Part shown: positions 1-33,272 of the stretch, piece by piece
How the letters are laid out: each line of letters begins with the position of its first letter
Position numbering within the stretch: the stretch's first letter is position 1
IMG/VR virus record: IMGVR_UViG_3300032240_000441
Coordinates: 1-33,272 of that record
Length of the DNA: 33,272 bases
Origin: a virus
Direction: 5' to 3' (one strand)
Notes under the pieces: generated by a model
The model's input: the letters and a program-made list of their open reading frames with translations, nothing else
What the model was told of the DNA's origin: nothing
Databases searched by the model: none
Translations under genes and position numbers: made by a program

Positions 1-2
1 CT

Positions 3-365
3 AGACTTGCTGCATCAGGCGTAACTGCTGGTACTTTTGCTAGTGGTGCAATTATCCCTGTAATTACTGTTGATACTTACGGTCGTGTAACTGCTGTCAC
101 GAATACTTCTGTAGCAATTGCTGCGGCTGCCGTTTCGGGTCTTGCTACTTCTGCAACTACCGATACAACAAACGCTTCAAATATTACTTCAGGTACATTA
201 GCAGTTGGACGGTTGCCAACAACAAGTATTACAAATACAGGAACTTTCACCACTGCTACAATTACGGTTGATGCTTATGGTCGTGTTACTGCTGCATCTA
301 GTGGTTCTGGTGGTGGTGGCGGTTCTGTAACCACAGGCAAACTTTATTTTTACGCATTTTCATAA
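3..365 (+). CDS. C-terminal part of a tail-fibre-like protein (5' truncated)
   Basis: An open frame enters from the left edge and ends at a TAA at 363-365, so only the last ~120 residues are visible. They are rich in Ala, Thr, Ser and Gly. A short unit, ITVDxYGRVTA, occurs twice, 198 nt apart. After it come a poly-Gly linker and a short aromatic end (KLYFYAF). Repeats of this kind are common in phage fibre shafts and fibre-tip proteins, so a receptor-binding or whisker-like virion protein is likely. It lies directly upstream of the neck genes, where T4 has its whisker and baseplate genes. Which fibre gene it is cannot be told from this fragment. Confidence 0.6.
   Translation, partial: RLAASGVTAGTFASGAIIPVITVDTYGRVTAVTNTSVAIAAAAVSGLATSATTDTTNASNITSGTLAVGRLPTTSITNTGTFTTATITVDAYGRVTAASSGSGGGGGSVTTGKLYFYAFS
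63..293 (+). repeat. Two copies of an 11-codon fibre repeat
   Basis: Codons 63-95 and 261-293 both encode ITVD(T/A)YGRVTA and are 198 nt (66 codons) apart. The third codon positions differ, so this is an old protein-level repeat rather than a recent DNA duplication. More copies may lie upstream of the window. Confidence 0.6.
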
Positions 366-374
366 GATTATTAT

Positions 375-1328
375 ATGGCGGCCACTCAAACAAGAAAACA
401 GTTCAAAGAATATTGTCTACGAAGATTGGGCTGGCCGGTTATCGACATTAATGTTGATGATGACCAAGTAGAAGACCGTATTGATGATGCTTTATCATTT
501 TATTATGATTACCATTTTGATGGTACTGAAAAAATGTATATGAAGCACAAAATTACTCAAGCAGACATAGACCGCCGCTGGATTTATTGTCCAGATGCGG
601 TTACGTTTGTTACTGGTGTAATGCCATTTGATGCTTCTGCTTCTTCAGTAAATATGTTTGATATGCGTTATCAATTGCGTTTACATGACTTATATGACTT
701 TACGTCAGTATCTTATGTGTCTTATGAAATTACTATGCAACATATCCAAACATTAAATATGTTGTTTTCTGGTACTCCACAATTTAGATTTAATCGTCAT
801 CAAAATAAATTGATGCTTGATGTTGATTGGCTTAAAAATATAACTTTAGGTCAGTATGTTGTTATTGAGTGTTACCGTAAACTTCAACCAGACAATAAAG
901 TATTAACAGGCACATCAAATTTGGTTATTGGAAATACCACAGTAACTGGAACAAATACAATTTTTGACCAAGAAATTCTTGAAGGTGATTTTGTTAATTT
1001 TAATGGTACAAATCTTCAGGTTAAAACTATTAATTCCCCCACAGAAATTTTACTAACTTCTGCACCAACTGCAAATGTTAGTAATGTTACAATGACACTT
1101 GAAGGTGTTGCAGATGTGTGGAATGATAGATTCTTAAAAAAATATGGCACTGCTAAAATTAAATATCAATGGGGAAGTAACCTAAGTAAGTTTGCTGGTG
1201 TTCAGTTACCAGGCGGCGTTACTTTGGATGGACCAAGAATTATGCAAGAAGCATTAGCAGAGATTGATAAATTAGAAGAAGAAATGCACTCACTTAACGT
1301 ACTGCCTTCTAATATGCTCATGGGGTAA
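375..1328 (+). CDS. 13: Neck protein gp13
   Basis: The protein has 317 residues, close to T4 gp13 (309). The N-terminus (RLGWPVIDINVDDDQVEDRI, then DALSFYYDYHFDGTEK) matches the conserved T4-like gp13 pattern. In T4, gp13 and gp14 form the neck that closes the filled head and accepts the tail. The gene is followed after 3 nt by gp14, then gp15, gp16 and gp17, which is the T4 order. Residues ~178-240 are a Thr/Asn-rich beta segment that looks inserted between the conserved N-terminal part and the conserved C-terminal part (VWNDRFLKKYGTAKIKYQWG). The ATG at 375 has only a weak Shine-Dalgarno (AAG), so translation may be coupled to the upstream gene, which ends 9 nt earlier. Confidence 0.85.
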   Translation: MAATQTRKQFKEYCLRRLGWPVIDINVDDDQVEDRIDDALSFYYDYHFDGTEKMYMKHKITQADIDRRWIYCPDAVTFVTGVMPFDASASSVNMFDMRYQLRLHDLYDFTSVSYVSYEITMQHIQTLNMLFSGTPQFRFNRHQNKLMLDVDWLKNITLGQYVVIECYRKLQPDNKVLTGTSNLVIGNTTVTGTNTIFDQEILEGDFVNFNGTNLQVKTINSPTEILLTSAPTANVSNVTMTLEGVADVWNDRFLKKYGTAKIKYQWGSNLSKFAGVQLPGGVTLDGPRIMQEALAEIDKLEEEMHSLNVLPSNMLMG

Positions 1329-1331
1329 CCT

Positions 1332-2219
1332 ATGGCAACCAATTTATATTTTAATAATTTTCCTGCGAATCAGGTAACATCAGAACAACTTCTGATTGAA
1401 GACCTTGTTATTGAATCGATGCAGATTCATGGCATGGATGTATTTTATATGCCTAGAATGAATACGTCACAAGACGATTTATTGTATGGTGAAAATACAG
1501 TAAGACAATACCGTAAAGCCTATCCTTTAGAAATGTACCTTGAAAATGCTACAGGTATGGAAGGCGAAGGAGATTTCATTTCTAAATTTGGTTTAGAAAT
1601 TAGAGATGAAATGACTCTTTTGGTATCACGTAGAAGATTTTTGGCTAACATACCAAATCAGGTACGCCCAAATGAAGGTGATTTAATTTATGTTCCTTTG
1701 GTTCAAAACTTTTTTGAAATTACCTTTGTTGAAAATGAAAATAACCAGGCAATGTTCTATACACTAGGTCGTGGTCGAGGTGGTAATGTTTATGTGTATG
1801 CTTTAAAAATAAAACAGTTCTTATTCTCTAACGAGATTGTTGAAACTGGTATCGCACAAGTCGATGAACAAATCTTAGAAAATTATCCAAGAACTCGTAT
1901 TTCATTAGATACAGTAAATGGTAAATTCTTAAATAATGAAATTGTGTATGTTGGTAATTCATTAGCTAATGCTGTAGCACATGCTATAGTTTATGATTTC
2001 CAACCAAATTCTCACCTAGATGTATATCGTGTAACCGGCACATTTACTGCTGGTTCTATTCGTGGTGTTGACTCTGGCGCCACAGCAACAATATTATTAG
2101 CTGATGATACTTATAACTTAAACAATACTTTTGAAGATATTGTTGATAATGCTCGTATTCAAACTGAATCCAATGCAGTTATTGATTGGACAGAAAAAAA
2201 TCCATTTGGTGAAACATAA
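1332..2219 (+). CDS. 14: Neck protein gp14
   Basis: The protein has 295 residues (T4 gp14: 256). The N-terminus (NLYFNNF, EQLLIEDLVIESMQIHG) and the stretch DVFYMPR ... DDLLYGE are typical of gp14 in T4-like phages. It is the head-to-tail connector partner of gp13. The C-terminal third carries short beta segments (VNGKFLNNEIVYVG; VTGTFTAGSIRGVDSGATATI) of the G-x-x-SGA-x-A type, often seen as add-on domains in structural proteins of aquatic T4-like phages, which may explain the extra length. It starts 3 nt after gp13, and its stop codon overlaps the gp15 start (TAATG). Confidence 0.85.
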   Translation: MATNLYFNNFPANQVTSEQLLIEDLVIESMQIHGMDVFYMPRMNTSQDDLLYGENTVRQYRKAYPLEMYLENATGMEGEGDFISKFGLEIRDEMTLLVSRRRFLANIPNQVRPNEGDLIYVPLVQNFFEITFVENENNQAMFYTLGRGRGGNVYVYALKIKQFLFSNEIVETGIAQVDEQILENYPRTRISLDTVNGKFLNNEIVYVGNSLANAVAHAIVYDFQPNSHLDVYRVTGTFTAGSIRGVDSGATATILLADDTYNLNNTFEDIVDNARIQTESNAVIDWTEKNPFGET

Positions 2220-3238
2220 TGCTAGGTAATAATCATTTTAATAATCGAACAATTCGTAAGATTGTTGCTTCTTTTGGTACTTTGTTTAATGACATAATTA
2301 CTGTTCGTTATAACAAACAAGGACAAGAACAAGATAGATTTAAAGTTCCTTTGACCTATGGTTCAAAAGAAAAATACATGACACGTATTTTGTCAGATCC
2401 AACTTTGACAAAATCTATTGCTACTATTGTTCCTAGAATATCTTTTAATCTAGAAGGATTGACTTATGATACCTCAAGAAAACAAGTAACTACATTACAA
2501 AATTTTAGTTACTCTACAACTTCAGGTTTAAAAACTCAATATGCGCCGGTGCCATATGATTTTAATTTTTCATTATCCATCTATGTCAGAAATACTGAAG
2601 ATGGTACACAAATCATAGAGCAAATTTTACCATTTTTTACCCCAGACTTTACTGTTACTGTAGACTTTATTGCTGAGATGGGTAAAAAATATGATATACC
2701 AATCATACTAAATTCAGTAAGTACATCTACTGAGTATGAAGGTGAAGTATCAACCACTCGTTTAATTCTTTGGGATTTAGATTTTACAGTTAAAGGATAT
2801 ATTTTTCCTCCAGTTAAATCGAATCAAAGCGGTTTAATTGGTGCTTGGAGTAATACGTCTAATTCATACGGTTCTGTAACCACAAGTATCTATAAAGAAG
2901 AACAACAAAAGTTAGCACAAAAAGTTACTGTAGATTATGCTAATGGTAGAAATACTTTTGTTAGTTCAGAAACAATTAGAGTTACTGATAAAGACACAAC
3001 TGGCAAAGTAATTTATTTTGGTAACAATTCTTTAGGACTTTTAATTGTTGGAGAATTAAATAATTTTCTTGAAGTTGATGATGAAGTTGTTGGAGACTAT
3101 TCTAATGCTACATATAAAGTTAAAAGTTTAGATAAAGAACCTTTACAATCTGTAGAAATTGTTACTCATTCTAATCCAATAAATGCAAGACCAGATGATG
3201 AGTTTGGATTTTCTGACAATATAACTGAAATTAAATAA
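2219..3238 (+). CDS. 15: Tail sheath stabiliser / tail terminator gp15
   Basis: The protein has 339 residues (T4 gp15: 272). It begins MLGNNHFNNRTIRKIVASFG and continues with LFNDI and a KVPLTYGSKEKYMTR segment, the hallmark of gp15. In T4, gp15 caps the completed tail and binds the head neck. Residues ~235-310 look like an appended beta domain (SSETIRVTDKDTTGKVIYFG, ... VVGDYSNATYKVKS), in line with the add-ons seen in gp13 and gp14 here. Start and stop both use TAATG overlaps (2217-2221 and 3236-3240), so gp14, gp15 and gp16 are probably translationally coupled. Confidence 0.88.
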   Translation: MLGNNHFNNRTIRKIVASFGTLFNDIITVRYNKQGQEQDRFKVPLTYGSKEKYMTRILSDPTLTKSIATIVPRISFNLEGLTYDTSRKQVTTLQNFSYSTTSGLKTQYAPVPYDFNFSLSIYVRNTEDGTQIIEQILPFFTPDFTVTVDFIAEMGKKYDIPIILNSVSTSTEYEGEVSTTRLILWDLDFTVKGYIFPPVKSNQSGLIGAWSNTSNSYGSVTTSIYKEEQQKLAQKVTVDYANGRNTFVSSETIRVTDKDTTGKVIYFGNNSLGLLIVGELNNFLEVDDEVVGDYSNATYKVKSLDKEPLQSVEIVTHSNPINARPDDEFGFSDNITEIK

Positions 3239-3657
3239 TGAATAACATAAATGAAAAATTATCAGAAATTTTTGATGTTGAACCTATTCAAATAAACAAT
3301 CAACCAAAAGTTAATATAGAAGTTGTTGCTGAGCCAAACGTATCTTTGTCTTTGATTGACTCTGACGCTGAATTTGCCAGACAAAATATTAGAGAATTGA
3401 TTAAAAAAGGCGGTTCTGCTATTGATGAAATTCTTCAAGTTGCCAAACATTCTGAACATCCAAGAGCATATGAAGTTGCCGCAGGATTTATTAAGAATAT
3501 GGCAGACCTAAATAAGGACTTATTAGAGTTACAAAAACGCAAAAAAGATTTGAGTGCTGTTTCTGGTAAAGAATCCTCTAAAGATGTGAACATTGACAAA
3601 GCAGTTTTTGTAGGTTCAACCGCAGAACTGATGAAATTAATAAAAAATAAGGAATAA
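3238..3657 (+). CDS. 16: Small terminase subunit gp16
   Basis: The protein has 139 residues (T4 gp16: 164). The central part is alpha-helical (ARQNIRELIKKGGSAIDEIL, AKHSEHPRAYEVAAGFIKNM, ADLNKDLLELQKRKKDL), as in gp16, which forms a ring that recognises DNA and stimulates the gp17 motor. Position supports this: directly after gp15 and one gene before gp17. Unlike T4, it does not abut gene 17, because a Dps-like gene sits between them. The start overlaps the gp15 stop. Confidence 0.8.
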   Translation: MNNINEKLSEIFDVEPIQINNQPKVNIEVVAEPNVSLSLIDSDAEFARQNIRELIKKGGSAIDEILQVAKHSEHPRAYEVAAGFIKNMADLNKDLLELQKRKKDLSAVSGKESSKDVNIDKAVFVGSTAELMKLIKNKE

Positions 3658-3658
3658 A

Positions 3659-4096
3659 ATGGAAACACTAATTCAACAACTTAAAGTAATTTTAGGTACA
3701 AACTTTGCGTTATATTTAAAAATTCATAACTATCATTGGAACATTGAAGGTCCAAATTTTCCTCAATACCATGATTTTTTAAATGATTTTTATAATGCTG
3801 TTTGGTTACAAACAGATGATATAGCTGAAAAACTTCGTCAATTAGATGTTTATGTTCCAGGTTCCATGGAAAGATTTTTAGAATTGACAGATATTCAAGA
3901 AGCTGTAGATGTTATTCCTTCTGCAATTTCTATGATGCAAAATTTAAAAGCGGATAACGACCGATACATTATTCATCTTCGTGCAGGTATTGTTGCTGCT
4001 GACCAAGCTAATGAACCAGCTGTTGGTAATTTCTTGCAAGACCTTCTTGGTGCCCATCAAAAGAAAGCATGGATGTTAAGAAGTATTATCAAATAA
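3659..4096 (+). CDS. Dps-like ferritin (DNA-binding protein from starved cells family)
   Basis: The protein has 145 residues, shorter than E. coli Dps (167). The family signature is clear: NYHWNIEGPNFPQYH, then TDDIAEKLRQLD. By the known Dps spacing, the ferroxidase ligands would be H26, H38, D53 and E57. The position 4 after the second His, usually Asp, is Asn42, with D43 beside it. Dps proteins form 12-mers that oxidise and store iron, and many bind DNA. No basic N- or C-terminal tail is visible here, so DNA binding is uncertain. The gene has a good SD (AAGG) and is packed between gp16 (1 nt) and gp17 (1 nt), so it is expressed with the packaging genes. Role inferred: oxidative protection of DNA late in infection, or an iron store. 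Confidence 0.85.
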   Translation: METLIQQLKVILGTNFALYLKIHNYHWNIEGPNFPQYHDFLNDFYNAVWLQTDDIAEKLRQLDVYVPGSMERFLELTDIQEAVDVIPSAISMMQNLKADNDRYIIHLRAGIVAADQANEPAVGNFLQDLLGAHQKKAWMLRSIIK

Positions 4097-4097
4097 A

Positions 4098-5756
4098 ATG
4101 TCTGATATAAGTTATCTTGGAAATGCCAATTTAAAAAAGATTGGCACATCTATATCATTTACTGAAGAACAAATACAAGAGTATTATAAATGTTCTGAAG
4201 ACCCGGTTTATTTTATTGATAATTATTGTATGATTGTTACTCTTGACCATGGTATTCAACCATTCAAGTTATATGATTGTCAAAAAACAAAAATCAAATT
4301 AATCCATGATAACCGAAAGGTTATTCTTATGGAAGGCCGTCAGCAAGGAAAAACAACTTCTGCTGCAGCATATATTCTTTGGTACACTATATTCCAAGAA
4401 TCTAAATCGGTAGCTATTCTTGCTAATAAATCAACTACTGCTCGTGAGATTATGTCTCGTTATCAGTTGATGTATGAGTATCTACCAATTTGGATGCAAC
4501 AAGGTATTAAAGTATGGAACAAAGGTGACGTTGAACTAGAAAACGGTTCAAAGGTCTTTACTTCTGCTACAACTGCTTCAGGTATTCGTGGTAAATCTGT
4601 TAACATGTTGTACATTGACGAAGCCTCAATTATTCCAAACAATATTGCTGATGCGTTCTTTACTGCGGTTTATCCAGTTATTTCTGCTGGTCAAACCACA
4701 AAGATTCTAATTACTTCTACGCCACTTGGCTATAACCATTTCTGGAAGTTTTGGAATGATGCAATGAACAAACGTAACGATTTTGTGCCTATGTTTATTC
4801 CTTATTGGGAAATTCCAGGCAGAGATGAGAAATGGGCAGAAGAACAAAGACGCCAATTAGGCGACCTCAAATATAATCAAGAGGTGCTCTGTAAGTTCTT
4901 AGGTTCTGCGCTGACACTCATCCGTTCAGACGTAATCGAACAAATGTCCTATGACGATCCAATCTATTCCAAAGATGGTGTGGACTTATATGAGATGGCT
5001 GAAAAAGGACATACATATGTTATAGTTGCCGATACTGCCAAAGGCGTTGGCGGCGACTATTCAGCTTTCGTTGTTGTAGATGTTACAAACGTGCCATATA
5101 AAATGATTGGCAAGTATAGAGATAACACAATTGCGCCTATGTTATATCCAACGGTGATATATAGGTTAGCTAAAGAATTCAATGATGCGTATGTCCTGAT
5201 TGAAATTAATTCTTCAGAACAAGTGGCACATATTTTGTATCACGAATATGAATATGAAAATATTTTGTTTGTTCAAAGAGATGCTAAAGGACAAAGAATT
5301 TCAGGTGGTTTTGCAGGCGCAGGAAAAACTCAACTAGGCGTAAATACCGATAAAAAGGTAAAACGCATGGGATGTTTCAACTTCAAGTCGTTATTAGAAG
5401 AAAAGAAACTGTTAATTCCTGATGCTGATGTAATATCAGAAATTTCTACGTTTATTGAGAGTAGGGGTTCGTATGCAGCCGATGAGGGATACCATGATGA
5501 TTTGGTTATGCCTTTAGTTCTGTTTGGTTGGCTAACATCCAATCCTTACTTTAAAGAAATCACGGATGTTAACCTTCGTGAGATTATGTACAGACAGAAG
5601 ATTAAACAAATTGAAGAAGAAATGTTACCTGTGGGATTCATTAATGATGGCCAGCAGGATGAAATATTTGTAGATTCTGGTGATGTTTGGTCAGATTATA
5701 ATAAAAACTCAGAAGAAAAAACGCTTCCTCAAGGTTATTTATCATCGAGGTTGTAA
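4098..5756 (+). CDS. 17: Large terminase subunit gp17 (packaging ATPase and nuclease)
   Basis: The protein has 552 residues (T4 gp17: 610). Walker A is MEGRQQGKTT at ~78-87 and Walker B is MLYIDEAS near 171-178. Both lie in the ATPase domain that translocates DNA into the prohead. The RNase H-fold nuclease domain follows, with acidic residues in VADTAKGVGGDYSAF (~310), VLIEINSSE (~370) and HDDLVMPLVL (~465). ITSTPLGYNHFWKFW matches the coupling motif region of T4 terminases. No strong SD precedes the ATG, so coupling to the Dps-like gene 1 nt upstream is likely. Confidence 0.95.
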   Translation: MSDISYLGNANLKKIGTSISFTEEQIQEYYKCSEDPVYFIDNYCMIVTLDHGIQPFKLYDCQKTKIKLIHDNRKVILMEGRQQGKTTSAAAYILWYTIFQESKSVAILANKSTTAREIMSRYQLMYEYLPIWMQQGIKVWNKGDVELENGSKVFTSATTASGIRGKSVNMLYIDEASIIPNNIADAFFTAVYPVISAGQTTKILITSTPLGYNHFWKFWNDAMNKRNDFVPMFIPYWEIPGRDEKWAEEQRRQLGDLKYNQEVLCKFLGSALTLIRSDVIEQMSYDDPIYSKDGVDLYEMAEKGHTYVIVADTAKGVGGDYSAFVVVDVTNVPYKMIGKYRDNTIAPMLYPTVIYRLAKEFNDAYVLIEINSSEQVAHILYHEYEYENILFVQRDAKGQRISGGFAGAGKTQLGVNTDKKVKRMGCFNFKSLLEEKKLLIPDADVISEISTFIESRGSYAADEGYHDDLVMPLVLFGWLTSNPYFKEITDVNLREIMYRQKIKQIEEEMLPVGFINDGQQDEIFVDSGDVWSDYNKNSEEKTLPQGYLSSRL

Positions 5757-5760
5757 ATTT

Positions 5761-5768
5761 ACTAAATA
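5761..5768 (+). promoter_or_regulatory. Possible late promoter before gp18 (ACTAAATA)
   Basis: ACTAAATA matches the T4 late consensus TATAAATA at 6 of 8 positions. It lies 50 nt before the gp18 start in the only sizeable gap between 17 and 18. The flanking bases (AAATAGAGAATCAT) resemble those of the exact late promoter before gp22 (AAATAGAAAATCAT). That shared extension is why it is listed. Confidence 0.45.
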
Positions 5769-5769
5769 G

Positions 5770-5795
5770 AGAATCATATGAAAAGAATTGATTCT
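5770..5795 (+). other. Hairpin in the gp18 leader
   Basis: AGAATCA (5770-5776) can pair with TGATTCT (5789-5795) across a 12-nt loop. It lies just downstream of the putative late promoter and before the gp18 Shine-Dalgarno, so it would sit near the 5' end of the sheath mRNA. A stabilising 5' stem is one possibility. A 9-codon ORF (5778-5807) starts in the loop and ends at the SD. Confidence 0.4.
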
Positions 5796-5818
5796 ACATA
5801 TAACTAAAGGAGAAATCC

Positions 5819-7492
5819 ATGGCATTTCAGCTTTCACCTGGCATTAACGTATCCGAAGTAGACCTTACTTCCGTTGTGCCTTCCGTTGCGACCTCAACAG
5901 GCGCATTTGCGGGAAAATTTGCCTGGGGTCCAGTCGACCAAGTAATCACAGTATCAGATGAGGTTCGTTTAATGAACCAATTTGGTGAACCAACTGATGA
6001 CAACTACGAATACTGGTTCTCAGCTGCAAACTTTCTTGCATATTCTAATAATCTTAAAGTAGTTCGTGCGGCAAATACTGCATCATCATTAAATGCAACT
6101 TCTGCTGGTGGCGGTGTTTTAATTAAAAACATAGACGACTATACTAATAATTTCTCTGGCGGTGCTAATACTTACGGCCGTTTTGCAGCAAAATATGCTG
6201 GTGACTTAGGCAACTCAATTCGTGTTGAAGTTGTTGACGCTAATACTTACACTGGTTGGACATACGCTGGTAGTTTTACCGATGCTCCAAGAACTTCTGC
6301 ATACGTTTCTGCTTTAGGCGGCGCAAACGATGAAGTACATATTGTAGTTGTTGATGCTGGCGCTAAATTTACTGGCGTTGCAAATACAGTTTTAGAAAAA
6401 TTTGCTTTTGTTTCTAAAGCTTCTGATGCTAAACTTCCTGACGGAACTTCAAATTATTATAAAGATGTTTTAAGACAACGGTCAAACTATGTTTATATGT
6501 TGTCTCATCCTGATTCAACCAATTGGGGCAGCGCTGCATCAGGCACATCTTTTACATTACAGGCTACAAGAACCGCAAGCCGACTAAGCAGTGGTGCTGT
6601 TGGTACAGTAACTTCTGGCGATATTCAAAGAGCATATGGTAAGTGTGCAAATCCGGACTCAATTGATATTTCATTAGTTGTTGCTGGTCCATCTGATGCA
6701 ATTACTTCCAATTATTTAATTGATAATATTGCTGGTGTGCGTAAAGACTGTGTAGTGTTTGTTTCTCCACTAAGAACAAACGTTGTTGACCAATCTGGTA
6801 ATGAAACAACAAACATTTTAACTTACCGCCAAACTGTTAATTCTTCTGACTATGCCGTTATGGATTCTGGTTGGAAATATCAATACGACAAGTACAATGA
6901 TGTATATCGTTGGGTTCCATTAAATGGTGACACAGCTGGTCTATGTGCTCGTACTGACCTAGAACGTGACCCATGGTTCTCACCTGCTGGTTCAAATCGT
7001 GGTCTAATTAAGAACCTTGTTAAATTAGCATGGAATCCTACTAAGGCTGACCGTGACTCTTTATATGTTAAAGGCGTTAATCCGGTTGTTACATTCCAAG
7101 GTGAAGGTACAATCTTGTTTGGTGATAAAACATTGTTAACTCGCCCAACAGCATTTGACCGTATCAATGTTCGTAGACTGTTTATTGTTTTAGAAAAGGC
7201 AATTGCTAAAGCTGCTCGTTCTTCAATCTTTGAATTCAACGACCAATTTACACGTGCTCAGTTTGTTAACTTAGTTGAACCTTTCTTACGAGATGTTCAA
7301 GGTCGCCGTGGTATTACCGACTTCCGTGTTGTTTGTGATGAAAGAAATAATACTGCTGAAGTTATTGACCGCAACGAGTTTATTGGTGATATTTACATCA
7401 AACCTGCTCGTTCTGTTAACTTTATCCAGTTGAACTTTGTTGCTGTACGTTCTGGCGTGACTTTCGATGAAATCGTTGGCCGTCAAGTATAA
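5819..7492 (+). CDS. 18: Tail sheath protein gp18
   Basis: The protein has 557 residues (T4 gp18: 659). The N-terminus (SPGINVSEVDLTSVVPSVAT, then GAFAGKFAWGPVDQ) and the C-terminal domain (DRINVRRLFIVLEKAIAKAA ... GDIYIKPARSVNFIQLNF) are characteristic of contractile tail sheaths. The sheath contracts to drive the tail tube through the envelope. The shorter length suggests a reduced surface-exposed middle domain. A strong SD (AAAGGAG) lies 6 nt before the ATG. Its stop codon overlaps an exact late promoter for gp19. Confidence 0.95.
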   Translation: MAFQLSPGINVSEVDLTSVVPSVATSTGAFAGKFAWGPVDQVITVSDEVRLMNQFGEPTDDNYEYWFSAANFLAYSNNLKVVRAANTASSLNATSAGGGVLIKNIDDYTNNFSGGANTYGRFAAKYAGDLGNSIRVEVVDANTYTGWTYAGSFTDAPRTSAYVSALGGANDEVHIVVVDAGAKFTGVANTVLEKFAFVSKASDAKLPDGTSNYYKDVLRQRSNYVYMLSHPDSTNWGSAASGTSFTLQATRTASRLSSGAVGTVTSGDIQRAYGKCANPDSIDISLVVAGPSDAITSNYLIDNIAGVRKDCVVFVSPLRTNVVDQSGNETTNILTYRQTVNSSDYAVMDSGWKYQYDKYNDVYRWVPLNGDTAGLCARTDLERDPWFSPAGSNRGLIKNLVKLAWNPTKADRDSLYVKGVNPVVTFQGEGTILFGDKTLLTRPTAFDRINVRRLFIVLEKAIAKAARSSIFEFNDQFTRAQFVNLVEPFLRDVQGRRGITDFRVVCDERNNTAEVIDRNEFIGDIYIKPARSVNFIQLNFVAVRSGVTFDEIVGRQV

Positions 7493-7495
7493 ATA
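7488..7495 (+). promoter_or_regulatory. T4-type late promoter before gp19 (TATAAATA)
   Basis: An exact match to the T4 late promoter TATAAATA overlaps the gp18 stop codon and lies 19 nt before the gp19 start. The window encodes gp55, the sigma factor that reads this element in T4. A separate promoter for the tube protein fits its high copy need. Confidence 0.75.
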
Positions 7496-7514
7496 AGAAT
7501 ACAGGAGAAATTAA

Positions 7515-8060
7515 ATGGCTTTTAATGTAAATGAATTTAGATCCCAATTGGTTGGTGACGGCGCACGTCCTAACCTTTTCGAGGTTTCTATGCCTTTCCC
7601 TGCGTTCTCTTTACCAGAAAACGCACAGCAAAAACTTACATTCATGTGTAAGACTGCTCAACTACCAGGCGCAACACTCGGTGTTGTTCCTGTCCAATAC
7701 TTCGGTCGTGAATTGAAGTTTGTTGGTAACAGAACATTCCAAGACTGGACAATTACAGTTATTAACGATGAAGACTTCGTTATTCGTAACTCATTTGAAC
7801 GTTGGATGGCTGGTATCAATTCTCATGCACTAAATATTCGTAACCCAGCTGCTTTGAATCCTACAAGTTATACTGTTGACGGTTCCGTTACACAGTTTGC
7901 AAAAGGCGGCAAAGCATTGAAGAAGTATAAGTTTGTTGGTTTATTCCCAACAGATGTAACACCAATCGATGTAGATTGGGGTTCAAATGATACCATTGAG
8001 GAATTTACTGTTACTCTTTCCTACCAATGGTGGGAATCAGCAGACGCAGGTGTGGTTTAA
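7515..8060 (+). CDS. 19: Tail tube protein gp19
   Basis: The protein has 181 residues (T4 gp19: 163). Motifs typical of gp19 are the N-terminal FEVSMPFPAF, LPGATLGVVPVQYFGRELKF, FQDWTITVINDEDF and the C-terminal TVTLSYQWWE. It polymerises into hexameric rings that form the tail tube inside the sheath. The position directly after gp18 follows T4. A good SD (AGGAG) precedes the ATG, and a UUCG-loop terminator follows the stop. Confidence 0.93.
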   Translation: MAFNVNEFRSQLVGDGARPNLFEVSMPFPAFSLPENAQQKLTFMCKTAQLPGATLGVVPVQYFGRELKFVGNRTFQDWTITVINDEDFVIRNSFERWMAGINSHALNIRNPAALNPTSYTVDGSVTQFAKGGKALKKYKFVGLFPTDVTPIDVDWGSNDTIEEFTVTLSYQWWESADAGVV

Positions 8061-8062
8061 AG

Positions 8063-8082
8063 AGAAGGGCTTCGGCCCTTCT
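8063..8082 (+). terminator. Hairpin terminator with TTCG loop after gp19
   Basis: AGAAGGGC (8063-8070) pairs perfectly with GCCCTTCT (8075-8082) around a TTCG tetraloop, the most stable loop class. The T-tract is interrupted (TCTATTAATTTTTA), so it may act as an mRNA 3' end or stabiliser as much as a terminator. Confidence 0.75.
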
Positions 8083-8109
8083 TCTATTAATTTTTAGGAT
8101 GATAACTTA

Positions 8110-9753
8110 ATGGCGATAAATTTATTTGGTTTTACCATAGGTCGCAAAGACGTTGTTCAGGTTGAAGCACCTGAGGAACGTTCTTTTACTTTACCTAATG
8201 AAGCCATCGATGATGGTGCGGTAAACATAACTCAAAATGCTCACTACGGTACATATGTTGACCTAGAGGGCTCGGTTCGTAACGAACTGGAACTAATTAC
8301 ACGTTATCGTGAAATGGCAAACCATCCTGAATTGGAAGCTGCTATTGACGATATTGTAAATGAAGCTATTACACATGATGATACTGGTAAAGTTGTTCAA
8401 CTTAATATGGACAATCTTAAGCAACCAGAATCTATTAAAAAGAAAATTGCAGAAGAATTTGCTAACGTCCAAAGAATGTTAAATTTTAACAGTCTTGCAG
8501 ATGACCTTTTTAAACGTTGGTACATTGATGGTAGAATTTATTTTCACATCATTGTAAACGAAAATAATCCTAAAGAAGGTATTAAAGAATTAAGATATAT
8601 TGACCCACGTAAAATCCGTAAGGTGCGTGAGATTAATAAAGAACGTGATACAAAAACTGGTGCTAATGTAATTAAATCTATTGCAGAGTACTATGTTTAT
8701 AATGACCGTGGAACAACAACACAAACATATACGGCAGGTACTAATCAAGGCCTTCGTATTGCGCCAGATTCCGTTATTAACGTTAACTCTGGAATGATGG
8801 ATGCTAAAAACACATTCGTCATTTCATACTTACATAAAGCAATTAAACCACTCAATCAACTTAGAATGATTGAAGATGCGGTTGTTATTTACCGTTTGTC
8901 AAGAGCACCAGAACGCCGTGTATTTTACATTGACGTAGGTAATTTACCAAAAGGTAAAGCAGAACAATATCTACGTGATATTATGGTTAAGTATCGTAAC
9001 AAAATGGTTTACGATGCAAACACAGGTGAACTACGTGATGACCGTAAACACATGTCAATGTTGGAAGATTTTTGGTTGCCTCGCCGTGAAGGTGGTAAAG
9101 GTACTGAAATTACAACATTGCCAGCAGGACAAAACCTTGGACAAATTGAAGACGTTGACTACTTCAAAAAGAAATTACTCCAGTCTTTAAATGTTCCTTA
9201 TTCACGTTTAGATAATAGTACAGGTGGCGGATTTGCTTCTCTTGGCCGTTCTACCGAAATTACTCGTGACGAATTAAAATTTGCTAAATTCGTTACTAGA
9301 GTCCGTAATAAATTTTCTCAACTATTTGACCATGCTCTTAGAGTGCAACTCTCATTAAAGGGTGTTTGTTCTGTAGAAGAATGGGATCAATTTAAAGAAA
9401 ATGTATATTACGAATTTACAAAAGATAATAACTTCACTGAACTTCGTGAATCGGAATTGTTACGTGAAAGAGTGCAAACACTTCAAATGTTGGATCCATA
9501 TATTGGCAAATACTTTTCTCAAACATGGGCAAAGAAAAATGTTCTTCATATGACCGATGAAGAGATTGAAGAAATGGCAGAAGAAATGGAAAAAGATGGT
9601 TCTTCTGATTTATTCCAACAATCACAAGATGCACAAAACCCACAACAAGGTCCAGAACCTGTTGATAATACTATTGAAAATGTTCCTACAGAATCGCCAA
9701 CTCCTCAGTTAGACGCTGCGGTAGAAAAAAATTCTTTAGGCATAAATAAATAA
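8110..9753 (+). CDS. 20: Portal vertex protein gp20
   Basis: The protein has 547 residues (T4 gp20: 524). Conserved portal segments are ELITRYREMANHPELEAAID, DDIVNEAI, ELRYIDPRKIRKVREI, MIEDAVVIYRLSRAPERRVF and YVNP-like text replaced by KMVYDANTGEL. The stretch LNVPYSRLD, then GFASLGRSTEITRDELKF, is typical of gp20. Twelve copies form the portal through which DNA enters and leaves and which nucleates prohead assembly. The Gln/Pro-rich C-terminus looks disordered. A possible late promoter for gp67 overlaps its last codons. Confidence 0.95.
   Translation: MAINLFGFTIGRKDVVQVEAPEERSFTLPNEAIDDGAVNITQNAHYGTYVDLEGSVRNELELITRYREMANHPELEAAIDDIVNEAITHDDTGKVVQLNMDNLKQPESIKKKIAEEFANVQRMLNFNSLADDLFKRWYIDGRIYFHIIVNENNPKEGIKELRYIDPRKIRKVREINKERDTKTGANVIKSIAEYYVYNDRGTTTQTYTAGTNQGLRIAPDSVINVNSGMMDAKNTFVISYLHKAIKPLNQLRMIEDAVVIYRLSRAPERRVFYIDVGNLPKGKAEQYLRDIMVKYRNKMVYDANTGELRDDRKHMSMLEDFWLPRREGGKGTEITTLPAGQNLGQIEDVDYFKKKLLQSLNVPYSRLDNSTGGGFASLGRSTEITRDELKFAKFVTRVRNKFSQLFDHALRVQLSLKGVCSVEEWDQFKENVYYEFTKDNNFTELRESELLRERVQTLQMLDPYIGKYFSQTWAKKNVLHMTDEEIEEMAEEMEKDGSSDLFQQSQDAQNPQQGPEPVDNTIENVPTESPTPQLDAAVEKNSLGINK
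9741..9748 (+). promoter_or_regulatory. Probable late promoter before gp67 (CATAAATA)
   Basis: This is a 7 of 8 match to TATAAATA inside the last codons of gp20, 17 nt before the gp67-like start, with an SD (AAAGGA) in between. It would drive the core and protease genes as one late unit. Confidence 0.5.
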
Positions 9754-9765
9754 AAAGGATATACT

Positions 9766-9957
9766 ATGTCAAACACAAGACAATTTATTGACCAACTTGC
9801 AGCAGGTGAATCTGCTTCTGCAAAAGAAACATTAGAAAACGCTTTAACTGCTAAATCATTTGAAGCATTAGAATCATATAAAAAAGAAATGTCTGCCGGT
9901 ATTTTTGGCGGACAACAAGAATCACAAACTGAAATTGAGACCGAAACAGTAGAATGA
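9766..9957 (+). CDS. 67: Prohead core protein, gp67-like
   Basis: The protein has 63 residues (T4 gp67: 80). It is acidic, with a Gln/Glu-rich C-terminus (QQESQTEIETETVE). T4 gp67 is a small acidic core protein encoded directly after the portal gene and cut by gp21 into internal peptide. Size, charge and place all fit. The sequence itself (RQFIDQLAAGESASAKETLE, KSFEALESYKK) resembles gp67-type proteins of aquatic T4-like phages. It overlaps the next gene by 4 nt (ATGA). Confidence 0.7.
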   Translation: MSNTRQFIDQLAAGESASAKETLENALTAKSFEALESYKKEMSAGIFGGQQESQTEIETETVE

Positions 9958-10802
9958 AATCTCTATCAACGTTTAAGCAAGAACCAACAATAATTCTTGA
10001 AGAAGAAAAGCCGGACTATTCTAAGTTCGATATGTTGGTTCGTGCTGGTTTGGCAAATAAAGCACAGATTCAAAGACTACATGTAATTCTTGGTAAAATG
10101 CAAGATGAACGTCCTGTCTTTAGTAATTCTGACCGTGCTATTATGCAAAACCTGTTTAACAAGATGGTAGATTTAATCTCTAATAATAAACAGTTATTTC
10201 AACAAACACGCCGTGCGGTGCGTGAAGAATTGGAAGAAGGCGTCATGGCAACTTCCAATTATAAATTAGTAACTGATGCTAATGGTAATCAACGTAAAGT
10301 TAGAGCGCATCGTGTACATTTAACTAAAAACTCTGGTGATGTTGCAGATAAAGAACAAGTAACAGAAGAAGTTTTGGACGAAAATGTCTTGCATAAAGAC
10401 CCTCCAGCAATTCTTGTTTTAAAACGTAAAGTAATTCGTTCATTTTCAAATGATACTAGAGTTGCCCTTTATTATAATGATAAACTAAATAAGTATTTCT
10501 CAATACCATATTCTACTCAGTCTGATATTGATTCTCCTATTCAAGCTGAAGAAGTTGAAATCAATGAAGATAAAGTTAATGGTATTGACCAGTTAAAGAA
10601 AATAAGAGATAGTAAACAACACGGTACCGTAAATCACCGTGATGGTTCTGCCTCTAAGGTTGACGGTTTTACAGCAAGTGCTATTCTTCAAGTACACGAT
10701 AAATTAAATGATGAAAATAAAAAGAAGATAGCTAATATGGTAAGCAGTTCACATTATCACCTATCTAAAGTTGCTAACTTTGCTTTTAGTAAATCTAAAT
10801 GA
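9954..10802 (+). CDS. Unknown protein in the prohead core operon
   Basis: The protein has 282 residues and I cannot name it with confidence. The N-terminal half is helical and charged (KPDYSKFDMLVRAGLANKAQ; RAIMQNLFNKMVDLI; QTRRAVREELEE). The middle has two beta-like stretches (ILVLKRKVIRSFSNDTRVAL). The C-terminal ~45 residues (VDGFTASAILQVHDKLNDEN, ... MVSSSHYHLSKVANFAFSKS) look like a small helical module that I associate with repeated C-terminal domains in aquatic T4-like phage structural proteins. It sits between gp67 and the gp68-like gene with 4-nt overlaps on both sides, so a head-assembly role is likely. Confidence 0.6.
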   Translation: MKSLSTFKQEPTIILEEEKPDYSKFDMLVRAGLANKAQIQRLHVILGKMQDERPVFSNSDRAIMQNLFNKMVDLISNNKQLFQQTRRAVREELEEGVMATSNYKLVTDANGNQRKVRAHRVHLTKNSGDVADKEQVTEEVLDENVLHKDPPAILVLKRKVIRSFSNDTRVALYYNDKLNKYFSIPYSTQSDIDSPIQAEEVEINEDKVNGIDQLKKIRDSKQHGTVNHRDGSASKVDGFTASAILQVHDKLNDENKKKIANMVSSSHYHLSKVANFAFSKSK

Positions 10803-11245
10803 ACTTTATTCAAAAGATACTTGAGCATAAATTAGACGAAGCTAAAAATGCTTTATTTGAGCGTTTGGATGAAATTGTAAAACAACGTTTGGTTGAAGCT
10901 AAACGTTATGTAGCAGAAGACTCTTTTGAGTTTGTTGAAGAATTGGAAGAAGCGGTAAAACGCAATCCAAATATTATTAAACAAGGTCGTATTCAAAAGA
11001 TTCGCCGAAGAATTAGACGTAATGCAAAAGGACGTATTGTGGTTCAAAAGAATCGTAAACGTTCAGCAATTAAAGGTTACAGAGTTTCAGGTAATACAGT
11101 TAAACGTATACCTGCAATTGAAAGAATACATAAAGCACGTTTATTAAAACGTTCTTGGAAAACAACTAGAAAATCTAAACTGCGCCGAACGCTAATGAAA
11201 CGTAAGATTTCTATGCGTAGAAGAGCATCAATGGGAATAAAATAA
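10799..11245 (+). CDS. 68: Prohead core protein, gp68-like, with a very basic C-terminus
   Basis: The protein has 148 residues (T4 gp68: 141). Residues 1-60 are a mixed-charge amphipathic helix region. Residues ~65-148 are extremely rich in Arg and Lys (RIQKIRRRIRRNAKGRIVVQ, KLRRTLMKRKISMRRRASMG). The position just before the prohead protease is that of T4 gene 68, a prohead core protein. The basic half could bind scaffold acidic segments or DNA. The name rests on size, place and composition. Overlap with the upstream gene is ATGA. Confidence 0.6.
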   Translation: MNFIQKILEHKLDEAKNALFERLDEIVKQRLVEAKRYVAEDSFEFVEELEEAVKRNPNIIKQGRIQKIRRRIRRNAKGRIVVQKNRKRSAIKGYRVSGNTVKRIPAIERIHKARLLKRSWKTTRKSKLRRTLMKRKISMRRRASMGIK

Positions 11246-11246
11246 A

Positions 11247-11594
11247 ATGGCATACGAAGTAATTAACACTAAACGCTCATCTTCAATTGTTAGAATTGTT
11301 GATGCCGGCGCAACTATAACACTTGCAAACCTATCATACGAAGCTAATGAGACTGTTGTATCAGCAAGTATTCGTAAAATGGCTTGGTCTACAAATGGTA
11401 ATATTCAAATTGCTCGTAATGGTGTTAATTTGTTTTCACTACATAATGCAGGGCAAATACAGTTTGATGAATTCAATCATGCTGTTTCTAACAATAACAC
11501 ACAAAGTATTGTTGTTACTATTAACACTGGCGGTTCTTTAGTACTTGAATTAACTAAAGAAGCAACATACGCTACACCTTTAGTAGGAATGTAA
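11247..11594 (+). CDS. Small conserved-looking virion-region protein, unknown
   Basis: The protein has 115 residues, mostly predicted beta strand (SSIVRIVDAGATITLANLSY, ASIRKMAWSTNGNIQIARNG, QSIVVTINTGGSLVLEL). No catalytic motif, signal peptide or membrane segment is visible. It lies 1 nt after the gp68-like gene and 1 nt before gp21, so it is made with head proteins. The compact beta composition suggests a capsid-associated or decoration protein, but that is inference. Confidence 0.6.
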   Translation: MAYEVINTKRSSSIVRIVDAGATITLANLSYEANETVVSASIRKMAWSTNGNIQIARNGVNLFSLHNAGQIQFDEFNHAVSNNNTQSIVVTINTGGSLVLELTKEATYATPLVGM

Positions 11595-11595
11595 A

Positions 11596-12246
11596 ATGAA
11601 ACTAATTAGAGAAACGGTTGAGGAAGTAAAATACCTCATAGAAGCTTCCGAAAACGGCAAGAAACACCTTTATATTGAAGGTACTTTTCTTGTTGGCGAT
11701 AAAGTAAATCGCAATAATCGTATGTATAAAATGGATACGCTTCGTAAAGAAGTTTCCCGATACAACGAAGAATACATCAAAACTAACCGAGCACTTGGTG
11801 AATTGGGACATCCTGATACACCTACGTTGAACCTCGAAAGAGTTTCACATAAGATTGTTTCACTTGTAGAAGATGGAAACACTTTCTATGGTAAGGCAAA
11901 AATTCTAGATACACCATACGGACAAATCGTTAAGAATTTTATCGAAAACGATGTGAACATTGGTGTTTCATCAAGAGCTCTTGGTTCAGTCATTCAAACA
12001 AGAGAAGGTTACAATTTAGTTCAAGATGATTTAAGATTAGCTACTGCTGCTGATATTGTTGCGGACCCTTCTGCTCCTGGTGCCTTTGTTCAAGGTATTA
12101 TGGAAAACAAAGAATGGATGATGGTCGATGGTAAGTTTGTAGAAAAAGACTTTGACCACACTAAACGTATGATTAAACAAGCTAATTCTGTCCAAATGGA
12201 AGAAGTAGCATTAAAATTGTTCGAAAATTACCTACGTAAACTTTAA
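11596..12246 (+). CDS. 21: Prohead protease gp21
   Basis: The protein has 216 residues (T4 gp21: 212). The family segments are YIEGTFLVGDKVNRNNRMY, RALGELGHPDTPTLNLERVS (with His72) and NIGVSSRALGS (with Ser125/126). They match the herpesvirus-assemblin-like serine protease fold of gp21. It lies in the prohead core and cuts scaffold, core and capsid proteins, usually after (L/I)-x-E, before DNA packaging. It is followed by an exact late promoter and gp22. Confidence 0.92.
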   Translation: MKLIRETVEEVKYLIEASENGKKHLYIEGTFLVGDKVNRNNRMYKMDTLRKEVSRYNEEYIKTNRALGELGHPDTPTLNLERVSHKIVSLVEDGNTFYGKAKILDTPYGQIVKNFIENDVNIGVSSRALGSVIQTREGYNLVQDDLRLATAADIVADPSAPGAFVQGIMENKEWMMVDGKFVEKDFDHTKRMIKQANSVQMEEVALKLFENYLRKL

Positions 12247-12250
12247 TTTT

Positions 12251-12258
12251 TATAAATA
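12251..12258 (+). promoter_or_regulatory. T4-type late promoter before gp22 (TATAAATA)
   Basis: An exact TATAAATA lies in the 34-nt gap between gp21 and gp22, 22 nt before the gp22 ATG and upstream of its AAGGAG Shine-Dalgarno. It would give a separate late transcript for scaffold and major capsid protein, the most abundant virion products. Confidence 0.8.
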
Positions 12259-12280
12259 GAAAATCATAAGGAGATTCCTA

Positions 12281-13276
12281 ATGGCATCAAATAAACTAAT
12301 GGAAGCAGCGGCAGATATTTTGTCTGGAAGCAAAACTTCGGCGCCTGCTATGCCACCACAAAAACTAGACGGTGAAGTTGTAGACCTTGGCGGTCCAACA
12401 AACCAGAATTATAAGTCAACTGACGATTCTGCTAAAATCGATGCTACTAAAGCAGCGAAAAGCGCAGAAGCGCCAAAAGCAAAGCCATCAAATGCTTCTA
12501 GTACAGTTGTTGATTCTTTGAAGAAAGAAGAAACTGATACTGATGAAGAAGTATTTGCCGAAGATATTGAATCTCTTTTTGCAGACGATTCTACTATCTC
12601 TGAAGACTTTAAAGCTAAAGCATCCACACTATTCGAAGCTCGTGTACACGACCGTGTTTCTCAAATCCAAGAAGCAATGGAAGCCGAATATGCTGGCATG
12701 TTAGAAGAAGCTGTTGAAACAGTTAAGACAGACCTTACAGAAAAGGTTGATAGTTATCTTAACTACGTTGTTGAACAATGGCTCGAACAAAATGAAATTG
12801 CAATCGAATCTGGTCTACGTGCTGAACTGACCGAAGAATTTATTGCTGGTTTACGTAACCTATTTGCAGAACACTATATTGATGTTCCTGCTGAAAAGGT
12901 TAACCTGGTTGACGAACTTGCTTCTAAAGTTGAAGAACTTGAAGGCAAGCTTGACGAAGAAATCGAACGTAGCGTTGAACTAAAGAAGTCTTTGGTTGAA
13001 TCACGTAAGGTTGAAATTACTCATGCAGTATGCGAAGGCTTAGTAGCCACTCAAGTAGAAAAAATCAAATCACTTGCAGAGAGTGTAGATTATTCCACAG
13101 CGGAAGAATATAAATCTAAACTTGAGACAATTCGTGAAAACTATTTCCCATCTGGCATTAAAAAGGCCGTTGAGAATCAATTGCATGAACAGGTAGAAGA
13201 AGCTAGTGACAAAGCGGTTATTAATGACCCATTCGTTGCTATGGTTTCCCAAGCAATTTCTAAAACAAAACTCTAA
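12281..13276 (+). CDS. 22: Prohead scaffold protein gp22
   Basis: The protein has 331 residues (T4 gp22: 269). It is strongly acidic, with an N-terminal low-complexity part (~15-110) and a long helical coiled-coil-like middle (ARVHDRVSQIQEAMEAEYAG; LVDELASKVEELEGKLDEEI). The C-terminus (NDPFVAMVSQAISKTKL) matches the conserved gp22 end. It forms the inner core around which gp23 assembles, and gp21 then degrades it. The strong SD AAGGAG and late promoter fit high expression. Confidence 0.88.
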   Translation: MASNKLMEAAADILSGSKTSAPAMPPQKLDGEVVDLGGPTNQNYKSTDDSAKIDATKAAKSAEAPKAKPSNASSTVVDSLKKEETDTDEEVFAEDIESLFADDSTISEDFKAKASTLFEARVHDRVSQIQEAMEAEYAGMLEEAVETVKTDLTEKVDSYLNYVVEQWLEQNEIAIESGLRAELTEEFIAGLRNLFAEHYIDVPAEKVNLVDELASKVEELEGKLDEEIERSVELKKSLVESRKVEITHAVCEGLVATQVEKIKSLAESVDYSTAEEYKSKLETIRENYFPSGIKKAVENQLHEQVEEASDKAVINDPFVAMVSQAISKTKL

Positions 13277-13294
13277 AATAAACAAGGAACATTT

Positions 13295-14644
13295 ATGTAT
13301 CTTTCAGAATCATTACAACAAAAGTGGGATGGCGTATTAAACCACCCAGACCTACCACAAATTACAGACCCATACCGTAAAGCGGTTACTGCGGTTATCT
13401 TAGAAAACCAAGCAGTTGAAATGCAAAAGTCTGGTCAGATGTTGCACGAAGCTGCACCAACTAACTCTGCTGGCGCAGGCGGTTTCTCTGGCGGTTCTGC
13501 TGCTGGCGGCCCAGTTGCCGGTTTCGATCCAATCCTTATCAGTTTGGTTCGCCGTTCATTGCCTAACCTAATTGCGTATGATGTTTGCGGTGTTCAACCA
13601 ATGACAGGACCAACAGGTTTGATTTTCGCAATGCGTTCTACCTACACAGGCCAAAACGTTACTGCTGGTGCAGCTGAAGCTTTCTACAATGAAGCAAACA
13701 CTGGTTTCTCTGGTGACCGTACTGCACAAACTGATATTGCTCTTGCAGCAAACACAGAATTGGGTTCTGGTAACACCTTCAATAACGGTACAACTGGCCA
13801 AGCATCTGCAACAAACGTTGGTGAAGCACTTGGTGCGTCAGGTGGTACAGATTTTAGCGAAATGGCATTCTCTATTGAGAAAGTTACTGTTACTGCAAAG
13901 ACTCGTGCTTTGAAGGCAGAATACTCAATCGAACTTGCACAAGACTTGAAAGCTGTTCACGGTCTTGACGCTGAAACAGAATTAGCAAACATCTTGTCTT
14001 CTGAGATTCTTGCTGAAATTAACCGTGAAGTTATCCGTACAATCTACACAACTGCTAAAGTTGGTGCACAAGTTGGTACTACACAACGTGGTACATTCAA
14101 CCTAGACACAGACTCTAATGGTCGTTGGATGGTTGAAAAAATCAAAGGTTTGGCATTCCAAATTGAACGTGAAGCTAACACTATTGCCAAGACTACTCGT
14201 AGAGGCAAAGGTAACGTTCTGATTTGTTCTTCAGACGTTGCATCTGCATTAGCAATGGCTGGTATCCTTGATTACAACTCTGCTCTTGCTTCACAAGTTA
14301 ACTTGACAGTTGATGATACAGGTAACACATTTGCTGGTACAATCTTCGGCCGTATCAAGGTTTATATTGACCCTTACTTCCCAGCTGGCACAACTTCTGA
14401 GTTTGCTGTTGTTGGTTACAAAGGTTCTAATGCCTATGACGCTGGTCTATTCTACTGCCCATACGTACCGTTGCAAATGGTTCGTGCAGTTGACACTGGT
14501 ACATTCCAACCAAAGATTGGCTTCAAGACTCGTTACGGTCTAGTTGCTAACCCATTCGCTCAAGGTACTGCACAAGGTGCTGGTGCTCTTACAGCAATGA
14601 GCAACTTGTACTATCGTTCATTCAAGGTTGCAAACATTATGTAA
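13295..14644 (+). CDS. 23: Major capsid protein gp23
   Basis: The protein has 449 residues (T4 gp23: 521, so insertion loops are shorter). Family segments include DPILISLVRRSLPNLIAYDV, CGVQPMTGPTGLIFAMRS, EMAFSIEKVTVTAKTRALKA, EYSIELAQDLKAVHGLD and the C-terminal YYRSFKVANIM. A likely gp21 cleavage site is L50-H51-E52, which would remove the N-terminal 52 residues at the start of the Gly/Ala-rich linker. Codon choice looks more uniform (many GGT, AAC, GTT) than in neighbours, as expected for a highly expressed gene. No gp24 vertex paralogue follows. A strong terminator does. Confidence 0.96.
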   Translation: MYLSESLQQKWDGVLNHPDLPQITDPYRKAVTAVILENQAVEMQKSGQMLHEAAPTNSAGAGGFSGGSAAGGPVAGFDPILISLVRRSLPNLIAYDVCGVQPMTGPTGLIFAMRSTYTGQNVTAGAAEAFYNEANTGFSGDRTAQTDIALAANTELGSGNTFNNGTTGQASATNVGEALGASGGTDFSEMAFSIEKVTVTAKTRALKAEYSIELAQDLKAVHGLDAETELANILSSEILAEINREVIRTIYTTAKVGAQVGTTQRGTFNLDTDSNGRWMVEKIKGLAFQIEREANTIAKTTRRGKGNVLICSSDVASALAMAGILDYNSALASQVNLTVDDTGNTFAGTIFGRIKVYIDPYFPAGTTSEFAVVGYKGSNAYDAGLFYCPYVPLQMVRAVDTGTFQPKIGFKTRYGLVANPFAQGTAQGAGALTAMSNLYYRSFKVANIM

Positions 14645-14646
14645 TC

Positions 14647-14680
14647 TTGACCGATAGGTCAAACCACCGTTAAGAGTGGT
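14647..14680 (+). other. Two small hairpins between gp23 and its terminator
   Basis: TTGACC (14647-14652) pairs with GGTCAA (14657-14662) around GATA. ACCAC (14663-14667) then pairs with GTGGT (14676-14680). Together with the terminator at 14687-14718 they form three tandem stems at the 3' end of the capsid mRNA. Protection from 3' exonucleases is a plausible role. Confidence 0.55.
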
Positions 14681-14686
14681 ACTTTT

Positions 14687-14718
14687 AAGAGGACTCCTTA
14701 AAAAGAGTCCTCTTTTTT
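14687..14718 (+). terminator. Strong intrinsic terminator after gp23
   Basis: AAGAGGACTC (14687-14696) pairs perfectly over 10 bp with GAGTCCTCTT (14705-14714), followed by more T residues to 14718. This is a textbook rho-independent terminator and ends the late head-gene transcript. Confidence 0.9.
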
Positions 14719-14725
14719 ATTGGAG

Positions 14726-14733
14726 CATAAATA
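14726..14733 (+). promoter_or_regulatory. Possible late promoter after the gp23 terminator (CATAAATA)
   Basis: This is a 7 of 8 match to TATAAATA just after the terminator and 5 nt before the ATG at 14739. Transcription from it would start almost at the start codon, leaving no room for the SD (GGAG at 14722). Either the mRNA is leaderless or the match is chance. Confidence 0.35.
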
Positions 14734-14738
14734 CTCAT

Positions 14739-15278
14739 ATGACAGTACTCAACAGAACCCCAACCACTACCAGTTTTCTTCAACCGAATAAGTTTCAGTT
14801 GAATTTTTCTAGGTTACCTAATATGCAATTTTTTGCACAGATTATTAGTGTGCCTGGCGTATCTATTTCCGAAGCAATTCAAACAACACCATTCGTTGAC
14901 ATATATGCACCTGGCGAAAAAGCAATTTACGACCTTTTAAATGTTACCTTTATGGTCGAAGAAAATTTAAGTTCTTGGATTGAGATACACGATTGGATTC
15001 GTGCTATGTCTTTTCCTAAAGAATTTGAAGAATATAAAAAACTTGGATATTTAAATAGACAAGTTGCCCAAAAGTTAACCAAAGCGCCTCAGTACTCTGA
15101 TTGTACAGTAACAATCTTAACTGCGGCAAATAACCCAATCATCAAGTTTAAATACTATGATGTTTTTCCAACTACCGTTTCTTCCTTTGTAATGAGTTCA
15201 AGTGAAGGTCCTGATAGTATTATCACGGCAGATGCTTCATTTAGGTATTCTTACTTTGATGTTGAAAAAATAGCTTGA
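14739..15278 (+). CDS. Second tail-tube-fold (gp19-like) protein
   Basis: The protein has 179 residues from the ATG at 14739, which has a GGAG 13 nt upstream. A GTG further upstream would start inside the terminator and is rejected. The pattern FQLNFSRLPNMQFFAQ, ISVPGVSISEAIQTTPFVDI, YAPGEKAIYDLLNVTFMVEE, DWIRAMSFPKEF, YYDVFPTTVSSF, DASFRYSYFDVE parallels gp19 at 7515 (IPG-type turn, central FT strand, YxxFPT, closing Y-x-Y strand). A tail-tube-fold protein such as a tube initiator or a tube-like completion protein is likely. It stands between gp23 and uvsY, where T4 has gp24 and unrelated genes. Confidence 0.65.
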   Translation: MTVLNRTPTTTSFLQPNKFQLNFSRLPNMQFFAQIISVPGVSISEAIQTTPFVDIYAPGEKAIYDLLNVTFMVEENLSSWIEIHDWIRAMSFPKEFEEYKKLGYLNRQVAQKLTKAPQYSDCTVTILTAANNPIIKFKYYDVFPTTVSSFVMSSSEGPDSIITADASFRYSYFDVEKIA

Positions 15279-15303
15279 CATTACTGCCAATTTTTGATAC
15301 ACT
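15275..15303 (+). promoter_or_regulatory. Sigma70-type promoter before uvsY
   Basis: TTGACA at 15275-15280, a 17-nt spacer and TACACT at 15298-15303 (4 of 6 match). The -35 box is preceded by GC, as at two other promoters here (GCTTGACA). It overlaps the stop codon of the upstream gene and would start transcription ~20 nt before the uvsY ATG, upstream of an AGGAGG Shine-Dalgarno. This suits early or middle expression of recombination genes. Confidence 0.75.
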
Positions 15304-15328
15304 CCTATAACTAGGAGGATTTTATTTT

Positions 15329-15763
15329 ATGAGCAAAATTGATGATTTACTTGCCGAATGGGCAAAAGATTCTGTTATAGACCGAACAGAGCCAGGCAAA
15401 GCTCTGTTGGATATTCCCAAACTTCATAGTAAGTATTTGAACATTCTTTCTAATCACCGCCTTCTAATACGTGATGCAGAATTTAAATATAACAGAATGA
15501 AAAAAATTAAGTGGGAATATTATACAGGAAAGTTAGACGATGACCAATTGAGCAAATATGGATGGGAACCATTTCCATTCGTGCTCAAGTCGGACATTAC
15601 TACATATTTGGATGCAGATGAAGACTTATCAAAGTATCTTGCACAAAGGCGTATGCACGAAGAAATAGTTGAAGTCTGTATGAGTATTATGAAAGAACTT
15701 GGCGCAAGAACTTTCCAACTAAAAGACTTTATATCATGGGAAAAATTCATTCAAGGTGTTTGA
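15329..15763 (+). CDS. uvsY: Recombination mediator UvsY
   Basis: The protein has 144 residues (T4 UvsY: 137). The arrangement DLLAEWAKDSVID, KLHSKYLNILSNHRLLI, KYNRMKKIKWEYYTGKLDDD and the helical C-terminus matches UvsY. It loads UvsX recombinase on single-stranded DNA coated with gp32. It has its own promoter and an optimal SD (AGGAGG), and its last 8 nt overlap the uvsW start. No uvsX lies in this window. Confidence 0.88.
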   Translation: MSKIDDLLAEWAKDSVIDRTEPGKALLDIPKLHSKYLNILSNHRLLIRDAEFKYNRMKKIKWEYYTGKLDDDQLSKYGWEPFPFVLKSDITTYLDADEDLSKYLAQRRMHEEIVEVCMSIMKELGARTFQLKDFISWEKFIQGV

Positions 15764-17219
15764 TTTAAAATTACATAAACTAAACGAAGCTTACATCAAA
15801 TTTGAATGTGAACGAAGTTTAGCACAAGAACTCTCCGATTACTTTACCTTCTTTGTACCAGGTCATCAGTTTACACCTGCGTTCAAGTCTAGGGTTTGGG
15901 ATGGAAAAATTCGTCTAGCAGATTTAAGAAACTTTACCATATATCATGGTTTGGTTCCTTATATCGAAAAATTCTGCAAAGACCGAGACTATACAATAGA
16001 GATAGATTCTTCTATTTCAGTTACAGAGAATTACTCATTAACTGAGGCAAATGAATTTATCACTTCATTAAAATTGCCTCATGAAGTAAGAGACTATCAA
16101 CTGAAGGCTTTTGTTAATGCTGTTCGTAACAAACGAATGTTATTGTTGTCGCCCACTGCTTCAGGTAAATCTTTGATAATTTACTTAGTTGTACGTTATC
16201 TACTAGAAGCAGGTTACAAACGTGGTCTTTTAATTGTGCCAAACATTTCACTTGTTGCACAGATGTACAAAGACTTTGAAGATTACGGATGGGAGTCTTC
16301 AGATTATTGTCACACAATTCATGGTGGTAAAGAAAAACAAGCAAATAAGTTTCTCTTTATATCTACATGGCAATCTATCTATACTCAACCAAAAGAATAC
16401 TTTGACCAGTTTGAATTTGTTATTGGTGATGAAGCCCACCAATTTAAAGCTAAGTCTATGACAACAATTATGACTGGTTGCGATAGCGCTAAATATAGAA
16501 TAGGAACAACAGGAACACTAGACGGTACTCAAACTCATCGATTAGTGTTAGAAGGTTTATTTGGTCCAGTTTTTCAATCCACTTCTACTTCAGAATTGAT
16601 TGAACAAGGACACGTTGCAGATTTTAATATCAAATGTTTAATTCTGAAATATCCTGAATCTGTTTGTAAAGAATCAAAAAAATGGGACTACCAAGAAGAA
16701 ATAGATTATATTGTTAGCAATCCAAAGCGTAATGAGTTTATTAAAAATCTTGTGTTGTCTTTAACAGGCAATACTCTTGTATTGTTTCAATTAGTGGAAA
16801 GACATGGAAAAATATTATATCAACTTATTAAAGAACATGCTAAGAATAGACATGTGTTTTTTGTTTATGGCGGAACAGATGTTGAGATTAGGGAATCAGT
16901 TCGTGAGATTACTGAAAAACAACCAGACGCTATTATTGTGGCTTCTTACGGTGTTTATAGCACTGGGGTCAACATACGTAATCTCCACAACATTGTATTT
17001 GCCTCTCCCTCAAAGTCAAGAATTCGCAATCTTCAGTCGATAGGTCGAGGTTTGCGACTAGGTGATAACAAAGACAAAGCAACTCTCCTAGATATATCAG
17101 ATGATTTTAGAACTGGCAAACACACAAACTACACACTTAAACATTTTATTGAACGTGTAAAAATATATGATGAAGAAAAATTCAATTACAAATTTTACAA
17201 TATAGAAATAAAAACCTAA
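15756..17219 (+). CDS. uvsW: DNA/RNA helicase UvsW
   Basis: The protein has 487 residues (T4 UvsW: 503) of helicase superfamily 2. Walker A is SPTASGKS (132-139), DEAH is at 225-228, TGT lies in motif III, and motif VI is LQSIGRGLR near 430. The N-terminal domain (FDLKLHKLNEAYIKFECERS, RVWDGKIRL) matches T4 UvsW, which supports the GTG start at 15756, overlapping the end of uvsY. UvsW unwinds R-loops and branched DNA and helps switch T4 from origin-dependent to recombination-dependent replication. The stop overlaps the next start (TAATG). Confidence 0.93.
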   Translation: MFDLKLHKLNEAYIKFECERSLAQELSDYFTFFVPGHQFTPAFKSRVWDGKIRLADLRNFTIYHGLVPYIEKFCKDRDYTIEIDSSISVTENYSLTEANEFITSLKLPHEVRDYQLKAFVNAVRNKRMLLLSPTASGKSLIIYLVVRYLLEAGYKRGLLIVPNISLVAQMYKDFEDYGWESSDYCHTIHGGKEKQANKFLFISTWQSIYTQPKEYFDQFEFVIGDEAHQFKAKSMTTIMTGCDSAKYRIGTTGTLDGTQTHRLVLEGLFGPVFQSTSTSELIEQGHVADFNIKCLILKYPESVCKESKKWDYQEEIDYIVSNPKRNEFIKNLVLSLTGNTLVLFQLVERHGKILYQLIKEHAKNRHVFFVYGGTDVEIRESVREITEKQPDAIIVASYGVYSTGVNIRNLHNIVFASPSKSRIRNLQSIGRGLRLGDNKDKATLLDISDDFRTGKHTNYTLKHFIERVKIYDEEKFNYKFYNIEIKT

Positions 17220-17629
17220 TGGATGAAATACAAGTAAAAATTATACGATTGAATACAGGTGAAGATATTATGGGTTCAGTTTTAATGGACGACAAACATC
17301 GTTACGTTAGTATTGAAAATCCTATGAGAGTTATACTTAAAAGAATGGCCGATAAAAATCAAACAATGCTATTGATGGCCCCATGGTTGCCAGTAGAATT
17401 ATTGATTGATAATTTTGCCACTATTGATTATCGGAATATTGTAACTGTTGTGGATCCTAAACCATCTTTTTCAGAATATTATATTAATACTGTTGGCCAA
17501 TTTAATGAAAAATTAGGTTCGCAAGAAATGGAAGAAATTGATTGCGGCACTTATGAGGATGAAGAAGAAGATGATGACGATGAAGTTCAAAGAGCTTTAG
17601 TAGAATCAAAGAAAGCGAAAATACATTGA
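17219..17629 (+). CDS. Unknown protein with acidic C-terminus, possibly Sm-like
   Basis: The protein has 136 residues and I do not recognise it firmly. Residues 1-85 read as a small beta barrel (VKIIRLNTGEDIMGSVLMDD, HRYVSIENPMRVIL, MLLMAPWLP). The order of strands and the 'GEDIMGSV' turn recall Sm/LSm-like folds, and that comparison is inference. Residues ~100-125 are almost all Glu and Asp (EDEEEDDDDE). It is coupled to uvsW through TAATG and to the next gene through a TTGA overlap, so it belongs to the recombination operon. Confidence 0.6.
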   Translation: MDEIQVKIIRLNTGEDIMGSVLMDDKHRYVSIENPMRVILKRMADKNQTMLLMAPWLPVELLIDNFATIDYRNIVTVVDPKPSFSEYYINTVGQFNEKLGSQEMEEIDCGTYEDEEEDDDDEVQRALVESKKAKIH

Positions 17630-18033
17630 TTTTAGATTATACACCAGAAAATTTTAATTTAGTATCAGGTATCATTTTAAAGCATCTAACACCAGATTTG
17701 CTTCCTAAAAAATGGATAGATATTAATAAGACCAATCCAATGTTTGGTCATTGTCACACTTCTTCTGCCTGCTTACAAAAAGTGTTTGGCACAAAAAACA
17801 TTAAATTGTATAGAGCATTAGACCAATGGAATGTTTGGCATTGGTGGTGTGTAGATAAAGATGGCAAGTTAATTGATTTAACGGTAGACCAATACTTATC
17901 TTTGAATAGAGAACCGCCTCATGCACAAGGTACTAAGGCCTCGATGTTAGGGTTCGAATATCGTAAGAGAGTACTAAGATTATTGGAACTGGTTACTAAT
18001 GAATTATCATCAAACGGAACACCGCTAATGTAA
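17626..18033 (+). CDS. Unknown protein with a Cys-His-Asp pattern (papain/transglutaminase-like?)
   Basis: The protein has 135 residues, starting at a TTG that overlaps the upstream stop (TTGA). GHCHTSSACL (Cys43, Cys49), WNVWHWWCVDKDGKLIDLT (His72, Asp84) gives the order Cys...His...Asp, with 'HWWCVDKDGKLIDLT' resembling the second half of papain-like or transglutaminase-like folds (strand with His, turn, strand with Asp). It is too short for a secreted protease and has no signal peptide. An intracellular hydrolase or an inactive fold is possible. The TTG start is the only in-frame option near the overlap, and I see no better ATG. Confidence 0.5.
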   Translation: MILDYTPENFNLVSGIILKHLTPDLLPKKWIDINKTNPMFGHCHTSSACLQKVFGTKNIKLYRALDQWNVWHWWCVDKDGKLIDLTVDQYLSLNREPPHAQGTKASMLGFEYRKRVLRLLELVTNELSSNGTPLM

Positions 18034-18038
18034 CAGTT

Positions 18039-18060
18039 GTCAAGCGCAAAGTCAAGCGCA
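18039..18060 (+). repeat. Tandem 10-bp direct repeat GTCAAGCGCA upstream of gene 55
   Basis: GTCAAGCGCA occurs at 18039-18048 and 18051-18060, separated by AA. The second copy continues into TTGAC, making GTCAA-GCGCA-TTGAC (18051-18065), an interrupted palindrome. It lies in the 115-nt gap before gene 55, ~50 nt upstream of the -35 box, and could be an operator. Confidence 0.5.
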
Positions 18061-18073
18061 TTGACCAAAGTTC

Positions 18074-18093
18074 GCCTAAGATGATGATTAGGC
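18074..18093 (+). other. Hairpin before gene 55
   Basis: GCCTAA (18074-18079) pairs with TTAGGC (18088-18093) around an 8-nt loop. It is followed by AAAAA, not T's, so on the + strand it is not a classical terminator. It lies between the repeats and the gene 55 promoter and may end upstream transcripts or bind a regulator. Confidence 0.4.
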
Positions 18094-18110
18094 AAAAATG
18101 TAAATAGTGC

Positions 18111-18139
18111 TTGACATTGAACCTTAAAACCTATAGAAT
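18111..18139 (+). promoter_or_regulatory. Sigma70-type promoter before gene 55
   Basis: TTGACA at 18111-18116, a 17-nt spacer and TAGAAT at 18134-18139. It is preceded by GC (GCTTGACA). The predicted start of transcription is ~18146, only a few bases before the gp55 ATG at 18149, so the message would be almost leaderless. Confidence 0.75.
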
Positions 18140-18148
18140 GAGTATATT

Positions 18149-18703
18149 ATGACAAAGAAAACAAACCATTACATCAACAACGCAGACTTCCTTAAAGCTC
18201 TTATTGAGTATAAAGAATCGTGCGATACTGCCTCAGCTGCAGGCAAAGAAGACCCACGTATACCAAATTATATCGGTGAATGTTTCTTAAAGATTGCAGA
18301 CCACTTATCCAGAAAGCCTAATTTTGTTTCATACTCTTTCCGAGATGAAATGATTTCTGATGGCATTGAAAATTGTTTGATGTATTTCCGCAACTTTGAC
18401 CCAACCAAGTCAAAGAATCCTTTTGCCTACTTCACACAAATTATTTACTATGCTTTCCTTCGCCGCATTATGAAGGAGAAAAAACAATTGTATGTCAAAT
18501 ATAAAGCAACTGAAATGTATGGCATTTTTGGTGATGGTGAAATGTTTGAAGATGCTGAAGGTAACATGAAACAGTTTGTACTTTACGATAACATTTCTGA
18601 ATTCATTCATACCTTTGAAGAAAACAAAGAGAAGAAAAAGAAAAGTAAAGAAGTTAAAACGATAGATGATATAGTAGAAGACTTTGGTACAGAAGAAGAA
18701 TGA
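18149..18703 (+). CDS. 55: Late-transcription sigma factor gp55
   Basis: The protein has 184 residues (T4 gp55: 185). The N-terminus (NHYINNADFLKALIEYKES) aligns with T4 gp55 (NYVNNKELLQAIIDWK), which supports this ATG. FRDEMISDGIENCLMYFRNF, then DPTKSKNPFAYFTQIIYYAF and LRRIMKEKKQLYVKY, are the sigma region 2-like core that reads TATAAATA with host RNA polymerase. The Lys-rich, then acidic C-terminus is where T4 gp55 carries its clamp-binding tail. T4 late promoters in the same window are consistent with its activity. It overlaps gene 47 by 4 nt (ATGA). Confidence 0.92.
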   Translation: MTKKTNHYINNADFLKALIEYKESCDTASAAGKEDPRIPNYIGECFLKIADHLSRKPNFVSYSFRDEMISDGIENCLMYFRNFDPTKSKNPFAYFTQIIYYAFLRRIMKEKKQLYVKYKATEMYGIFGDGEMFEDAEGNMKQFVLYDNISEFIHTFEENKEKKKKSKEVKTIDDIVEDFGTEEE

Positions 18704-19767
18704 AATTAATTGTTTTAGGCGATACACATTTTGGCGCTAGAGGAGATTCTCTAGACTTTCACAAATACTTTCAACGTTTTTACGATGAAGTATTTTTTCC
18801 ATATCTGAAAGAAAATAATATTGATACCATTTTTCAAATGGGTGATTTATTTGACCGCAGAAAATTTATTAACTTTAATTCACTTTATTTGTCTCGCAAA
18901 TATTTCTTTGATACTTGTAAAACAAATAATATTACACTACACACACTTATTGGCAACCATGATGTTGCCTTTAAAAATACACTTGAAGTAAACTCACCTA
19001 AACTTGTTGTTAGTGATTATTCCAATATTAATATCTACCAAGATTTTGCTACGGTTGACTTTGATGGCCTTGCTATCGATGTAGTGCCTTGGATTTGTGA
19101 TGATAATGAGGTAGACATATTCTCAAAAATGAAAACAAGTGGTTCTGATATTTGTTTTGGGCATTTTGAGATTGCTGGTTTCGAAATGGATAAAGGCAAT
19201 GTTTGTGATATAGGTATTGACAAAAACGATTTAAGAAAGTATGATATAGTGTTATCAGGACACTTTCATCATAAATCATCTGATGGCAATATTACTTATG
19301 TGGGCACTCCTTATGAAATGACTTGGGCTGACTATATGGATCCAAAAGGATTCCATGTGTTTGATACCGAGACTAGAGAGATGGAATTCATACAGAATCC
19401 ATTCACTATGTTTAATAAGGTCATTTATGATGATGGCGAAACTGATTTTGAACATTGGAAAAAGTTTGACTTTGAAAAGTATAAAGACACATATGTAAAA
19501 ATTGTTGTGTTGAATAAACAAAACGCCTATTTGTTTGACCATGTGATTGATGGCTTCTATAAAGCTGGTGTTGGCGATTTGTCTATTGTTGAAGACTTTA
19601 CAGATAATACGATTGTAGATGATGAGATTGTAGACCAAGCAGAAGACACTATGACCATCTTGTCCAAGTACATCGATGCGTTACAATTGGATGTTGAACC
19701 TGATAAATTGAAAAATATTATGAGAGAACTCTACGTAGAGGCCTTAAACACGGAAGTTGCTGATTAA
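18700..19767 (+). CDS. 47: Recombination nuclease subunit gp47 (Mre11/SbcD-like)
   Basis: The protein has 355 residues (T4 gp47: 339). The metallophosphoesterase motifs are complete: GDTHFG at the N-terminus, MGDLFDRR, GNHD (~88) and SGHFHH (~188). With gp46 it forms the Mre11-Rad50-type complex that resects double-strand ends for recombination-dependent replication. It is transcribed with gp55 and gp46. The start overlaps gp55 (ATGA) and the stop overlaps gp46 (TAATG). Confidence 0.95.
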   Translation: MKLIVLGDTHFGARGDSLDFHKYFQRFYDEVFFPYLKENNIDTIFQMGDLFDRRKFINFNSLYLSRKYFFDTCKTNNITLHTLIGNHDVAFKNTLEVNSPKLVVSDYSNINIYQDFATVDFDGLAIDVVPWICDDNEVDIFSKMKTSGSDICFGHFEIAGFEMDKGNVCDIGIDKNDLRKYDIVLSGHFHHKSSDGNITYVGTPYEMTWADYMDPKGFHVFDTETREMEFIQNPFTMFNKVIYDDGETDFEHWKKFDFEKYKDTYVKIVVLNKQNAYLFDHVIDGFYKAGVGDLSIVEDFTDNTIVDDEIVDQAEDTMTILSKYIDALQLDVEPDKLKNIMRELYVEALNTEVAD

Positions 19768-21479
19768 TGATAATGTTTCGAAAAGTCCGTTGGAAGAATT
19801 TACTTTCAACGGGTAATTACTATACAGAAATGGATTTGTCTAGTAACAACAATACCCTCATCGTTGGGGGTAATGGTTCTGGCAAATCAACAATGCTTGA
19901 TGCGTTATGTTTTGGTTTATTCGGTAAACCTTTTCGTGATATTAACAAGCCACAGTTGTTGAATTCTATTAATGGAAAAGACTGTGTGGTTGAAGTAGAG
20001 TTTGATACTGGTAATAAATCATATAAGATTATTCGTGGTATCAAACCAAACAAATTTGAAATCTATTGTAATGGTGAACTTGTCAATCAAGAAGCCGCAA
20101 GTAGAGACTATCAAGAACACCTTGAAAAGTTTATTTTAAAATTAAACTATAAGTCATTTACTCAAATTGTTGTTCTTGGTTCTGCTTCATTTACTCCGTT
20201 CATGCAATTAAAGTCAGGAGACCGTAGAGAAATTATTGAAGACTTGCTTGACATTCAAATCTTTTCTACAATGAATGGTCTTGTTAAAGAACGCTTGTCT
20301 AATAACAAAGACCTTATTGCTCAAAAGAAACATGAAATTGAACTAGCAACACAAAAAGTTGAATTGTTAAAGAAACATATTATTCAGTTAAAACAGAACA
20401 ACGATGAGAAAGTAAAACAACATGAGAGTGAGATTCAAACTAATCAGGGTGTGGTACAAACCTTACATGAAGAACTTAACGGACTTGGTCAAGATGTATC
20501 GACTCTCACCGAACAAGTCTCTGGTAAGATTGAAGTTGAGGATAAGGTCAAGAAGCTTGGTAAACTTGAATCGCAGATTGAAAGCAACCTATCCAAATTT
20601 TCAAAAGATATACGTTTCTTTGAATCAAATGATAGTTGTCCAACATGTAGGCAAGCCATTGCCTTGGAGTTTAAGGAAACGGAACTTACCAATCTTGCCG
20701 ACAAAGTACAGAAATGCAACCACGGCCTCAGCGAACTTGAACAAAAACTAAATGTTGAACAAGAGAAGTTAAATACAATTTCTCAGATTCAAAAAGACAT
20801 ACAGACAAAACAAGTTAAGATTGCTACAATAAACACAACAATCACCGAGACTAATAAGTATATTGCTAAACTTAGAAAACAAATTGAATTGTTAAGTGAC
20901 TCTGCAACCGCAACTGATAAAGAAGAAGCAGAATTAACTATCATAAAAGAACAATTAAATGAGTTAAGCACCAATTTAAGAGTGCTAATAGATGAGAAGA
21001 CTTACTATGAAGCAGCTTCTAATCTGTTGAAAGATACTGGTATTAAGACTAAGATTGTTAAACAGTACTTGCCTGTTATCAATAAGTTGGTAAACAAATA
21101 CTTGGCCTCACTAGACTTCTTTGTAAACTTTAACCTTGATGAGGCATTTAAAGAAACAATTAAGTCCAGACACCGAGATGAATTTACATACAATAACTTT
21201 TCTGAAGGTGAGAAGCAACGTATTGATATGGCATTGATGTTGACTTGGCGTGCTGTTGCTAAGTTAAAGAATTCTTCTAACACCAATCTGTTGATTTTGG
21301 ATGAAACGTTTGATAGTAGTTTGGATGCCAATGGTACTGAGTACTTGATGAATATCCTACATATGTTAGAAGGCGTAAATTTATTTGTTATCTCTCATAA
21401 AGGCGATGTATTACAGGATAAGTTTGCTAATGTTGTTAGATTTGAAAAGGTCAAAAACTTTTCTAAGGTGATAAAATGA
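19767..21479 (+). CDS. 46: Recombination nuclease subunit gp46 (Rad50/SbcC-like ATPase)
   Basis: The protein has 570 residues (T4 gp46: 560). It has Walker A GGNGSGKST (~34-42), then GLFGKPFRDINKPQL as in T4. A long coiled coil (~175-420) carries the zinc hook SCPTCRQ near residue 290. The ABC signature is FSEGEKQR (~475) and Walker B is LLILDETFDSSLD (~508). It is the ATPase partner of gp47. The ATG at 19767 overlaps the gp47 stop. A second in-frame ATG two codons later is also possible. The stop overlaps the next gene (ATGA). Confidence 0.95.
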   Translation: MIMFRKVRWKNLLSTGNYYTEMDLSSNNNTLIVGGNGSGKSTMLDALCFGLFGKPFRDINKPQLLNSINGKDCVVEVEFDTGNKSYKIIRGIKPNKFEIYCNGELVNQEAASRDYQEHLEKFILKLNYKSFTQIVVLGSASFTPFMQLKSGDRREIIEDLLDIQIFSTMNGLVKERLSNNKDLIAQKKHEIELATQKVELLKKHIIQLKQNNDEKVKQHESEIQTNQGVVQTLHEELNGLGQDVSTLTEQVSGKIEVEDKVKKLGKLESQIESNLSKFSKDIRFFESNDSCPTCRQAIALEFKETELTNLADKVQKCNHGLSELEQKLNVEQEKLNTISQIQKDIQTKQVKIATINTTITETNKYIAKLRKQIELLSDSATATDKEEAELTIIKEQLNELSTNLRVLIDEKTYYEAASNLLKDTGIKTKIVKQYLPVINKLVNKYLASLDFFVNFNLDEAFKETIKSRHRDEFTYNNFSEGEKQRIDMALMLTWRAVAKLKNSSNTNLLILDETFDSSLDANGTEYLMNILHMLEGVNLFVISHKGDVLQDKFANVVRFEKVKNFSKVIK

Positions 21480-21658
21480 AATTTATAAGTGAATATTCGA
21501 GTGATAAATTAACAAAGACCGCAAAGGTTTATTATTGTGGTGAAAGAGATTTTACCGTGATTGTAAAGAGTGATACTGGCACATACTATAATGTGTCGTT
21601 TAATAATATACAAGATGCAGAAGACTATGCAGAAGATTGGGTGCTAAAAAATGAGTGA
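21476..21658 (+). CDS. Small unknown protein, 60 aa
   Basis: The protein has 60 residues with a beta-beta-helix look (KTAKVYYCGERDFTVIVKSD, YYNVSFNNIQDAEDYAEDWV). There is no motif I recognise, no membrane segment and a low net charge. It is real because it is coupled on both sides: ATGA overlap with gp46 and an 8-nt overlap with the deformylase gene. It marks the start of the accessory genes between 46 and 45. Confidence 0.6.
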   Translation: MKFISEYSSDKLTKTAKVYYCGERDFTVIVKSDTGTYYNVSFNNIQDAEDYAEDWVLKNE

Positions 21659-22220
21659 ATTTTTAACTATTAATACCGAAGACAATGTTATTCGAGAAAG
21701 GCGTGTTGACCCTCTGCCTTTATATGACGATAATCATTTCATGTTGAAACAGGTGATGCCAGAGTTTTCTGGTCCATTACCTAATCAATTAATGGATAAT
21801 TTGGTAGAAAGACTTAAAGTTACAATGAAATTGTACGGGGGTCTTGGGCTTGCGGCAAACCAATGTGGTGTGTCTGAACGAGTGTTTGTAATTGGTACCG
21901 ACCAGTTTCAGATTGCCTGTATTAATCCAAAAATTGTTGGCACATCAGACGTACAGGCAAAAGAGAATGAAGGTTGCCTCACTTTTCCTGGTTTATATTG
22001 TAAAATAGAAAGACCAAATTGGGTAGAGGTTGAATTCACTACACCTGACGGCGAATTAAAACAGATGAAATTGGATGGTGCTACTGCTCGTTGTTTTCAA
22101 CATGAGTTAGACCATTTAAACGGAATTAAATTTGTTGACAAGATTGGTCCTGTTGCATTACAGATGGCCAAAAAGAAACAACAAAAAATAATTAAGAAGA
22201 TTACTCGACTAAAGAAATAA
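21651..22220 (+). CDS. def: Peptide deformylase
   Basis: The protein has 189 residues. All three family motifs are intact: GLGLAANQ (64-71), EGCL (107-110) and HELDH (151-155). The metal ligands are Cys109, His151 and His155, and the catalytic Glu is Glu152. It removes the N-formyl group from new proteins. The C-terminus is Lys-rich (MAKKKQQKIIKKITRLKK), unlike a typical host enzyme tail. Phage deformylases are known from T4-like cyanophages, where they are thought to help maturation of host or phage proteins late in infection. It sits 1 nt before the DruA-like gene. Confidence 0.93.
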   Translation: MSEFLTINTEDNVIRERRVDPLPLYDDNHFMLKQVMPEFSGPLPNQLMDNLVERLKVTMKLYGGLGLAANQCGVSERVFVIGTDQFQIACINPKIVGTSDVQAKENEGCLTFPGLYCKIERPNWVEVEFTTPDGELKQMKLDGATARCFQHELDHLNGIKFVDKIGPVALQMAKKKQQKIIKKITRLKK

Positions 22221-22221
22221 T

Positions 22222-23502
22222 ATGGCATATAGTTTTGACAAAAAAGATGATGTAGAAACTCAATGGGCAAAATGGCAAGCAGCTACTCCTATTGAAGAAT
22301 TATCTTTTACAGAAGATGAATTACGTGAGAGAGTAATTAAAGAACTCACTTACGTATCACAGATGGATGTTAAAGAATATACTTTGTTCCAAAAATGGTG
22401 TGAAGTGCAAGATAGGTATCCAACGCTTCTTGTCAATGACTTGTGGGAAGGCGAGAAAAGAGTCCTTGAAGATGAAGGCCAACGCCGTGCTATTTCTGAA
22501 ATTAAAGCTAACTTTTGGATTCCAAAAGATGCTGATGATTATCTAAATCTTGAACCTGAACTTTTATACACATCAAAACAAGAAGACTTGCCAGAATTAT
22601 GGAATTGTATTCGTACATTTTCTTCTACTATGAAGAATAATTCCAATATTGGTCGTAATCTAAATTTTGTTGTTCGTGATAAGAATACTAAATCTTATCT
22701 TGGTGTTATCTGTATTTCATCCGACTTTCTTGACTTGACACCTCGTGACAACTATATTGGCTGGGACCGTGTTAAGAAAACTCAAGGCGGAATGATTAAT
22801 CATACTGCAATCGGTTCTACAATTGTTCCACTACAACCATTAGGATTTAATTATGTTGGCGGTAAATTGCTTGCATTGTTATGTTTAACTGACGTAGTGC
22901 AGAATAAATGGAAAGAATTGTATGGTGATGAACTTGTAGGCGTTACTACTACTTCTTTGTATGGTAAAACTAAAGCAGGTGGTCTATCTCAATATGATAA
23001 CTTAGATTTTTGGCAACCAATGGGTTTCACCTCAGGCTCAGTTTCATTTGAACCTTTGGCAGAAACTCGTTACATGATTCGCCAATGGTTAATGAAGAAT
23101 CATACCCGTAAATATTTTGAATGGTATATTGCAAAGAAACCATCAGGTCAACCACACAAACGTGACCACAAAAATCGTTCATTGTCTTTTGCATATTCTA
23201 AGATGACTGTGCCAAAGGAATTGATTCGTTCAGAACATGCTCGAGGAATTTACTTTAGTCCTTTATATGATAAGACTTCTGAATTTCTCCGTGGTGATGA
23301 CGATGGCAAAAACATGACTAAGTTGTTTGATAACTCGGTAGAAAACATAGTGAATGTATGGAAAACTAAACACGCAAAGCCACGCATCAAACAATTGGTT
23401 AAAAAAGGTCGTGTATCACAAGAGTCCTTATTTTATGATGACCTTTGTTTCTTATCTTGGGAACAGGCAAAAGAAAAGTATTTGTCTCAAGTAGGTCGAT
23501 GA
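22222..23502 (+). CDS. DruA/DUF4338-like protein
   Basis: The protein has 426 residues. Residues ~145-275 carry the features I associate with DUF4338 (Druantia DruA-like): LNFVVRDKNTKSYLGVICIS, RDNYIGWDR (~175-183), a downstream Asn/hydrophobic run (INHTAIGSTIVPLQPLGFNY), GGKLLALLCL, then W...YGDELVGVTTTSLYGKT and FWQPMGFTSGS. The ~100 N-terminal residues and the basic C-terminus (KKPSGQPHKRDHKNRSLSFA) are not assigned. DruA is the marker protein of Druantia defence systems, but its biochemical activity is not settled. DUF4338 proteins also occur in phages and mobile elements. No other Druantia gene is present. Family assignment is by motif memory. Confidence 0.55.
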   Translation: MAYSFDKKDDVETQWAKWQAATPIEELSFTEDELRERVIKELTYVSQMDVKEYTLFQKWCEVQDRYPTLLVNDLWEGEKRVLEDEGQRRAISEIKANFWIPKDADDYLNLEPELLYTSKQEDLPELWNCIRTFSSTMKNNSNIGRNLNFVVRDKNTKSYLGVICISSDFLDLTPRDNYIGWDRVKKTQGGMINHTAIGSTIVPLQPLGFNYVGGKLLALLCLTDVVQNKWKELYGDELVGVTTTSLYGKTKAGGLSQYDNLDFWQPMGFTSGSVSFEPLAETRYMIRQWLMKNHTRKYFEWYIAKKPSGQPHKRDHKNRSLSFAYSKMTVPKELIRSEHARGIYFSPLYDKTSEFLRGDDDGKNMTKLFDNSVENIVNVWKTKHAKPRIKQLVKKGRVSQESLFYDDLCFLSWEQAKEKYLSQVGR

Positions 23503-23534
23503 TTGCCACAATAAGTGGATTTTCTGTGTATAAT
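23503..23534 (+). promoter_or_regulatory. Promoter of the TTGCCRCA-N18-TATAAT type before the tRNA-like gene
   Basis: TTGCCACA at 23503-23510 lies exactly 18 nt before a perfect TATAAT at 23529-23534. The same arrangement occurs at 27448 and 32549. Transcription would start ~12 nt before the tRNA-like gene. The upstream box is not a normal TTGACA at normal spacing. Confidence 0.65.
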
Positions 23535-23552
23535 CCACCTATATAAAGATAT

Positions 23553-23619
23553 GCGGTTGTTTTAGAACAGTTTAGGTGTCCAACTTGAACGGTAGGTGCG
23601 AATCCTACGAACCGCTCCA
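23553..23619 (+). tRNA. Short tRNA-like gene ending in CCA, D-arm reduced or absent
   Basis: GCGGTT (23553-23558) pairs with AACCGC (23610-23615), followed by discriminator T and encoded CCA (23617-23619). A perfect T-stem, GTAGG/CCTAC, closes a 7-nt loop TGCGAAT that resembles the T-loop TTCRANY but has G at position 55. The whole gene is 67 nt, about 9 nt short of a standard tRNA, and the region 23560-23591 cannot hold a normal D-arm plus anticodon arm. One fold (AGTT with AACT) presents GTG (His) in the anticodon position, but without U33. It has its own promoter and terminator, so it is expressed, either as a degenerate tRNA or as a tRNA mimic. Confidence 0.5.
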
Positions 23620-23625
23620 TATTTT

Positions 23626-23656
23626 AAGAGTGTTGCGTAAAAACAACACTCTTTTT
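23626..23656 (+). terminator. Strong intrinsic terminator after the tRNA-like gene
   Basis: AAGAGTGTTG (23626-23635) pairs perfectly with CAACACTCTT (23644-23653), followed by TTT. The 8-nt loop is CGTAAAAA. It defines the tRNA-like gene as a short separate transcript of about 110 nt. Confidence 0.9.
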
Positions 23657-23684
23657 CTTTGCCTATCAAGAGCTTACAAAGGCC

Positions 23685-23712
23685 TTGACAATTCGGCCAA
23701 TTCATGTATAAT
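23685..23712 (+). promoter_or_regulatory. Sigma70-type promoter before the CobT-like gene
   Basis: TTGACA (23685-23690), a 16-nt spacer and a perfect TATAAT (23707-23712). Transcription would start near 23719, inside the TTATAAATTG leader element shared with the CobS-like gene. Confidence 0.85.
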
Positions 23713-23717
23713 CAACC

Positions 23718-23727
23718 TTATAAATTG
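23718..23727 (+). promoter_or_regulatory. Shared leader element TTATAAATTG (CobT-like gene copy)
   Basis: TTATAAATTG lies 5 nt after the -10 box and 16 nt before the ATG. The same 10-mer lies at 26184-26193, 4 nt after the -10 box of the CobS-like gene. It contains TATAAATT, one base from the late promoter TATAAATA, so it could serve as a late start or as an operator for both genes. Confidence 0.5.
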
Positions 23728-23743
23728 ACAAAGGCACTATACT

Positions 23744-26125
23744 ATGACGTTTACAGTAGAACAAAAATCACAACTTGCTAGATTAATGGCAACCGAAAAT
23801 CTACGTGTTGAACACCAAAAAATCAGTACTGCTAAATTTGATCCAAAGAATCGTATCTTATATTTGCCAATTTGGCAAGATATGACAGGTATTTTATATG
23901 ACCTACTTTGCGGTCATGAAGTTGGCCATGCTCTTTATACTCCTGCTGAAGGCTGGCATGATGTTGCATCCGACAAATCTAAACCAAAAGCATATAAACA
24001 CTTTTTGAATGTTGTTGAAGATGCTCGAATTGAGAAAAAAGTTAAACGCCGTTATCCTGGCCTAAAGACTTCTTTTCAAAATGCTTACGCTGAATTAAAT
24101 GCTCGTGATTTTTTTGGTATTAAAAATCGTGATGTAAATGGAATGCCATTTATTGACCGATTGAATCTTTATACAAAATCTCAATATACTGCTCATTATA
24201 TAAATTTCACCGCTAAAGAACAATTGTTGGTTAAAAAGGTTGAAAGCCTTGAAACATGGGATGAAGTTCTTGCAGTAACATCCGAAGTTTATGAATACTC
24301 TAAGGATGAACAGTATGAAATGAACATGCACGATTTTGAAGAATTCGAATCGGAGTATGGTGAAGGTGATGATAGCGATTTTGATGACTATGACTATGAT
24401 TCAGAATCAAATGAGAATGAAGAATCCAAAGATTCTGATAGCAAATCAACCAGCGGCAAAAACGAAGAGGATGCTGATGGTAAAGGTGATGAAGAAGATT
24501 CGGATACCGAAACCAAAGGCAACGCCAAAGGTGATGATGGTGAAAATGAAGGTGAAGATGAAGGAATAAAAACTCAACATCACAAAGATTCTCAGCCTGC
24601 TACAAAAGACATGTTTGTACCACAATGCCGAACCGATGAAGAATTCCGTAATAAAGAAGATTCTTTACTCGATGAAAAATGCAAGCCTTATGTTTATGTA
24701 AATATTCCAAAACCAATTTTTGCTAATATTATTACTCCTGCTAAACGTGTTCATGAACAATTAGTTGAATACTATTTAAAAGATAGAGAAGAAGGATATA
24801 AACCTCGTGTTTCTTCTGAAACGGCCAAAAAGTGGGTTACTGATTTTAAAAATCGTAATGAGCGATATGTTGGTTTATTAGCCAAAGAATTTGAAATGCG
24901 TAAGGCTGCTAAGGCATTCAGTAAGTCTAAACTGTCCGATACTGGTGATATTGATATTTCTAAATTGGCCTCTTATAAGTTTGATGACAACATTTTCCGC
25001 AAAGTTATGATGACACCAAAAGGTAAGAATCACGGTTTGATTTTGTTGCTTGATAAATCAGGTTCTATGTCTAACAACATGCCTGGTTCTATTGAACAAA
25101 TTTTAATTTTGGCAATGTTCTGCCGTAAAGTGAATATCCCATTTATCGTTTATGGCTTCGGAGATTCTCTTGAAGCTAATTCTGCTGACCGTGGATTGAA
25201 TTATTATGATTACAATACTAAAGATTGTTTTGAAGGCGCACCAGGCGAATTAGCATTAGAACCAGTTTTCTTGCGAGAGTATATCAATAGCAAGATGAGT
25301 AATTCAGAATTTTCTGCCGCTGTGCGTAATATGGTTATTTTGAAAAAAGGTTTTGAAGGCGGCCGCTGGGGTTATCGTGGTATGTCCAGACCTGAATGTG
25401 AACATTTGAGTAATACTCCTTTGACACAAGCTGTATTTGCTTGTGGCCACATTATGAAAGCCTTTCGTCAGAAATACAATTTGGATATGTCCAGTTTAGT
25501 TATTGTACATGATGGTGATTCTGATTGGTGCCATTATATGTGGCAATTACAAGAAGGTCGTGAAACAACTAATGGTCCTATTGTCATGCAAAAACGCCGT
25601 GTTGGTTTCGATGCAAAAAGAACAAATGTAATTGTACGTGACCCAGCTATCAAATTCGAAAAACGTTTGCAAGATGATTCTCGGGATGCTATGTTGATTG
25701 CTTCGCTTGATTGGTTCCGTAAAATGACCAATTCAAATGTGTTTGGTTTCTTTTTGACAGCAACAAGCAAATCATATATCAATGCTGCCATTTATAATCG
25801 TTATGTCTTTGAAGACGGCACCGATTTTGAAAAGATGAATATGGATACTCAGAAGCCTGGCGGCAACCGTGCGGCTTATGAAATGAAACGTGAAATAACT
25901 TTTAAAAAATTCAAAAGTGAAAAGTATCTTGCTTCTAAGACACCTGGTTATACCGAGTTTTATCTTGTTCTTGGTGGCGAAGATATGAATGTTGGCAATG
26001 AAGATTTGGAAATTGATGGCAAATTTACTGCCAGTAAATTGAAAAATGCTTTTATGAAAATGAACAAAAAGAAATCTCTGAACCGTGTTCTAGTTTCCCG
26101 TTTCATACAGGGCATTGCTGCCTAA
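23744..26125 (+). CDS. CobT-like protein: HExxH domain, acidic linker and VWA domain
   Basis: The protein has 793 residues. The N-terminal domain has HEVGH (58-62) and NVVEDARIE (89-97), a pairing known from CobT/NorD-type and related metallopeptidase-like domains of MoxR-associated VWA proteins. Residues ~200-285 are a Glu/Asp/Gly/Lys low-complexity linker. A VWA domain starts near 430 with the MIDAS motif DKSGSMS. The C-terminal ~100 residues are basic. CobT/CobS form the cobaltochelatase AAA+/VWA complex in bacteria, but here no CobN or other B12 gene is present, so a different ATP-driven remodelling or chelatase function is likely. The SD is AAAGG. Its partner follows from a separate, matching promoter. 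Confidence 0.85.
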   Translation: MTFTVEQKSQLARLMATENLRVEHQKISTAKFDPKNRILYLPIWQDMTGILYDLLCGHEVGHALYTPAEGWHDVASDKSKPKAYKHFLNVVEDARIEKKVKRRYPGLKTSFQNAYAELNARDFFGIKNRDVNGMPFIDRLNLYTKSQYTAHYINFTAKEQLLVKKVESLETWDEVLAVTSEVYEYSKDEQYEMNMHDFEEFESEYGEGDDSDFDDYDYDSESNENEESKDSDSKSTSGKNEEDADGKGDEEDSDTETKGNAKGDDGENEGEDEGIKTQHHKDSQPATKDMFVPQCRTDEEFRNKEDSLLDEKCKPYVYVNIPKPIFANIITPAKRVHEQLVEYYLKDREEGYKPRVSSETAKKWVTDFKNRNERYVGLLAKEFEMRKAAKAFSKSKLSDTGDIDISKLASYKFDDNIFRKVMMTPKGKNHGLILLLDKSGSMSNNMPGSIEQILILAMFCRKVNIPFIVYGFGDSLEANSADRGLNYYDYNTKDCFEGAPGELALEPVFLREYINSKMSNSEFSAAVRNMVILKKGFEGGRWGYRGMSRPECEHLSNTPLTQAVFACGHIMKAFRQKYNLDMSSLVIVHDGDSDWCHYMWQLQEGRETTNGPIVMQKRRVGFDAKRTNVIVRDPAIKFEKRLQDDSRDAMLIASLDWFRKMTNSNVFGFFLTATSKSYINAAIYNRYVFEDGTDFEKMNMDTQKPGGNRAAYEMKREITFKKFKSEKYLASKTPGYTEFYLVLGGEDMNVGNEDLEIDGKFTASKLKNAFMKMNKKKSLNRVLVSRFIQGIAA

Positions 26126-26126
26126 G

Positions 26127-26144
26127 TGTTGCTTTTATACAACA
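26127..26144 (+). other. Small hairpin after the CobT-like gene
   Basis: TGTTG (26127-26131) pairs with CAACA (26140-26144) around CTTTTATA, directly after the stop codon. There is no T-tract. It may mark the mRNA 3' end or be a chance match. Confidence 0.3.
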
Positions 26145-26150
26145 GAGGGC

Positions 26151-26179
26151 TTGACAAAGTTCTCTGTCTGTTATATAAT
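26151..26179 (+). promoter_or_regulatory. Sigma70-type promoter before the CobS-like gene
   Basis: TTGACA (26151-26156), a 17-nt spacer and a perfect TATAAT (26174-26179), with GC before the -35 box (GCTTGACA). This is the closest consensus match in the window. Transcription would start inside or just before the shared TTATAAATTG element. Confidence 0.9.
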
Positions 26180-26183
26180 AGCT

Positions 26184-26193
26184 TTATAAATTG
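26184..26193 (+). promoter_or_regulatory. Shared leader element TTATAAATTG (CobS-like gene copy)
   Basis: This is identical to 23718-23727 and placed the same way between -10 box and start codon (18 nt before the ATG). The bases after it are also alike in the two leaders: purine-rich AAAGG/AAAAGGG, then CTATA(C/T)T before ATG. This suggests joint control of the pair. Confidence 0.5.
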
Positions 26194-26211
26194 TTGAAAA
26201 GGGTCTATATT

Positions 26212-27414
26212 ATGTCTAATCGTGTTGAAATTCGTGAGAAATTTGTTTCTGCTTTAATCTCTCTTGGCCAAGATACTGTAACTAAAACGCAAATTAAACA
26301 AATTTGCACAAACCTTGGCATTTCAGGTGCTCAATGGTTTACTAAAGATGAATCGAATCGTGTTGGCCGTGGATTATACCGTGTACCAACAATTGGTGCA
26401 AATGTACTACAAACCAGTACAATTGATATGAATGCTAAAATATTGCCTATGACTAGAAAAATAGAACAGTCCGAGAACAGGATTAAAAACATCATTACAG
26501 ATTTGGATGAAACTAATCTGATTCCTAATCCTTACAAAAATTACGTACCTTTTGGTAATTTTGATGATGTGTTGGCTATCGTAAAGTCAATGCGTTTCTT
26601 TCCAGTATTTGTTTCTGGCCATTCTGGTAATGGTAAAACAATGTCTATCGAGCAAGCTTGTGCAAAAGCTCGCCGTAAGTTTATTTGTATTTCAATGACA
26701 CCTGAAACCGATGAAAGTGATTTACTCGGTAACTATGTGTTGATTGATGGTAATATGGAATGGCGTGATGGTCCTGTAACAACAGCGGCTCGTCAAGGTG
26801 CCGTTTTGTGTATTGATGAAATTGATTACGGTGCTCAGAACCTTTCCTCATTGCAACGTGTGCTTGAAGGTAAACCTTTCATGTTGAAAAAGAAAGGTGA
26901 ATTGATTACACCTGCCGCAGGTTTCACCGTGTTTGCTACTGCAAATACAAAAGGTAAAGGCTCTGATGATGGTCGTTACATGTTTACCAATGTATTGAAT
27001 GAAGCTTTCTTGGAACGTTTCCGTAATACAATGGAACAAGAATTTCCTCCTGTAAAAATTGAACGTAAGATTATTCAGAAAGAATTGATTTCTGCCGGCC
27101 GTGAAGACGATGAGTTTGCCGAAAAACTTGTTACATGGGCTGATGTGATTCGTAAAACCTTTGCGGATGGCGGATGTGATGAAGTGATTTCCACTCGCCG
27201 TTTAGTACATATCACCGAAACTTATGGTATTTTTGGTGATAAGATGAAAGCTCTTGGTATGTGTTTGAATCGTTTTGATGATGACACCAAGGCTTCGTTC
27301 CTTGACTTGTACACTAAGGTTGATGCAGGTGCTTCTGCTGACCAGATTCTTGCACCAGTGCCTGAACCTGTGGTTGCCGAAGAGTCTAAAAATGAGGATG
27401 AAATCCCGTTCTAA
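26212..27414 (+). CDS. CobS/MoxR-like AAA+ ATPase
   Basis: The protein has 400 residues from the ATG at 26212, which has an AAGGG SD. The TTG starts further upstream lie before that SD and are rejected. Walker A is GHSGNGKT (~136-143), Walker B is LCIDEIDYG (~200) and sensor 2 is STRRLVHIT (~330). DESDLLGNYVLIDGNMEWRD and the pre-sensor region are typical of CobS/MoxR ATPases. The ~100 N-terminal residues include a helix-turn-helix-like part (TKTQIKQICTNLGISGAQWF), perhaps a partner-binding domain. Such ATPases work on VWA partners, here the CobT-like protein just upstream. CobS-like genes are known from T4-like aquatic phages. Confidence 0.88.
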   Translation: MSNRVEIREKFVSALISLGQDTVTKTQIKQICTNLGISGAQWFTKDESNRVGRGLYRVPTIGANVLQTSTIDMNAKILPMTRKIEQSENRIKNIITDLDETNLIPNPYKNYVPFGNFDDVLAIVKSMRFFPVFVSGHSGNGKTMSIEQACAKARRKFICISMTPETDESDLLGNYVLIDGNMEWRDGPVTTAARQGAVLCIDEIDYGAQNLSSLQRVLEGKPFMLKKKGELITPAAGFTVFATANTKGKGSDDGRYMFTNVLNEAFLERFRNTMEQEFPPVKIERKIIQKELISAGREDDEFAEKLVTWADVIRKTFADGGCDEVISTRRLVHITETYGIFGDKMKALGMCLNRFDDDTKASFLDLYTKVDAGASADQILAPVPEPVVAEESKNEDEIPF

Positions 27415-27421
27415 TAAACAG

Positions 27422-27442
27422 GCAACGTTATCAAAACGTTGC
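27422..27442 (+). other. Perfect 8-bp hairpin after the CobS-like gene
   Basis: GCAACGTT (27422-27429) pairs with AACGTTGC (27435-27442) around ATCAA. It is not followed by T's but by TACTATTGCCGC, which begins the next promoter. It probably ends or protects the upstream transcript. Confidence 0.55.
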
Positions 27443-27447
27443 TACTA

Positions 27448-27479
27448 TTGCCGCACATATTAAACCTGTGTGTTATAAT
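27448..27479 (+). promoter_or_regulatory. Promoter of the TTGCCRCA-N18-TATAAT type before the HTH gene
   Basis: TTGCCGCA (27448-27455) lies 18 nt before a perfect TATAAT (27474-27479). There is no TTGACA-like box at 16-18 nt. It shares the box, spacing and -10 with 23503 and 32549. Confidence 0.65.
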
Positions 27480-27500
27480 TGATACTTAATTCGAGAGAAA

Positions 27501-27532
27501 GGTCACCTCTTGGATATTTTTGAAATGTGACC
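27501..27532 (+). other. Leader hairpin before the HTH gene
   Basis: GGTCAC (27501-27506) pairs with GTGACC (27527-27532) across 20 nt. It lies in a 5' leader of about 70 nt between the promoter and the start codon at 27555, ending 9 nt before GGAG. The length of this leader stands out in this compact genome. It may be an operator for the HTH protein (an inverted repeat) or an RNA control element. Confidence 0.5.
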
Positions 27533-27554
27533 GTTATTAATGGAGTTTTTTATA

Positions 27555-27827
27555 ATGACTGCTAAATCTAAAGTCCTCGCCTACTTGTCTAAGACAGGTA
27601 CCTACAACACATTGACAGCTGCTAAGATGCAGAATGTTTTTGGTGTTGCTAACCCAAGCGCAACTATCAATGAGTTGCGTAATGAAGGCAATTCAATCTA
27701 CTTGAATAGCCGTATCAACACAAACGGTGAGAAAGTTTCTTTCTACCGCCTTGGTACACCAACTAAGCGTGTAGTTGCCGCAGGCTTGCGTGCTATTCGT
27801 GCTACAGGAACTCGTGCTTTTGCCTAA
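27555..27827 (+). CDS. Small helix-turn-helix protein
   Basis: The protein has 90 residues from the ATG at 27555 (GGAG 9 nt upstream). An in-frame ATG at 27540 overlaps the SD and is rejected. KVLAYLSKTGTYNTLTAAKM, QNVFGVANPSATINELRNEG, NSIYLNSR and VSFYRLG follow the winged-helix pattern of small phage HTH proteins (helix, turn, recognition helix with INELR, then a beta wing). The C-terminus is basic and Ala/Arg-rich. It has its own promoter and a strong terminator, so it is a single-gene unit. It could be a DNA-binding regulator, perhaps acting on the inverted repeat in its own leader. Confidence 0.7.
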   Translation: MTAKSKVLAYLSKTGTYNTLTAAKMQNVFGVANPSATINELRNEGNSIYLNSRINTNGEKVSFYRLGTPTKRVVAAGLRAIRATGTRAFA

Positions 27828-27848
27828 GTTTTTCTGTTAAAACCTTTT

Positions 27849-27884
27849 GAGGAGAGATATATAATAGTATCTCTCCTCTTTTTT
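27849..27884 (+). terminator. Strong intrinsic terminator after the HTH gene
   Basis: GAGGAGAGATA (27849-27859) pairs perfectly over 11 bp with TATCTCTCCTC (27868-27878), followed by TTTTTT. The 8-nt loop reads TATAATAG, which is itself a perfect -10 hexamer. Confidence 0.93.
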
Positions 27885-27900
27885 ATTTTATGGGTACATT

Positions 27901-28716
27901 ATGGAAATTCAAGTTAAAGTTGAAGAACTAAGAAAAAAGAAACTATTCGTGGCAACACCAATGTATGGTGGTATGGCTCACGGTTTGTATATTAAGGCTT
28001 GCCTTGATTTGCAAAATGTTATGGGAAAGTATGGTGTTGAAACCAAATTTTCTTTCCTGTTTAACGAATCACTAATCACACGAGCACGAAATTATCTGGT
28101 CGATGAATTTCTCCGCTCTGATTGCACACACATGTTGTTTATCGATGCTGACGTTCACTATAACGCTTCAGACGTAGTAGCGCTTCTTGCGTTAGATAAA
28201 GATGTAATTGGCGGCCCATATCCAAAGAAAGCAATTAATTGGAAGAATGTTGCTGAAGCTGCACGTAAACATCCAGATTTGGATCCAAAAGAACTTGAAA
28301 AGTTGGTAGGCGAATATGTCTTCAACGTTGTTAAGGGTACAAAACAATTTTCAGTAACAGAACCACTTGAAGTTATGGAAATTGGTACTGGTTATATGAT
28401 GATTAAACGTGAAGTGTTTGATAAGATGAAAGATGCTTATCCAACTATTCACTATCGACCAGACCATGCAGGTCAAGCTAACTTTGATGGCTCACGTTAT
28501 ATTCATGCTTACTTTGATACTGTAATTGACACACTCGATTCTATTGTTGGTGGTGGCTCAGACCGTTATCTAAGTGAAGATTATATGTTCTGTCAAATGT
28601 GGCGAAAAATTGGTGGACAAATTTATCTGTGTCCATGGATGAGAACACAACACGTTGGCACATATGCCTTTACTGGTGATATGCCTGCTGTTGCTAACTT
28701 TACAGGACGATTATAA
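27901..28716 (+). CDS. Glycosyltransferase-like protein (GT-A type)
   Basis: The protein has 271 residues. KKLFVATPMYGGMAHGLYIK, then NESLITRARNYLVDEFLRSD and MLFIDADVHY give a nucleotide-sugar binding fold with the DxD motif Asp82-Ala-Asp84. Further on, DVIGGPYPKKAINW and LSEDYMFCQMWRKIGGQIYL resemble the acceptor and ED(Y/F) motifs of family 2-like transferases. It would transfer a sugar to DNA, a virion protein or a host glycan; the acceptor is unknown. No clear SD is visible. It follows a terminator by 17 nt, so its own promoter is unclear. It overlaps the next gene start (TAATG). Confidence 0.75.
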   Translation: MEIQVKVEELRKKKLFVATPMYGGMAHGLYIKACLDLQNVMGKYGVETKFSFLFNESLITRARNYLVDEFLRSDCTHMLFIDADVHYNASDVVALLALDKDVIGGPYPKKAINWKNVAEAARKHPDLDPKELEKLVGEYVFNVVKGTKQFSVTEPLEVMEIGTGYMMIKREVFDKMKDAYPTIHYRPDHAGQANFDGSRYIHAYFDTVIDTLDSIVGGGSDRYLSEDYMFCQMWRKIGGQIYLCPWMRTQHVGTYAFTGDMPAVANFTGRL

Positions 28717-29060
28717 TGCCAAAGTTTGAGGATTCTGACGTTGTGAAGGCTTCTCAAACTGCCAAGACTGGCGGCCGCAAGTTCGATGGTAATAAACTAG
28801 AATATGGTTTGTTACCACCAAAAGCGTTAGAAGCTACTGTTGATGTGTTGACTTTTGGTGCTCAAAAGTATGAACGTGACAATTGGAAAAATGTACCAGA
28901 CTCAAAACGCCGGTACTTTGATGCGCTCCAGAGACACCTTTGGGCATACAAACAAGGTGAGATTCTAGACCAAGAATCTGGCAAACATCACTTAGCTCAC
29001 GCTATGTGTTGCCTCATGTTTCTCTTTGAACATGATACCATCTATTCTGTTAATGATTAA
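28716..29060 (+). CDS. MazZ-like dNTP pyrophosphohydrolase (DUF5664)
   Basis: The protein has 114 residues. KFDGNKLEYGLLPPKALEAT, DVLTFGAQKYERDNWKNVPD, ALQRHLWAYKQGE and SGKHHLAHAMCCLMFLFE are typical of the all-alpha MazG-like family now called dATP/dGTP diphosphohydrolase (MazZ type). These enzymes remove pyrophosphate from purine dNTPs. In Z-genome phages they work with PurZ to exclude dATP and supply dZTP precursors. No purZ is in this window, so nucleotide pool adjustment is the safer reading. It is coupled to the glycosyltransferase gene. Confidence 0.8.
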   Translation: MPKFEDSDVVKASQTAKTGGRKFDGNKLEYGLLPPKALEATVDVLTFGAQKYERDNWKNVPDSKRRYFDALQRHLWAYKQGEILDQESGKHHLAHAMCCLMFLFEHDTIYSVND

Positions 29061-29077
29061 TTTTTGGAGATTATATA

Positions 29078-29764
29078 ATGAAACTATCGAATGAAACTCT
29101 AGGTGTACTAAAAAACTTTGGTAACATCAACTCAGGTATCTTCCTGAAACAAGGCAAGACAATTAAGACTGTCTCTACACACAAGAACATTTTGGCTCAA
29201 GCCACGATTACAGATGAAATCCCTTCTGATTTTGGAATCTATGACTTGAACGAATTTTTATCTGTTGTGTCTTTGCACAAAGATGACCTGAATCTTGATT
29301 TTGATTCTAAGAATGTGGTTATTTCTGGTCGTGGCGGCCGCAGCAAGATTAAGTATCGTGCTTGTGAACCAACTATGATTGTTACCCCACCAGAAAAACA
29401 ATTGACAATGCCTGAACCTGAAATTTCAATTGAGTTGTCTTCAGAAGACTTCCGTTGGATTCTAGACTCTGCAAACGTGCTTGGTTCTCCACAAATTTCA
29501 GTTCAATCTGATGGTGAAATCATTTCTGTAAATACTGTTGACTTGCAAAACGATTCTGCTCATACTGAATCTTTGGCTTTAGATACTAAGGCAGACGGCT
29601 CTAAGTTTAAGATGATTTTCAAAACAGAAAATATCGCCAAGATTTTGTCTGGTGCTTATACTGTTAAGATTTCGTCTAAGGGTATTTCTCATTTCTCTAA
29701 CAAAAATTCACCTATTGAATATTGGATCACTACTGAAGTTGGTTCTACATTTGAAAAGGCTTAA
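29078..29764 (+). CDS. 45: DNA polymerase sliding clamp gp45
   Basis: The protein has 228 residues, the same length as T4 gp45. MKLSNETLGVLKNFGNINSG, the GIYDLNEFLSVVSLH segment and SSEDFRWILDSANVLGSPQI are typical of T4-like clamps. It forms a trimeric ring that holds the polymerase on DNA and, in T4, also activates late transcription with gp55 and gp33. The order 45-44-62-regA is as in T4. The SD GGAG lies before TATATAATG. Confidence 0.93.
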   Translation: MKLSNETLGVLKNFGNINSGIFLKQGKTIKTVSTHKNILAQATITDEIPSDFGIYDLNEFLSVVSLHKDDLNLDFDSKNVVISGRGGRSKIKYRACEPTMIVTPPEKQLTMPEPEISIELSSEDFRWILDSANVLGSPQISVQSDGEIISVNTVDLQNDSAHTESLALDTKADGSKFKMIFKTENIAKILSGAYTVKISSKGISHFSNKNSPIEYWITTEVGSTFEKA

Positions 29765-29797
29765 TTTGATTTATTTTTGTTATGAGGGATTTATATT

Positions 29798-30727
29798 ATG
29801 GAACATCTACTTTGGGTAGAGACACACAGACCACAGACTATTGCAGAATGTATTCTTCCCGAGCGTTTGAAGAAACCGTTTCAAGAGTATGTAAACCAAA
29901 ATAATATCCCTAATCTCTTGCTTGCAGGTGGACCTGGCGTAGGTAAAACTACTGTCGCTAAGGCCATGTGCAAGGAAGTTGGTTGTGATTATATGGTTAT
30001 CAACGGTTCTGATGAGAATGGCGTTGATGTTATTCGTTACAAAATTAAGAACTACGCTTCTTCAATGAGCCTTTCAGGCGGCCGCAAGGTTGTTATTATT
30101 GATGAAGCTGATTATTTGACTCCAAACGCTCAAGCAATTTTGCGTAATGCTATTGAGGAGTTCTCTGTAAATTGTTCTTTCATCTTTACTTGTAATTACA
30201 AAACTAAGATTATCGAACCACTTCATTCTCGTTGTGCAGTTATTGATTTCTCATTGAAGAATGGTGAGAAGGCTGCGATGGCCAAAGACTTCTTTAAGCG
30301 TATTCAAGGAATTCTTCAAAGTGAAAAAGTTGAGTATGATAACTCAGTTGTTGCTGAAGTTGTTAAGAAACACTTTCCAGACTTTCGCCGTGTTATCAAT
30401 GAGTTGCAAAGATACGCTCAGTTTGGTAAGATAGATAGTGGTATTCTGTCTCAAATTGCCAACGTTTCTATTGGTGAAATTGTAAAGCACATGCGTGAGA
30501 AGGACTTTGGTTCTATTCGTAAATGGGTTGCAATGGGTGAGTATGATGCTAATACAGTATTCCGTCAAATCTATGATGCTCTGTATGACATTATGAAACC
30601 TCAATCTATTCCGCAAGCAGTTTTGATTCTTGCTGACTATCAATATAAACAAGCCTTTGTTGTTGATAGTGAAATCAATCTAGTAGCTTGTTTGGTAGAA
30701 CTAATGGGAAATTGTGAGTTTGTATGA
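29798..30727 (+). CDS. 44: Clamp loader large subunit gp44
   Basis: The protein has 309 residues (T4 gp44: 319). It is an AAA+ ATPase with Walker A GGPGVGKTT (44-52), Walker B VIIDEADYL (~102-110) and the SRC motif HSRCAVIDF (~150). WVETHRPQTIAECILPERLK is the usual clamp-loader N-terminus. With gp62 it opens gp45 and loads it at primer ends. The ATG is preceded by GAGG and the context TATATTATG. The stop overlaps the membrane protein gene. Confidence 0.95.
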   Translation: MEHLLWVETHRPQTIAECILPERLKKPFQEYVNQNNIPNLLLAGGPGVGKTTVAKAMCKEVGCDYMVINGSDENGVDVIRYKIKNYASSMSLSGGRKVVIIDEADYLTPNAQAILRNAIEEFSVNCSFIFTCNYKTKIIEPLHSRCAVIDFSLKNGEKAAMAKDFFKRIQGILQSEKVEYDNSVVAEVVKKHFPDFRRVINELQRYAQFGKIDSGILSQIANVSIGEIVKHMREKDFGSIRKWVAMGEYDANTVFRQIYDALYDIMKPQSIPQAVLILADYQYKQAFVVDSEINLVACLVELMGNCEFV

Positions 30728-31017
30728 TGAATGATTTATTAAAAACTACGTTTGATTGGATTAAAGATGATTGGTATTCTAACAGAACTCGTTTTGTTGT
30801 CGAGCTGTTGGCTTGGGCTGTTTCTATTGGTTGTTCCATCACGATGGCACTCACAGTCCCTAATCCGCCGCTTATTGTTTTATATCCTATTTGGATTAGT
30901 GGGTGTGCTATGTACGCTTGGGCTGCTTACACTCGTAAGTCCTTTGGAATGCTCGCCAATTATATTCTTCTTACAACCATCGACACTATCGGTTTAATTC
31001 GTATGGTATTAGCATGA
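30724..31017 (+). CDS. Small membrane protein in the clamp-loader operon
   Basis: The protein has 97 residues with three likely membrane segments: VELLAWAVSIGCSITMALTV (~26-45), PPLIVLYPIWISGCAMYAWA (~48-67) and a last one at ~74-95 (MLANYILLTTIDTIGLIRMV). The N-terminus is charged (DWIKDDWYSNRTRF). The pattern is vaguely like half of a PnuC-type transporter, but too short to claim that. It overlaps gp44 (ATGATG) and gp62 (ATGA), so it is made with the clamp loader. T4 has no gene here. Confidence 0.7.
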   Translation: MMNDLLKTTFDWIKDDWYSNRTRFVVELLAWAVSIGCSITMALTVPNPPLIVLYPIWISGCAMYAWAAYTRKSFGMLANYILLTTIDTIGLIRMVLA

Positions 31018-31400
31018 GTAACCCATTTGACTACGTTAACCAGATTACTCAAGGCAAGAAAAACCTAATTGTTGATGAACAGACGGAAAAAGATTATAAT
31101 CCGTTTATTATCAATCGTGCTTTATCCTATCATTTCGACTGTATTCTTTATGCTAATGAGATGAATATTCGTTCATCCATGGATAAAAAGATGCAAAATG
31201 CATTTCTTATAAATACAATCAGGTCTCGGAAGAGGCCTTTTGCAAAGTGGGTAAAGTCTGAAAAAAGTGAAGATATAGCATGTATTAAAAGTCATTTCGG
31301 CTATTCAGACCTCAAGGCTAAAGAAGTTTTACGCCTGCTTAGTGATGAACAAATCCAAAAATTAAAAGAACAAACCGAAGCTGGTGGATTAAGGAAATGA
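31014..31400 (+). CDS. 62: Clamp loader small subunit gp62
   Basis: The protein has 128 residues, clearly shorter than T4 gp62 (187). NPFDYVNQITQGKKNLIVDE, YNPFIINRALSYHFDCILYA, NEMNIRSSMDKKMQNAFLIN and RKRPFAKWVKSEK match the conserved N-terminal and middle parts of gp62. The shorter form is common in aquatic T4-like phages. It completes the gp44/gp62 clamp loader. The start overlaps the membrane protein stop, and regA follows after 4 nt. Confidence 0.88.
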   Translation: MSNPFDYVNQITQGKKNLIVDEQTEKDYNPFIINRALSYHFDCILYANEMNIRSSMDKKMQNAFLINTIRSRKRPFAKWVKSEKSEDIACIKSHFGYSDLKAKEVLRLLSDEQIQKLKEQTEAGGLRK

Positions 31401-31404
31401 ATTT

Positions 31405-31821
31405 ATGTCTGATATATTTAAAGGGGTTGGAGTTGAGATAGCACTCGACAACGAAGACGCTTTCTTGAAGGTGCGTGAAACCCTTACACGTATCGGTGTG
31501 TCATCAAGAAAAGAAAAAGTGTTATACCAATCTTGCCACATCCTACACAAGCAAGGCCGATATGTTATTTTACACTTTAAAGAATTATTTGCACTAGATG
31601 GAAAACCATCTACTATTACTGAAAATGATTTACAACGTAGAAATGCTATTGTAGTTTTATTAGAAGAATGGGGTTTGTTAAAAATTCTAAAAGAAGAACA
31701 AGAAAAGATTGCTAATAATTTAGCACCTTTACACCAAATAAAAATTATTGCTTTCAAAGAAAAAGAAGAATGGAATTTGGTTAGTAAGTACACAATTGGC
31801 AAGAAAAAGATTGAGTATTAA
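31405..31821 (+). CDS. regA: Translational repressor RegA
   Basis: The protein has 138 residues (T4 RegA: 122). LKVRETLTRIGVSSRKEKVL, YQSCHILHKQGRYVILHFKE and the C-terminal KYTIGK align closely with T4 RegA. It binds mRNAs at U/A-rich start regions and represses early genes, including 44, 45 and its own gene in T4. Several starts in this window have TATTATG or TATAATG contexts that could be its targets. The extra ~12 N-terminal residues (MSDIFKGVGVEI) are not in T4. Confidence 0.93.
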   Translation: MSDIFKGVGVEIALDNEDAFLKVRETLTRIGVSSRKEKVLYQSCHILHKQGRYVILHFKELFALDGKPSTITENDLQRRNAIVVLLEEWGLLKILKEEQEKIANNLAPLHQIKIIAFKEKEEWNLVSKYTIGKKKIEY

Positions 31822-31827
31822 TAAATA
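31820..31827 (+). promoter_or_regulatory. Possible late promoter before the hsp20 leader (AATAAATA)
   Basis: This is a 7 of 8 match to TATAAATA overlapping the regA stop. It would place the hsp20 leader RNA start near 31835, just before the first stem (31841). No sigma70-type promoter is visible in this gap, which gives the weak match some weight. Confidence 0.35.
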
Positions 31828-31840
31828 ACAGTATTCTCAG

Positions 31841-31994
31841 GGATGGGAACTAGGCCGGTATCCTAGTAAATAACTACCAAAGAACCCACCTTAGGGCTGT
31901 TTGATGCTACGGTATAAGGCGTCCGTGCAATTGAACTGACATACGTTAATTGTCGCCAGATAAAGTAACTGGCTTGCTATGCCTTAGGGGTAGC
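31841..31994 (+). ncRNA. Structured leader RNA (or small RNA) before hsp20, unassigned
   Basis: The 205-nt gap between regA and hsp20 has no gene but several consistent stems. GGATGGG (31841-31847) pairs with CCCACC (31885-31890) with one bulge. It encloses ACTAGG/CCTAGT (31849-31854 with 31862-31867). CCTTA/TAAGG follows (31889-31893 with 31915-31919). GGCG plus CAATT (31918-31921, 31928-31932) pairs with AATTG plus CGCC (31948-31957). GCCAG/CTGGC (31955-31959 with 31969-31973) competes with it. Last is GCTATGCC/GGGGTAGC (31976-31983 with 31987-31994). The mutually exclusive stems resemble a switch. It matches no riboswitch, ribozyme or tRNA I can recognise. Confidence 0.5.
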
Positions 31995-32026
31995 ATTTTC
32001 ATTAACTCGCTTAATAGGAGAAAACT

Positions 32027-32512
32027 ATGACATTAGGACGTATTTCTTTTGGTCCACTTCACCACTCAACTTTAGGTTTCGACCGATTTTTCGATGAGGC
32101 TGAACGCTTATTGAAAACGGACTTGACAAAGGTTAATCCAGCATTTCCTCCGCACAACATAATTAAACTAGATGACAATCGTTATTTGGTCGAATTGGCT
32201 GTTGCTGGTTTTGCTGAATCAGAAATTGATATTTCAGTTGAAGATAATATTCTGAATATCAAAGGTGAAAAGAAAGATAAGGACACCGATGTAACATATA
32301 TCCACCGTGGTATTGGTACTCGTTCCTTTACAAAAACTTTAACAATAGCTGACACAGTTGAAGTTCGTGGTGCAGAATTCAAAGATGGAATTTTGCGTAT
32401 TGCTTTAGAGAATGTAATTCCTGAACACAAGAAACCACGTAAAATTGCAATTGGTGAAAGTTTGAAGGAGTTTAAACCACAACTCTTACAAGAGGCAACC
32501 TCAAGTAAGTAG
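32027..32512 (+). CDS. Small heat shock protein Hsp20 (IbpA-like)
   Basis: The protein has 161 residues. The alpha-crystallin domain covers ~40-140 (NIIKLDDNRYLVELAVAGFA; EIDISVEDNILNIKGEK; FTKTLTIADTVEVRGAEFKD; GILRIALENVIPEHKKPRKI). The closing IPE..KPRKI strand is the IPE-type seen in bacterial IbpA proteins. The N-terminus (FDRFFDEAERLL) is also IbpA-like. It is an ATP-independent holdase that keeps unfolded proteins soluble. Hsp20 genes are usual in aquatic T4-like phages. The SD AGGAG is 6 nt before the ATG, a long structured leader precedes it and a terminator follows. Confidence 0.93.
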   Translation: MTLGRISFGPLHHSTLGFDRFFDEAERLLKTDLTKVNPAFPPHNIIKLDDNRYLVELAVAGFAESEIDISVEDNILNIKGEKKDKDTDVTYIHRGIGTRSFTKTLTIADTVEVRGAEFKDGILRIALENVIPEHKKPRKIAIGESLKEFKPQLLQEATSSK

Positions 32513-32523
32513 TAAACAGTATT

Positions 32524-32544
32524 GGGAGTGGGCAATCCACTCCC
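32524..32544 (+). terminator. Terminator hairpin after hsp20
   Basis: GGGAGTGG (32524-32531) pairs perfectly with CCACTCCC (32537-32544) around GCAAT, followed by ATCTTT. The stem is GC-rich for this genome. The T-tract is short and runs into the next promoter box. Confidence 0.8.
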
Positions 32545-32548
32545 ATCT

Positions 32549-32580
32549 TTGCCGCATTTATTTTATGGTTGATGTATAAT
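32549..32580 (+). promoter_or_regulatory. Promoter of the TTGCCRCA-N18-TATAAT type before the metallophosphoesterase gene
   Basis: TTGCCGCA (32549-32556) lies 18 nt before a perfect TATAAT (32575-32580). This is the third copy of this arrangement, 24 nt before the ATG at 32605, right after a terminator. Confidence 0.65.
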
Positions 32581-32604
32581 TAACCTTTATTTGATGAGAA
32601 TATT

Positions 32605-33272
32605 ATGAAAATCGCAGTCTGCTCGGACTTACATTTAGAGTTTGGTCCAATTTCTTTAGAGAACACCGGCAATGCCGAAGTGTTGATTTTGTCTGGTGAC
32701 ATTTGTGTTGCCAAAGATTTGACCGAGCGTGATAGTTACAGTATCGAAGGTGAATCTGATAAGAGTAACAAATACCACACTTTCTTCCAAGAATGTTCCG
32801 CTAGATTTCCTCATGTAGTTTACATCATGGGTAACCATGAACACTATCATGGCGACTTAGCAAAATCATATGACATTCTTAAAACCAATCTGTCTTACTT
32901 GAAAAATCTTCATGTCATGGAAAAAGAATCCTTTGACCTTGATGGAGTAACTTTTATCGCTGGTACTCTTTGGACAGATATGAACAAAGAAGACCCAAGT
33001 ACATTGTATGGTATTAAAGGTTACATGAACGACTATCGAATCATTAATGATTCTAGTGAAGTTGTGAATTACAAATCTTTTGATGATGAAGGCAAACCAA
33101 CTTTCAAAACTCGACCTGCTAAGTTCACTCCTGAAAAATCAGTTTTAGAACACAAAGCATTTTTGCAGTTTATTGATAGTGTGATTAGTGCTGACATTAT
33201 TACTGGTAATCTTAACCAAAAATATGTTGTTGTTGGCCATCATGCACCAAGTAAATCATCAACAAAGCCACA
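32605..33272 (+). CDS. Metallophosphoesterase (calcineurin-like), 3' end outside the window
   Basis: The frame is open from the ATG at 32605 to the right edge (222 complete codons). Motifs of the calcineurin-like phosphoesterase family are in order: SDLHLEF (7-13), LSGDI (29-33), MGNHEHY (75-81) and VVGHHAP (~209-215). Metal ligands would be Asp8, His10, Asp32, Asn77, His78 and His213. Short stand-alone members like this cleave phosphomonoesters, phosphodiesters or cyclic nucleotides; the substrate is unknown. It is unrelated to gp47 beyond the fold. It has its own promoter of the TTGCCRCA type and no evident SD (GAGAATATT). Confidence 0.85.
   Translation, partial: MKIAVCSDLHLEFGPISLENTGNAEVLILSGDICVAKDLTERDSYSIEGESDKSNKYHTFFQECSARFPHVVYIMGNHEHYHGDLAKSYDILKTNLSYLKNLHVMEKESFDLDGVTFIAGTLWTDMNKEDPSTLYGIKGYMNDYRIINDSSEVVNYKSFDDEGKPTFKTRPAKFTPEKSVLEHKAFLQFIDSVISADIITGNLNQKYVVVGHHAPSKSSTKP

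Follow-up and report, generated by a model that had tools for sequence, protein, structure and literature searches.

A DruA-family gene with a predicted GNAT-like fold is linked to a tRNA-Gly-like RNA in T4-like phages

DruA marks a defense system that is searched for in many genomes; what, then, does a relative of this protein do in a lytic-type phage, close to the core replication genes? We examined this question in a 33,272-nt stretch of DNA from a virus of aquatic bacteria (the window), in which the gene concerned, an intact ORF labeled X here, has its ATG directly 3' of the stop codon of a peptide deformylase gene (Table 1). The likeness of X to DruA/DUF4338, proposed in the initial annotation, is borne out by profile searches: Pfam PF14236 (DruA) matches residues 112-358 with an E-value of 3.8e-18 and a score of 66.1 bits, well over the curated cut-off of 27, the PADLOC DruA1 profile matches at 1.7e-16, and PHROG 19197, a family of unknown function, at 2.6e-30. 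DruA was the sole family matched in a Pfam search at E-values up to 10, the DruA profile is also matched by all 47 relatives of X tested, and a sequence search of the PDB with X recovered no relative. The dN/dS of X against close relatives is 0.05-0.13, pointing to purifying selection.

Examination of the window also upholds the description of its source as a lytic-type phage with X in replication surroundings. It encodes the portal, sheath, terminase and major head protein of a T4-like phage along with a UvsW-like helicase, gp46/47, a late sigma factor, the sliding clamp and the clamp loader, and X lies amid replication and recombination genes in the order gp47, gp46, deformylase, X, peptidase, CobS-like ATPase and, further down, gp45-gp44-gp62-regA-hsp20-gp43. 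The neighbors named at the outset, peptide deformylase and replication genes, prove correct by Pfam and PHROG. A survey of T4-like phages recovered orthologs of X at several constant replication-region loci, namely locus A (gp46-def-X-peptidase; the window, Mosig and HTVC008M), locus B (gp44-X-gp62) and locus C (gp43-X-uvsX). Among mutually related contigs picked by the sequence of X, regardless of its position, locus A has gp46 at most 3 kb upstream of X in 66/66 contigs, the deformylase upstream in 65/66 and the peptidase downstream in 56/56, while locus B has gp44 upstream in 42/43 and gp62 with regA downstream in 17/18. At locus C, X sits between gp43 and a YunG-like gene, which is followed by uvsX. 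HTVC008M combines one locus-A copy with a second copy of locus-B type. The N- and C-terminal parts of X, earlier considered unusual, are both conserved across the locus-A family and in the homologs from bacterial elements.

X is carried by 31 of 50,697 phage records, all of them cyanophages, pelagiphages or marine viruses, as against over 430 records with a gp44 relative under the names Synechococcus phage or cyanophage, which marks X as an accessory gene. Homologs also occur near tyrosine integrases in Rhizobiales, Pelagibacteraceae and another bacterial bin (L382, L385, L388), with a serine recombinase in the stretch too, and X thus travels on integrative elements as well. The YunG-like gene (PF24585, E 5e-5 to 2e-7, 140-180 aa) adjoins X in the locus-C phages and in two bacterial elements, and is possibly a third partner of X. 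Two contigs binned as Thermoplasmata, yet consisting of T4-like phage DNA, hold two tandem DruA-like genes near a gp43 polymerase (L383:2280-4708; L384:969-3478). Within the family of a Pelagibacteraceae bin, PF14236 is present in 3/197 genomes, and two genomes (L405, L406) encode DruA-family ORFs that are longer, at 661 and 703 aa.

Structure prediction with AlphaFold was based on separate alignments, one led by the window protein (model A2, pLDDT 86.6) and one led by a locus-B protein (model A4, pLDDT 86.3), which overlap in part in that A2 includes locus-B rows. Nearly all of the best PDB matches of A2 and A4 are GNAT-superfamily acetyltransferases, with moderate scores (best E 0.016 and 0.008, respectively), and at such E-values the predicted fold of X can be said to resemble that of GNAT acyltransferases. 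DUF4338 has also been placed in GNAT by a published analysis (PMC10853773). A QPLGFN loop lies between strand 195-203 and helix 209-220 of the A2 model; this QPxGxN pattern resembles the acyl-CoA motif A (QxxGxG/A), with N in place of G/A at the last position, and Q205, P206, G208, N210 and the ensuing GGKLL are invariant in 47 sequences. In fold searches, the X model is also matched by giant-virus proteins from Faunusvirus, Yasminevirus and Dasosvirus (E 4e-18 to 2e-9).

The initial annotation held that X stands alone. This view has to be abandoned, as X is kept in T4-like phages at several replication-region loci and is tightly linked to a tRNA-Gly-like RNA, which had gone unmentioned and which in the window begins 50 nt 3' of X. 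At minimum energy (-21.2 kcal/mol, z -2.2) this RNA folds into a cloverleaf whose acceptor, D and T arms measure 6, 3 and 5 bp, respectively, and whose anticodon arm presents UCC. Bacterial GlyRS reads G1:C72, C2:G71, U73, C35 and C36 (PMC9976931), all of which are kept together with the CCA end; the normal D arm with GG and the T loop TTCRA are absent, their places being taken by the 3-bp D arm and a UGCGAAU loop. ARAGORN and Rfam left the element unreported, and Rfam returned chance snoRNA-type and frameshift-type matches only for the gap after X. Given that scans with a loose tRNA-like pattern were too noisy, a covariance model and a discriminator-base control were used in their place. When a covariance model of the sister elements, with the window left out, was run on 0.76 Mb, it recovered the window element (21.9 bits, E 0.026), a match that is weak by itself and strong given its position. 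Two close relatives of the window also have the element, in versions whose acceptor stem is imperfect.

Table 1. Features of the X/RNA locus in the window, and YunG-like neighbors of X on other contigs
Feature	Position	Strand	Basis or remarks
Peptide deformylase gene, adjoins X upstream	21651..22220	+	Pfam 2e-36
Gene X, DruA-family protein with predicted GNAT-like fold	22222..23502	+	426 aa; Pfam, AlphaFold, dN/dS
GNAT acyl-CoA-like loop QxxGxG/A (last position N), then GGKLL; QPLGFNYVGGKLL	22834..22872	+	Codons 205-217 of X
TATAAT, possible -10 box upstream of the RNA	23529..23534	+	Sequence; box enriched upstream of 50 distinct elements
tRNA-Gly-like RNA	23553..23619	+	Acceptor GCGGTT/AACCGC, UCCA end, anticodon UCC, 3-bp D arm, T loop UGCGAAU
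T-tailed hairpin resembling a terminator, immediately 3' of the RNA	23626..23653	+	
Promoter-like TTGACA-16-TATAAT of the next gene (peptidase)	23685..23712	+	
Peptidase-type T4-like core gene, downstream flank of the module	23744..26125	+	PHROG 459, 3.4e-174
YunG-like neighbor of X	L390:6797-7225		PF24585
YunG-like neighbor of X	L388:6819-7322		PF24585
YunG-like neighbor of X	L382:5605-6144	-	PF24585

Comparison across relatives indicates that the RNA is conserved as a structure. Twenty-six 63-nt elements align without gaps, and the cloverleaf pairs are formed in 91.9% of the cells of this alignment as against 82.5% when shuffled and 35-52% when slid; ten of these pairs have changed on both sides. 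In the window-type class (8 sequences), there are 13 predicted pairs, of which 6 show double changes. G1:C72, C2:G71 and U73 occur in each of the 50 distinct elements, the U at the discriminator being found at a position that the search had left free. A TATAAT-like box lies upstream of 38 of these 50 elements, with 21 perfect copies, whereas control positions upstream gave counts of 0-13 without a single perfect copy; in the window, a promoter scan scored no -35 partner for it. Terminators after the other elements are not clearly enriched (13/50 against 18/150 in the control). The promoter-like site of the peptidase gene shows that the RNA closes a separate unit. We also considered the possibility that the RNA is a tRNA fragment left by integration, and rejected it for these phages in light of the whole cloverleaf, the compensatory changes, the frequent presence of its own -10 box, the lack of an adjoining integrase and the recurrence of similar D- and T-loop changes in distant lineages.

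Where loci were picked by the sequence of X, a comparable element occurs in 75 of the 112 distinct gaps after X. Conversely, a scan of IMG/VR for the RNA alone, blind to X, returned 113 elements, with X upstream in 110 and the remaining three at contig ends with less than 100 nt of upstream sequence; as this pattern is clade-specific, inherited gene order contributes to the 110/113, and as the loci are mutually related, linkage counts of this kind are not independent events. In place of the element, contig L183 has an ordinary tRNA-Gly(UCC) after X, and in some phages X is followed by a tandem pair of tRNA-Gly-like elements that differ from each other (L031:1361-1500; L203:5273-5412). The pelagiphage branch has no element directly after X, the RNA lying 4-6.5 kb away. 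The sole tRNA that Rfam and ARAGORN detect in the 147 kb of HTVC008M is a tRNA-Gly(ACC) on the same strand as X, 3.9 kb downstream of it. This tRNA species has been called universally missing (PMC8007984), and its anticodon is also seen in several locus-C elements. In Mosig, ARAGORN finds Pro, Arg and Leu tRNAs only, but some 6.5 kb downstream of X, at 7779-7852, there is a degenerate sequence resembling tRNA-Gly. The hypothetical CDS Mosig_000011 (L673:1775-1870, that is, 7774-7869 of the Mosig record) overlaps this sequence and is hence probably not a protein gene.

A comparable linkage is seen in a separate, distant lineage of X, that of locus C, where, with X of L390 as the query, 21 of the 22 ARAGORN tRNAs within the fetched flanks of X are tRNA-Gly. 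Sixteen of these adjoin X, 12 of them at 11-17 nt before and 4 at 70-79 nt after the gene. Among 64 distinct locus-C contigs, 25 have a GC...GC-N-CCA element within 1.5 kb of X if T is taken as N; with A, C or G as N, or in antisense, the count is zero. The matching count at locus A, 99/141, is biased, in that it includes contigs found through the element itself. At locus B, an adjacent element was found in 0 of 188 distinct loci; the tRNA-Gly genes in ordinary arrays, present in 7 of the 8 gp44-X-gp62-type genomes checked, were given no weight because such tRNAs are common in cyanophages.

Besides the tRNA-Gly(ACC) of HTVC008M, other observations bear on whether the RNA serves in decoding. 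The T loops are non-canonical in 49/50 adjacent elements of locus A, 10/17 of locus C and 3/3 of the pelagiphages, as against 1/5 ordinary tRNAs. Further, the source genomes of contigs L040 and L171 encode an ordinary tRNA-Gly in a tRNA array in addition to the X-linked element, which indicates that the latter is not needed as a decoding tRNA. The 214-kb phage genome behind L171 also has tRNA genes with the stop-codon anticodons CTA and TTA (L585:1288-1362, 6433-6506), possibly for stop-codon suppression. A precedent is found in the non-proteogenic staphylococcal tRNA-Gly of the cell-wall bridge, which is charged, has GG18-19 replaced and the T region altered, and is weak for EF-Tu (PMC4052509, PMC8007984). 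In light of this precedent and the GNAT-like fold predicted for the partner, we propose that X takes glycine from the RNA.

Under this proposal, X and the RNA would form a single module, in which X would be a DruA-family acyl- or aminoacyltransferase of GNAT fold with glycyl-tRNA as its substrate. The host glycyl-tRNA synthetase would charge the RNA, which, by keeping the glycine identity elements and having lost the elbow features of the D and T loops, would be diverted from translation. X would then most likely take the glycyl group and pass it to a target near the replication machinery, and a dedicated donor of this kind would spare the glycyl-tRNA pool used in translation. That X and the RNA act together we regard as probable, and they probably do so in a manner not yet described; for the part of the RNA as glycine donor the considerations seem to us evenly balanced. 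The same even judgment applies to the explanation as a whole, the likeliest of those considered, namely that glycyl-tRNA is what X acts on and that a dedicated tRNA-Gly without a decoding function takes part, probably as the donor. As to the target, the location among replication genes, the presence of DruA in an anti-phage system that includes a large helicase, and phage Mu Mom suggest a base of the phage DNA, which is our guess and a doubtful one. That lytic T4-like phages modify their DNA in the course of replication by means of a DruA-family GNAT, with the glycine supplied by a dedicated tRNA-Gly unfit for translation, is, taken as a complete chain, rather unlikely. Several features count against the explanation as a whole: X has no match to FemABX or any other aminoacyl-tRNA transferase family in Pfam, the fold matches are moderate (best E 0.008-0.016), the loci counted are related, the pelagiphage RNA lies at a distance from X, the locus-B phages, lacking an adjacent RNA, would have to use a host or array tRNA-Gly, and the acyl-CoA-like loop would be superfluous in a pure aminoacyl-tRNA transferase.

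The conservation of this acyl-CoA-type loop favors instead a serious, if less than likely, alternative in which X would act as the GNAT toxins TacT and AtaT2 do, acetylating the glycyl moiety of Gly-tRNA to lower translation during takeover. The RNA would be a decoy or RNA antidote, which binds X or is modified by it and so protects the remaining tRNA-Gly. TacT, AtaT2 and GmvT are among the fold matches of the X model, most GNAT toxins tested prefer Gly-tRNA (PMC9177977), and the U73 and G71 read by TacT (PMC9976931) are kept in every element. However, these toxins are less than half as large as X, Pfam detects no DUF1778 antitoxin among the ORFs neighboring X, and X is constant among the replication genes of lytic phages, which need translation; if, moreover, it hit the host only, the phage would not need to keep a decoy.

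It is rather improbable that X is a CoA-dependent, Mom-like modifier of DNA bases with the RNA merely as a neighbor, since no Mom-family match was found for X and the glycine-only tRNA linkage recurs in separate lineages, even though Mom has been described as an adenine-modifying GNAT (PMC7824862), X has a predicted GNAT-like fold and a position among replication genes, and one cyanophage copy of X is annotated as methylcarbamoylase mom. In direct comparisons, X has no match to the Mom family (PF25680) in Pfam, and an hhalign comparison with seven Mom sequences extends over no more than 22 columns. Of the roles considered initially, DNA modification may still apply, as the predicted fold is GNAT-like, which is also reported for phage Mu Mom; by sequence, however, X is no member of the Mom family. 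We consider it very improbable that the RNA serves to draw off anti-phage enzymes of the host that hit tRNA-Gly (the toxSAS FaRel2, GNAT toxins), with X as a separate or supporting counter-defense factor: FaRel2 reads G1-C72, C2-G71, G4-C69 and the fifth acceptor pair (PMC11559606), the first two of which are found in all elements, but such a decoy leaves the GNAT nature of X and the persistence of the RNA with X unexplained. Least credible of all is that X represents Druantia, as a remnant or in stand-alone form, and serves in superinfection exclusion, as its family match to DruA (Pfam, PADLOC) is offset by the lack of DruB-E in the window, where the largest ORF has 793 aa, by an identity of only about 21% to true DruA across a 100/100 branch, and by its constant replication-region position. 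The view of X as a signal of Druantia defense is accordingly not supported, and superinfection exclusion and counter-defense, both previously suggested, have no evidence in their favor here.

The preferred reading, with glycyl-tRNA as the substrate of X, would have consequences beyond this locus. The recurrent link of phage DruA relatives with a non-decoding tRNA-Gly points to glycyl-tRNA as a substrate and, if the reading is correct, it would offer a candidate substrate for DruA in Druantia, a protein for which we found no activity reported. Phages would then maintain a reduced tRNA whose use lies outside translation, encoded by small genes that tRNA finders miss. Were DNA the target, there would also be an aminoacyl-tRNA-dependent DNA modification, which could suggest a glycine donor for Mom-type bases. 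Gene X itself is not new, given the DUF4338 annotation of the Mosig gene and the DruA-like proteins reported in six Synechococcus phages (PMC12774648), and the novelty lies in the module. The proteins of that report are X homologs at the gp44-X-gp62 locus, and its account, in the portion available to us, is without a locus analysis or a tRNA link. A literature search with subscription journals mostly outside its range returned no report of a tRNA link of X, of tRNA-dependent DNA modification or of phage tRNA-Gly mimics. As far as we found, therefore, no known kind of system pairs a DruA-family GNAT with a non-decoding tRNA-Gly.

It does, however, share features with several known ones. In Druantia type I, DruA is flanked by DruB, DruC, DruD and the large DruE helicase, whereas X is without DruB-E: no Dru match was found among ten neighbors scanned against PADLOC in the window, nor were Druantia partners found around the other phage copies of X examined. 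A maximum-likelihood tree sets apart Druantia DruA, locus A and loci B+C by 100/100 branches. Druantia DruA belongs to the same Pfam family as X and shares with it P206, the GGKL motif, T243, S245, G248 and R388, but has lost the Q and G of the loop, which X keeps as QxxGxN, and two true Druantia loci have no tRNA, in contrast to the linkage of X with a tRNA-Gly-like RNA. In phage Mu, Mom has been described as a GNAT with adenine-acylating activity (PMC7824862), and the predicted fold of X points to the same superfamily. The staphylococcal Fem system likewise includes a tRNA-Gly, altered in its D and T regions, which is charged and serves a Fem transferase (PMC4052509, PMC8007984). Reduction has gone much further in the phage RNA, however, X matches no Fem family in Pfam, and the peptidoglycan on which Fem transferases act is, as far as known, not the target of X. 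The GNAT toxins TacT, AtaT2 and GmvT have the fold that is predicted for X and read their Gly-tRNA substrate through the acceptor stem (PMC9177977, PMC9976931). They are smaller proteins paired with a DUF1778 antitoxin, whereas X is accompanied by a dedicated RNA at a conserved locus in the replication region.
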